Positions 1 to 43,363 of a stretch of DNA of 43,363 bases are shown piece after piece. Source of the DNA: a virus; the IMG/VR virus record IMGVR_UViG_3300049456_000062, positions 1-43,363 of that record; one strand, 5' to 3'. The stretch's first letter is position 1; every line of letters begins with the position of its first letter. The notes under the pieces are model-generated. The model ran no database searches and had not been told where the DNA came from. It worked only from the letters and a program-made list of their open reading frames with translations. The position numbers were made by a program, and so were the translations under genes.

Positions 1-117
1 GAGCCGTTCGAGACGCTGGGCGAGTCGCTCTCGCTGCCGCCGAACTACGAGCGCTACCGCGACGAGGTCGAGAAGATCCTCACGCCCCTGCCGAACCCGC
101 GCCGTGCTCGTTCGTGA
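1..117 (+). CDS. Ring-cleaving dioxygenase, C-terminal end (host, partial)
   Basis: The window opens inside this gene. The last 38 residues contain LSLPPNYERYRDEVEKILTP, which resembles the C-terminus of VOC/glyoxalase-fold ring-cleaving dioxygenases of the MhqE/MhqO type (usually about 310-320 residues), enzymes that open hydroquinone or catechol rings. Its stop lies 14 bases inside the next gene, so the two are translationally coupled. The adjacent esterase is the usual partner in mhqED-like operons, which supports the call. Only the tail is visible, so catalytic metal ligands cannot be checked. Confidence 0.6.
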   Translation, partial: EPFETLGESLSLPPNYERYRDEVEKILTPLPNPRRARS

Positions 118-415
118 GCGGCCGCCGTCCGGTGAGGCCGAAGGCGCGCTCGTTCTCTTCCACGGTCGCGGCGCTGACGAGGACGATCTCTTCCCGCTCC
201 TCGACGCGCTCGACCCGGACCGGCGGCTGCACGGCTACACGCCGCGGGCGCCGCTCTCGCTGCCGCCGGGCGGCGCGCATTGGTACATCGTGCCGCGGGT
301 CGGCCACCCCGACCCGGCGACGTTCCACGCGGCATACGCCGAGGCCGGCGAATGGCTCGACTCGCTCCCGCACGAGCGGATCGTGCTCGGCGGGTTCTCT
401 CAGGGCTGCGACTAG
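104..415 (+). pseudogene. Carboxylesterase/phospholipase 5' half, split by prophage
   Basis: Alpha/beta-hydrolase of the phospholipase/carboxylesterase (MhqD, YodD) group. GTG start at 104 overlaps the dioxygenase. The 103 residues include the oxyanion-loop motif LFHGRGADEDDLFPL (about residues 18-32) and end in the nucleophile elbow GFSQG followed by Cys-Asp and a stop supplied by phage DNA. Intact relatives are about 200 residues; the Asp and His of the catalytic triad are missing here, so this half should be inactive. The rest is at 43237-43363 in the matching frame. Excision at the 10-bp core would rebuild the gene exactly. Confidence 0.88.
401..410. other. attL: attL core
   Basis: CAGGGCTGCG is shared with attR. 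To its left is host esterase sequence, to its right phage sequence. Joining the phage sides gives an attP of GTCGCAG-GG-CTGCGAC, a perfect 7-bp inverted repeat about a central GG (404-405 here). Such a small symmetric site fits a large serine recombinase, whose crossover occurs at a central dinucleotide. The exact crossover bases are inferred from symmetry. Confidence 0.9.
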
Positions 416-428
416 ACTTCCACCCGGC

Positions 429-1895
429 ATGAAGCCGGTAGACCTCTACGTCCGCGTGAGCCGCGTCGGCGGCCGTGAACACCTCATCAGCCCCGACGAG
501 CAAGAACTCCGCGGACGGCAGCTCGCTGAACAGTACGGCCTCACCGTCGGCGAAGTCGTCGTCGACCTTGACGAGTCCGGCGGCAAATGGGAACGCCCCG
601 GCCTGCAGAAGGCCCTCGCACGGGTCGAGCGCGGCGAGTCCGGCGGCGTCATCGTCGCGTGGCTCGACCGGCTCAGCCGCGACAGCGAACACGCGCACAC
701 GCTCATCCGCAGGATCGGCGACGCCGGCGGCCGCATCTACGCGCCCGACGCCCCGTCCGACTGGACGAGCCCGGAAGGAGAACTCCAAGCCGGGATCCTC
801 TTCGCGTTCGCGAGCTACATCCGGAAGCGCGCACAGGCGGGGTTCGAGCGGGCGAAGGAACGGTCGATCGCGAACGGCGTCCCGATCTCCTCCACGACTC
901 CTGTCGGCTACCGCCGCGGCCCGGATCGGCGGCTCGAGCCGGATCCCGACGTCGCGCCGATCGTCCGCCGGATCTTCGAAGCCCGGGCCGAAGGTGCGGA
1001 GCCGCAAGAGCTCGCCGCCATCTTCGAGAACGCCGGCATCACAACCGCACGCGGCTCCACCGTTTGGACACGCCAGACGCTCTACTGGCTCCTGGGCAAC
1101 CGCGTCTACCTCGGCGAGCTCACCTACGGCAAAGACGGCCGCTTCACCAACCCGGCCGCGCACGAGCCGATCGTCGACCTCGTCACCTTCCAGAAGGCGC
1201 AAGCCGGATCCGGTCCCGGCCGGAAGCCGAACCGCCGCTACCTCCTCGCCGGCCTGCTCCGCTGCGAGGCCTGCCGGTACTGCATGAGCGGCACACCCGA
1301 GACGACCACCCGGCTGATCTACCGATGCGACCGGCGCCGGCCCGGAGGCATCTGCCCCGCCCCCACACGAATCACCGTCGAACGCGTCGAAGCCGCAGTG
1401 CTCGCCGACCTCTTCCCGCACCTCCCGAAGCTCACCGTCCGCGGCCGCGGCAACCGCAGCGACGGCAAACTCGACGAGCTCGCCCAGCGTGTCGCGCGCT
1501 CCCGCACGGCGCTCGCCGGATGGAGCAGCCCCGCCATCCAAGCCGAAGTCGGCGACCTCGACCTGTACGTCGCCGGGCTGCGCGAACGCCGACAACAACT
1601 CGTCGCCGACGAACAAGCGCTCGCCGCAGAACAAACGATCGACACGACCGCTCACCAGCTACCCCCCGGCATGACCTGGGAACAAGCCTGGGACGCGATG
1701 ACGCTCAACGAACGCGTCGGACTGCTCGCCACCCGGTACGACTGCATCAGCCTAAGCCGCAACCCCGACCGCCTTATCGTCTACCCGATCGGCGCCGGCC
1801 CCGACGACCTCCCACGGCGCGGCTACACCCGCAACCCCATCCTCCGCGGGTTCAGCGACAACATCCCAAACGACGCCAGGGAACTGACGCTGTAG
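429..1895 (+). CDS. int: Large serine integrase
   Basis: Site-specific recombinase that inserts and excises the prophage. ATG at 429 gives 488 residues, normal for the family. The resolvase fold begins YVRVSR with nucleophile Ser11 and Arg9; the LDRLSR motif is at 79-84. A recombinase domain follows (about 155-255), then a zinc ribbon with Cys279, Cys282, Cys285, Cys300 and Cys309, and a C-terminal helical region. It starts 18 bp from the attL core, the typical attP-int arrangement. No clear Shine-Dalgarno precedes it; the truncated esterase ends 13 bases upstream in the same direction, so in the lysogen it is probably transcribed from the host operon. Excision would need a directionality factor not identified here. 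Confidence 0.97.
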   Translation: MKPVDLYVRVSRVGGREHLISPDEQELRGRQLAEQYGLTVGEVVVDLDESGGKWERPGLQKALARVERGESGGVIVAWLDRLSRDSEHAHTLIRRIGDAGGRIYAPDAPSDWTSPEGELQAGILFAFASYIRKRAQAGFERAKERSIANGVPISSTTPVGYRRGPDRRLEPDPDVAPIVRRIFEARAEGAEPQELAAIFENAGITTARGSTVWTRQTLYWLLGNRVYLGELTYGKDGRFTNPAAHEPIVDLVTFQKAQAGSGPGRKPNRRYLLAGLLRCEACRYCMSGTPETTTRLIYRCDRRRPGGICPAPTRITVERVEAAVLADLFPHLPKLTVRGRGNRSDGKLDELAQRVARSRTALAGWSSPAIQAEVGDLDLYVAGLRERRQQLVADEQALAAEQTIDTTAHQLPPGMTWEQAWDAMTLNERVGLLATRYDCISLSRNPDRLIVYPIGAGPDDLPRRGYTRNPILRGFSDNIPNDARELTL

Positions 1896-1936
1896 CCACC
1901 GCTCCATAAACGCCGCCGTCAACTGATCCGCCGCGG

Positions 1937-2119
1937 TCACATCAGCCCCCACAACCGGGCGCGGCTCATCGCCCACCACGGCAACGTCTTCCCCGGCTCG
2001 AGCTGCTCCAACTCGATCGCCTCCGTCAGAAACTCCCCAGAGTCAGCAGCACACGCAGGATCAGCAGCGCGCCGGCGCAACTCCGAGATCAACGACTCCT
2101 TCACCCGGCGGCGTGTCAT
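1937..2119 (-). CDS. Small hypothetical protein
   Basis: 60 residues, start ATG overlapping the stop of the upstream gene by four bases (ATGA), as in the rest of this leftward run. The sequence is basic at the N-terminus (TRRRVKESLISELRRRA) and acidic in the middle. No family recognised. It is the last gene of the left-arm operon and converges on the integrase. Confidence 0.6.
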   Translation of the reverse strand: MTRRRVKESLISELRRRAADPACAADSGEFLTEAIELEQLEPGKTLPWWAMSRARLWGLM

Positions 2120-2388
2120 TCGGGCGGTGCTCCGTCACAGACGTCGACGACGTAGCGCAAAGCCATCGCGGCGAGCTGGATCGCTTCTGCGCGCGCGGCC
2201 CCGGCGCGGCCGGTGTTCGCGCGCACGTGCTCCCACAACTCCTCGAACTCCTCACGGATGACCGCATGACCTTCGTGCGGCGAATGCATCGGGCCGAACC
2301 GGCCGCGCGCCCGCGCAAGCTCACGACGAACGTCCTCGATCGCACGCTGAGCAGGACCGTCGGCGATGAAGAGCCTCACGTCAGCCAT
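2116..2388 (-). CDS. Conserved phage protein of unknown function
   Basis: 90 residues. The middle reads HEGHAVIREEFEELWEHVRA followed by an Ala-rich helix that ends ALRYVVDVC. Similar short helical proteins are common in actinophage early regions, but the role is unknown. Four-base overlap with the gene downstream and shared base with the gene upstream indicate one transcript. Confidence 0.75.
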   Translation of the reverse strand: MADVRLFIADGPAQRAIEDVRRELARARGRFGPMHSPHEGHAVIREEFEELWEHVRANTGRAGAARAEAIQLAAMALRYVVDVCDGAPPE

Positions 2389-2678
2389 CAGGTGCCCTTC
2401 GTCTCCTGCAGCTTCGCGCCCAAGATCATCCCGGCAGCGACCGCCGCGACCACCCGGGTCTCAACAGCGAGCGAGTTCGATGCCGACGCGATCGTGATCA
2501 CCATCGCCTGACACCACTCCCCCACATCCTCAACCGACACGTCCAAGCCGGCCTCACGAAGAGCGACATGGATCGAATCGAGTGTCGGCTCCGCCCCCGG
2601 CGCGTCGATCCCGAACCACGCACGCTGCGCCTCCTCAGCCGCGATCGTGTCAGCGATCCTCACGAGCGCGCCGTCCAT
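2388..2678 (-). CDS. Hypothetical protein
   Basis: 96 residues from ATG at 2678. A GTG at 2663 that overlaps the upstream stop (GTGA) is an equally good start, giving 91 residues. The C-terminal third (LAVETRVVAAVAAGMILGAKL) is mildly hydrophobic but not clearly a membrane span. No family recognised. Confidence 0.65.
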   Translation of the reverse strand: MDGALVRIADTIAAEEAQRAWFGIDAPGAEPTLDSIHVALREAGLDVSVEDVGEWCQAMVITIASASNSLAVETRVVAAVAAGMILGAKLQETKGT

Positions 2679-2971
2679 CCGTCAGGCGCGTCTACGGGAA
2701 GCGGCCGGAGCGTCTCGCCGTCGAGCCAGTCATCACAGTCAACGGCGACCAGCTCGAGCGCACGATCGATGTTCTCCGGCGTCGGGTTCTGGAGCGCATA
2801 GAGCGCGACATGGAACGACCAGTGCCACACGATCCGTATGTCGTCGAGATAGCCCGGGCCGACACAGCGGTACTCGACCTTGACGTCTTCATCGACCGTC
2901 CGCGGCATCTCCTCGTCCATCACCACAGACGCCGGCGTGCCGAGATCAGGGATCTCAGGCCGCTCAGCCAT
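2660..2971 (-). CDS. Hypothetical protein, paralogous to its upstream neighbour
   Basis: 103 residues from ATG at 2971, which overlaps the upstream stop by eight bases. It carries EEMPRTVDEDVKVEYRCVG then YLDDIRIVWHW. The upstream gene has EEMPRPEDVEVVVES then GRVYVVD at a comparable position, so the two look like diverged copies of one small beta-rich domain. Function unknown. Confidence 0.7.
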   Translation of the reverse strand: MAERPEIPDLGTPASVVMDEEMPRTVDEDVKVEYRCVGPGYLDDIRIVWHWSFHVALYALQNPTPENIDRALELVAVDCDDWLDGETLRPLPVDAPDGWTARS

Positions 2972-3254
2972 CGATGCACCCCTCGCAGTCGCCCGGGTCA
3001 CCGCACGCACACGAACGGAGCGGCATCAGCCGGCCGAGGTCGCGGTCGAGCGCGTCGCGATCGACGACGTACACGCGACCGAGCCACCCGGACTCGACGA
3101 CAACCTCGACGTCCTCCGGCCGCGGCATCTCCTCGAACGTGGTGAACACCGCGAGCTGCGCCACGCTCACCATCAGCCGTTCCGCCGACACCACCAGCCA
3201 CCGAGGCTCGGCGAGACGACCAAGGCCTGCCTGATCGCGCGCGACCGCGCTCAC
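2964..3254 (-). CDS. Hypothetical protein with C-terminal Cys cluster
   Basis: About 96 residues using GTG at 3254, which overlaps the upstream stop as GTGA; a longer form from 3281 is open. It ends in CACGDPGDCEGC, a likely metal-binding cluster. The central EEMPR...EDVEVVVE segment matches the downstream gene product, suggesting tandem duplication. No known family. Confidence 0.65.
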   Translation of the reverse strand: MSAVARDQAGLGRLAEPRWLVVSAERLMVSVAQLAVFTTFEEMPRPEDVEVVVESGWLGRVYVVDRDALDRDLGRLMPLRSCACGDPGDCEGCIDG

Positions 3255-3709
3255 GACTTGCGCTCCGGATTCTTCGGGCAAGAGCCGTGATGGAACGTGC
3301 CGCCGGGCCTGATCTCACAGCCGTCGTGCGTGCAGTCGTCGCGCCGCGCTTGCGTGGTTCGCGAGTCCCGGAAGTGCTCGTCGAGCGGCTTCCGATAGTG
3401 CGTGACCGTTCTCGCGAGGTCGCCCATCTTCCGTCGGCCACGCTCGGTGCCGTGGTTCACAACCGCGTTGTGAGCGACGGCGGTGAGGTCTCGCACCTCA
3501 ACGGGGCACCACGCGCACCAGTGCGCTTCGAGTTTCGTCAGCGACGAAACGAGCCGCTCGCGGGCCTGACCGCGCATGTCGTCGCCCTCGGGAAGAACGT
3601 CGATCATCGCCTTGACCGCGAGGATGATTTCCGCTCGCTCCTCGTAGGTGACCGGGTGCAGGTACACCTCGTTCGGAAGGGACGGGATCAACGATGCACG
3701 TTCGCTCAT
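3251..3709 (-). CDS. Hypothetical Cys/His-rich protein
   Basis: 152 residues. After an N-terminal helical part (YEERAEIILAVKAMIDVLPE) come WCAWCP (about 84), later CTHDGC and HHGSCPKN near the end, suggesting zinc binding. Coupled to its neighbours by four-base overlaps at both ends. Function unknown. Confidence 0.72.
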   Translation of the reverse strand: MSERASLIPSLPNEVYLHPVTYEERAEIILAVKAMIDVLPEGDDMRGQARERLVSSLTKLEAHWCAWCPVEVRDLTAVAHNAVVNHGTERGRRKMGDLARTVTHYRKPLDEHFRDSRTTQARRDDCTHDGCEIRPGGTFHHGSCPKNPERKS

Positions 3710-4560
3710 CGTGTCGTCCCCGGCTCCGAAGGAACAGCGGGAAGCGCGGTGCTCATTCTTCCCTCGCCGGGATCGTCGGCTTCCAGTCCCGGAATGGGGA
3801 AGCCATGTTCCTCGGCCACCTTCCGCACGAAAGCAGCGTGTTCTGGGTCGTCAGGCTCCGTGATCGTCCACGGCTCGCCCACCTCCGCTACGGACGAGCT
3901 TGGCTCGTCTCCGGGCTTGTGTTCTTCCGGGGTTGGTGGTGTGGGGTCAGGCCGGCCGTCCGAGCAGGCGGAGAACACGCGGACTTCGCGCACGATGGCT
4001 AGCGCGAACTCCGCATCGCCGACGTGGCCGAGTTGGTATTCGAGTTGCTCGAGCGTCTCGGTGAGCGTCGACAGCCGAGCCACGTCCTTCTCGTGCATGC
4101 GCATCGCGTCTTGCGCGAGAACCCGCATCGACTCTCCGAGCTTGTCGCGGTCTGCTTCGAGATCACTGACACGCTGCTTAGCCGCGTCCGCGCGTACCTT
4201 CTCGCGGCCAGCCTTCTTCGCCCACTCGATGTTGCGCCGACACTGCGCTTCGTTCGCGGCGGCCTGGTCGTCTACTAGAGCGAGCAGCGCGTCAAACTCG
4301 GCCTTCGCGCGCCCTTGCACTGCACGCCATTCATCGCGTTCTTCCGACGAGACCGGCCACGGCAAGTCGATGAGCCGCAGCACAGCTTCGGCCCGTGTGC
4401 GCGCTTTGTCAGAGAGGACAGGAGACGCGATCTCGTCTGCGATCTCGCGCAGATTCCGGGCCACGTCATCGATGCTCAACCCGGTCTGTTCCGCGTAGCC
4501 GTCGCACTCGGCGGCAAGCTCGCGAAGACGTGCGGCCCATGTACGCGACTCGTCAGGCAT
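3706..4560 (-). CDS. Coiled-coil hypothetical protein
   Basis: 284 residues. Residues about 90-190 are Glu/Lys/Arg/Ala-rich with heptad character (KVRADAAKQRVSDLEADRDK), predicting a coiled coil. A Pro-rich acidic linker follows (DPTPPTPEEHKPGDE), then a short globular C-terminus. No catalytic motif seen. Overlaps both neighbours slightly. Possibly a structural or regulatory accessory protein. Confidence 0.75.
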   Translation of the reverse strand: MPDESRTWAARLRELAAECDGYAEQTGLSIDDVARNLREIADEIASPVLSDKARTRAEAVLRLIDLPWPVSSEERDEWRAVQGRAKAEFDALLALVDDQAAANEAQCRRNIEWAKKAGREKVRADAAKQRVSDLEADRDKLGESMRVLAQDAMRMHEKDVARLSTLTETLEQLEYQLGHVGDAEFALAIVREVRVFSACSDGRPDPTPPTPEEHKPGDEPSSSVAEVGEPWTITEPDDPEHAAFVRKVAEEHGFPIPGLEADDPGEGRMSTALPAVPSEPGTTR

Positions 4561-4690
4561 TCGGATACCTCCCAGGTGCGAACACGACAGGCTTGCCCTT
4601 TCGGTACTTACGCATCGCTAGCCGTACGGCAAGCGCGATAGCCACCTTGTTCGGCTCGGCTTGTGCGTGTGCTTCACGCGAGTCAGTCAC
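4553..4690 (-). CDS. Small basic hypothetical protein
   Basis: 45 residues from GTG at 4690, overlapping the upstream stop by eight bases. The sequence RLAMRKYRKGKPVVFAPGRY is strongly basic. The frame remains open further upstream, but that part overlaps a convincing gene in another frame, so the short form is preferred. No family recognised. Confidence 0.6.
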   Translation of the reverse strand: MTDSREAHAQAEPNKVAIALAVRLAMRKYRKGKPVVFAPGRYPNA

Positions 4691-4883
4691 TGCGAGCCTC
4701 CGCGAGTCCCGCGTTGAAACCATTGGCGAAGTCCTGGGCGTTCTCCCTCTCACTCCACCGGAAGATGGCGATGGTGCGTCCGTCGAAGACGACAGGCCAC
4801 CCATGCCACCATGCAGTGCCGGACGGCCGTACGACCTCGGCCCGCGTGCGTGCTTCCTGCGGCTCAGCCACGAGACACCTCAT
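4683..4883 (-). CDS. Hypothetical protein
   Basis: 66 residues from ATG at 4883, preceded by GGAG eight bases upstream. Aromatic-rich core TAWWHGWPVVFDGRTIAIFR. No family recognised. It lies back to back with the plus-strand gene at 4930. Confidence 0.6.
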   Translation of the reverse strand: MRCLVAEPQEARTRAEVVRPSGTAWWHGWPVVFDGRTIAIFRWSERENAQDFANGFNAGLAEARSD

Positions 4884-5625
4884 CTGCTATACTCCGTCTT
4901 GTCACGGTTCTGCTATGAGGAGGTTTGAGATGTACCCGACTGACCCGCTCGCCAATGTCGTTGCCGATCTTCGGCCGGGCTGGTATCTCCGCGCCGGGAT
5001 CTCCAAGGTTCCCGCTGGCTACTACTGCCTGGAGTACGGCTTTCCCACCACTACGGGCGCACGCAACGTCGTCGCGGCCGTCCACCCGGACGACCTCGAT
5101 GGCATCCGCGACCTTTATCCAGAGGCTTTCAAGCGCAACGAGAACGCAGACCGCTGTCCGGTCTGCGGCGGACTGGGCCCCGGAGACATCACGCACACGC
5201 GCTGCTAGGACGCCGCGACAAACGCGGAACCGTGACACGTCTCGCCTCTGTGTCGCGGCTAGAAGGCCCCCGGAAACGGGGGCCTTCGCTTTTGCCGGAA
5301 GCGCCGAATTGCAGCCGTCCCGCCAGCAGTCCGCGCACTCGTTGAACCACGGGTCGCGACACTGCGGGTAGCAGTAACGGCGCAGCCTGTCCGCCTCCGC
5401 TACAAGCGACTGCCCGCAGTCGCTACCCAGCATTTGCCCGTCCTCGCGTTCTTCGCTGGGGGTGGGAAACACAGAAGACGAACCAGGCAGCGGAACCGTC
5501 CCAGTCATGGTCTGCTGCGTCGGGATCGCGCCACCCGTCACACACACCGGACACGCCGAACCGACGAACGAGCCGTGAAGCGAGCAAGGGCCGCCGACGC
5601 GTGGTGTGGAAGACGAACCAGTCAC
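4864..5625 (-). CDS. Cys-rich hypothetical protein, 3' part doubtful
   Basis: GTG at 5625 overlaps the upstream stop (GTGA). The first 110 residues look protein-like with CSLHG, CPVC and a C-rich stretch RRYCYPQCRDPWFNECADCW, suggesting zinc binding. Beyond about residue 115 the frame crosses the plus-strand terminator and runs antisense to the whole 4930 gene, and the sequence loses protein character (SRVHLKPPHSRTVTRRS). Either the true gene is read through and antisense-overlapped, or the 3' half is a non-functional extension. N-terminal part is credible, full length is not. Confidence 0.45.
   Translation of the reverse strand: MTGSSSTPRVGGPCSLHGSFVGSACPVCVTGGAIPTQQTMTGTVPLPGSSSVFPTPSEEREDGQMLGSDCGQSLVAEADRLRRYCYPQCRDPWFNECADCWRDGCNSALPAKAKAPVSGGLLAATQRRDVSRFRVCRGVLAARVRDVSGAQSAADRTAVCVLVALESLWIKVADAIEVVRVDGRDDVACARSGGKAVLQAVVASGNLGDPGAEIPARPKIGNDIGERVSRVHLKPPHSRTVTRRSIADEVSRG
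4885..4893 (+). promoter_or_regulatory. Extended -10 promoter for the gene at 4930
   Basis: TGCTATACT is an extended -10 element (TGnTATACT). Transcription would begin near 4900, giving a leader of about 30 bases with GAGGAGG at 4917-4923 before the ATG at 4930. No good -35 is visible, as is usual for extended -10 promoters. Assignment is by motif only. Confidence 0.5.
4930..5208 (+). CDS. Small zinc-binding-like protein, isolated plus-strand gene
   Basis: 92 residues with an excellent ribosome site (GAGGAGG, six bases before ATG), GC-rich third codon positions, and its own promoter and terminator. The first 65 residues look globular (GWYLRAGISKVPAGYYCLEY); the end RCPVCGGLGPGDITHTRC has three or four Cys/His ligands. 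It is the only plus-strand gene in the left-arm cluster, opposite the tail of a minus-strand frame. No family recognised. An independently expressed lysogeny gene is plausible. Confidence 0.75.
   Translation: MYPTDPLANVVADLRPGWYLRAGISKVPAGYYCLEYGFPTTTGARNVVAAVHPDDLDGIRDLYPEAFKRNENADRCPVCGGLGPGDITHTRC
5262..5293 (+). terminator. Intrinsic terminator after the 4930 gene
   Basis: Perfect 11-bp stem GAAGGCCCCCG / CGGGGGCCTTC closed by a GAAA tetraloop, followed by GCTTTT. It lies 53 bases after the stop at 5208. The T-run is on the plus-strand side only, so it acts mainly for rightward transcription. Confidence 0.92.
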
Positions 5626-6038
5626 GCGAACCTCCGAGACTGCGTAGGCGGGGCATCGCCGCGAGCGAGGAGCGCTGCGTTACGAAGGACGCTTACGACG
5701 CCCTCTCCGTGGCAGCCGAGGCAGGCATCGAAGCGCGGCCCGCACTCGCACGACTCGCCGTCCGTGTGATCCCACGAGTCGGGTGCTTCGTCAACGGTGA
5801 AGTGCTGCCAGCTACCACGCTTGCCCTTGCAGATCGGGCAGACGTTCGCGCTGAGGGGTAGGCCCGCTCCTGGCTTCTCCTGAGCGGGATGGGACTGGTG
5901 CAATCCGACAGAGCGCGCCTCGGTTCCCGTCTTCTCACCCGGCCCCTCAGACTTGTCGAGCATCTCCGCCACGGTCTCGCGACAACGACGGATGCGTTGA
6001 AGAATCCGGCTCGCGTGCGTCTCGGGTGGTGTGGTCAT
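5622..6038 (-). CDS. DnaJ-like zinc-finger hypothetical protein
   Basis: 138 residues from ATG at 6038, with GGGGGAG six bases upstream; an in-frame extension to 6137 lacks such a site. The C-terminal half has CPICKGKRG and later CECGPRFDACLGCHGEG, the CxxCxGxG pattern of DnaJ-type zinc fingers. N-terminus is helical (ASRILQRIRRCRETVAEML). Likely a small zinc-binding phage protein; partner unknown. Confidence 0.75.
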   Translation of the reverse strand: MTTPPETHASRILQRIRRCRETVAEMLDKSEGPGEKTGTEARSVGLHQSHPAQEKPGAGLPLSANVCPICKGKRGSWQHFTVDEAPDSWDHTDGESCECGPRFDACLGCHGEGVVSVLRNAALLARGDAPPTQSRRFA

Positions 6039-6117
6039 GGAGTCTCCCCCGAACCAGCCGAGCGCGAAGCGAGTGCGTTGACGAGCTCGCGCTTCATCCG
6101 CGCGCGCCTGACGACGC

Positions 6118-6564
6118 TCATGCCGCCATGTCCTCATCGAACGGGGTGCCGGGCCAGTGCCGCTCGAGCGCGTCCATCAGTCCGTGCTCCTCGGCGAACT
6201 CGAACGCCGCCGCCGGCAGAAGGGCACGCGGGATCTTCTCGACCGCAAGGTCATGCCGACGATGGATCCGGTAGCAGCCCGGGACGCCGTTCTGGACGTC
6301 CCACAGCAGACGGCGAAGCCCGCGGTTCTTCAGCGTGTGCTTCGACACGACGTGCATCGCCTGCAACGGCCCCTCGCATTCATGGCCGGGGATCAGCAGG
6401 CCGATGCACTTCTTCGAGCACACGACCGTCTTGAAGTTCTCCCGTGCCGACACCTCAGCCTTCGACGCACGCGGGCCGCCGGCACCACGCTTCAGCGACG
6501 ACCGCTTCAGCGTCCCGTCCGTTGACCGGAGCGGCGTCTTCCGCTTGAGCGGCGACCGCTTCAC
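6118..6564 (-). CDS. HNH endonuclease-like protein
   Basis: 148 residues from GTG at 6564, preceded by GGGGAG. The start KRSPLKRKTPLRS is the Lys/Arg/Pro-rich lead common in phage HNH proteins. The core has two Cys (VCSKKC), GHECEGPLQAMHVVSKH, then WDVQNGVPGCYRIHRRHD, matching the H-N-H pattern with flanking zinc ligands. Probably a nicking or double-strand endonuclease used in recombination or packaging. Downstream of two tiny membrane genes by four-base overlaps. Confidence 0.82.
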   Translation of the reverse strand: MKRSPLKRKTPLRSTDGTLKRSSLKRGAGGPRASKAEVSARENFKTVVCSKKCIGLLIPGHECEGPLQAMHVVSKHTLKNRGLRRLLWDVQNGVPGCYRIHRRHDLAVEKIPRALLPAAAFEFAEEHGLMDALERHWPGTPFDEDMAA

Positions 6565-6698
6565 CGCGGCTTGCTCCCCGTGAAGTCGAGCGTCTCACCC
6601 GACATCGCCGCGTTCGCGCTCCCGCGAAGAAGCCAGCCGAACACGAGCCCGACCACGAGCGTCCACCAGATCACCGCGACCAGCAACAGCCCGGTCAT
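6561..6698 (-). CDS. Tiny single-span membrane protein
   Basis: 45 residues: MTGLLLVAVIWWTLVVGLVF begins one clear membrane span, followed by a short hydrophilic tail. Its stop overlaps the HNH start (GTGA) and its start overlaps the stop of the preceding tiny gene (ATGA). Function unknown; a superinfection or holin-like role is possible. Confidence 0.65.
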   Translation of the reverse strand: MTGLLLVAVIWWTLVVGLVFGWLLRGSANAAMSGETLDFTGSKPR

Positions 6699-6778
6699 GA
6701 CGCCCTCAGCACGATCACGCCGGCGGCGCCGAGCGCGAGCAGGGAAGCGACGGTGATGCCGACCAAGAAGCCGGTCAT
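6695..6778 (-). CDS. Very small membrane peptide (27 aa)
   Basis: MTGFLVGITVASLLALGAAG and seven further residues form a single hydrophobic span. The start overlaps the upstream stop as TAATG and the stop overlaps the next start as ATGA. The shared MTG start and adjacent hydrophobic design suggest the two membrane peptides are related. Unknown role. Confidence 0.55.
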   Translation of the reverse strand: MTGFLVGITVASLLALGAAGVIVLRAS

Positions 6779-7770
6779 TACTCGGCGTCCCTTCCGACCT
6801 GGATCAGCCGGCCGAGAAGCTGAAGGCTCGACTCGAGCAGACCGTCGCTGATCGGCGCGAGCTTCTCATCGAAGTACGGGCGCCAGATGTCGTACGCGGC
6901 CTGCCAACGCGCCGTGTAGCTGCCCTTCGCGTTCAACGCGGCGTCGTACGCCCGCTGCCAGGCATAGGCGGCATCGGCGGCATCGGCGGCATAGGCGGCA
7001 TCGGCGGCATCGGCGGCATCGGCGGCATAGGCGGCATCGGCGGCATCGGCGGCATCGGCGGCACCGGCGGCACCGGCGGCACCGGCGGCACCGGCGGCAC
7101 CGGCGGCATAGGCGGCATCGGCGGCATCGGCGGCATAGGCGGCATCGGCGGCACCGGCACCACCGGCGGCATAGGCGGCATAGGCGGCACCGGCGGCACC
7201 GGCGGCACCGGCGGCACCGGCGGCACCGGCGGCACCGGCGGCACCGGCGGCACCGGCGGCACGCAAATCGCGGATGCGCGCCAGCGCGGCCTCGCGATTT
7301 GCCCGTGCCGCCCCGCGAACCTCGGTCACGACATCGCGCACGCCCGTCCAGCTCGCGTAGTCGACGATCGCGACGAGCTGCTCAAGCTGCTCAGCCTCAG
7401 CGGTCATTCCCGCGAGCCGGAGACACGCCGGGTTGAACTCGTGGACGATCCAGTCGACACACATCCACGCCCGGATCACCTCGTCCTCGTCACCGGTGTT
7501 CGTGCCGACCACAGGGCCGGGCTTGAGCCAGCCGTCATCGTCGAGGACCGGCTGCAGCTCGTCGTCGACTTCGATCAGGAACGGAAGCAGCCGCTGCCGG
7601 CGCTCGTCGTCGAGCCGGTCGTTCATCGACCGCAAGAACGCGGCGATCGACGGGGCGACGCACTTCGGGTGATCCGAGAACGGCTCCCGGGTCACATACG
7701 ACACGAGCTCGGCCGCGCACATGCCCTGCTCCGCGCTCGCGTGAGCACCATGCGACAGACAAACGTCCAT
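6778..7770 (-). CDS. Protein with Ala-rich AA(G/D/Y) tripeptide repeats
   Basis: 330 residues from ATG at 7770 (TGATG overlap with the upstream stop). The N-terminal 165 residues (HGAHASAEQGMCAAELVSYV, SDHPKCVAPSIAAFLRSMND, RAWMCVDWIVHEFNPACLRLAG) resemble a family of actinobacterial proteins of unknown function that also carry Ala-rich repeats. Residues about 170-270 are some 33 tripeptides AAG, AAD or AAY, predicting a long helix or helical solenoid with one face varying between Gly, Asp and Tyr. The C-terminus (YDIWRPYFDEKLAPISDGLL) is globular. Function unknown. Confidence 0.8.
   Translation of the reverse strand: MDVCLSHGAHASAEQGMCAAELVSYVTREPFSDHPKCVAPSIAAFLRSMNDRLDDERRQRLLPFLIEVDDELQPVLDDDGWLKPGPVVGTNTGDEDEVIRAWMCVDWIVHEFNPACLRLAGMTAEAEQLEQLVAIVDYASWTGVRDVVTEVRGAARANREAALARIRDLRAAGAAGAAGAAGAAGAAGAAGAAGAAYAAYAAGGAGAADAAYAADAADAAYAAGAAGAAGAAGAAGAADAADAADAAYAADAADAADAAYAADAADAAYAWQRAYDAALNAKGSYTARWQAAYDIWRPYFDEKLAPISDGLLESSLQLLGRLIQVGRDAE
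6961..7262. repeat. 9-bp tandem repeat array, about 33 units
   Basis: Plus-strand unit GGCGGCAYM, varying only at the last positions as GGCGGCACC, GGCGGCATC or GGCGGCATA. Read on the minus strand it encodes Ala-Ala followed by Gly, Asp or Tyr. All units keep frame. Groups of identical units cluster, as expected from slippage expansion. It lies wholly within the 6778-7770 gene. Confidence 0.95.
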
Positions 7771-8183
7771 CAGACCTTTCCTCCTTCGATCAGAGAGAGA
7801 TGAGAGGGATCGACCTCGATCCGGTTGGGCTGGCCGTCGACGGCGACGACTGCGACGGCATGGGCATCCCGACGCCCTCGGGCCACCCACTCGCGCTTGG
7901 TGAAGAACGTGACGAGGTGGCCTTCGCGGCCGTCCCCGAGACGTACGCGATCGCCTCGCTTGATCCGTCGAGCTTCGTCGAGCTGCGTCACGCCTTCGCG
8001 TTCGGCGTCGATGCGGAGCGCCTCGCGCTCCTGCGAGCCGCGGTAGAGCTCGTCGTTCACGCGGCGTTCGTGCTCTTCGCGGAGCCGGTCGCGCTCGTCG
8101 TCGTCCTCGACGGTGTTCAACAGCTCGGCGAGGTTCACCGCCGCCGCGATCACGTCCTGGTAGACGGCCGAGCCGTCGCTCAC
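7770..8183 (-). CDS. Hypothetical protein
   Basis: 137 residues from GTG at 8183 (GTGA overlap). N-terminal helical acidic/basic region (VEDDDERDRLREEHERRVND) and a C-terminal beta-like part (IKRGDRVRLGDGREGHLVTF, then NRIEVDPSHLSLIEGG), suggestive of a small KOW/SH3-like barrel. No family assigned. Confidence 0.7.
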   Translation of the reverse strand: MSDGSAVYQDVIAAAVNLAELLNTVEDDDERDRLREEHERRVNDELYRGSQEREALRIDAEREGVTQLDEARRIKRGDRVRLGDGREGHLVTFFTKREWVARGRRDAHAVAVVAVDGQPNRIEVDPSHLSLIEGGKV

Positions 8184-8497
8184 CGGCCGGCCCTCCGAAC
8201 GACCCGCAGCAGATGCTCGACAAGGTCGAAGTCGGCGGCGTGAAGGCCAGGGTCGTGCGCGGCATACAGCCGGTCGAAGGAGTGCCGCTCGGTCGGCGTC
8301 AGGTCGGCGTACGCCAGCACAGCCACTTCGACTGGCGGCGTACGCTCGACCTCGACGGCGACTAGATGCTGCGCATCGCGCGCCTCCCTCGGTTGAAACC
8401 TCGTCGCATACCCGGACGACGAAAGGGCACGGGCCTCACGGATCGAACGACCGCGTGCGGCGATGAGGTCGGCACGCTGAGCTGCGGACGCCTTCAC
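8180..8497 (-). CDS. Hypothetical protein
   Basis: 105 residues, four-base overlaps at both ends. Begins KASAAQRADLIAARGRSIRE and ends with a helical segment LHAADFDLVEHLLRVVRRAG. No motif recognised. Confidence 0.65.
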   Translation of the reverse strand: MKASAAQRADLIAARGRSIREARALSSSGYATRFQPREARDAQHLVAVEVERTPPVEVAVLAYADLTPTERHSFDRLYAAHDPGLHAADFDLVEHLLRVVRRAGR

Positions 8498-9126
8498 GCC
8501 GCCTCTCCGATGCCGAGCTGCGTTGAGTCGGACACCCCGCCGCCGAGATTGGGGGAAACGTGCTTCGAGGCGTCCGAAGCAACCGCAGCGGGGTTCGCGG
8601 CCCTCGCAGCGGTTGCTTCCGACGTCCCGATCCTGCCGTTCTCATCGAACCCCGGCTTGTAGCCGACGAGTTGATACTCGTAAGCGTCGGCGCCGACCTT
8701 GCCCTCGTGCTTGAGATCGCGACCGACGATGTTCATACCCCAGGCCTTCTTCGGGTCACGGAGATTCGCGATCCGGCTGTTCAGCCTCGACGAGCCGCAG
8801 CGATGTTCGATCTCCGCGCTCGTGTGCGGCCTGCCGTCGCGAAGCACCGCCGCGATCCGCTCGTTCTGCGACCGGCGGGCTTTCCGTCCCAGCGCGTCCG
8901 TGGCCCTCACAGCCACCGTGTACGTCGCGGGGTGCCGGGGCGTCCCGCGCCCGGCCATCGCGATCATCTGCGACTCAACTCCGACGTGGAGGAGCGTCCG
9001 GATCGCGGAGGCGCGCGCACCAATGCCGACGGCGATCTCGCTCTGCGTCGATCCGGGATGCTCGGCGAGGAAGTCAAGAACCTCCTCGATGGTGTAGACG
9101 CGTGGGACGCGATGCCGATCGGTCAC
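8494..9126 (-). CDS. Double winged-helix DNA-binding protein
   Basis: 210 residues from GTG at 9126 (GTGA overlap). Two helix-turn-helix units are visible: residues about 14-50 (VLDFLAEHPGSTQSEIAVGI) and about 84-135 (RIAAVLRDGRPHTSAEIEHR, then LNSRIANLRDPKKAWGMNIV, the wing). The C-terminus is low-complexity Ala/Ser/Gly. Likely a transcription or replication-associated DNA-binding protein acting with the repressor two genes upstream. Confidence 0.78.
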   Translation of the reverse strand: MTDRHRVPRVYTIEEVLDFLAEHPGSTQSEIAVGIGARASAIRTLLHVGVESQMIAMAGRGTPRHPATYTVAVRATDALGRKARRSQNERIAAVLRDGRPHTSAEIEHRCGSSRLNSRIANLRDPKKAWGMNIVGRDLKHEGKVGADAYEYQLVGYKPGFDENGRIGTSEATAARAANPAAVASDASKHVSPNLGGGVSDSTQLGIGEAA

Positions 9127-9299
9127 GCCGCCCGAAGCTCCTTGACCTTCGTCTCAAGACGGACGACAGCGGCGCTGATCCTTTCGACGGCGACGTCGAC
9201 GTCGTCACCCTCGATCGCAGCCGCTGCTTCGGCGAGATCGCCGCGGACGTGATCGATGCAGGCGAGAAGGCCACGCTTCATCAGGAGTCCGCGGTTCAT
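9123..9299 (-). CDS. Small hypothetical protein
   Basis: 58 residues, start MNRGLLMKRGLLACIDHVRG and a helical C-terminus (AVVRLETKVKELRAA). Its ATG overlaps the repressor stop (ATGA) and its stop overlaps the next GTG, so it is an integral member of the repressor operon. Function unknown. Confidence 0.68.
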   Translation of the reverse strand: MNRGLLMKRGLLACIDHVRGDLAEAAAAIEGDDVDVAVERISAAVVRLETKVKELRAA

Positions 9300-9676
9300 A
9301 CGAGCTCCCGCTCGTCCGTCGACGAAGGCGTCTCCTCTGCCGCGCGATCCGCAAGCCGAAGCAGCGGGTCGAGCGCGGCGATCAACTGCTCCATGCCCTC
9401 AGCCATCGTCGCGAGCGCGTTGCTGAACCGCTCGCGGCCGAGTTCGACCTCATCGAGCTTCTCCGGCTCCCCCTGCAGCCATTCCCGAGAACACCCGTAG
9501 AGCACGCTCATCCGCTCGAGCAGATCGAGCGAGACGTTTGCGCGGCCGTTCTCGATCTTGTTGAGGGTGACGCGGTTGACGTTCAACGCGTCGGCGGCCT
9601 CGCCCTGGCTTAGATTGCTGGAGACGCGAGCCTGCGCGACGCGAACCTGGTCAACGGTATAGCCGGGGCGAGCCAT
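9296..9676 (-). CDS. XRE-family phage repressor
   Basis: 126 residues. Residues about 22-66 form a Cro/CI helix-turn-helix (LSQGEAADALNVNRVTLNKI then ENGRANVSLDLLERMSVLYG). The C-terminal part is helical, with no peptidase domain, so it is not a LexA-type self-cleaving repressor. ATG at 9676 has no Shine-Dalgarno; a promoter with TTGACA places the start of transcription at or near the ATG, so the mRNA may be leaderless. It faces another HTH gene across the operator region, as expected for the master lysogeny regulator. Confidence 0.85.
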   Translation of the reverse strand: MARPGYTVDQVRVAQARVSSNLSQGEAADALNVNRVTLNKIENGRANVSLDLLERMSVLYGCSREWLQGEPEKLDEVELGRERFSNALATMAEGMEQLIAALDPLLRLADRAAEETPSSTDERELV

Positions 9677-9772
9677 GTAGCGTCAAAGCTACAACATGAA
9701 ACTACGTAGTGTCAAGATGTAGTTTCGGAGGTATCGCCAGATCCGCTCCGGGTCCGTAGCGTCAGGGCTATG
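9676..9772. promoter_or_regulatory. Bidirectional genetic switch with operator repeats
   Basis: Divergent HTH genes are separated by 93 bp. TGTAGC-N6-GCTACA spans 9676-9693 and touches the repressor start codon. GTAGC-GTCAGG-GCTAT spans 9756-9771 and touches the other start codon; both contain GTAGCGTCA. Between them are the palindrome ACTACGTAGT (9701-9710) and an 8-bp inverted repeat GAAACTAC/GTAGTTTC (9698-9705, 9719-9726). The common half-site is GTAG(C/T). These are the expected operators of one or both HTH proteins. Confidence 0.8.
9686..9715 (-). promoter_or_regulatory. Repressor promoter
   Basis: On the minus strand a consensus -35 TTGACA (9715-9710) is followed after 18 bases by TAGCTT (9691-9686), which fits TAnnnT. 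The ATG at 9676 begins about ten bases after the -10, so the transcript is leaderless or nearly so. The -10 lies inside the TGTAGC-N6-GCTACA operator, consistent with autoregulation. Confidence 0.7.
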
Positions 9773-10234
9773 GCACGAAGCCTTGACGAGCACCAACAGG
9801 CCGAGCTGAGCGCGTTCGTGAACGAGCTCGCGGAAGCGGCCGGATACACCACGACTGCGGAATGGGCGCGGGAGTCCGGCTACCCCGCGTCGAACCTGTC
9901 CGAGCTACGGAACGGCAATCGCTCCGTCGACGGCTACAACCTCTTGCGGCTCATCCGCGCAGCGGCGGCGCGAGCGGGATCAAAGTCCGGTCAGTTCGCG
10001 ATGGAGAAGTCCGCGGGCAAGGAGACCCTCCTCGCCACGATCGCGACACTCGATGCGATCCTCGGAGAGCTCCGCGACGTCGTCGCCGAAGAAGAGCTCA
10101 CGTCGTCGGGGGACGGCCCGCGCGTCGCGGATCAACGAGCTGCAGATGCCGACGCGGCGGCTCAGCGTGCTGCGGAAGCAATAGCGCCTCGAGCGACTGA
10201 GACGCAGAAAGCAGCGAATGGTCAAGGTGACTGA
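9770..10234 (+). CDS. HTH regulator divergent from the repressor
   Basis: 154 residues. An XRE-like helix-turn-helix is at about 25-64 (TTAEWARESGYPASNLSELR then NGNRSVDGYNLLRLIRAA). A helical region follows and the last 50 residues are Ala-rich and low in complexity. ATG at 9770 has no Shine-Dalgarno; TAGCGT (9757-9762) with a weak TCGCCA 17 bases upstream could be its promoter, again giving a near-leaderless mRNA. It is the Cro-like or co-regulator counterpart of the minus-strand repressor; which one maintains lysogeny cannot be told from sequence. Confidence 0.75.
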   Translation: MARSLDEHQQAELSAFVNELAEAAGYTTTAEWARESGYPASNLSELRNGNRSVDGYNLLRLIRAAAARAGSKSGQFAMEKSAGKETLLATIATLDAILGELRDVVAEEELTSSGDGPRVADQRAADADAAAQRAAEAIAPRATETQKAANGQGD

Positions 10235-10425
10235 GCACATTGCGCAATGTCGACAGCGTCGAAACCAAGCTCAGCACCACGCTCACTTCGTCAGCGTCCA
10301 TTCGACTGCCTGCTCCTTTCCCCCCACGCGAGCCAGCCGTGCGACTCGCGCACCCCTTGGTGCTGTTCTAACACCCGGCGCAAACTTCGAACAATGCCCC
10401 TTTCGGACACATCGGAGAAAGTGAG

Positions 10426-10653
10426 ATGAGGCGAAACAAGGAGGTCGTCGCCAAGCGCGGATGCACATGCTGCGGCACCGGCTGCGTCCTTATCGGAGCG
10501 ATCGTCCCGATCTCGATCGTCGCTCTATGGGAGACCGTCGGCGCCGTGGCGGCGCTCATGCTCTGGCCAGCGCTCCTCGCCGGTGCGCACGGCGTTCGCC
10601 GCCTCCGGATCCGACCTTACGCTGATCTAGACTCCAGGCAGGAGGAACGATGA
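10426..10653 (+). CDS. Small membrane protein
   Basis: 75 residues with GGAG before ATG at 10426. Starts basic with CTCCGTGC, then two adjacent hydrophobic spans (VLIGAIVPISIVALWETVGA, then AVAALMLWPALLAGAHGV), and a basic tail. Overlaps the secreted-protein gene by ATGA. The 191 bp before it show no clear promoter. Probable prophage accessory (moron) gene, perhaps acting at the host envelope. Confidence 0.7.
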   Translation: MRRNKEVVAKRGCTCCGTGCVLIGAIVPISIVALWETVGAVAALMLWPALLAGAHGVRRLRIRPYADLDSRQEER

Positions 10654-11264
10654 GACGCATTCACGTGATCGTTGGGCTCGCGTTCTTGACCGCCGGATTC
10701 CTGGCCTCCGTCGCGCTGACGTTCCCGGGCGCGGCCAGTGCCTGGGACTGGCGCCACATCCCCAACGGCTACAGCACGACCGTCGCGCATTACGTGAACC
10801 TCGACGGCGATTCGTGCTCCAAGTATTGGATCGACGGTCAGTACATGGGAGATGACTGCGTAGACCCGGGAGGGCTGCAGGCGAACATCGACGCGTACAT
10901 CAACTCGACGATCTGCACGCGCAACCTCGCCGCGGGGATCTCGGCCGGCGTTTGCCAGGCCGCGACCACAACGACGACGGCGGCAACGACCGGGACTGTC
11001 GCGACGACCACAACGGATCCCGGCACGACGACGACGCCCGATCCGGGCAGCACGACAAACGTCGGTGGTTCGTCTGCTGCTTCCGATCCGAGTCAGACCG
11101 TGACGACGACCGTCACCGTGACTGTGGCCGACCCGGACACGCAGGCCCAACTTACGGAGCTGCAGCAGCGGGTCGCGACCGACGAGGCGCGCATCCAGGA
11201 GCTTGAGGATCAGATCGGGACGATTCTCGGCGAGCAGAAGAACGAACCGCCGTTCACCAGCTAG
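10650..11264 (+). CDS. Secreted Thr-rich protein with C-terminal coiled coil
   Basis: 204 residues with GGAGG before ATG. Signal peptide: RRIHVIVGLAFLTAGFLASV with probable cleavage after ASA near residue 31. The mature N-terminus has Trp/Tyr/Cys-rich sequence with four Cys (DSCSKYW, DDCVDPG, STICTRN, AGVCQAA) that could form two disulfides. A Thr/Pro/Gly linker (about 105-155) follows, then a coiled coil (QLTELQQRVATDEARIQELE). It lies on the non-lytic strand beside the switch, the usual place for lysogenic conversion genes. Exported role unknown. Confidence 0.8.
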   Translation: MRRIHVIVGLAFLTAGFLASVALTFPGAASAWDWRHIPNGYSTTVAHYVNLDGDSCSKYWIDGQYMGDDCVDPGGLQANIDAYINSTICTRNLAAGISAGVCQAATTTTTAATTGTVATTTTDPGTTTTPDPGSTTNVGGSSAASDPSQTVTTTVTVTVADPDTQAQLTELQQRVATDEARIQELEDQIGTILGEQKNEPPFTS

Positions 11265-11276
11265 AACGAAAGACAT

Positions 11277-11312
11277 GGCCCCGCCGCTCGTGACTTGCGA
11301 GACGGCGGGGCC
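11277..11312. terminator. Convergent (bidirectional) terminator
   Basis: GGCCCCGCCG / CGGCGGGGCC makes a 10-bp stem, extended inside by CTCG/CGAG, between the converging genes ending at 11264 and 11313. T-rich sequence follows on the plus side (TTAAGTCTTCTT) and, weaker, on the minus side (ATGTCTTTCGTTCT). It separates the lysogeny genes from the end of the late operon. Confidence 0.85.
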
Positions 11313-11438
11313 TTAAGTCTTCTTGGTGGTGGTGCAGTTGCCGCATCGGGCGCCTGTCTTGACGCTGCCGACGGCGACGAGGAGCCATCGTCCGCACCCT
11401 CCGGCGCACGGGCCCATCGAGCAGAGGCCTATGGCCAC
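11313..11438 (-). CDS. Cys-rich mini-protein (41 aa)
   Basis: GTG at 11438 overlaps the stop of the previous gene (TAGTG). The sequence has GLCSMGPCAGGCGRW and later ARCGNC, five Cys that suggest a zinc ribbon, and ends TTTKKT. It is the last gene of the late transcript. No family recognised. Confidence 0.6.
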   Translation of the reverse strand: MAIGLCSMGPCAGGCGRWLLVAVGSVKTGARCGNCTTTKKT

Positions 11439-11719
11439 TACTTGGCCGGTGGGTCTCGGAAGGTGATGATCGGATCGCTCGTGGTTGGCTCGGCCGAGGT
11501 GCTCTTGCGGTATGCCTCGATGACTGCCTTCGCGCCGCAGACGCAGGCGCCGAAGGCGAGTGAGCCGAGCACGTGCAGGCCGTGTGCGCCGAGCAGGTCG
11601 TACCGGTTGTAGTAGAGCGCGGTCGCGGTGCCGGCGACGAAGATGTCGAGGTAGTGCATCACGCGCGGCTTGGTGAGGATCGCGCGCGCCTTGGCTGCGA
11701 GCTTGCGGATGAGCTTCAT
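11438..11719 (-). CDS. Small membrane protein of the lysis cassette
   Basis: 93 residues. Basic N-terminus (KLIRKLAAKARAILTKPRV), then two moderately hydrophobic segments (YLDIFVAGTATALYY and LHVLGSLAFGACVCGAKAVI) and a polar tail. Size, location after the endolysin and topology fit a class II holin; no family match is certain. Confidence 0.65.
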   Translation of the reverse strand: MKLIRKLAAKARAILTKPRVMHYLDIFVAGTATALYYNRYDLLGAHGLHVLGSLAFGACVCGAKAVIEAYRKSTSAEPTTSDPIITFRDPPAK

Positions 11720-12225
11720 GCTGCTCCTCTCGTGTCTGCGTTCTGGATGCCGTGTTCCTGCACGAGCGCTGTGAGCCGCGTAACCAATCCCTCGAGTTCC
11801 GCGTTTCTCTCTTCGAGGTGCTGATTTGCAGCGAGCAGTCGATCGACCTCGCCTTGAAGGGCGAGACGCTCCTGCCGTACTTCGTCGAGCAGGTGTCCCG
11901 AGGCTTCAAGCTTGACGAGCAGGCCCGTGTTCGCATCGAGGAGAGACTCGACCTGCTTCGCGAGCGTGTTGATGCGACGCTCGCCCTCACTGACGCGCTC
12001 GGTCAGCGTGTCGATCAGGCCCTTCGCGACCTTCCAGAGCTCAGCGGCTTCTGATGTCGCGACGGTGCCGGAGTGGGTGAGCGCCATCTCGGCGATGTCG
12101 TCGCGGCGCTCAGCTCTCCTCGACCAACGGGTGAGCGCCCACGTGACGATCGCGGTCGCGATCGCGCCAGCGGTGCCGAGGAGGGCTCCCTCGCCGCTGA
12201 CGAGGTTGACGCTGGCCAGCGTCAT
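11716..12225 (-). CDS. Membrane-anchored coiled-coil protein
   Basis: 169 residues from ATG at 12225, overlapping the endolysin stop (TGATG). One membrane span at about residues 11-33 (GALLGTAGAIATAIVTWALT), then a long coiled coil (about 60-165, for example ERRINTLAKQVESLLDANTG). Spanin-like or holin-associated functions are conceivable, but the host is presumably monoderm, so an envelope-tethered lysis accessory is the safer reading. Confidence 0.65.
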   Translation of the reverse strand: MTLASVNLVSGEGALLGTAGAIATAIVTWALTRWSRRAERRDDIAEMALTHSGTVATSEAAELWKVAKGLIDTLTERVSEGERRINTLAKQVESLLDANTGLLVKLEASGHLLDEVRQERLALQGEVDRLLAANQHLEERNAELEGLVTRLTALVQEHGIQNADTRGAA

Positions 12226-13217
12226 CACGCCACACCCGGATAGTCGATGTAGACCATGTGGTAGCTCGCGAACGGCCTCAGCACTTCCTTGACCGAGCCG
12301 CCGTACGCGTCGCCGGCGTTGCCCTCGATCGTCTGGATCGCGGAGCCGCCGACGAGCTTGATGACGAAACCGATGTGGTAGGCGGACGCGAGCCGGCCGG
12401 CGTCGTTCAGGAACACCACGAACGACCCGAGCCGCGGCTTCGCTTGCAGCCAGCCGCGCGCCTGCGCGTACTCGACGATCGTCGGCACGTACGCGTCGTT
12501 CGAACTGCCGAACCCCTGGCCGACCGTGATCTTGAGGATGTAGTCGGCGAACGAAGCGCACCACGCGAGCCCGTAGGCGCCGGTGCTGACCTGGAAAGGC
12601 GCCCATATGTGGGCGCTGTCGATCGGCCACTCGCAGAGGACTGAGATGCAGGGGCCGCGGTTCGACCCGCTCGGGATCTCATGTACGCCGAGGAAACCGA
12701 GCTCGGTCGACTTGATCTCCAGCGCGACCTGCGTCGCACCAACGACCACGGTGCCCTTGATGCGGTCGGACGCGAGCTTCATCCAGCAGAGAGGCCGATG
12801 CTGCTTGCCCTCGAGGATCTCGATGAACTGCTTGCCGGCCGTGTCGGTGACCGTCGTCGCCTTGCGCGTCGTCGGGCACTGTCCCTTCGCGGGGTAGCCG
12901 ATCCGGTACTTCATCGCCTTCACGGCCGCCTTCGTCTTCGCGCCGTCGAGGCCGTTCGGCTTGCCGTGGAACGTCGGCTTCGTCTTCGTGAAGATGCTCG
13001 GCTTGTGGCCCGCGAGGAGCCACTGCGCATCCTTCACCGGCTGACCGCACGACGCGAGCTGCGTCTTCGTGCCACCGTGAAGCGGGTAGGCCTGTCGCGC
13101 GGCAGAGCACACCGGCTTGTGCACGGCCCCGGCCGGGACCGACGCCGCGAGAACGAAGACGACAGCTGCGAGCAGAGCAATGAGGGCAGGCCAAAGCCCG
13201 CCGCGTGGCGTGCGCAT
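12225..13217 (-). CDS. Secreted CHAP-domain endolysin
   Basis: 330 residues. A signal peptide (about 1-31, LWPALIALLAAVVFVLAASV) implies export by Sec. A peptidoglycan-binding-like helical segment lies at about 62-110 (DAQWLLAGHKPSIF, GAKTKAAVKAMKY), as in PG_binding_1 domains. The C-terminal part is a CHAP amidase/endopeptidase: Cys220 in LAWCASF, His281 in YHIGF, and Glu298/Asn300 in TIEGNAG. It cleaves host peptidoglycan at lysis. It is flanked by small membrane proteins that could be holins. Confidence 0.85.
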   Translation of the reverse strand: MRTPRGGLWPALIALLAAVVFVLAASVPAGAVHKPVCSAARQAYPLHGGTKTQLASCGQPVKDAQWLLAGHKPSIFTKTKPTFHGKPNGLDGAKTKAAVKAMKYRIGYPAKGQCPTTRKATTVTDTAGKQFIEILEGKQHRPLCWMKLASDRIKGTVVVGATQVALEIKSTELGFLGVHEIPSGSNRGPCISVLCEWPIDSAHIWAPFQVSTGAYGLAWCASFADYILKITVGQGFGSSNDAYVPTIVEYAQARGWLQAKPRLGSFVVFLNDAGRLASAYHIGFVIKLVGGSAIQTIEGNAGDAYGGSVKEVLRPFASYHMVYIDYPGVA

Positions 13218-13236
13218 CGGTGCTCCCTTCGAGGGA

Positions 13237-13437
13237 CTAGAAGAGGTTCAGGACGAGGTGCGCGAAGAGCGCGAGGATCGCGACGGCGACACCGACACGC
13301 GCGGTCGGGTAGCGCTGCTCGAGCGTGTCGATCCGGTTCGACAGCGTGTGCGAGGCCTTGTTGCGGGCGACGAAGTGCGCGTACGCCTCCCATGCGACGA
13401 ACGCGCCGATGATCCCCCAAAGCGGTGTATCGCCCAT
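13237..13437 (-). CDS. Holin candidate
   Basis: 66 residues with a hydrophobic N-terminal segment (LWGIIGAFVAWEAYAHFV), a polar middle (RIDTLEQRYPTAR) and a C-terminal span (VGVAVAILALFAHLVLNLF). Directly upstream of the endolysin. Two spans and size match small holins; identity by context only. Confidence 0.65.
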   Translation of the reverse strand: MGDTPLWGIIGAFVAWEAYAHFVARNKASHTLSNRIDTLEQRYPTARVGVAVAILALFAHLVLNLF

Positions 13438-13748
13438 CAGCCGATCGGCTCGTCGATCCGCAGGATGTGCAGGTTCTCGCTGACAGCGGCGACCGCGCTC
13501 GCGCGCGCCGCCGCAGCGGCCTGCTGGCCCTGGATCGTCTTCACCTGGAGGTACATGAGGTCGATGAGCTTCTGATGCGCGAACTGATTCGCGGTCAGCG
13601 TCTCGCCCTCGTTCTGCGGGTCGGGATCCGACCCGGTGTAGTTGTAGATCGAGCAGACAGCTTCGACGAGCTGCGCACCTTCACCGTTCGGGATCGCGGT
13701 GACGTACGCGGTGTAACCGTCCGGAATGTCGAATGAGACCGTTGCCAT
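13437..13748 (-). CDS. Tail-region hypothetical protein
   Basis: 103 residues. Begins ATVSFDIPDGYTAYVTAIPN, with an Ala-rich helix near the end. No family recognised. Start ATG at 13748; its stop abuts the holin candidate's start. Placement between tail-fibre chaperone-like and lysis genes suggests a minor tail or baseplate role. Confidence 0.65.
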   Translation of the reverse strand: MATVSFDIPDGYTAYVTAIPNGEGAQLVEAVCSIYNYTGSDPDPQNEGETLTANQFAHQKLIDLMYLQVKTIQGQQAAAAARASAVAAVSENLHILRIDEPIG

Positions 13749-13766
13749 TTCGATGCGACCCCCTAC

Positions 13767-14093
13767 CTAGCTCGCGGGCGGCACCCATTCGGGCGCCGTG
13801 GGAATCTCGATCGCCGCAGGATCGTCGGAGGCCCTCGCCTCGGCGAGGAGCGCGCGAAGCTGCTCGCGGTATCCCTTCCGAGCGTCCTCGAGCGGAACTC
13901 CGTCTTCGGCTGCGCGGATCGCCCACACGTCAGTCGCGATTAGCGCGGCCTTGATCTCCGCGATCTTTGTGTCGCGGTCAAGAGCAAGAAGACGCTCGGG
14001 GCCACGGCCGGGATCGTTCTGGATCTCTTCGATCTCCTCTGCGGTGGCCGGCCTGATCTCCTGGCCTACCTGAATCATCACCTCGTCGGTCAT
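13767..14093 (-). CDS. Tail-fibre assembly chaperone-like protein
   Basis: 108 residues. The segment TDVWAIRAAEDGVPLEDARK followed by GYREQLRALLAEA resembles the C-terminal motif (aromatic, R-x-x-E-x-G, then YRxxLR) of XkdW/DUF4376-type tail-fibre assembly proteins. Overlaps the fibre-candidate gene by four bases, which fits a chaperone for that protein. Confidence 0.65.
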   Translation of the reverse strand: MTDEVMIQVGQEIRPATAEEIEEIQNDPGRGPERLLALDRDTKIAEIKAALIATDVWAIRAAEDGVPLEDARKGYREQLRALLAEARASDDPAAIEIPTAPEWVPPAS

Positions 14094-15022
14094 GGCTCAG
14101 CGATCACCTCCATGCGAGATCCGATTGCGACGTTGCCCGATGCGAAGTACGTCGCGAAGCGGTTAGGAACCGTCTGACCCGACCAAGAGAACCAGCCGTT
14201 CATCTGCCAGGGCCCGCCGCTCGTGCTCAGATCCACCTGGCCTTGCCGGACGAGGCCCTGCTTCATGAGGTTCGCGTTCTGGACGTCCTGAATTATCAGC
14301 TCGGCGTTGCCGTACAGGTTCGTTCCGAAGGCAGCGGCGTCCGGTGCGAACCAGAGCGAGAGACCCACGTCGCCGTTGACGCCCGACGCCGAAGACTGCG
14401 CCACGCTGGCGCCGCCGCCGTCCCAGCGGTAGCCGTAGTGCGTTCCGCTATCGATCGTTCCGGTGCCCATCCGGAAGCCCCAGCTCTGCTTCGACACCAG
14501 TGTCGTACCGCGCGCCGTGAGGCGCACCTTGATCGTGTTAGTCCAGGCGGGGATGACGAGCACCCCGCTGTCCAACAGGGCGACGGCCGAGCCGATCTCG
14601 CCGGAGTCGTAGATGACCTTCGCGACCGCCTCGCCGACCCACCAGTTCGTTCCATCGAAGACCGCACGGATGAGCTCTCCGGCGGCGACGATGCGGGGGT
14701 AGCCCGAGTACGTGCGGATGTTGCCCGTGCCGCCGCCGTTGTTGCGGATCGTCTGGACGTTCGCGAAGAGCAGGTTCACGGTCTGACCCGCGATGGGGCC
14801 GAGCGCGTCGTTGATCGAGTCGACGTTTCCGGTGACAGCTGTCACCTTGTGGAACTGCGACGTGATCGTGAGCGTGTTCGCCGAGATTGACGCGTCGACC
14901 GCGGCGATCGCGGCGCCTCCGATCGCGAGGTAGTTCACGTCGGCCACGAGGTTCTCGTAGTTCGTGAGACCGACCGATTGGCCAGTGATGCGATCAAGGA
15001 TCGCGTTCAGGCGGCTGCTCAT
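14090..15022 (-). CDS. Receptor-binding/tail fibre candidate
   Basis: 310 residues. The N-terminal 60 residues look like an attachment region (SSRLNAILDRITGQSVGLTN), then Gly/Asn/Ser/Thr-rich beta sequence with many aromatics (YSGYPRIVAAGELIRAVFDG, YGYRWDGGGASVAQSSASG). No enzyme motif. Position at the distal end of the tail genes and followed by a chaperone-like gene supports a role in host binding. Confidence 0.7.
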   Translation of the reverse strand: MSSRLNAILDRITGQSVGLTNYENLVADVNYLAIGGAAIAAVDASISANTLTITSQFHKVTAVTGNVDSINDALGPIAGQTVNLLFANVQTIRNNGGGTGNIRTYSGYPRIVAAGELIRAVFDGTNWWVGEAVAKVIYDSGEIGSAVALLDSGVLVIPAWTNTIKVRLTARGTTLVSKQSWGFRMGTGTIDSGTHYGYRWDGGGASVAQSSASGVNGDVGLSLWFAPDAAAFGTNLYGNAELIIQDVQNANLMKQGLVRQGQVDLSTSGGPWQMNGWFSWSGQTVPNRFATYFASGNVAIGSRMEVIAEP

Positions 15023-15061
15023 CGAGCGGCTCCTTTGGTCGCGAGGGAGGTGATCGGCGCG

Positions 15062-16282
15062 CTACGGGTAACGCAGTCCGTCGGTGCCGTCGATCGGCGA
15101 GTCGACGGTGAACGCCTTCTGGGGGCGCGCCTTCATGAGGTATTGGGCTTGGTGCAGACCCGTGGAGATCGAGTGGCTGATCTGCTGGATGATCCCGTCG
15201 CCGGTCGTCCCGCCGAAGTCGTCGAGGACGCCAAAGACATTGAGCGGCCCGTTTGTCAGGATCGCGAGCAACGTCGCGTTGTCGACATTTGCGAGCGTGA
15301 CCTCGAGCGGTTGCTTGCCCTGAACGCCTTCGAAGACGAGCTCATCTGAGAGCGATTGCCCGCCGGTTCCCCCTGGCACATAGGGGGAACTGACTGCTGC
15401 GAGATCTGCACGCCCGAACCTCTGCTCGGCGTCGATGTCGAGCGAGCTCCACGTGCGCAGCACGGCGCCGGTCGCCGGGTCTGTCTTCTCAACGGTGACG
15501 CGTGTGCCGATGGCGTCGAGATCGATGCCAGCCTGAACTTCGGAAGCCTGATCGGTGACGACGATCATCGCGTCAGCCGGGCGGGCCAGCGGCGTGTCGT
15601 GCTGCTGATAGACGGGGGTTCCGTCGCGTACTACGAAGATCGTTCCGAGGTCGGCGGCGAGCAGGTTGGTGAAGATCTGCGTGATCGAGAGACTGCCGTC
15701 TGCTGAGAAGTCGTCGAGCGGGATTCCTTCGTCAGCGATCGGTGTGAGCATCGGGTCAACGAAGGCCACCAGGAGCACAAAGACGCTGCCGACCGTCGTC
15801 GGTCCCGTCGACGGGACCGTCGGGTAGACGCGCGACGCCCAGAGCAGGAAGTCTTCGGCGTAGAGCTCGCAGCTTCGCTTGGTCGAGTTCCACATCGCAT
15901 GCCGCAGATAGCCGCGGAAGAGCGGGTAGCCGACCGCGTCGACCGCGGCCGTAAGGCGCACCGGCCGCATCGGAACGAATCCCGGTGTGGGCGAGTTCAG
16001 CGGCGAGGCTGGGTTAGTCGGATTCCAGAAGTCGGGCTCGTCAACACGAGCGACGGTGATCGTCAGATTCGCCGGCTGCACCGCGGCCATCTGGTTGTCC
16101 GTACCTTCGACGAGCTGGTACGGCCCTTCTGCGTCGTCGGTGATGTCGTCGAAGGTGCCGTCGAAGAGGCCGACGTCGGTGAGTCCGTCGGTGCCGTCGA
16201 TCGGCGAGTCGACGGTGAACGCGCCGGCGACGTTCTCGTTGAAGGCGATCTCGAGCTTGTAGCTCGCGCTGTCCGAGGGCAT
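15062..16282 (-). CDS. Distal/minor tail protein with terminal duplicated peptide
   Basis: 406 residues, directly downstream of the tape measure, the usual place of Dit or minor tail proteins. Beta-rich (SYKLEIAFNENVAGAFTVDS; NLTITVARVDEPDFWN). The peptide AFTVDSPIDGTDGL occurs near both ends (about residues 20-33 and 390-403), from a 41-bp DNA direct repeat. The second copy sits just four codons before the stop. Function by position. Confidence 0.75.
   Translation of the reverse strand: MPSDSASYKLEIAFNENVAGAFTVDSPIDGTDGLTDVGLFDGTFDDITDDAEGPYQLVEGTDNQMAAVQPANLTITVARVDEPDFWNPTNPASPLNSPTPGFVPMRPVRLTAAVDAVGYPLFRGYLRHAMWNSTKRSCELYAEDFLLWASRVYPTVPSTGPTTVGSVFVLLVAFVDPMLTPIADEGIPLDDFSADGSLSITQIFTNLLAADLGTIFVVRDGTPVYQQHDTPLARPADAMIVVTDQASEVQAGIDLDAIGTRVTVEKTDPATGAVLRTWSSLDIDAEQRFGRADLAAVSSPYVPGGTGGQSLSDELVFEGVQGKQPLEVTLANVDNATLLAILTNGPLNVFGVLDDFGGTTGDGIIQQISHSISTGLHQAQYLMKARPQKAFTVDSPIDGTDGLRYP
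15075..15115. repeat. 41-bp direct repeat, copy at the gene's 3' end
   Basis: Identical to 16182-16222. Starts agtccgtcggtgccg and ends gacggtgaacgc on the plus strand. The copies are 1107 bp apart, a multiple of three, so both encode AFTVDSPIDGTDGL in the same frame. Confidence 0.97.
16182..16222. repeat. 41-bp direct repeat, copy at the gene's 5' end
   Basis: Identical to 15075-15115. This is the N-terminal copy, inside the 15062-16282 gene. Sequence differs immediately outside the 41 bases on both sides. Confidence 0.97.
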
Positions 16283-19200
16283 CAGACCGAGACAACCTGG
16301 CCGAGCGCGGGCGCGATCGCCTTGGCGGCAATCCGAACGGTGTGACGGTCGCGCGAGGCACCGTCGATCGCCGCGCGGCCGAGCTCCTTGCCGTCGACCA
16401 TGAGGATGACGTCTCCTCCGGAGAGCGGGAACGTCTGGCCATTCGTGCCGGAGTAGATCTCTCCGCGATGCACCTTTGCGATGCCCGTCTGGAGCACTTC
16501 GCCACCGATGTCGAGCGACGGGAGTTCGTGGGCGCCACCGATGTTCGGGAACGAGTAGGTCACGGTGCTGCCGGGCCGATCGTCCGGAGGTGCGCCGCCG
16601 ATCCCCGGGGGGGCGCCCGTATCGGGCGCGGTGCCGGTCAGCTTCCCGATGTAGTCGGCAAGCGATTCGAACGCGGCGAGGAGCTCGCCTACGGTCGAGG
16701 ACAGGTTGGCGAAGTCCGGGATCGTCGCCGTGTCGATGAGCAGTCCGTACTCAGCTGCGATGCCGGCGAGGTCGGTCATGCTGCCGGTGCCGTTCTGCAA
16801 TGCGTCGCCGAGCGCGGCGAGCTGGCGGTTCATCTCGGCTTCGGCGGCAGCGCGGTCGGCCTGGATCTTCTTGACGTCGGCCGCGTAATCGGCGTCGGCC
16901 TTCGTGCGCTCGGCGGTCGCGTCGATCGAGAGGTTGTTCTCGGTGATCGCACGCTGCGCTGAGGCGACCGCTGCGTTGTCGGTCGCGAGCGTGGTTGTGT
17001 CAGCCCCACCGGTCTGGTCGGTCGCGAGCTGCTGGATCGCCTGCGTGAGCGCGTCGTTCAGGCTCGACACGGTGTCCGCGGCCTGCATGTCCGCGAGCTG
17101 CTTCTCGAGCGGCGTCTGCGCACCATTCTGGAAGAAGGTCGAGGCAGCATCGTCGAGCAGCTTCTGCGTCGCAGCGTCGAAGCTGGCGTCGAGCTCGTTC
17201 GTCACGTTCGATAAGAACGAGCCGACCTGCGACTGGAGCGTCGAGACGACGTTCTGGAGCTGCGAGACGATCTGCTGATCGACATTCGATAGCTGCGTCG
17301 TGACCTTCGTGATTTCCTTCTGGATCGCGGCGCGCTGCTTGCCGGTCGAACCGGCGAGCTTGGCCTTCAGCTTCGCCAGCTCGCTGTTCAGGATCGACGT
17401 CTGCGACGAGAGATCGCCGAGCAGGGTCGCCTGGAAGTCCTGAGCGGCCTTACCAGTGAGCGACTGCGCGTAGGTGGAATCGGCCTTGAACTTCTGGATG
17501 GCCGCCGCGAGCTGCGTCCTGAGGCTGGCCGGCAGGAGCGCGTCGCCGGTCACGACGATCGCGTCCTTAATGAGCGCCTGTACCTTCGGGATCTTCGCCT
17601 CAACGGTGGCGAGCGCCTTGCCGAGCTCGATCTTCGACTTGCCCTTGGCCGTGTTGTAGGCCTTCTGCAGCGACGACTGCTCAGCCGTGAGATCGGAGAG
17701 CTCGTCCTGCAGGTACCTCTTCGCCGTGCCTCCGACGTTGTGGAGCGCCGACGCGTTCCCGGCGTTGACCTTCGCGCGGTTCGCGAGGTCGGTCGCAAGC
17801 ACCGGGATGACCGGCGGCTTCGGCGGCTTCTTCCCGAGGTTCTTCGCGAACGCGGGATCATTGCCGAAGACGGGCGTCGTGTCCGAGAGGAGCCCGGGAT
17901 GCGACTCGACGTACGCGTCGCCCTTCCACGGCGAGTAGCCGCTCGAGCTGAACAGGTCGTGGGCGATCGTCGCCTGCGCCGCCGGATGCATCCGCAGCCA
18001 AGCCACGAACGCCTTCGGATCCATGCTCCCCGACAGTCCAAACATCGGCGCGTACCTGGCCGTGCGGTCAGGCCCAAGCGCGCCGTAGAAGTTCTCCTGG
18101 AACAGCCCGGCCGAGTAGTCCTTCGTATTCGGGTTGTCGTTCAACGCGTTGTAGCGAAGGCCGCTCTCAGCGCCTGCGATCCCGACGAAGTTCGATGCCT
18201 GATCGGGGGTGAATCCCGCGTTGATGAGGAGCTGGTAGACCTGGTTGGTTGAATACTTGCCCGACGCGCTCTTCGCAGGCGGCACGTTCTGACCAACCCC
18301 GTGGGCAGCCTTCGCGGCCGTCTCCGGGTCGACGGCGCCAGATGCGGCGGCAGCGGCGGCGCCCGCGACGGTTGTGATCGCGGTGATCGCGTTGCTCTTG
18401 AACGCGTCCGCCCATGCGTTGCCGGCGAGGTCTCCTGCGGCGGCGAAGTGTGCGGCTGCGGAGTCCTTGAACTGATCGACGAACGAGACGACATCGTGCA
18501 TCGCCGCCTTGATCTTTCCGCCGATCCCGGGCACCCAGCCGAGGGCCTTGCCGAGCCCTTCGGCGAGGCCCTGAACCTCGAGCAGCATGCCGTAGATCGC
18601 CGCATCGACGATGCCGAGCACGCCCTGCCAGGCGGCCTTGAAGATGATCTCGAGGAACTGGCCGAAGTTGGTGAACCAGGTCTTGATCTCCGACCAGTGT
18701 CGGATGATCTCGCCCGCTGCGAAGATCGCGCCAGCGATCACAGCGGCCTCCGGCCCCATCGCGATCGCGATCGCGGCCCCGATCGCCATGATCCCTGCGA
18801 CGATCGGCGCGCTGTTACCGAGATCGTCGCGCATCGACCGGTAGAACGCCCCGAGGGCCTCGGATGCGGTCTTGACGACGGCGACGAAGTCGGAGAGCGC
18901 GCCGCCGACGAGCTCGCGGATCACGGTCTTGTTGCGATCGATGAAGTCGGCGACGCTGTTCAGCCCGTTCGTCAGATCCTTGAGCGCGACCTTGGAGACC
19001 GGATACAGCGCGGCACCGAGATCTCCGATCACCCGGCCGAGCGAGACGATCAGGTTGCCGACGAGCTGGAGCGACGTCTTCGCCTCGTTCATCGAGTCGC
19101 CGAGCTGGCCGGAAGCGTCCTTGGCGTGCAGCCATGAGTCGACGAGCTCCGCTCCGTCACGCGCGGCCGTCGAGAGCCATGTCTCGAGCGGGATCGCCGC

Positions 19201-20166
19201 CCGGCCGAGCACTCCGAGCGCGTCGAACAGACTGAGCGCTGCCGACGAGAGGATCACGAGGTTGTGCGCGCCGGAGGCCATCAGCGGGCCGAAGATGCTG
19301 GCGAACTCGGAGGAGCCAAAGAACTTGCCCCACTCCGTCGCAACCTGTCCGATCGCGTCCCCGAACGCTTCAAGCGCACGAGTGACCGCGCCGACAGTCG
19401 ACGGTGACAGAGCCGATTTCAAGCCTTCCGTGAGCCCGGGGAACATCGCCTGATCGGCGACCTGCTCCAGGTGCTTCATGAAGCCGTCGAGTGAGCGGAC
19501 GGTCTGCACGAACTCCTGGGCGGTCGGGTTGAGACCGTCGAAGGCCTTCTTGTCCCCCTCGATCGCCGAGGTGACGCCGTGGAACGCAAGCGCAAGCGTT
19601 CCAAGCACGCCGACTCCCATGCCGGCGAAGGCGGGGATCGACGCGAGCGCGCCGGCCACAGCAGGTCCTGCGGCCGGCCCGATGAGCGTGCCGCCAGCGA
19701 CCGCGGCTCCGAGCAGACCGACGCTCGTGCCGCCGATCTGCTTGGAGCCGAGGCTCTGGGAGACCCTGACCTCGGTGAGCTTCCGCTTCGCCTGGTCGGC
19801 GTTGCGGGAGATCTCGTTCAGGCCCGCGCTGATCTCCTTGGCGGCGACTTCCGACTCGGCAGCTTGCGCCTCGCCGAGCTTGACGTGCTCAAGGTGCTCG
19901 TTCGCTTCCATCGCTGCACGGCCGACGCTGCTGATCGACCGCTCGATGCGATCGGCGATCGCGTTCGACTCCGCGGAGGTACGACCGTCGAGCTTCACCT
20001 TGTTCAGCTCGATCTCGGCGACTCGCGCGACCTTCGCGATGGCATCGAGCGCCTCGCGCATCCCGCCGGCGTCGACCTTGCCCTCGCGCATGTCCTTCGA
20101 GAACTGCGCCTTGTTGACCTCGAGGTCGAGGACTGCCTTACCGAGATTCTGGCTATTCGCTGACAT
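16282..20166 (-). CDS. Tape measure protein with muralytic domain
   Basis: 1294 residues, the longest gene, setting tail length. The N-terminus (about 1-150) is coiled coil; residues 160-215 and 480-520 have hydrophobic stretches (GVGVLGTLALAFHGV; IVAGIMAIGAAIAIAMGPEA) typical of tape measures. At about 640-745 a phage tail-lysozyme-like domain is visible (QVYQLLINAGFTPDQASNFV, GIAGAESGLRYNALN with a likely catalytic Glu, AGLFQENFYGALG). The C-terminal third is again coiled coil. The lytic domain would open peptidoglycan during DNA entry. Follows the tail chaperone pair as in most siphoviruses. Confidence 0.95.
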   Translation of the reverse strand: MSANSQNLGKAVLDLEVNKAQFSKDMREGKVDAGGMREALDAIAKVARVAEIELNKVKLDGRTSAESNAIADRIERSISSVGRAAMEANEHLEHVKLGEAQAAESEVAAKEISAGLNEISRNADQAKRKLTEVRVSQSLGSKQIGGTSVGLLGAAVAGGTLIGPAAGPAVAGALASIPAFAGMGVGVLGTLALAFHGVTSAIEGDKKAFDGLNPTAQEFVQTVRSLDGFMKHLEQVADQAMFPGLTEGLKSALSPSTVGAVTRALEAFGDAIGQVATEWGKFFGSSEFASIFGPLMASGAHNLVILSSAALSLFDALGVLGRAAIPLETWLSTAARDGAELVDSWLHAKDASGQLGDSMNEAKTSLQLVGNLIVSLGRVIGDLGAALYPVSKVALKDLTNGLNSVADFIDRNKTVIRELVGGALSDFVAVVKTASEALGAFYRSMRDDLGNSAPIVAGIMAIGAAIAIAMGPEAAVIAGAIFAAGEIIRHWSEIKTWFTNFGQFLEIIFKAAWQGVLGIVDAAIYGMLLEVQGLAEGLGKALGWVPGIGGKIKAAMHDVVSFVDQFKDSAAAHFAAAGDLAGNAWADAFKSNAITAITTVAGAAAAAASGAVDPETAAKAAHGVGQNVPPAKSASGKYSTNQVYQLLINAGFTPDQASNFVGIAGAESGLRYNALNDNPNTKDYSAGLFQENFYGALGPDRTARYAPMFGLSGSMDPKAFVAWLRMHPAAQATIAHDLFSSSGYSPWKGDAYVESHPGLLSDTTPVFGNDPAFAKNLGKKPPKPPVIPVLATDLANRAKVNAGNASALHNVGGTAKRYLQDELSDLTAEQSSLQKAYNTAKGKSKIELGKALATVEAKIPKVQALIKDAIVVTGDALLPASLRTQLAAAIQKFKADSTYAQSLTGKAAQDFQATLLGDLSSQTSILNSELAKLKAKLAGSTGKQRAAIQKEITKVTTQLSNVDQQIVSQLQNVVSTLQSQVGSFLSNVTNELDASFDAATQKLLDDAASTFFQNGAQTPLEKQLADMQAADTVSSLNDALTQAIQQLATDQTGGADTTTLATDNAAVASAQRAITENNLSIDATAERTKADADYAADVKKIQADRAAAEAEMNRQLAALGDALQNGTGSMTDLAGIAAEYGLLIDTATIPDFANLSSTVGELLAAFESLADYIGKLTGTAPDTGAPPGIGGAPPDDRPGSTVTYSFPNIGGAHELPSLDIGGEVLQTGIAKVHRGEIYSGTNGQTFPLSGGDVILMVDGKELGRAAIDGASRDRHTVRIAAKAIAPALGQVVSV

Positions 20167-20620
20167 CGGCTGGCACCTCCCCGCTCTCCCATTGCTCTTT
20201 GGTCACGAATGTCGTGCGGATGCCGAAAGCGGCGAGATCGTCGGGAGATTTCGGACGAATGGGCTTCTCCTTACGTCCGAGCAGCGAGTGGAGACGACGG
20301 AAAATCCACTTGCTCGATTCGGGCTTCATGTGTGGCACGGCGGCTGCTTCGATCGCCTGGAGTTGGTGCTCCGCGTCGAGCCGAGGCAGCATCTCGGCGT
20401 AGACCTTCAGGAGCCACGCCGGGGCGTGGAACCACGCTTCCGGGGCGCCGCCGTAGAACTTCTGGAGGCGCGTGACGAGCTCGACTTCGCCGATCCCCTC
20501 TTGCGTGAGCTTGTCGGCTTCTTCTTCGCCGGCTGCCGTCTCGGGGTCGGCGTCTGGGGAGAAGGGTCGGCCACTCCCTGCGCAGAACGCGCCACCCAGA
20601 ACGCAAAGATCGACGCGCAC
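20153..20620 (-). CDS. Tail assembly chaperone frameshift extension (T part)
   Basis: Likely expressed only as a -1 frameshift fusion to the upstream chaperone rather than from its own start. Credible protein begins about ADPETAAGEEEADKLTQEG and continues to KEQWESGEVPADVSE, overlapping the tape measure start by 14 bases. The shift should occur between about 20620 and 20530; candidate slip points are G-GGA, GA-CCC and C-CCG runs, but no textbook heptamer stands out. Confidence 0.78.
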   Translation of the reverse strand: MRVDLCVLGGAFCAGSGRPFSPDADPETAAGEEEADKLTQEGIGEVELVTRLQKFYGGAPEAWFHAPAWLLKVYAEMLPRLDAEHQLQAIEAAAVPHMKPESSKWIFRRLHSLLGRKEKPIRPKSPDDLAAFGIRTTFVTKEQWESGEVPADVSE

Positions 20621-20901
20621 TCCCAGTCCTCGAGCTCCTCCGGAGGCTCGACGAGGACGAGATGCGCGAGGTCGTGGAGGAGCTTCGAGCCACGCTCAGC
20701 GAGCGCGTCGAGATCCTCCTCGGTTTTTCCGTCCTCCGCCGCTTCAGCGTCGGACTCCTTGATCTTCTTGAGGATGAAGTCGAGCCGGCGGCGCTCGAGG
20801 ATCGAGAACTCCTGCTTGTTCTTGATCTCCAACATCTTGCCGCCCCTGAGCTTCACTTCATCACGATCGAAGAGCGTGCTGAGATCGAACGTTTCTCCCA
20901 T
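20407..20901 (-). CDS. Tail assembly chaperone (G-type)
   Basis: About 164 residues from ATG at 20901 (MGETFDLSTLFDRDEVKLRG). The first 105 residues are well ordered and acidic; after SAQGVADPSPQ the frame becomes Ser/Arg/Lys-rich. A second frame (20153-20620) continues in the -1 register with good protein character, the classical arrangement of lambda G/GT chaperones between the major tail protein and tape measure. Confidence 0.82.
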   Translation of the reverse strand: MGETFDLSTLFDRDEVKLRGGKMLEIKNKQEFSILERRRLDFILKKIKESDAEAAEDGKTEEDLDALAERGSKLLHDLAHLVLVEPPEELEDWECASIFAFWVARSAQGVADPSPQTPTPRRQPAKKKPTSSRKRGSAKSSSSRASRSSTAAPRKRGSTPRRGS

Positions 20902-20915
20902 GACTGTGACCCTCC

Positions 20916-21116
20916 TTAGAGGTCTGTGTCTTCGGTGTCTGTGAGCTGCAGCTCGACGCCGTGCGCTTCGCATAGGTCGACGAGCCGTTGAACCTGGCGC
21001 TGCAACCTCCCGGCCTGCCGGCGGTGATGCAGTTGAAGGCGTTTGTGGCCTTCGGCCTGTTCATGCAGCGTCTTGGCTACGCCCTGGAGGGCGGCTATGA
21101 CGGCCGCGTTGAACAT
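20916..21116 (-). CDS. Small hypothetical protein in the tail region
   Basis: 66 residues, mostly helical (FNAAVIAALQGVAKTLHEQA, RQVQRLVDLCEAHGVELQLT). Lies between the major tail protein and chaperone genes with tight spacing on both sides. No family recognised. Confidence 0.65.
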   Translation of the reverse strand: MFNAAVIAALQGVAKTLHEQAEGHKRLQLHHRRQAGRLQRQVQRLVDLCEAHGVELQLTDTEDTDL

Positions 21117-21122
21117 GGCGAA

Positions 21123-21686
21123 CTACGAGGTCTGGGCGACGAGCGTGCCGAATCCGCTCGTCGGATCCTCGAGGAACTCCCAGGTGCAGGCGAATCCCGC
21201 GGGGCCGCTGAGCCCGAAGTTCGGTGCCGGGTTGGCGGCCTGGAACGCGATCGGCACCTGGTACTGCGCGTTCAGGCTGTCGTTGTACGGCGAGTTGCCA
21301 CGCGCGAGCAGCGCGTAGACGGCGACGTTCTGCCCCTGCTGGAGCGAGATCGTCTTCGTCGCGGGCGGCCCGACCTGCGTCGAAACCGACGCGTTGTTGA
21401 GCACGAGCGCGATCTGCTCGAGCGTGGCATCGACGAGCTCGAACTCGATGGTCGAGACCTCCGAGTCACGCCAGACCTTGCGGTTGCCCGTCGAGCCGAC
21501 CGGCTTCCACCGCTGGAGGTTCTGGGTATGCGTGACCGTGACGCCCTTCTCGTCGTAGTTCTTCGTGCCGTTGGTGCCGAGCTTGATCCACGACCCCGAA
21601 GGGTTCGCGTTCGTCACCGGGAACGCCGTTCCGACCGGTGCGACCCAGACGGTGTACGGCCCCACGACGACTTCATAGGGGGTCAT
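21123..21686 (-). CDS. Major tail protein
   Basis: 187 residues. Beta-rich tube-protein composition, starting TPYEVVVGPYTVWVAPVGTA, with WIKLGTNGTKNYDEKGVTVT and ISLQQGQNVAVYALLARGN. Phi13/lambda-V-like tail tube proteins have this size, this 'x-W-x-x-L-G-x-x-x-G' opening and this position upstream of the chaperones. It polymerises to the tail tube. Confidence 0.85.
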   Translation of the reverse strand: MTPYEVVVGPYTVWVAPVGTAFPVTNANPSGSWIKLGTNGTKNYDEKGVTVTHTQNLQRWKPVGSTGNRKVWRDSEVSTIEFELVDATLEQIALVLNNASVSTQVGPPATKTISLQQGQNVAVYALLARGNSPYNDSLNAQYQVPIAFQAANPAPNFGLSGPAGFACTWEFLEDPTSGFGTLVAQTS

Positions 21687-21690
21687 CTAG

Positions 21691-22071
21691 CTAGCCCTCC
21701 TTCTTGTCGGGGTCGCCCTCGGCACGAGTGCCGTCGGGCAGGTAGCACGCCGCTTCGAGCACCTCGATCTTGGCGGCGATGTCGAGCGGGCCTTCGCCGT
21801 TCTGCGGCTCGGGCCAATCGACGCCAAGGCCTTCGGCCAGAGCGTCGATCTTGCGATGGCTCTCGGGCCACAACGCCGGCACGTCGCCGTCGATGACGGT
21901 GACGTCGGCGTAGTCACACCCGAGAAGGTGCTGCGCGGTCGCGACCGAGACGTTGTCGGTCTCACCGACAGCGATCTTTGTGTCGTCGTCGATCTCAAGG
22001 ACGTGCGTCGGCCCGTCGTAGCGCAGCGTGATCGGACGGGCCTGGTTGGCCGGCTTCTTCGGGCGCGGCAT
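21691..22071 (-). CDS. Hypothetical protein in head-tail region
   Basis: 126 residues. Lys/Pro-rich start, then ITLRYDGPTHVLEIDDDTKI and a helical acidic C-terminus ending DPDKKEG. It has the size of small phage capsid accessory proteins but no family is recognised. Confidence 0.68.
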   Translation of the reverse strand: MPRPKKPANQARPITLRYDGPTHVLEIDDDTKIAVGETDNVSVATAQHLLGCDYADVTVIDGDVPALWPESHRKIDALAEGLGVDWPEPQNGEGPLDIAAKIEVLEAACYLPDGTRAEGDPDKKEG

Positions 22072-22075
22072 TGTG

Positions 22076-22420
22076 CTACGCCGGGAGCTGGAGGACGGCG
22101 ACGGTGAGGCCGGTGGCCTCGGAGACGGTGAAGGAGATGTCGTGGTTGATGTCGTCGTACACGGTCGGATCGAACGGGCCGGTGTGGACGTCTCCTGTCG
22201 TCGCCGGAACGTTGTTCGTCACCGCGGCGAGCGCCTTGCCCTTGAGCGTCCCGTTCGTCGTGAACGTGACCGTGCAGGCGTTCGCGCCCGTCTTCTTGAA
22301 GTACAGGATCGTCTTGCCGTTGTTGCGAACCTTGTACGTGTTGCCGATGGCGAGCGCCTGATAGTTCACGGCGACGCCGGAGTCGAGCATCACGTCGGGG
22401 TTCAGGACGATGGTGGCCAA
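22076..22420 (-). CDS. Head decoration-like protein
   Basis: 114 residues, all beta in character: ALAIGNTYKVRNNGKTILYF, then CTVTFTTNGTLKG, VPATTGDVHTGPFDPTVYDD, ISFTVSEATGLTVAVL. A family of short phage proteins with this pattern occurs among head and connector genes and is thought to decorate capsids. Role inferred from resemblance and position. Confidence 0.62.
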   Translation of the reverse strand: MATIVLNPDVMLDSGVAVNYQALAIGNTYKVRNNGKTILYFKKTGANACTVTFTTNGTLKGKALAAVTNNVPATTGDVHTGPFDPTVYDDINHDISFTVSEATGLTVAVLQLPA

Positions 22421-22469
22421 CGTGGCCTCCTTCCGGTTCGAGAGGGAGCGAGACTGGCCGAGCGCGCGT

Positions 22470-22898
22470 CTACGCGGCTGCGACTTCCGAAGCCGTCACG
22501 AGCCAGCTCGACAGCGTGACCGGCCATTGCGTATCCGGATCGATCCCCGGCACGCCTTTCGAGAGACAGACCGCTGCGTGCAGAAGCACGTCGGCGGAGA
22601 CGGTGCGCTTGAGATGCTTGAGCGCACCGTAGGCAGCGAGGTAGACGTTCCATCCCTCGTGCTGATTGGCGCCGTAGCACCAAAGGTCGATGCGGCTCCG
22701 ACCCCACTCGCTGAGGCCCTCGCGTCCGCCGGGACCTCCTGCCGGCTTGGCGACGATGCACGCCTGCGGCATCGCCTTGCGCGTCACGTCGTCGCCAGGA
22801 ACCTCCACGCCGTAGACACGAGCGTCGACAAGGCCCGAGACGTCGCTGTCGGTCAGGAGAAAGGCGATCAGCGCTGCGAGTGGATCGGCGGCAGCCAT
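22470..22898 (-). CDS. Tail terminator/completion protein
   Basis: 142 residues from ATG at 22898. Begins AAADPLAALIAFLLTDSDVS, with DARVYGVEVPGDDVTRKAMP and IDLWCYGANQHEGWNVYLAA. The size, the N-terminal 'L..dl' helix, and place after the HK97-gp10-like gene fit DUF3168-type tail terminators that cap the tail tube. Confidence 0.72.
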   Translation of the reverse strand: MAAADPLAALIAFLLTDSDVSGLVDARVYGVEVPGDDVTRKAMPQACIVAKPAGGPGGREGLSEWGRSRIDLWCYGANQHEGWNVYLAAYGALKHLKRTVSADVLLHAAVCLSKGVPGIDPDTQWPVTLSSWLVTASEVAAA

Positions 22899-22908
22899 CG
22901 GCCCTCCT

Positions 22909-23286
22909 TCACCGGTTGAACCGGTCTCGGATGTGCATCGCGAGTCTGTGTGCCTGGCGGTCGAATGCGGGACGAAGCCATGGCTGCTTGTACTCAAGGA
23001 ACAAGCCGTAGAAGGCCGTCTTGACCTTCGGCTCACCGCTGTAACGGACGCCGACCCGTCCGACGATCCGATCTCCGTCGACGAACGACGGAGTGGTGAC
23101 GATCTCACGCTCAAGGAACCCGGCGGGTGTCTTGTAGCGCTTCAAATCCCTGTTCTCCCACCAGTGCGACACGGTGGCGTCATCGTCGATGTCCTGCGTC
23201 GTGTCGTCGATCCCTGCGCGCACCGCGCGGTCGACGCGTGCCTCGATCGCGTCGCCGTTCCATTCCATACGGACGCGGCTGGGCAT
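22909..23286 (-). CDS. HK97 gp10-like head-tail connector
   Basis: 125 residues. The start RMEWNGDAIEARVDRAVRAG then DDATVSHWWENRD and the C-terminal FYGLFLEYKQPWLRPAFDRQ match the gp10-like pattern, in which a 'fY..flE.G....PpfP..rPA' motif closes the protein. Start overlaps the head-closure stop by one base. Confidence 0.8.
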   Translation of the reverse strand: MPSRVRMEWNGDAIEARVDRAVRAGIDDTTQDIDDDATVSHWWENRDLKRYKTPAGFLEREIVTTPSFVDGDRIVGRVGVRYSGEPKVKTAFYGLFLEYKQPWLRPAFDRQAHRLAMHIRDRFNR

Positions 23287-23672
23287 CAGTCGATCCGGAC
23301 GAGTACGAGCTCGAGGAAGTCGCGGTGCGGGAGGATCGCGCGGATCCCGATCGGGCCGCCGTCGACTTCCGTGCCGTCGGCGAGCGAGATCGACGCGATG
23401 CGATCGCTCGTCGTGACATCGGTGCCGAGCTGGAGGATCAGCCGAAGGTCTTCAAGTACGAAGACCGTCGCCGTGTCGGTGACGTGCTCGCCGGATCCTC
23501 TGGACATAGCCCAGAAGCGGCAGGGTTGATCCTCGATGTGTGTTGCCCAGCCGTCACGGACGGGCTGGTTCCACGAATCCTTCGCGTCGGTCGCGGCGTT
23601 GCGCTCGATCGTGCAGCGCTGCGTCAGCGACAGCCCGGTCGTGATCAGGCTCACGTTGCGCTCGCAGTCCAT
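23286..23672 (-). CDS. Head closure protein
   Basis: 128 residues. The pattern CTIERNAATDAKDSWNQPVR with WATHIEDQPCRFW and DRIASISLADGTEVDGGPIG resembles SPP1 gp16/HK97 gp7-like stoppers, which seal the portal after packaging. Position between adaptor and gp10-like gene supports it. Confidence 0.75.
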   Translation of the reverse strand: MDCERNVSLITTGLSLTQRCTIERNAATDAKDSWNQPVRDGWATHIEDQPCRFWAMSRGSGEHVTDTATVFVLEDLRLILQLGTDVTTSDRIASISLADGTEVDGGPIGIRAILPHRDFLELVLVRID

Positions 23673-24277
23673 ACGGAGCCTGCGTTGCTTCCGAAGAAGC
23701 GGCGTAGCTCCTGGCGCTCGCCGTTGGTGAGCGCGAGTCCACGCGGCGGCTCCGCGTACGGCGCATAGGTTGTCTGGTCGGGGCCGATCGTCTCCTGGAT
23801 CACGCCGCCGGGGTTGAACCAGACGCGCTTGACCATCTCGAGCGCGATTGACCGGCAGATCTCGGGAACGTCTTCGTCGGCGTAGCCGTGCGTGTAGGTG
23901 ATCGCGAGCGTCTGCTGCTCCAGGCCAAATCCCACGCGGCGGCCCGGCCCGTCGTCGAGTAGACCGTCTACGAACGTGAGTGATCCGCGGACAAGTTCGT
24001 TGCCTGCGAGGTACCAGTCTGTGATCGCCTGGCCGTTGATCGAGACGCCTGCAACGGAGACGACGGGACGCTCGGGGAGCGAGATGCGTTCGTCGCGAGT
24101 CCCCGACCGTGTGTATTCGTCGTCGGTGACGAGCGAGATCTTTTGCTTGGTCGCTTCACGGATGCGGGTGCTGGCGCGCGCGAGCAGCTTGTCGGCGCGC
24201 GTCTTGTCCGGGTCTGTGAGCGTGAGTCCGGTCAGATCAGCGAAGTCGTCTGAGGTCGCGAATGCGTTCAGCGGCAT
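23651..24277 (-). CDS. Head-tail adaptor
   Basis: 208 residues from ATG at 24277 with GGAGG before it. Starts PLNAFATSDDFADLTGLTLT, then a helix KTRADKLLARASTRIREATK, and beta segment ERPVVSVAGVSINGQAITDW, as in gp6/gp15-type adaptors that bind the portal ring (helices for the ring plus an immunoglobulin-like insertion). C-terminus rich in Arg/Gly. Confidence 0.78.
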   Translation of the reverse strand: MPLNAFATSDDFADLTGLTLTDPDKTRADKLLARASTRIREATKQKISLVTDDEYTRSGTRDERISLPERPVVSVAGVSINGQAITDWYLAGNELVRGSLTFVDGLLDDGPGRRVGFGLEQQTLAITYTHGYADEDVPEICRSIALEMVKRVWFNPGGVIQETIGPDQTTYAPYAEPPRGLALTNGERQELRRFFGSNAGSVWTASAT

Positions 24278-24346
24278 GTTGGCCCTCCGGGTGAGGTGCG
24301 GATAGCAGGGGCGCGGCACGCGAACGACGCACTGCACCCCTGCTGG

Positions 24347-24721
24347 TTACTGCGACGGCTGGGCGGCGGACATGAACGCGTTGATCGCGTCCTTCGCCTT
24401 TGCCTTGGACATCCCGGCCTTCTTGAGCGCGGCCAGATCGTCGCCGGCGATGCCGATCTTCTCGGCGTGCTCGATAAGCTCGGTGAGCTTCATGTCGTCG
24501 AGCGGCTTCTCCGGCGCCGGGATCTTCCCTCCGGCGCCCCCACCATTCGCACCCGGATCAGCCGGGGGCGGCGGCGGCGTCTCCTCCTCCGGCTCGGACG
24601 CATCGGCGTACTGCGTCTCCTGGAGCTTATCCCAGCCTTCGTCCGCGATCAGCCGTTCGGCCGTCGCGTTGGAGGCGTGGGTCTGCTCTCCGGTCTCGGG
24701 GTGCTGCAGCAGCACGGTCAT
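24347..24721 (-). CDS. Hypothetical protein between capsid and adaptor
   Basis: 124 residues from ATG at 24721 with AAAGGA upstream. Three parts: N-terminal TVLLQHPETGEQTHASNATA ERLIADEGW region, a Pro/Gly linker (ETPPPPPADPGANGGGAGG), and a helical SAP/HeH-like end (LTELIEHAEKIGIAGDDLAA, KAGMSKAKAKDAINAF) of the kind that can bind nucleic acids. Role unknown; follows the capsid gene. Confidence 0.68.
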   Translation of the reverse strand: MTVLLQHPETGEQTHASNATAERLIADEGWDKLQETQYADASEPEEETPPPPPADPGANGGGAGGKIPAPEKPLDDMKLTELIEHAEKIGIAGDDLAALKKAGMSKAKAKDAINAFMSAAQPSQ

Positions 24722-24752
24722 CTGCTTTGTGTCCTTTCGTTCAGAGCCTTGG

Positions 24753-24788
24753 AGGCCGCGCGCGCAGGCACTCCCTGCGGCGCGGCCT
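24753..24788 (-). other. Stable hairpin after the capsid gene
   Basis: AGGCCGCGC ... GCGCGGCCT with inner CGCAGG/CCTGCG, giving 15 paired bases with one bulge and a five-base loop. It falls just after the capsid stop in the direction of transcription but has no T-run. Probably a transcript stabiliser or partial terminator that raises capsid mRNA over downstream genes. Confidence 0.6.
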
Positions 24789-24801
24789 CTGGACGGTCGA
24801 G

Positions 24802-25995
24802 CTAGGACGCGGTGATCTTCACCGCGCGGACGACGAGGCCGGTGCCGTTCTTGCGGACGGAGCCGGCCGTGATGTCCGTGGTGAAGTTGACCGCGGCTCC
24901 GCCGACGGTCGTGGACACCTGGAACGTGCTCGCTGCCAGGTTCGCGGCGATCACGTAGTAGCTCCGGTTCGTCGACAGGCCGGCACCGCCGGTCAGCGCC
25001 GTGAACACGACGCGGTCGCCGGCGACGAAGCCGTGCGGCGTGGAGGTGTCGATCTGGTCGTCGACTGCGGCCGACGTGTTCGCGATCGCGATCGACGTGC
25101 CCGGGTCGGCGTCCGTCGGGACGAACCGGCCGTTCGCGTCGAAATAGCCGGGGTCGGCAGTGACGTTCGAGCCCATCCACGAGTCGACGGCCAGGATGTC
25201 CTGGATCGCGTCGGAGTCGAGGACGCGCACGATGCGCATCGCCATCCCGTTATAGGTCTGGGAAGCGCCGTAGGGCGCACCAGACGGGACGAGCGGGGCG
25301 CGGTTGGACATGACGTACGCGGTCGAGTGGAAGGCGTACGCCTCATCCGGGCCGAGACCGGGGACGGAGACGACGGTGAATCCGGCCTTGCGGCCGATCA
25401 CGGCGTCCTCGAGCGCGGAGGTGCCCCCGGACTCGTTCGCCTTGACGAACAGATCGGTACCAAGGAGCTCGGTCTCGATGCCGGAGCCAACTGCGAGCAC
25501 GCGACCGGCCTGCGGCACGCGTGCCTTGTTCAGCAGCTCGCGGGCCGGCAGGACGAGATCCTTCCACCCATCGTCGCTCCCGTAGGAGTACGAGAGCGAC
25601 TTCGCGTAGGTCGCTGCCTCGATCGTCGCGATGAGCTGATCCTCGATCGTCTCGGCGACTCCGGCCACGACCGGGTTGAGCACCTGGAGGCCGAAGTTCT
25701 TGATGTCGAGGGTCAGCTCCTCGTCGCTGATCCTGATGTCCTTGTAGACATCGGTGTTCAGCGTGACGTCAACCTTCTGCTCGGCCAGGTTGTCACGCTG
25801 GCGGGTCGTGCCCGACCGAAGAACCCGGGTGTTCGCCTTCGCGAAGGCCGGGAGCCGGATCGAGATGGTGTCGTTCAGAGCGCCGGCGAAATCGCCGCCG
25901 GCATCACGCCAGACGAGCGAGGGCAGAACCAGCTCGCGGCGCAGTAGGCCGAGGGCCGTCGACACGATGACGGTCGGCTTGAGAAATTCGGACAT
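24802..25995 (-). CDS. Major capsid protein, P22 coat family with inserted beta domain
   Basis: 397 residues. The first 290 match the P22-type coat of actinophages (SEFLKPTVIVSTALGLLRRE, TDVYKDIRISDEELTLDIKN, AETIEDQLIATI, KAGFTVVSVPGLGPDEAYAF). Residues about 305-375 (TSTPHGFVAGDRVVFTALTG, STNRSYYVIAANLAASTFQV, STTVGGAAVNFTT) look like an added FCCH-like beta module, known from tail fibres. The C-terminus GLVVRAVKITAS closes the coat fold. It forms the HK97-fold shell. Confidence 0.88.
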   Translation of the reverse strand: MSEFLKPTVIVSTALGLLRRELVLPSLVWRDAGGDFAGALNDTISIRLPAFAKANTRVLRSGTTRQRDNLAEQKVDVTLNTDVYKDIRISDEELTLDIKNFGLQVLNPVVAGVAETIEDQLIATIEAATYAKSLSYSYGSDDGWKDLVLPARELLNKARVPQAGRVLAVGSGIETELLGTDLFVKANESGGTSALEDAVIGRKAGFTVVSVPGLGPDEAYAFHSTAYVMSNRAPLVPSGAPYGASQTYNGMAMRIVRVLDSDAIQDILAVDSWMGSNVTADPGYFDANGRFVPTDADPGTSIAIANTSAAVDDQIDTSTPHGFVAGDRVVFTALTGGAGLSTNRSYYVIAANLAASTFQVSTTVGGAAVNFTTDITAGSVRKNGTGLVVRAVKITAS

Positions 25996-26052
25996 GTGCG
26001 TTTCCTTTCGCGTGTGTTTCGCGGGGATGCGCCGCCGTCAGGGTGGGGCGGC

Positions 26053-26706
26053 CTAGCGCCGCGGAACCTGTTCCGCGAGCTTCTCCGGGTCGGTCTCTTC
26101 CGGCTCGGAGCTGGGTGCGGCACCTGTCCGCAATCGGGGCTTCGGGGTACGGCGCTCGCCGGTCCCGTCGTCGTTGTCGTCGTCCTTGAACGACGCGAGG
26201 AGGTCGTCGGCGTCCTTCTCCAAGTCCTCCTCGGTGTCACCGACGAGGCGCTTGGCCTGCGTTTCGGTGAGTCCCTTCTTGATCGCGATCCGCAGCCTGG
26301 CGGCCTCGCGAGTAGCCGCGTCCGCCCGCGTTTCTGCATCGGTCGTGCGCTCCGCGAGCTTCTCGCTGTCGGACTTCGTCGCGTCTTCGTGCTCCTTGAC
26401 CTTCGTCGCGAGCTCGTCGCCGCGCTTCTTCTGCTTGTCGACGTCACCGCGAAGGTTCGTGATGAGCTTCCACGCCTTCTCAGCGTCGAAGTCCTTGTCG
26501 TCGCCCCACGGCTTCTTCGCCGCGGCTTCGTCTGCCTCGCGCTGTTCGCGGGCTTCGCGTTCCTCGTCGGTCTCCTCGTCGTTCAGCGGAACACCGGAGG
26601 CGCGTAGTGCGGCCTGCATGGCCGGCCAGTGCTGCTCGAGCTCGGCCTGCAGCTCCGACAGTCCTGCGGGCATCGTGAAACGGGTGGGCTCCTGTCCCTC
26701 CTGCAT
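26053..26706 (-). CDS. Capsid scaffolding protein
   Basis: 217 residues directly upstream of the capsid gene. Highly charged and helical throughout (EEREAREQREADEAAAKKPW, EHEDATKSDSEKLAERTTDA), ending in a basic-acidic tail. No enzyme residues seen. Size, composition and location are those of DUF4355-like scaffolds, with the C-terminal helix contacting the coat. Confidence 0.8.
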   Translation of the reverse strand: MQEGQEPTRFTMPAGLSELQAELEQHWPAMQAALRASGVPLNDEETDEEREAREQREADEAAAKKPWGDDKDFDAEKAWKLITNLRGDVDKQKKRGDELATKVKEHEDATKSDSEKLAERTTDAETRADAATREAARLRIAIKKGLTETQAKRLVGDTEEDLEKDADDLLASFKDDDNDDGTGERRTPKPRLRTGAAPSSEPEETDPEKLAEQVPRR

Positions 26707-26754
26707 GTGTGTCCCCTCCTGGGGGTCGTAGGGTGCGCCGCGTGCGGCGTCGGA

Positions 26755-27507
26755 TCAGTTGACGACGGCGAGGTAGCGCCGCACAGCGTTCAGCCGCGCG
26801 GCCGACGTGTTCTCGCCGTGCTGCAAGAGCTTCTCGTCGAGGCCGAACTGCTGAGCCTGGTCGTATGTCTTCTGCCAGCGGTCGAGGTTCGGGATCGTTG
26901 TATCCCTCGTCCACACGGCCATCGCGGCGCAGCCGCAGTGGTCATGCGCTTCGAAGCTGGCGGTCTCTTCGGTCTTATAGACCGCGCCGCGCGACGCGAG
27001 CGTCATGCAGAAAGCGCAAGGGTTGCCGTCGGTGATGCGCGCCCAACCGAGCGCCTTCGCGTCGCCTTGGACGGATCCGAGGATCGTTTCGCGACCGCCG
27101 TTCAGGACGTGACGGCTAACGGCGCCAGAGACTCGCGTAAGCGCGATCTGACGCGCCTGCACGGGGCTCTGGCCGGAACCAAGGGCATCGCGCGCGGCGA
27201 CCTGGCCGGTCACGTAGAGCGAACTGACGAGCTGCTCCTCCGGAACCGGATCAGCAAGACGAGCAGCGAAGTTGCCGGCGATCTGCTCCTCGGTGCGCGC
27301 CGAGTTGTAGTAGGCGGACGCGACGGTCGAGGATGCGTTTCGGTAGACCGTCACGAGCGGCTTTGTGGCCTGAACGAGCTGCGCGAACGTCTGCTCGTCG
27401 CCAGTCCACAGGGGCCAGAGAAGCAGGAAGTCGCGAAGGGCTTGCGTACGAACCTGGAGCTGCATCAGACGCTGCTGCTCGGCAAGCTGCTGTGACGCGC
27501 CGGCCAT
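26755..27507 (-). CDS. MuF-like capsid morphogenesis protein
   Basis: 250 residues. The region NPCAFCMTLASRGAVYKTEE with EAHDHCGCAAMAVW matches the Cys/His motif of actinophage MuF-like (VG15) minor capsid proteins, which sit beside the portal. N-terminal part helical (QQLAEQQRLMQLQVRTQALR). Located between portal and scaffold as usual. Confidence 0.85.
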   Translation of the reverse strand: MAGASQQLAEQQRLMQLQVRTQALRDFLLLWPLWTGDEQTFAQLVQATKPLVTVYRNASSTVASAYYNSARTEEQIAGNFAARLADPVPEEQLVSSLYVTGQVAARDALGSGQSPVQARQIALTRVSGAVSRHVLNGGRETILGSVQGDAKALGWARITDGNPCAFCMTLASRGAVYKTEETASFEAHDHCGCAAMAVWTRDTTIPNLDRWQKTYDQAQQFGLDEKLLQHGENTSAARLNAVRRYLAVVN

Positions 27508-28899
27508 CTAGGCGGCGGCGGGGCGGTCTTGCCGGTTGAGAAGGGTCGCTAGCTGGTCGAAAGCGTTCGACTGCTGAGCCTCCTTCTTCCACCGCTCGAC
27601 ATCCTGCTGAGTAACGCCGGGGATCTTCGCCCACAGTTCCGAGGCCGGGACGTTGAGCATCGTCGCGAGCTTCCCGAGTCCGTCGACGATCGCCGCGAAC
27701 GACCGAGCGCTGGTATCTCGCCACACGACTTCGGCGTCGAGCGGAACATCGACACCTTCGTACTGGCCGGCAAGCCAGAGCGCCTGCTCGTGGGATTCGC
27801 CGAAGCTCGTCTGCCGTTCGCCGACCTTCCGCTCGTGGCCCTGCTCGGCGGCGGCGAGCGCTTCGGCTGAGAGGTTGACGAGGTTGCCGACGAGTTCGTG
27901 AACAGGTGTCTGGGAGAGCGTCGCGGCGTGCGTGAGTGATGCCTCGCGGCTCTTGATGTAGCCACTTAGGTCGGTCTGGCCGAATTCGCCGACCTTGACG
28001 CCGCCCTGGCCGTCGCCATCGCCGGGTTCGTCGTCGAACGTCAAGAGCCGAGCCATGCTCGCCCTGATGAGCGCGTTCTCGCTCGGCGCCGTCCAACCGA
28101 TCACGTAACGCTGACGGAATGCGCCCCACCACTGCGCGACCAACAGGCCGAACGTGGTGACATCGATCTGATCCTGCAGCGTCATCAGCGGCGAGATCTG
28201 ACCCCGGAGCGGCACGCGCATGTCACGCCAGAAAATCGTCTGGTCGAGCTCGACATCGTCGTCGCTGTCGAGATCCTCTTCGTCGAGGTACCGCACGACC
28301 GGCGTCACGCCGGCATCGTGGATCTCGGCGTTGATGAAGGTCAGGGCGTCCGAGGTCGACCTGACGCCATTCGGCTTGCCGACGTAGTAACAGGCCTCCT
28401 GGTCGTAGAGCCGCCAAAGGCCGCCGCCGCACCGCTCGAGCGCCCACATCGGCCAGTTCGGATCATCGTCGGTGTAGACCGCGGTCATCTTGCGAGGCGA
28501 GACGCCGCGGATGACCGGATATGGATCACCAGGAAGCACAACGGCGTACGAGGCGCCGTAGGCATGCGCCGCTCGATGAATCGCCGTCTGGCGGGCGTCG
28601 AGCTTGTTCGCCTGCCAAGTCTTCCAGAGCGTCGAGTCGGAGCCGTCGTCTTCCGCGCCAGTGCGGAACCCGTCAACGAAGAGCGACTGAGCGAGAGAAT
28701 CGACGACGATCTTGCAGATGTTCACGCGCGAGATTCGCGCGAGCGTCTTCATCTCGCGCGGCGCGTCCTGCGGCACGAGAACCGGGAGGTTCTGGACGCC
28801 CTGCCAGTAACGGCGGACGACGTTGAGCTGCGAGCGCTCCGAAAGGTGATAGCCGCGGAGGATCTCGACCTGCTCGACTGCTTGTCCGGGTGTCAGCAC
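27508..28899 (-). CDS. Portal protein
   Basis: 463 residues, SPP1 gp6-like. Hallmarks: RSQLNVVRRYWQGVQNLPVL at the start, ISRVNICKIVVDSLAQSLFV, DARQTAIHRAAHAYGASYAV, and PHEL-type helix PVHELVGNLVNLSAEALAAA near the end. It forms the dodecameric ring through which DNA is packaged. Ends at the MuF gene with no gap, and is followed 5' by TerL. Confidence 0.92.
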   Translation of the reverse strand: MLTPGQAVEQVEILRGYHLSERSQLNVVRRYWQGVQNLPVLVPQDAPREMKTLARISRVNICKIVVDSLAQSLFVDGFRTGAEDDGSDSTLWKTWQANKLDARQTAIHRAAHAYGASYAVVLPGDPYPVIRGVSPRKMTAVYTDDDPNWPMWALERCGGGLWRLYDQEACYYVGKPNGVRSTSDALTFINAEIHDAGVTPVVRYLDEEDLDSDDDVELDQTIFWRDMRVPLRGQISPLMTLQDQIDVTTFGLLVAQWWGAFRQRYVIGWTAPSENALIRASMARLLTFDDEPGDGDGQGGVKVGEFGQTDLSGYIKSREASLTHAATLSQTPVHELVGNLVNLSAEALAAAEQGHERKVGERQTSFGESHEQALWLAGQYEGVDVPLDAEVVWRDTSARSFAAIVDGLGKLATMLNVPASELWAKIPGVTQQDVERWKKEAQQSNAFDQLATLLNRQDRPAAA

Positions 28900-28910
28900 T
28901 CAGAAGCCTC

Positions 28911-30587
28911 CTAGACGGCCATGAACTTGCCGGTCTTCTTGCGCTTCATCTTCGGGAGCGCGAGACGCCGGGCTGTACGAGCGAGCATCACGGCCGGGAC
29001 CGAGTCGATCTTGCGCGGCGACTCACGGCTCTCCTTGCCGACCGTGGTACCGAAGTTGTTCGGCCGGCGGCGCGCGTTGTGAAAGTGCTGGCCGACGACG
29101 GCGTTGCCGTCATGCCAAAACGCCTTCTCGACGATGTCGGTGTGCAGGCGTTCGATCTCGACAGTCGTGTCCTTCGTCCGCCCGCGCATGTCCCACGCGA
29201 CCGCGTGCTTCTCCGACGCCTTCACGAGCAGGCGTTGCCGGTAGAGCTGCGCCCACTTGTCGACGTATGACTCGAACGGGTGCAGGTCGGAGAAGTACGC
29301 AACGACCTGGAAGCACTCGAACGTCGATTGGACGACGTCGTCGATTAGCTCGCGCGGTGCTTCGTCACCGAATAGCGCTGGATCCCAGACGCCGACCGTG
29401 AAGACGAAGCCGTCCGATATTCGGCAACCCATGAGCGCGGAGTGATCGTCGGTCAGTGACCAGTCACCGCCGAGCGCGATCGCCTGGCCGAACTCGACGG
29501 GCTCGATCTCCTCGCCGTTCTCGATCGCGATCTCGATCGAGCGGCGATCCCACTCGAACGGCTCGATCCATGCGTCCTCAGCCGCGACCATCTGATTGAG
29601 GTAGAAGCGGCGGGAGGACGAGACGCTATTCCGCGGGTCGTAGATCGTCGCGACGTGACGCTCGATGTCGAGCCAGTTCGAGTCGCCGCGCGCCGCTATG
29701 AGGCCGGCGCGGAGCTGCAGCTCGTCGGCGATGTCGATGTCCGGCGGCGCTTCAAGCGAGTCGTAGAGGAACCCGGTCGCGCGCGACTTGCCTTGATCGA
29801 TCGCCTGCCACGCTTCGTAGTCGTGCTCGGCATCAGAATCCTCGCCAGGTTCATGCGCGTTCGAGATCGCGAGCACGCGCGCGGCGCCGTCGCGTGACTT
29901 CGTCGCGTTGCGCTCGATCACCTCGGCCATGTCGTGGCCCTCGTTGTTGGCGAGCCAATGCTGCGTCTCGTTCTTGAGCGTGAACGTTGAGCGCGGCCCT
30001 TCCAGTGCGCGCGGACTCGAGGTGACCGCTTCGAGCCGGCACTTGCCGTGGTGCGCGTAGAGGAGCTCCTTGCCGAGATCGATCGAGTATTCGTTGAGCG
30101 CCGCGTCCGAGAAGAGCGCGGGAAACAGGGTCATCGTGTTGCGCGTCTGATCCTTCGCGACGGCCGTTGTTAACACCCACGCCGCCGGGTGTGGCATCGC
30201 GACGGGCTCGCCGTTCGCGTCCCAGCCCGCGAAGCGGCAAGGGCCGACGAACTCGGTGGCCATCAGCGTCGCGCCGACCGGATCCTTCCCCCAGCCCTTG
30301 ACCCGCCGGAGCATCCCGGAGCGATAGACCCAGCGGCCGTGCTCATCGATGGCAAACCACCAGAGAATGAACCGAGCCTGCTCGTCGGTGTAGCGCCACG
30401 GCTCACCAGCAGCGGGGCCGTCCGGCTGCCTCAGATACTCGGATGTCCACCCGAGGACTTCCCAGCCGAGCGTCCGCTCCGGAAGGAGCCATGCGCCGGT
30501 CTTTGAGTCACGCTGCCAGGTCGGCCCGATCGCGACGGGCTCGAACTCGAGCTGCGCCTCAGCCGCCTTCCTAGCCACTCTTGCCAC
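28911..30587 (-). CDS. terL: Terminase large subunit
   Basis: 558 residues. The ATPase Walker A-like motif reads VKGWGKDP (96-103), with Asp in place of the canonical Ser/Thr after Lys, a variation also known in actinophages. WVLTTAVAKDQTRNT and the QHWLANNEGH coupling-type motif follow. The nuclease domain has IALGGDWSLTDDHSALMGCR (metal Asp). It drives DNA packaging and cuts concatemers. Overlaps TerS by 17 bases. Confidence 0.93.
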   Translation of the reverse strand: MARVARKAAEAQLEFEPVAIGPTWQRDSKTGAWLLPERTLGWEVLGWTSEYLRQPDGPAAGEPWRYTDEQARFILWWFAIDEHGRWVYRSGMLRRVKGWGKDPVGATLMATEFVGPCRFAGWDANGEPVAMPHPAAWVLTTAVAKDQTRNTMTLFPALFSDAALNEYSIDLGKELLYAHHGKCRLEAVTSSPRALEGPRSTFTLKNETQHWLANNEGHDMAEVIERNATKSRDGAARVLAISNAHEPGEDSDAEHDYEAWQAIDQGKSRATGFLYDSLEAPPDIDIADELQLRAGLIAARGDSNWLDIERHVATIYDPRNSVSSSRRFYLNQMVAAEDAWIEPFEWDRRSIEIAIENGEEIEPVEFGQAIALGGDWSLTDDHSALMGCRISDGFVFTVGVWDPALFGDEAPRELIDDVVQSTFECFQVVAYFSDLHPFESYVDKWAQLYRQRLLVKASEKHAVAWDMRGRTKDTTVEIERLHTDIVEKAFWHDGNAVVGQHFHNARRRPNNFGTTVGKESRESPRKIDSVPAVMLARTARRLALPKMKRKKTGKFMAV

Positions 30588-31074
30588 CCGACGCGAGCCG
30601 GTCGCGGTAGTCCGCGATCGCCGTCACGCCGGCAGGCTTGGTGTCGGGCGTCCCGCCGCGCTCAAGCTCGAGCCGCACGCGGCGTCGATCGGCCTCGGTC
30701 GTGAGCAGGTCGGTCATACCCGACTGCACAGCCGAGAGGAGCATCGCCGAGAACTTCTGACGCTGCTTCAGGTTGCGGCTCATCGCCTCGGCGATGTAGC
30801 GGGCGTACTGCCAATCCGACGGCTCGTAAAACTGCGACTGCCCCGACTGACCGAGCGAGAGGTACCAGTCACGCGCGATCGGATGCCACGTCGATTCGGG
30901 CGCGGGGATCTCCACTGTCTTCGCGATCTCGACGGTAACCGTCTCCACCTTTGAGTCGGCGTTTCGGCGGCGGCGCTCGGTCGACCGCTTGGGCACAGGC
31001 CCTCGCGTGCCAGCTGGGCCGCGGCGAGTGGTTGCCGCAGACTTCTTGGACGTGCCTGACTTCGGCGTTGCCAT
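30571..31074 (-). CDS. terS: Terminase small subunit
   Basis: 167 residues from ATG at 31074, with AGGAGG upstream. Basic N-terminus GTRGPVPKRSTERRRRN as in many actinophage TerS proteins, then WHPIARDWYLSLGQSGQSQF and DWQYARYIAEAMSRNLKQR. Binds the packaging site and recruits TerL. The in-frame region upstream of 31074 is probably not translated. Confidence 0.88.
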   Translation of the reverse strand: MATPKSGTSKKSAATTRRGPAGTRGPVPKRSTERRRRNADSKVETVTVEIAKTVEIPAPESTWHPIARDWYLSLGQSGQSQFYEPSDWQYARYIAEAMSRNLKQRQKFSAMLLSAVQSGMTDLLTTEADRRRVRLELERGGTPDTKPAGVTAIADYRDRLASGGKSG

Positions 31075-31160
31075 TTTGACTCGAACCTCCTGGGTTCGGG
31101 TTCCGTCAGGCCGCCTCGGCCTGACGTTCAGTGCGTCGATCACGGCGACAAGTGGGGCAG

Positions 31161-31521
31161 TTAGCGGTAGCCGCTTGCCACGCGCACGAGCTGATGCCCG
31201 CGGTGGCATCGCTTTTTCCGAGAGTTGATCGAGGCCACCGTGACCTCGCTTCGCAGCAGGTTCACTTGACGCGTTACGGGCTCAAGGTGCGCCGGGTTGA
31301 CGCAGGCCCGATTGCGGCAGAGGTGATCGAGGTCGAGGCCGTTCGGAACCTGTCCGACCAAGCAGCTCGTAGATCACGAGGTGCGCGCCACGCACCGACG
31401 CACCTACTCGGATCTGGCCATAGCCGTCGCGGAGGCTCGCGAGCCACGGCCAGCATTCGGCCCCGTCAGGCTCGCCGATCTTCGCGCTAATCCGTTCAGG
31501 GAGAGTGTCGAGTGTGAGCAC
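31161..31521 (-). pseudogene. HNH endonuclease gene with a frameshift
   Basis: Start GTG at 31521 follows GGAGG. The first frame encodes ECWPWLASLRDGYGQIRVGA and VIYELL, the second VGQVPNGLDLDHLCRNRACV NPAHLEPVT. Joined at about 31360-31365 with one base skipped, they form a normal zinc-containing HNH protein of about 120 residues (motif DHLCRN...CVNPAHLE, then CHRGHQL). Without a +1 shift translation enters a basic run and ends near 31282. Single-base insertion, sequencing error or programmed +1 shift are all possible. HNH proteins next to terminase often act in packaging. Confidence 0.82.
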
Positions 31522-31617
31522 GCGCGGCCCTCCCTCACCCCGTTTTGACAAGGTCAACAACCCGTACACGATCTCTCCTGCTATGCCAGCGGTCGCCGGC
31601 TCAATGGGTCGAGGGGG

Positions 31618-31920
31618 TCATCCCCCAGGGGTCAGACCAGGGTGCGCCTCGGTTGGTCGCTTGCGCGGCGGCCGATGAGAGCTCGTCGCGCGGTTGCACT
31701 CCGCATGCTCCGGACCTGCGTACCGCGTCGGGTCGCCGTCCACATGGCCAAGATCCCATTCGGCGTCGGCGGCGATGAGGCCAGCGATGCCATCGACGGC
31801 GTACTTGCATTGCGCACCGCGCGCGCACCTAACTGTGCCGGTGGCTACGCGACGCGCCTCGCGTGCGCGCTTGCGTCTGTGGTCGCGGCCGTAGTCCGGC
31901 TCGTTGTTCGCGTTGCTCAT
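31618..31920 (-). CDS. Second HNH-like protein
   Basis: 100 residues from ATG at 31920 (SNANNEPDYGRDHRRKRARE). The core RCARGAQCKYAVDG, WDLGHVDGDPTRYAGPEHAE, CNRATS is the actinophage HNH pattern (Cys pair, WDLGH, GPEH, CNRA). The ATG lies six bases past the tmRNA 3' end and has no Shine-Dalgarno, so translation start is uncertain. Probably involved in packaging or recombination with the nearby terminase. Confidence 0.78.
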   Translation of the reverse strand: MSNANNEPDYGRDHRRKRAREARRVATGTVRCARGAQCKYAVDGIAGLIAADAEWDLGHVDGDPTRYAGPEHAECNRATSSHRPPRKRPTEAHPGLTPGG

Positions 31921-31925
31921 GGGCA

Positions 31926-32247
31926 TGGAGCCGGCGGGAATCGAACCCGCGTCCGACCAGGACGTACAGCAGCGCCGTCTACCAGCTTCCGGGATGGCAT
32001 GTGCCACCTCCACCAGAGCGCCGTCTATTCCCGGCTCGAGTCACCCGGTCTGTCCCGGGCGTCGCGGCAAGTGATGCTCGACTTAGGCCGCTGCGGCGAG
32101 GTCGAACTCGCGAGAGAGCGAGGTCGACACGGATGCGTGCTCGAATGAGTTCGCATTTCGTGGTGTGCCCGGCTGGGCCAGTGCGGTAGGGCGCAACCCG
32201 CTGGAGCGCTTCTGTCGTTTCCTCGCCGTCGAAACCAAGGCGGCCCC
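31926..32247 (-). ncRNA. ssrA: tmRNA (transfer-messenger RNA)
   Basis: 322 nt. The 5' end GGGGCCG (32247-32241) pairs over seven bases with CGGCTCC (31933-31927) before discriminator A at 31926; CCA is not encoded. After the acceptor comes TTGGTTTCGACGGC, the conserved tmRNA 5' motif; before the 3' acceptor come GGAC and the T-arm GCGGG-TTCGATT-CCCGC. The tag frame runs from resume codon GCG at 32154 (preceded by CGAAAT) to TAA at 32083-32085: 23 residues starting ANSFEHA and ending DLAAAA. It rescues stalled ribosomes and marks peptides for proteolysis, with host SmpB. Confidence 0.93.
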
Positions 32248-32249
32248 TC

Positions 32250-32291
32250 AAAAAGAAAAGCCGCCTGCTCGTTTCAGAGCATGCGGCGGCT
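32250..32291 (-). terminator. Intrinsic terminator just before the tmRNA
   Basis: Minus-strand stem AGCCGCC(gca)TGCTC / GAGCA-GGCGGCT with six-base loop, then TTTTCTTTTT. The T-run ends two bases before the tmRNA 5' end. It would end transcripts from the 33879-32358 operon. A second hairpin without T-run (CCTCAC...GTGAGG) lies at about 32323-32353. Confidence 0.88.
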
Positions 32292-32357
32292 ATAGCAGCC
32301 GGAGCCCATCGCCGGGTTCATACGGGCCTCACCCGCGGACGGGTGGCAACCGTGAGG

Positions 32358-32576
32358 CTAGGGATGCGGTCGGACGGACACGTCGTAGCCGGCGTTGGCC
32401 GCCCATCGTTGAACGTGTGGCCACTCCCAGATGCGGTAGTTCCCTAGCTCCCCTACGGGTTCCGGGAAACGGGGATCCTCCTCGATTAGCTGGCCGATCC
32501 GCTGGCGGGTGAGGCCGAGCCGGCGTCCGATGTCCGCCTGCGTCACCAGGTCGTTGAACTCGACGCTCGGGCTCAC
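32358..32576 (-). CDS. Small wHTH (AlpA/excisionase-like) protein
   Basis: 72 residues from GTG at 32576 (GTGA overlap). Helix-turn-helix VTQADIGRRLGLTRQRIGQL followed by IEEDPRFPEPVGELGNYRIW and HVQRWAANAG, the MerR/AlpA-type wing pattern common in excisionases and small phage activators. Last gene of its operon. It could be a transcription factor for the adjacent promoter or the recombination directionality factor for the serine integrase; sequence alone does not decide. Confidence 0.75.
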   Translation of the reverse strand: MSPSVEFNDLVTQADIGRRLGLTRQRIGQLIEEDPRFPEPVGELGNYRIWEWPHVQRWAANAGYDVSVRPHP

Positions 32577-32818
32577 CGCACAGGCTCGCGTTGGACAGGA
32601 GCCTCGTCGCCGTCGGGCGAGACGATCAGACACTCGGCGAAGCGCAGCTTGCCGTGGATCGGGCACTCGATGACCTGGCCTACGACCGTGGCCGACCCAT
32701 CCGGGGTTCTGAACGCCTGGGCGGTCAGCGGATCGCCTCGCATGAGTTCGCGTGCCGTGATGTAGAGAAGCGACCTGCAGCGCGCGCAGAGGATCTCGCT
32801 TCCGGCTGGCCAGATCAT
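32573..32818 (-). CDS. Zinc-ribbon hypothetical protein
   Basis: 81 residues. ILCARCRSLLY near the N-terminus and IECPIHGKLRFAEC near the middle give two Cys/His pairs, a probable zinc ribbon. Ends DGDEAPVQREPVR. Coupled to its neighbours by four-base overlaps. Function unknown. Confidence 0.7.
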   Translation of the reverse strand: MIWPAGSEILCARCRSLLYITARELMRGDPLTAQAFRTPDGSATVVGQVIECPIHGKLRFAECLIVSPDGDEAPVQREPVR

Positions 32819-33354
32819 TGCGCGTGTCCGTTCGGGCAGACGATCTCAAGCGATACGTCCTCGTCGATCATCGGGCGGCCGTTGAGCTTGGATTCCCGCG
32901 GTGCGCCGCAGACCATGCACACACCGTAGGTCGCCGCGTTCGCGGCCTGCTCGTCCGTCCAACCAGTCGACGGGCCGTGCGTCCAGTTCTCGGCGCTCAC
33001 GGCAAGGTGCTCCGTGAGCAGGTCGGGGTCGTCGCCCTCGACGATCGCCAGCTTCATCGTGCCCAGCACCGCGATCCCGGCGGAGATCAGGGCCGCATCG
33101 AAGATCCGCGCAGCCCCCGAGGCGGCGAGTTCCTGGTCAAGCCCGACGCCCGCGTCGTCCTGCACCTGGAAGATCGCGTCGAGCTCGCCAGTCGCGTAGT
33201 CGTACCCGCAGACAGGCGCGTGCGCGCGCGGATCCCGCTCGAGCGCCGAGAGAACCGCGTCCATCAGATCGCCGGCTGCATCGCCCTCGACCCGCACCGG
33301 AGCGGAGAGGCGAACCGTAAAGACATCGATTGCGTGGGCCTCCATGACCGCCAT
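32815..33354 (-). CDS. Hypothetical protein with C-terminal zinc ribbon
   Basis: 179 residues from ATG at 33354, preceded by GAGGAGG. N-terminal 110 residues are alpha/beta (DVFTVRLSAPVRVEGDAAGD, LDAIFQVQDDAGVGLDQE). The end has CMVCGAPRESKLNG and EIVCPNGH, a zinc ribbon. No family recognised. Confidence 0.7.
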   Translation of the reverse strand: MAVMEAHAIDVFTVRLSAPVRVEGDAAGDLMDAVLSALERDPRAHAPVCGYDYATGELDAIFQVQDDAGVGLDQELAASGAARIFDAALISAGIAVLGTMKLAIVEGDDPDLLTEHLAVSAENWTHGPSTGWTDEQAANAATYGVCMVCGAPRESKLNGRPMIDEDVSLEIVCPNGHAQ

Positions 33355-33355
33355 C

Positions 33356-33646
33356 CTAGACCTCCTCGTCGGCGTGATCGGGGTTCCGCTCGTGGTCGTA
33401 GTGCTCGGCGGCGAGGCGCTGGACGTAGCTGCCTGCCCACTCGCGCGTCGGATCTGTGAAGTCCAAGCCGTCGCCGAACGGCTCTGTCGCGCCGAACTCA
33501 TCCGCGAGGTGCATCAGGTCAGCAATGAGATCGCCGAGCAACGTCAGGTCATCAGGATCCTGATCGCCCGTCGCGCGATAAGCGTCGAGCGCGATCCGGG
33601 CGTTAGCGCGGCTCGTCTCGATCTTCTGGGCAATGGTGCGAGCCAT
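33356..33646 (-). CDS. Hypothetical acidic protein
   Basis: 96 residues, acidic, helical. TLLGDLIADLMHLADEFGAT is the most ordered part and resembles short phage proteins of unknown role. Ends one base before the next gene's start. No motif seen. Confidence 0.68.
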   Translation of the reverse strand: MARTIAQKIETSRANARIALDAYRATGDQDPDDLTLLGDLIADLMHLADEFGATEPFGDGLDFTDPTREWAGSYVQRLAAEHYDHERNPDHADEEV

Positions 33647-33651
33647 CTTCT

Positions 33652-33879
33652 CTACCTCCAGTCTTTCGGGACGATTCCGCGTTGCCGGAGCCGGTAGATC
33701 ACGTTCGGGCGGAAGCGGTGGTCGCTCGGTGTGCCCGCGAACGCGATCAGGCTTTGCCCGTTCGGCTTGACGACGTGCCAGTGGCCGTCCTTGCGCTTCT
33801 CAATAGTCAGGTCGCTGCCGGAGGCGGCGAAGAGCGTGCGAAGGTCTTTCACTAGCTGGTCTGCGTCCTTCTTGGACAA
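33652..33879 (-). CDS. HicA-like protein
   Basis: 75 residues with TTG start at 33879 and GGAG five bases upstream. The segment SDLTIEKRKDGHWHVVKPNG then TPSDHRFRPNVIYRLRQRGI matches a HicA-like double-stranded RNA-binding fold seen in actinophages, with the central His (HWHV) at the place of the catalytic His of HicA mRNA interferases. No HicB antitoxin is adjacent; the next gene is not HicB-like. First gene after a strong promoter. Could be a host-shutoff or regulatory RNA-binding protein. Confidence 0.7.
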   Translation of the reverse strand: MSKKDADQLVKDLRTLFAASGSDLTIEKRKDGHWHVVKPNGQSLIAFAGTPSDHRFRPNVIYRLRQRGIVPKDWR

Positions 33880-33902
33880 CGTCTCTCCTTGGTTGCTTGC
33901 TG

Positions 33903-33938
33903 TACCGCAAGTCTATTTGTCTATTTGCGGTATGTCAA
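33903..33938 (-). promoter_or_regulatory. Near-consensus promoter overlapped by an inverted repeat
   Basis: Minus strand: -35 TTGACA (33938-33933), 17-bp spacer, -10 TAGACT (33915-33910). The spacer and -10 lie inside the perfect inverted repeat TACCGCAA-N14-TTGCGGTA (33903-33910, 33925-33932), with tandem ATAGACAAATAGAC between the arms. This looks like a repressor-controlled promoter. It drives the 33879-32358 operon, ended by the 32250-32291 terminator. Confidence 0.85.
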
Positions 33939-33959
33939 GGGATGGAGGAGAGATGCCGA

Positions 33960-34112
33960 TCATCGCTCCCGCGCGACCATCTTGAAAGGACGCATCGTCT
34001 TGCAGTTCCAGCACCACATCGTCTTCAGGTGCCCGCGCTCACGCGTACGGCCACGACTCTTCCGAGGCACCTTCGTGATCATCGAGCACTCTGGACACTT
34101 GAAGACGCCCAC
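33960..34112 (-). CDS. Zinc-ribbon mini-protein (50 aa)
   Basis: From GTG at 34112, two bases after the upstream stop. VGVFKCPECSMITKVPRKSR then WCWNCKTMRPFKMVARE gives Cys6, Cys9, Cys34 and Cys37, a standard four-Cys zinc ribbon in a very basic chain, so nucleic-acid binding is likely. Last gene of the right-arm run before the promoter at 33.9 kb. Confidence 0.7.
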   Translation of the reverse strand: MGVFKCPECSMITKVPRKSRGRTRERGHLKTMWCWNCKTMRPFKMVARER

Positions 34113-34114
34113 GG

Positions 34115-34834
34115 TCAGGCTGCGCGTCTCCGTTGGCGCCTTATCGCGGCATGGTGATCGAACCCGGGCGCCCGCAACGGATCAGGAAGCAACTCGCCGA
34201 GGAGGAAGAGCGCGTTCTCGATCCTCGCCTCGATCGACGTGGACGGCTCGTACGTCGACCCGTACACGTAGACGGAGCAGACGAGCGAATAGCCGCCGTT
34301 GTCGATGATCCGCAGCTCGTCGAGCGCGCCCAGCAGGGCACGGATGTCGTAGCGGCGATACAGCGCCTTGCGCTCACGCTCCCAGACGTACGGCTTCGTC
34401 TTCTCGACATCGTCGTCGGCGTTCAACGGCCGATCGACACCGAACCGCCCCAGCCCCGCGCCAGCGCGCGCGATCGCTGAGTCGAGCGCGACCTGATGAT
34501 CGCGATGCTCGTTGTACGCGCCGTACTGCACGACCGGCGCGTCCTTGCCCGGCTTCTTCTTGTACGGGTCGCGTGCCTCGCCATCATCCGGAAGCGCGTC
34601 GGTCAGCGCGATCGCGCCGAGCCGCGAAGGGCGAACCTCCATGTAGCCGCCGCACGTCTCGCATCCCGGAGTCGGTCCTCCGTTCGCGAGACAGTCCGGG
34701 CACGTTCTCGGACGGGGCTTGTCAACGAACCCCGACGCGGAATGCTCCCGCCGAGTCGGCTCGGGAAGCTCCTCAAGCATCAGCCCGAGCAGAGCGACAA
34801 TCGCCGCGCGGCGTTGCGTCGTCAGCGCGATCAC
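34115..34834 (-). CDS. Hypothetical protein with zinc finger
   Basis: 239 residues from GTG at 34834 (GTGA overlap). Residues about 42-60 hold CPDCLANGGPTPGCETCGGY, a four-Cys finger. The C-terminal half is helical with aromatic character (YRRYDIRALLGALDELRIID, NGGYSLVCSVYVYG). Co-transcribed with the replication initiator. A replication accessory role is possible but unproven. Confidence 0.72.
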   Translation of the reverse strand: MIALTTQRRAAIVALLGLMLEELPEPTRREHSASGFVDKPRPRTCPDCLANGGPTPGCETCGGYMEVRPSRLGAIALTDALPDDGEARDPYKKKPGKDAPVVQYGAYNEHRDHQVALDSAIARAGAGLGRFGVDRPLNADDDVEKTKPYVWERERKALYRRYDIRALLGALDELRIIDNGGYSLVCSVYVYGSTYEPSTSIEARIENALFLLGELLPDPLRAPGFDHHAAIRRQRRRAA

Positions 34835-35364
34835 GCTTCGGCCCTCTGGACACGGTCGATCTCCGCGGCGACCAGCGCGCCGGCTTTCGCCAGCTCGCGG
34901 ATCCGATCCTGCGGCGTCGGCTTCCACCACGAGTCCTTCCACGGCCACGTCACCGCCGAGAACGGGCGCCTACCGAGTCTCAGATCGTCGTCGCCCGCGG
35001 TGTTGATCCAGACCTCGCCGTCACGTCGCGCGGGCGGCATCGCATACGTGACAGCAGCGAGAGCGAGCTCGCCCTCCATGTGCGTGTCGTCGTGCTCAGC
35101 CGTCCAGCCCTCCTGGTCGAGCTGACGCATCCGTTCAAACGCGATCAGCTCGATGCCCGACACCGTGTCGTCGCCAGGCTCGATCATCGTCATCGTCGGC
35201 GTCAGCGCCTCCCGAGCGCGACGGATCATCCCGAACGTGATCCCGGTCGGCGGCTCCGAGATGTCGTCGGCGTCGTCGAAGTCGGCCATCTCCGGGCCTG
35301 CGAATGCGACCTCGCAAGCCAAGACGAGTCCGGCGATTGCCTCCAGCGCTTCGCTCTGGTTCAT
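34831..35364 (-). CDS. Conserved phage protein of unknown function
   Basis: 177 residues. The C-terminal 110 residues (ELIAFERMRQLDQEGWTAEH, DDTHMEGELALAAVTYAMPP, WPWKDSWWKPTPQDRIRELA, KAGALVAAEIDR) match a motif widespread in phages (EGWT.EHDD.H, WPW..SWWKPt...R.L.KAGAL..AEI). Function unknown. Downstream of the replication initiator by four-base overlap. Confidence 0.8.
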   Translation of the reverse strand: MNQSEALEAIAGLVLACEVAFAGPEMADFDDADDISEPPTGITFGMIRRAREALTPTMTMIEPGDDTVSGIELIAFERMRQLDQEGWTAEHDDTHMEGELALAAVTYAMPPARRDGEVWINTAGDDDLRLGRRPFSAVTWPWKDSWWKPTPQDRIRELAKAGALVAAEIDRVQRAEA

Positions 35365-36317
35365 GCTGCGTCGCTCCTCTCGTGTTCGATGCGGTCGTAG
35401 AGCTCGTCCACCAGGCGGTGACGGCGAGTGGCCTCAGCCGGGTCGTCGAAGTGGGCGTCGTCGACGATCTCGTGGGCCATCTCCCGGCTGAACCGCGACG
35501 GGGCCTGCTCGAGCCAGCCGTCGAAGCCCGACGACTTCGCGAGCTCGACATTCGCGCTGAGCAGCGACCAATGCCCGACGATCCCGAGCGGCGTCACCAC
35601 AGCGTTCGGCCACGGCCACGCCGCCCAGCACGCAGCGACGTCGGCCGGGGACGCGTCAACGTCGACGAGGTCGTCGGCAGCGAGCTCCCACTGCCGACGC
35701 TCCTTCCTCGTGAGCTTCGCCATGTCGACGCCGCGCGCCTCAGCGAACGCGGCCATCAGATCCAGACGGGTCCACTTCCCCTCGTCGGCGTCAGCCGGCA
35801 AGGGAGAACGAAGTTCTCCCGTTCCTACAAACGGTTCCTCTATAGGGGGGTGCTCCTGCGCACCCCCTGGGGGTGCGTCAGCGTCACCCCATCCCGTAAC
35901 GAGGGGGTGCAGCGTTGCACCCCCTCCACGAACGAACGTTCCGACCGCCTCAGCCGCGAGAAGCTCCTCACGAGTGATGCCCGGAACGCCCTTCCTGGGG
36001 GCCTGCTCGATGAGCTGCCAGAGCCGCTCTGCGGAGGGGACACCGTTGAACGGAAGGATGTACGTCGACGACGTCTGCCGGCTGTCCGCGCTGAAGAACC
36101 ACGGCACCGGCAGGATCAGCTCGAGCTCGCGCAGCTTGCGCAGCCGGCGCCTCAACGTGTCGTCGTGGCCAACCTCGCATTCGATGAGGAGCTTGTCCTT
36201 GCCGGGGAACGAGACGCCGTAGTCGTTCGCCGAGTCGGCGAGCTTCAACAGCACGAGCTTGGCCCCGTCGTCGCCGATCTCCTGCTTCCACGCCCACGAG
36301 CTCACGTGGACGCTCAA
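35361..36317 (-). CDS. Replication initiation protein, wHTH
   Basis: 318 residues. The N-terminal 100 residues are a phage replication-type winged helix (KLVLLKLADSANDYGVSFPG, KDKLLIECEVGHDDTLRRRL, RKLRELELILPVPW). A low-complexity linker (about 125-175) is encoded by DNA that carries the inverted repeats at 35846-35924. The C-terminal domain (TRLDLMAAFAEARGVDMAKL...) may contact helicase or loader. The layout resembles lambda O, whose gene contains the origin. Initiates phage DNA synthesis using host machinery plus the phage helicase. Confidence 0.78.
   Translation of the reverse strand: MSVHVSSWAWKQEIGDDGAKLVLLKLADSANDYGVSFPGKDKLLIECEVGHDDTLRRRLRKLRELELILPVPWFFSADSRQTSSTYILPFNGVPSAERLWQLIEQAPRKGVPGITREELLAAEAVGTFVRGGGATLHPLVTGWGDADAPPGGAQEHPPIEEPFVGTGELRSPLPADADEGKWTRLDLMAAFAEARGVDMAKLTRKERRQWELAADDLVDVDASPADVAACWAAWPWPNAVVTPLGIVGHWSLLSANVELAKSSGFDGWLEQAPSRFSREMAHEIVDDAHFDDPAEATRRHRLVDELYDRIEHERSDAA
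35846..35924. repeat. Triple inverted-repeat cluster, probable replication origin
   Basis: Three 22-bp units: GGGGGTGC-TCCTGC-GCACCCCC (35846-35867), GGGGTG-N9-CACCCC (35870-35890, flanked by a G at 35869) and GGGGGTGC-AGCGTT-GCACCCCC (35903-35924). Spacing of 23 and 34 bp is close to whole turns. They are inside the initiator gene's linker-coding part, as origin iterons are in lambdoid phages. Function inferred from position and symmetry. Confidence 0.75.
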
Positions 36318-36646
36318 ACCGTCCTCCGCACCGGCTGGTCTGCCAAGCCGTCGATTAGCGTCCCGTCGCGTCCCGTAGACACGAGGGATGCTTCCAGGTC
36401 GCCCGTCTCAACCTCGCCCGCAGCGGTCAAACAGCCGCCACAAACGAACGTCTTCGGATCGATGTGCCGCCAGTACGGCCCGACAGCGACCCGCATCCGG
36501 CACGGGCCGTGGCAATCGAAGAACCGCTCCAGCTCGCCGAGCTCGACATGCGGCGTGAACAACCTGACCGTCGGCGGCAATCGCAGCCCCAGCAGCATCT
36601 GGGCGCGCTGCTCCCGATACGAAAACTCCGCGAACGGATCAGCCAC
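36314..36646 (-). CDS. Hypothetical Cys-rich protein
   Basis: 110 residues from GTG at 36646, overlapping the upstream stop by eight bases. ELERFFDCHGPCRMRV and FVCGGCLTAAGEV supply a CxxxC and a CxxC pair, likely zinc. Just upstream of the replication initiator by ATGA overlap. Function unknown. Confidence 0.68.
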   Translation of the reverse strand: MADPFAEFSYREQRAQMLLGLRLPPTVRLFTPHVELGELERFFDCHGPCRMRVAVGPYWRHIDPKTFVCGGCLTAAGEVETGDLEASLVSTGRDGTLIDGLADQPVRRTV

Positions 36647-36986
36647 GACGCCGTACCCCCGTCTCCGCGTAGATCGCATCGAGATCCTTGGGCGTCACGA
36701 AGCAGCAGAGCGGCGAGCACTCAAGCACGACCGCCGCGAGCCGCATCACGTCGCCGCCTGTCATCTCCTCAACGCGCGGATCCGCGGTGAACGACTCGAA
36801 GAGGCGCACCATCGCCACCGCGGCGCCCCTCGGCCACGTCGCCCGGTAAGGCGCCAGGTGACGCGGACACCAATGCGTTGAGAAGTCGAGCGCGATCCCG
36901 GCCACCCCAGCCTCACGCCGCCCGCGCTCGAACTCCATCGAGACCTTGCGGGCGTCCGGATCGACCTCGAACCGTTCAGGCATCAT
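36639..36986 (-). CDS. Hypothetical protein
   Basis: 115 residues from ATG at 36986, with GGAG eight bases upstream. THWCPRHLAPYRATWPRGAA and LECSPLCCFVTPKDLDAIYA are the notable segments; four Cys and one His could bind metal. No family recognised. Confidence 0.66.
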   Translation of the reverse strand: MMPERFEVDPDARKVSMEFERGRREAGVAGIALDFSTHWCPRHLAPYRATWPRGAAVAMVRLFESFTADPRVEEMTGGDVMRLAAVVLECSPLCCFVTPKDLDAIYAETGVRRRG

Positions 36987-37146
36987 CCACTGGCTCCTTT
37001 CTCTCGCAGGCCACATGCCACGAGCGAGCCACGCCCGTGACGTCGTTCATCTCGAACCGATGAGCGCCATCGCGGCTCTTCACGATCGGCAGCTCGCAGA
37101 TGCAGCAGTCCCATCCGCCGTACGTCGTCGTCGAACCATCAGCCAC
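36976..37146 (-). CDS. Zinc-binding mini-protein (56 aa)
   Basis: GTG at 37146 preceded by a strong GGAGG six bases away. WDCCICELPIVKSRDGAHRF and SWHVACERKEPVDDA provide four Cys and two His in an HNH/ribbon-like spacing. The stop overlaps the next start by 11 bases. First gene of the replication cluster after the methylase block. Confidence 0.68.
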   Translation of the reverse strand: MADGSTTTYGGWDCCICELPIVKSRDGAHRFEMNDVTGVARSWHVACERKEPVDDA

Positions 37147-37357
37147 GGATAGCCTCCAGCTCGTGAACGCGTTCCGGGACGGCCAAAGCCGCTACATCGT
37201 CAAGTTCGACGACGGAGGATCCGCGCTCCGCTGGTACGACGCTCCGCTCGAGCTCGGCGGCGAACTCCGAGACAGCGGCACCAGGTACCGCGTCGTCGAG
37301 CTGACACCCGCGCGCACACCAACCGGCCTCGGACACGCCCGCGTCGCGCCGCTGTAG
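37100..37357 (+). CDS. Small plus-strand hypothetical protein
   Basis: Up to 85 residues from ATG at 37100, or 64 from GTG at 37163. The part from 37163 is protein-like: YIVKFDDGGSALRWYDAPLE, GGELRDSGTRYRVVELTPA, resembling small beta-barrel actinobacterial proteins. No Shine-Dalgarno at either start. The long form would overlap the 36976-37146 gene antisense, so the short form is preferable. Converges on the methylase stop. Confidence 0.5.
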   Translation: MQQSHPPYVVVEPSATDSLQLVNAFRDGQSRYIVKFDDGGSALRWYDAPLELGGELRDSGTRYRVVELTPARTPTGLGHARVAPL

Positions 37358-37392
37358 GCTCACGGCATGCCCGGTGGTAGCTGGCCTCCTCG

Positions 37393-38298
37393 TCACGACT
37401 GAGCCACCTCGAGCGCTAGCTGCTCGTCGAGCACGTCCTCATCGATGTCCTCGTCGATCGGGTCGACGCCGCGCCTAGGTTTGCGGTTCTTCCCCTGGCC
37501 GCGCACCGCGCCGCGAACGTCTTCGCTGCCCGCGAGCACCGTCCGCAGCGCGTCATAGGTGCCCATGCCGCCGTCCTCCATGATCCGGGAGAGCGCGTCG
37601 AGCACCGGGATCCCCTCCGGCGTCGTCATCGAGAGGATCCCCGGCACGTTTTCCATCACGAACGCTTTCGGCTGCACCTCACAGACGATCCGAGCGAATT
37701 CGAAGACGAGCGAGTTGCGTGGGTCGACAACGTTTCGGTGACCAGCGATCGAGAAGCCCTGACACGGCGGCCCGCCGAATACGCAGTCCAGGTCGCCGCG
37801 CTCAAGCCCGAGATCGGTGTAGATGCGCTCTCCGGTGAGATGGCGGACGTCGCCGAAGTAGAAATGCTCGCATCCGACGATCTCGTGTGTCTCGGCGTAG
37901 CTGACGCCGTCCATGCGCCAGCCGAGCTCGCCGACCGGGATCGACTCTCCCTCATGCTTTTCACAGAGCTGCATCGTCTTCTTTCCGGCATCCTCGAACG
38001 ACGGCAAGAAGTGAACGATCGTCTCGTCGGTGCCGAGGTTCGTCATGTAGGTGCAAGCCGCGTGATAGTCCGACTCCGCGGCCGAGCACACATGCCATCC
38101 GGCCTGCTCGAACCCGAGCGAGAAGCCCCCAGCGCCAGCGAACAGATCGACGCCATGCGGCTGCTCCGGATACCTCGGCTCAGGCTCGACGCCAGGCGGA
38201 AGCGCAAGCCCCGAGCCGCTCATCGTCCAACCAAGCTCCTGCAAGCCACCAGGCGGAAGCGACTCCATGAACTCCAACACGAGCCCGTGCGCGCTCAC
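37393..38298 (-). CDS. Cytosine-C5 DNA methyltransferase, short phage form
   Basis: 301 residues from GTG at 38298 (GTGA overlap). Motif I VDLFAGAGGFSLGFEQAGW (50-68), motif IV GGPPCQGFS with catalytic Cys179, motif VI ENVPG (216-220). After motif VI the protein ends within 85 residues in an acidic tail (DPIDEDIDEDVLDEQ) without motifs VIII-X or a typical target-recognition domain. Similar short forms occur in actinophages. It would modify phage DNA, perhaps against host restriction, if active or with a partner. Confidence 0.85.
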   Translation of the reverse strand: MSAHGLVLEFMESLPPGGLQELGWTMSGSGLALPPGVEPEPRYPEQPHGVDLFAGAGGFSLGFEQAGWHVCSAAESDYHAACTYMTNLGTDETIVHFLPSFEDAGKKTMQLCEKHEGESIPVGELGWRMDGVSYAETHEIVGCEHFYFGDVRHLTGERIYTDLGLERGDLDCVFGGPPCQGFSIAGHRNVVDPRNSLVFEFARIVCEVQPKAFVMENVPGILSMTTPEGIPVLDALSRIMEDGGMGTYDALRTVLAGSEDVRGAVRGQGKNRKPRRGVDPIDEDIDEDVLDEQLALEVAQS

Positions 38299-38849
38299 GC
38301 CGCGCTCCTCGGGCCGCAGTCGAAGTCGCAGTAGCCCCAGCCGTAGCCGACGTGCGCCCAGCAGACGACGCGACCGTTCCGCGTCCCCGCGTTGCGCCAA
38401 CCGTGATCCGGGCACGGACGGCAGAGCTCAGCGAAGAACTCGCCAGGCCGATGCCGGCCGACACCGCCGAACCAAGACACCCTGACGCTATGGCCGCACG
38501 CAACGCAGTCGCCGCGATCGTCGCAGTCGGTCGACGGGCACCACGTCGGGATCGCGAAGTCATCGCGCGGCGTGAAGATCAACGGCCCAGCGCCCTGCAC
38601 GCCCTCCCAACGACCCGAGCACGTGCCGCAGACGTTCTCGGCCGGCTCGACGTCCGTCAGCAAGATCGGCTTCTGCCCGTGGAACGAGACACCGCACCAG
38701 CAACGAACCGAGAGACGACCGTCGTGGCGCTCAGCCGACCGCGGGATATGCCAGTACGTCGCCGCGGACGTCCGAGCGAACTTCGGCAGCTCGAGCACCC
38801 GCACCGCGTCCAACGCACACACCACCGGTTCGCGCCGGAGAGCGATCAT
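38295..38849 (-). CDS. Cysteine-rich zinc-binding protein
   Basis: 184 residues from ATG at 38849. Cys pairs throughout: RCWCGVSFHG, ENVCGTCSGRW, CPSTDCDDRGDCVACGH, ELCRPCPDHGW, VCWAH, YCDFDCG. It could bind several zinc ions. Unknown function; between methylase and DUF4406 genes with four-base overlaps. Confidence 0.72.
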   Translation of the reverse strand: MIALRREPVVCALDAVRVLELPKFARTSAATYWHIPRSAERHDGRLSVRCWCGVSFHGQKPILLTDVEPAENVCGTCSGRWEGVQGAGPLIFTPRDDFAIPTWCPSTDCDDRGDCVACGHSVRVSWFGGVGRHRPGEFFAELCRPCPDHGWRNAGTRNGRVVCWAHVGYGWGYCDFDCGPRSAA

Positions 38850-39172
38850 GCTGCGCTCCTCTCGGTGCTCGCGAGCAGCTCGGCAAGCGTGTACAGCGGC
38901 AACCCCAACTCCAATGCGAGATGACACTCCAGCCGGGCGCCCTTCGACCTGATCGCGTGATCCAGAATCACGACGCAGTCGCAGCCGAGCAGCGCCGCCA
39001 GGTCGACCTTCATGTACTCGACCCACGGCGAACCGTCCGGCACAGTCAGCGACAACTCAGACGGACACACCACATCGAAGCCGGCCGCGCGCAGCGTCGC
39101 CGTCGTCGCCTTGAACGCCGGAAAGTTCAACTCCTCATGCCCCGTCATCGGGCCAGACACATAGACCCTCAC
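38846..39172 (-). CDS. DUF4406 protein
   Basis: 108 residues from GTG at 39172 (GTGA overlap). VRVYVSGPMTGHEELNFPAF then VVCPSELSLT, WVEYMKVDLAALLGCDCVVI and GARLECHLALELGLPLY are the hallmarks of DUF4406, a nucleoside deoxyribosyltransferase-like fold. Probably acts on nucleotides or a nucleotide-derived ligand; substrate unknown. Confidence 0.88.
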   Translation of the reverse strand: MRVYVSGPMTGHEELNFPAFKATTATLRAAGFDVVCPSELSLTVPDGSPWVEYMKVDLAALLGCDCVVILDHAIRSKGARLECHLALELGLPLYTLAELLASTERSAA

Positions 39173-39498
39173 GCCGCCTCCTCCCTCAGCTCGTCGTCGC
39201 TGCGGTAGCCGGGAAGCGAGGTCACGACCTTGAGGTAGCCGCGGCGATACGCACGGCGGATCCCCCGCACGACGTAGACGCGCTTCATTCCCTCCGTCCA
39301 GACGAAGAAGCAGTTCTCCTCGGCCCCATAGCTCGCGATGAACGGATGGCATCTCGAGGTGCGGCGTGCGCGGAGCGCGTCGCACACGTCGGAATGAATC
39401 ACGCGGACATCGATATTCACGAGGCCATAGCGCTGATGGGCGCGCTCGATCGCGTGGTGCGTGACGAGGACGCCGCTGCTCGGGATGCGGGTGCTCAT
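39169..39498 (-). CDS. Hypothetical protein
   Basis: 109 residues. GVLVTHHAIERAHQRYGLVN, CFFVWTEGMKRVYVVRGIRR and YLKVVTSLPG suggest a small alpha-beta RelE/EndoU-like fold (DUF4258-like style), but no confident family. Overlaps both neighbours by four bases. Confidence 0.66.
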   Translation of the reverse strand: MSTRIPSSGVLVTHHAIERAHQRYGLVNIDVRVIHSDVCDALRARRTSRCHPFIASYGAEENCFFVWTEGMKRVYVVRGIRRAYRRGYLKVVTSLPGYRSDDELREEAA

Positions 39499-40436
39499 GC
39501 CGCCATGCCCTCGATGCCGAGCTGATCCGTCGACGGACCGTCGAGCGCGAGAGCCGCGTTGCGTACCGCCTGCCGGTGGTAGCTCTCCTTCAACTCGAAG
39601 CCGACGACGCGGCGCGGCGCGCCGACCGCCAGTCGGGTGTGCGGGCTACGGCCACCGAGCGCGGTGAAGGCCGTCGACCCGATGCCCATGAACGGGTCGA
39701 GCACGAGCTCGCCGGGATTCGAGTAGAGCATCACGCAGCGGCGGATCACTTCGAGCTGCAGCGGACAGACGTGCTTCTCATCGTCCTGCTCGCGTGCGCC
39801 CTGCCAGCCTTCGAGAACGTCGACCTCGCGGATGTCGTCCCACGTGCCGCGCGCCCAACGGATCCAGTCGCGGCCGGTGATCCAGCCGTCCGGGTTGCCG
39901 TCGTACTGCATCGCGCGCACGGGCGGCTCTGCCTTGCCGGGCCGCTGGAAGATCAGCAGGAAGTCGTTGACCGCCGGAGCAAGATCCCGGGCGTTCTCCT
40001 TCGCCGTCTTGAACAGCAGGCTGTGGAGCTTCTGCCGGCGCGCGATGACCTGCGGGTTCTTCGGGATCGAGACCTCGCCCTTCCACTCGAACCCCGCTTG
40101 CTCGAAGATGTCGATCGTTGCGCCGCGGAAGTCGCGACGGCCCATGTAGCCGTGCTGGATCCGGTACGTGACGAGCTGCTGAATGTGGATGCAGACGTTC
40201 GTGCCAGCGCGGTGGACGCGGAAGAGCTGCTCGGCGCAGAACCGGAGGTGCAGCCCGAACATCGACTGCACGAAGTCGACGCCGTCCTGGTTGTTGCCGA
40301 TGTCCTCGTTCTTCCCCGAGTACATGAACAGCGACCCGAACGGGATCGACGTCACCGTCAGGTCGACGGACTCCGGCTCGAGGTGCTCAGAAAACCCGGT
40401 GACGCAATCGCAGTTGTGGATCGCGAACTCGCTCAT
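39495..40436 (-). CDS. N4/N6-type DNA methyltransferase
   Basis: 313 residues. Motif IV reads TSIPFG (29-34) near the N-terminus and motif I VLDPFMGIGSTAFTAL lies near 244-259, the order of beta-class amino-methylases. Motif IV has Ile-Pro-Phe rather than Pro-Pro-Tyr, as in some phage enzymes. The region KKNPQVIARR-like PKNPQVIARRQKLHSLLFKT may recognise the target. Modifies adenine N6 or cytosine N4, probably to protect phage DNA. Confidence 0.87.
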   Translation of the reverse strand: MSEFAIHNCDCVTGFSEHLEPESVDLTVTSIPFGSLFMYSGKNEDIGNNQDGVDFVQSMFGLHLRFCAEQLFRVHRAGTNVCIHIQQLVTYRIQHGYMGRRDFRGATIDIFEQAGFEWKGEVSIPKNPQVIARRQKLHSLLFKTAKENARDLAPAVNDFLLIFQRPGKAEPPVRAMQYDGNPDGWITGRDWIRWARGTWDDIREVDVLEGWQGAREQDDEKHVCPLQLEVIRRCVMLYSNPGELVLDPFMGIGSTAFTALGGRSPHTRLAVGAPRRVVGFELKESYHRQAVRNAALALDGPSTDQLGIEGMAA

Positions 40437-40699
40437 CAGTGCTTCACCGCGGCGAGGTCGGAGCTGTCGGCGATCACGATGCCGCCAACCAACGCCTTCA
40501 CGACTTCCGTGACGGCTTCGGGCGGCAGGTCGACCAGCGTCACATCGCCCGTGATCGGGTCACGGAACGAGAGCGTCTTCCCAGCCTTCATCTTCGGCTG
40601 GCCCGTCCCGTCGAACACCTGCTGGTCGTTGTCGAAGACCGGGAAGTCCTTGTCGCCGATCAGCATCTCGTGCTCGACGAGCTTCGTGAACCTCGGCAC
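40436..40699 (-). CDS. Hypothetical protein
   Basis: 87 residues. VEHEMLIGDKDFPVFDNDQQ followed by TLSFRDPITGDVTLVDLPPE and a short helix. No motif. Shares one base with the methylase gene start. Confidence 0.68.
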   Translation of the reverse strand: MPRFTKLVEHEMLIGDKDFPVFDNDQQVFDGTGQPKMKAGKTLSFRDPITGDVTLVDLPPEAVTEVVKALVGGIVIADSSDLAAVKH

Positions 40700-40960
40700 C
40701 TAGATCGCCCCCTCATGGGTGACGCCCAGCGAGACCGGCGGGAACTGGCCGAGCCAGCCGACTCCAAGGCGGATGTTGTGACCGGCGGCGATCGCGGCGC
40801 GCTCCTCAGCCGACGGCTCCCAGACCGAGACGACCTGGTTGAAGCCGTTCTCGTTCACCGGGAACTGGCATGGCAGGTCGCCGATCGGCACGCCGAGCTC
40901 GTCGGCGTTCGGCGGCGGCCCGAAGTTGTAGTTCGACAGCGCAGTCTTGATCGGCTTCAT
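40700..40960 (-). CDS. Hypothetical protein
   Basis: 86 residues. Start KPIKTALSNYNFGPPPNADE and end GHNIRLGVGWLGQFPPVSLG. Resembles short proteins next to phage helicases, role unknown. Four-base overlap with the helicase stop. Confidence 0.7.
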   Translation of the reverse strand: MKPIKTALSNYNFGPPPNADELGVPIGDLPCQFPVNENGFNQVVSVWEPSAEERAAIAAGHNIRLGVGWLGQFPPVSLGVTHEGAI

Positions 40961-42567
40961 GCCGCCTCCTTGATCGTGGGTAGCTGGTCGCGGAGCGCGG
41001 CGAGGTAGTTCGCCTCTTGGGCAGCGACGTCGGCGTCGAACTGCTCCTGCTTCCGCTTGAGGTTGTCGAGCATCAGGCCCTCGAGCTCGGGCACCACCGG
41101 CACATGCACGTGGACGGTGTCGGTCTGGCCGAACCGGTACGCACGCCTGATCGCCTGATAGAGGCGCTCGAAGCTGTCGTCGAAGCCGGAGAACACCATC
41201 GCCTTCGCGTGCTGCAGATTCAGCCCGTAGCCGATGAGCGCGGCCTTCGAGACGAGCACTTCGGCGCGGCCGTCGCGGAACGCTGCGAGCGCGTCGGCGC
41301 GCGCGTCCTCGGACATCGAGCCGTGGAGTGCAGCCACCTTGCGAAGCTCGCCACCGTCACGGAGGAGGTCAACGAGGATCTCGGACTCTTCGTCGAAGAC
41401 CGTCCAGACGATCGTCGGCCGGCCAGCGGCGACCTCCTGCCGAACGAGATCGCACGTGATCGATGGCTTCCGTGACTCGATCGGCTCGGCGGTCCCGTCG
41501 ACGTACTCGAAGCCCTTCGCGAGCTGCGACAGCTTCGCGCGCTCACGGAGACCAAGACGATCGTCCAGAAGCCCGCGGCCCGACGCCGCAAGGATCTCCT
41601 GCATCCGGCCCTTCTGCGGCTCGGTGATCTCGATGCGGTGCTCGTGGATCTCCGGCGGCGGCAGCGTCGACAGGATGTCCGCGAAGCCGTAGGCGGCCGG
41701 GTCGCGGAGATAGATCGACCACGACGACATGAATTCGTAGAAGGCCGCGCGCGCATGCGGCTTCACCGACCAGACGCCCGCCTGGTCGCGCGTGAAGAAC
41801 GTCCAGAGGATGTCGCCCTCCGTGCGGAGCTTCTCAAGGAACGCCGCCTGCGACGCGTACTCCATCGTGTCGTTCGGCGCCGGCGTCGCGGTGCAGCTCA
41901 GCTTGTACTCGATGCCCTTCGCCGAGTGGATCAGGTTCCACTTGATCGTGCCGCCGCCGCTCTTCAAGATCGACGACTCGTCAGCGACGATCCCGGCGAC
42001 GTTCCGAAGCTCCGAGATCTGCCCCGGCTTGAGCAGCGCATACGTCGCGATCGCCAACCCGCGCCCTTCGCCGTCGGCGAGCCAATCGATCAGCGCCTCA
42101 CGCGATGTCAGCCACCGCAGCGCGCCCGTCTCGTCCGGGTAGAAGCGATCCCACTCCGCGCACGTCTGCGCGATCAGCTCACGAGTCGGAGAGAAGACAA
42201 GGCCCTTGCCGCCGGTGCGCTCGCGCACCTGGCGCAGCCACTCCAGCAGCATCGCCGTCTTCCCCAATCCGGTGTCGGCCCAGACGGCGAACCGGCGCGC
42301 GTCGATCGCCATCTGGACGATCCACTCCTGGTAGTCGAAGAGATGCTCGGCGAGCGGCAGCGCCCCTGACCGGCGCGGCGCAAGCCGCTCGTCCAGCATC
42401 CCCGCGTACCTCGCCGGGGTCGTCAACGTGTACGCGTCCGTGACGTGGTCGTAGGTGAGCTTCCGCTCGGGCAGCTTCTTCGCGCGCAGAAAGAGCTCGT
42501 ATGCTTCGAGGTTGAAGCTGTCGAATGTGACGACGGCGCGGCCGTCCTCGATCGCAACCGAGCTCAC
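40957..42567 (-). CDS. SNF2/DEAD-type DNA helicase
   Basis: 536 residues from GTG at 42567 (GTGA overlap). Motif Q-like FDYQEWIV, motif I WADTGLGKTAML with Lys103, Ia VFSPTRELIAQT, II VADESS (195-198), III SCTATPAPND, V SKAALIGYGLNLQ, VI YQAIRRAYRFGQTDTVHVHV. The RRxxRxGQ motif marks SNF2-like phage helicases. It unwinds or translocates DNA during replication or recombination. Confidence 0.93.
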   Translation of the reverse strand: MSSVAIEDGRAVVTFDSFNLEAYELFLRAKKLPERKLTYDHVTDAYTLTTPARYAGMLDERLAPRRSGALPLAEHLFDYQEWIVQMAIDARRFAVWADTGLGKTAMLLEWLRQVRERTGGKGLVFSPTRELIAQTCAEWDRFYPDETGALRWLTSREALIDWLADGEGRGLAIATYALLKPGQISELRNVAGIVADESSILKSGGGTIKWNLIHSAKGIEYKLSCTATPAPNDTMEYASQAAFLEKLRTEGDILWTFFTRDQAGVWSVKPHARAAFYEFMSSWSIYLRDPAAYGFADILSTLPPPEIHEHRIEITEPQKGRMQEILAASGRGLLDDRLGLRERAKLSQLAKGFEYVDGTAEPIESRKPSITCDLVRQEVAAGRPTIVWTVFDEESEILVDLLRDGGELRKVAALHGSMSEDARADALAAFRDGRAEVLVSKAALIGYGLNLQHAKAMVFSGFDDSFERLYQAIRRAYRFGQTDTVHVHVPVVPELEGLMLDNLKRKQEQFDADVAAQEANYLAALRDQLPTIKEAA

Positions 42568-42746
42568 GCGGCCGTCGCCTCGTTGAGCACCCGGCGAACG
42601 GCCGCGAGCTGGTTGCAGAGGTCGAGGCGGTACTCGATGGTGTCTTGCGCCCATGTCGCGGCGTCGTGCGCGAGGTCTCGCGCCGTCCAGACAGCCTCAC
42701 CCCATGAACGCGGCGATGCGTTCCAACCGAGCGGAGTGAGCATCAC
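42564..42746 (-). CDS. Small hypothetical protein
   Basis: 60 residues. Trp-containing helices LTPLGWNASPRSWGEAVWTA and CNQLAAVRRVLNEA. GTGA-type overlap with the helicase start. Function unknown; may assist the helicase. Confidence 0.62.
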   Translation of the reverse strand: MMLTPLGWNASPRSWGEAVWTARDLAHDAATWAQDTIEYRLDLCNQLAAVRRVLNEATAA

Positions 42747-42759
42747 GCGCGACCACCGG

Positions 42760-43155
42760 TCAGTACCAGCCGTATGCGCGCTCGTGCGCGAGCGCGACCG
42801 ACGGGAGCTTGTAGCGCCTGAGCACGTACGCGATCAGCCAGCGCACCTGAGCACGCCACGTCGCGCCGAGACGGCCGCGCCACGCGGCGGGACATGGCTG
42901 CGCCTGCGGGATGCCGCACGACGCCGACCCGGCGTACGCGCAGTCCCGGCTCACCGGGTTGTACGCGCACGGATCCCAATGCGACTCCGGGACCACGACG
43001 GCATCCAAGTCCTGCCATTGCGCTTCGGAGTGCCAGGTGGCGAGCGCCAGCGTGTGCGCGTACGCGCGCGCCGGCGGGAAGGTTCCTGAACGAGCGCTTG
43101 GGGCGAGCAGCACCAGGCAGGCGCAGCTCGCCGCGATGATCGCGACAACACGAAT
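42760..43155 (-). CDS. Secreted lytic transglycosylase-like protein, apparent ATT start
   Basis: 131 residues if started at ATT (43155), which sits seven bases after GGAGG (43167-43163). The alternative GTG at 43113 would remove most of a good signal peptide (RVVAIIAASCACLVLLAPSA). The mature part has WHSEAQWQDLDAVVVPESHW with probable catalytic Glu57, YNPVSRDCAYAGSASCGIPQ and a helical tail (WRAQVRWLIAYVLRRYK), as in SLT-type domains. First gene of the right-arm transcript. It could modify the wall during replication or lysis, or in lysogeny. Confidence 0.8.
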   Translation of the reverse strand: MRVVAIIAASCACLVLLAPSARSGTFPPARAYAHTLALATWHSEAQWQDLDAVVVPESHWDPCAYNPVSRDCAYAGSASCGIPQAQPCPAAWRGRLGATWRAQVRWLIAYVLRRYKLPSVALAHERAYGWY

Positions 43156-43236
43156 GATCGAACCTCCAGATCGGGGACACGGCCTCAGCGCTCGAGGCGC
43201 CGGCGTTCACGACCTCTGCGGGGGGATGACCGGTCG

Positions 43237-43246
43237 CAGGGCTGCG
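43237..43246. other. attR: attR core
   Basis: CAGGGCTGCG identical to attL. Phage sequence lies left, host esterase sequence right. The GTCG just before it is the left arm of the reconstructed attP inverted repeat, with central GG at 43240-43241. Confidence 0.9.
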
Positions 43247-43363
43247 TCATGTCGCTGGCGCTCGGGCTCGGCGCCGGCCGACCGCGACCGTTCGCCATCT
43301 GCGGCTTCTCAGGGTTCATCCCGGTCGTCGAGGGCTGGGAGCTCGACACGACGCGCCCGCTGC
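43237..43363 (+). pseudogene. Carboxylesterase/phospholipase 3' part (host, partial)
   Basis: In the frame of the left-flank esterase, QGCVMSLALGLGAGRPRPFA then ICGFSGFIPVVEGWELDTTR continues exactly after the GFSQG elbow; the helix after the nucleophile and the following beta strand are as in MhqD-type esterases. It has no start of its own apart from an internal ATG and runs off the window, so the catalytic Asp and His lie beyond the end. Joined to 104-410 it makes an intact gene. Confidence 0.88.

Follow-up and report, generated by a model that had tools for sequence, protein, structure and literature searches.

The 43,363-base virus record analysed here (the window) carries on its minus strand a complete one-piece tmRNA (ssrA) gene that is probably functional, heading the packaging block of the phage. 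Its RNA would be charged by the host, depend on SmpB and tag peptides with the 23-residue sequence ANSFEHASVSTSLSREFDLAAAA, which would then be degraded more slowly, or by another route, than host-tagged products. An earlier sequence-only reading had proposed a full ssrA gene rather than a tRNA remnant at this position and had named a covariance-model search as the check. That search (Rfam cmscan) aligns RF00023 over its full length, model positions 1–374 of 374, to 32247–31923 on the minus strand with 54.5 bits and an E-value of 8e-19, above the curated cut-off of 47 bits, and the tmRNA is the sole RNA found by Rfam in the record. ARAGORN calls no tmRNA in the window, and this miss, together with the modest Rfam score, weighs against a functional tmRNA.

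The individual parts are consistent with the assignment (Table 1). The tRNA-like domain comprises a perfect 7-bp acceptor stem, a T-arm and a discriminator A, and the stem bears G3-U70, the pair that marks alanine tRNA. The window contains a single copy of the T-arm block, with 0.00 expected by chance. CCA is not encoded at the 3′ end, where TGC stands instead. As is characteristic of a tmRNA, the RNA encloses an internal frame that follows a GCG resume codon (32154–32152) and is closed by TAA (32085–32083). The acceptor pairing, the TGGTTTCGACGGC motif, the T-arm and the 23-residue frame described from the letters are thus all present; the strand, left unstated there, is the minus strand.

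Table 1. Coordinates of the tmRNA gene, its elements and neighbouring features in the window
Feature	Position	Strand	Observation
tmRNA (ssrA) gene	31926..32247	-	322 nt, first acceptor base to discriminator A; RF00023 and sequence
Acceptor stem, 5′ side GGGGCCG	32241..32247	-	full pairing with CGGCTCC at 31927-31933, G3-U70 included
Acceptor stem, 3′ side CGGCTCC	31927..31933	-	discriminator A at 31926
T-arm GCGGG-TTCGATT-CCCGC	31934..31950	-	pairing invariant in five sequences
TGGTTTCGACGGC, tmRNA D-loop-like motif	32225..32237	-	aligned to RF00023
Helix P2, 5′ side (AGCGCTCCAGC)	32200..32210; 3′ side 31971-31986	-	all cells pair, four sequences
Helix TGCG/CGCA, pseudoknot-1 position	32182..32195	-	both-side changes in 2 of 4 pairs
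Tag frame GCG...TAA, ANSFEHASVSTSLSREFDLAAAA-stop	32083..32154	-	C-terminal part like L110 and L002 tags
First helix after tag, CGCCCGG/CCGGGTG	32042..32061	-	7 pairs, both-side changes in three
Second helix after tag, GAGC/GCTC	32016..32037	-	both-side change in one pair
Third helix after tag, hairpin near GGTGGCACATGCCATC	31993..32008	-	both-side changes in two pairs
HNH-endonuclease-like ORF	31618..31926	-	phrog_1808, E 6e-5; start ATG 31926 or ATG 31920
Terminase small subunit (TerS)	30571..31209	-	Pfam Terminase_7, E 3e-47
Terminase large subunit (TerL)	28911..30587	-	phrog_9, E 2e-64
Large serine recombinase	114-1895	+	left end of contig, ~30 kb from tmRNA
Strong hairpin followed by TTTTCTTTTT, terminator-like	32250..32290	-	fold -24.3 kcal/mol, z -3.78; ends right before tmRNA

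The same RNA occurs in four related phage contigs. Among 80 viral contigs with a related TerL, L002 is the closest by large terminase (75%) and carries the tmRNA in the same place, while L110 (on contig G081), L106 and a partial copy in L098 were added by pattern searches. In the alignment of these five sequences a 53-pair structure fits 99.6% of cells, a percentage biased by the fact that the structure was drawn partly from the same alignment; for that reason, pairing-preserving changes on both sides of a base pair constitute the stronger evidence. Such changes occur in 8 of the 53 pairs against a shuffle mean of 2.3, and none of 500 shuffles reaches 8. Sliding the partners out of register lowers pairing to 35–47%. 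Four covarying helices lie around the tag, the pairs of the acceptor stem and T-arm are invariant among the aligned relatives, and three pairs of helix P2 vary on one side only among four sequences. Moreover, each of the four full sequences has an A at −4 relative to the resume codon. A fold obtained from RNAalifold only was rejected for its implausible path through the tag region, and the named helices were tested instead.

The window, G081 and L002 have the gene order tmRNA, HNH-like ORF, TerS, TerL in common, and homologues of the HNH-like ORF hold the same position in L119 (61%) and L002 (56%). In L106, the tmRNA is flanked by a different large terminase and by a portal gene, and the copy in L098 precedes a portal gene; these neighbours differ from those in the window, G081 and L002, so the RNA has moved between packaging modules, yet it stays adjoining them. 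The compensatory changes in the fold, combined with the gene order kept in relatives, indicate that the window tmRNA is a maintained gene and not a remnant. In a tree of 36 tmRNAs, the window clade joins L174, L090 and L183 apart from the sampled hosts, with a support of only 0.77 for the join. A contig scan with a conserved 20-mer matched four records, none of them at a tmRNA, and a blastn search with the window RNA found no match in phages or plasmids. In L002 a tRNA-Met directly precedes the tmRNA, and in L106 a tRNA-like sequence is visible by eye before it, at which ARAGORN makes no call. A permuted-tmRNA call by ARAGORN in L002 was dropped as an artefact of treating the cut-out as circular.

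The tmRNA is embedded in phage genes, the contig containing terminase, portal, protease, capsid, tape measure and helicase genes. Downstream on the same strand follow the HNH-like ORF, TerS, TerL, the portal, a VG15-type head maturation protein and the major capsid protein, with a tape measure gene and an endolysin beyond the capsid gene; a Pfam search of the HNH-like ORF gave no match. The opposite flank of the tmRNA contains a replication-initiation gene, two DNA methylases, a helicase and genes whose DNA-binding signals are weak. The HicA-like operon placed there by the sequence-only reading was not recovered, the upstream neighbours giving weak helix-turn-helix matches or none. The best sequenced-phage matches of the terminase are Streptomyces phages, phages of Actinobacteria make up most of the 1,676 records that it matches, and the packaging genes are of actinophage type. 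The serine recombinase makes a temperate phage likely, and an HTH_3 gene at 9296–9676 is a second sign of that life style. The description of the stretch as a prophage goes further than this; the record itself is a virus contig in which no host flank was recognised.

The hairpin ending immediately upstream of the tmRNA resembles the terminator of an upstream operon, although a simple terminator scan did not pick it up, and an ordinary promoter has no room before the tmRNA. Its position weighs against a functional tmRNA. At the other end, the HNH-like start lies at, or no more than 6 nt from, the tmRNA 3′ end (window 31906–31926), so that the HNH-like mRNA would have almost no leader once the tmRNA was excised; in G081 the HNH-like start is likewise a few bases from the tmRNA end.

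The window tag ends in AAAA (LAAAA), without the LAA ending of the host-type ALAA. The tags of the relatives, GNDHMDRSASDLTFPKEWAREYDLVAA in L002, ANDMDRSASDLTFPTEWVREFDLVAA in L110 (read from the homologous GCG, the ARAGORN start being two codons earlier) and ANENDRSVTDEYVAAGLAELEAFANSNVLVAA in L106, to which the L098 tag is nearly identical, comprise 26–32 residues, and none has an LAA ending. The frame is open in all five sequences, and the lengths differ by whole codons. Phage tags thus end in forms such as LAAAA and LVAA, whereas host tags mostly end in ALAA, and none of the nine long tags compared has the leucine that host tags typically carry at −3.

A search of the L106 tag against 50,697 phage records returned a sole match, the annotated tmRNA of Phabba (two records of one phage), at an E-value of 2; this value is not significant alone, and what counts is that the sole match falls in frame at a tmRNA tag and that interior shuffles never reach the L106–Phabba score. 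The two tags are identical at 16 of 26 aligned residues, 9 of those 16 being encoded by different codons, with pS 0.72 and pN 0.23 (Fisher p 0.0004 on rounded counts). Judged from these comparisons, the L106 and L098 tags are homologous to that of Phabba, with L106–Phabba amino acids conserved while codons drift. Additionally, contig L174, which scores 126 bits with the model built from the five sequences, carries the tag ANDMDASVTCPDFIPDWVMEEAAVLV, resembling those of L110, L090, Phabba and the C1 phages.

The window tag itself, at 23 residues and without an LAA ending, falls within the long-tag group as delimited by these two features (at least 20 residues, no LAA ending). Its likeness is confined to L110 and L002, chiefly at REFDL, which is also close at the DNA level, and selection on it is therefore not claimed. 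With L110 it has only the C-terminal part in common (p 0.003); pS is 0.47 and pN 0.37, giving no clear purifying selection, and no significant similarity is found to Phabba (p 0.94) or C1 (p 0.99). The window would accordingly be tied to the C1/Phabba tag group only through the close relatives of its RNA. A tblastn search of phages with the window, L110 and Bxz1 tags gave no match, the queries being so short that a miss means little; the Bxz1 tag was later matched by annotated records.

Among 86 distinct ARAGORN tags from 118 viral contigs that have one T-arm sequence in common, some of which may be prophages with a host gene, the median length is 13 residues and 11 reach at least 20, in line with the earlier remark that a 23-residue tag is uncommonly long. 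Some of these calls are wrong by eye, the L183 tag being more likely ANVNSFALGHVLAKHSDLAFSA and that of L193 ANTDNVVYANFGEGVSDAPTQMSEPTPWAPMAIAA. Of 75 short viral tags, 49 have an LAA ending, versus 2 of 11 long ones (p 0.006, relatedness not corrected for). At 30 actinobacterial loci, selected for their resemblance to the phage RNA, 24 of 31 host tags end in ALAA with a median of 9 residues, and nearly all sampled Actinomycetota tags have 8–10 residues, mostly 9–10. The phage model reaches at best 51 bits against 296 genomes of one actinobacterial phylum, compared with 312 bits for the window, which is itself part of the model. This gap, and the fact that two other phage contigs with related terminases carry the RNA at an equivalent position, make it unlikely that the window tmRNA is the host's own displaced ssrA.

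In the proposed mechanism, host alanyl-tRNA synthetase would charge the phage tmRNA via G3-U70, and host SmpB and EF-Tu would bring it to stalled ribosomes. No SmpB was found in the window, where the sequence-only reading had advised looking for it, or in 13 further phage records that carry a tmRNA, and host SmpB would therefore be used. The ribosome would resume at GCG, append ANSFEHASVSTSLSREFDLAAAA and halt at TAA, and stalled ribosomes would be released late in infection if the RNA is then expressed. Under E. coli degron rules, an LAA ending is what ClpXP reads best. Because the phage tag is without it, the tagged peptides would probably be degraded more slowly, or by another route, than host-tagged ones; host ClpXP may thus recognise the phage tag less well than the host tag.

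A different origin would make the gene a recently acquired host ssrA, taken up, for instance, when excision was imprecise or as an attachment-site copy, and devoid of phage function. Tyrosine-integrase phages do use ssrA as an attachment site (PMC3203893), and ssrA fragments are known from prophages (PMC9004378). The window gene, however, is full length and retained at the equivalent position in G081 and L002, its recombinase is a serine enzyme at the opposite contig end, and no sampled actinobacterial tmRNA is closely alike; covariation and conserved position weaken this origin further, and it is very improbable. The related idea of an attachment remnant, a partial 3′ copy beside an integrase, was rejected, the gene being full length and the recombinase some 30 kb off. 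It is also unlikely, if slightly less so, that the RNA acts as a competitor that absorbs SmpB and blocks host trans-translation instead of tagging. An RNA of little more than the tRNA-like domain does inhibit tmRNA, and phage DS6A encodes one (PMC4131195), but a decoy would need no tag, whereas the tag frame here is open in all five sequences with whole-codon length changes and the L106–Phabba tag amino acids are conserved.

The fate of the tagged peptides leaves more room for other readings. The long tag could be a normal or even better degron that clears host or phage fragments, perhaps through a protease other than ClpXP, a possibility we regard as a minority one: the window tag still ends in small residues, and the conservation of long-tag sequences in L106, L098, Phabba and the C1 phages suggests that something reads the tag body, but the leucine at −3 is missing from every long tag compared. 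On a comparably tentative footing, the window may represent the small-phage member, seated in a packaging operon, of an actinophage tmRNA lineage whose long tags (22–32 residues) are selected as peptides and are more than a ClpXP degron; such tags might protect tagged peptides or pass them to another partner. Slower or other-route degradation following tagging by a functional phage tmRNA is the reading we prefer. Why phages carry their own tmRNA is an unanswered question, and long tags that avoid the usual degradation ending while their amino acids are conserved across otherwise different phages render it testable.

The survey also met several other tmRNAs and showed that some phage tmRNAs escape standard annotation (ARAGORN) or are called wrongly by it. 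Mycobacterium phage Estes carries an unannotated tmRNA (NC_053514.1, ~57219–57582; L131:668–1031; 99 bits) whose likely tag, AAFVAADYAVGV, is also without LAA, and downstream of it lies a GOLLD RNA match (L131 1629–2028, 170 bits) with its 3′ end cut by the stretch. A second long-tag family in viral contigs (L189:3057–3356, L176:3790–4088 and L179:3189–3485) has ITESALRNK inside the tag and a VAA end. Unannotated permuted, two-piece tmRNA genes are present in Caulobacter phage CcrPW, Stenotrophomonas phage DLP_6 and Tunturiibacter phage Tunturi_4 (L132, L133 and L136), that of Tunturi_4 coming after an RF-1-domain release-factor gene.

Phage tmRNAs as a class are already known, as the sequence-only reading had said, and the long-tag group is the part deserving attention. 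A 2014 list comprised ten phage tmRNAs, among them the one from DS6A, which barely extends beyond the tRNA-like domain (PMC4131195). A survey published in 2022 counted 402 phage genomes with a tmRNA among 18,146, suggesting roles in the upkeep of hijacked translation or in (selective) host-protein degradation (PMC9004378). In the part of the literature covered, no paper on conserved long tags was found. The cluster C mycobacteriophages (Bxz1 type), with the tag ATDTDATVTDAEIEAFFAEEAAALV annotated in Blubba and JayJay, likewise have a phage-borne one-piece tmRNA with a tag of ~25 residues and no LAA ending; they are ~155-kb phages with an RNA of 400–435 nt in a tRNA array, whereas the window virus has 43 kb and an RNA of 322 nt adjoining the terminase. 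Phabba, whose tag ANDNDATVTEADFAEIEAFANDSVLV is homologous to those of L106 and L098, close relatives of the window RNA, differs from the window in carrying a tmRNA of 397–399 nt within the tRNA array of a 164-kb phage. Streptomyces BE-type phages also have an actinophage tmRNA, but their tags, such as ANSNVASAYALAA, are short with a host-like ALAA ending, unlike the window tag. The methylophage Melnitz and its relatives contain a complete ssrA in the phage genome, as does the window, yet the Melnitz tmRNA is permuted, two-piece and under a glutamine riboswitch (PMC9004378). Host Actinomycetota tmRNAs belong to the same RNA family and have the same overall plan as the window tmRNA, from which they differ in their length of ~345–400 nt, against 322 nt, and in tags that have 8–10 residues in nearly all sampled cases and mostly end in ALAA, against 23 residues.
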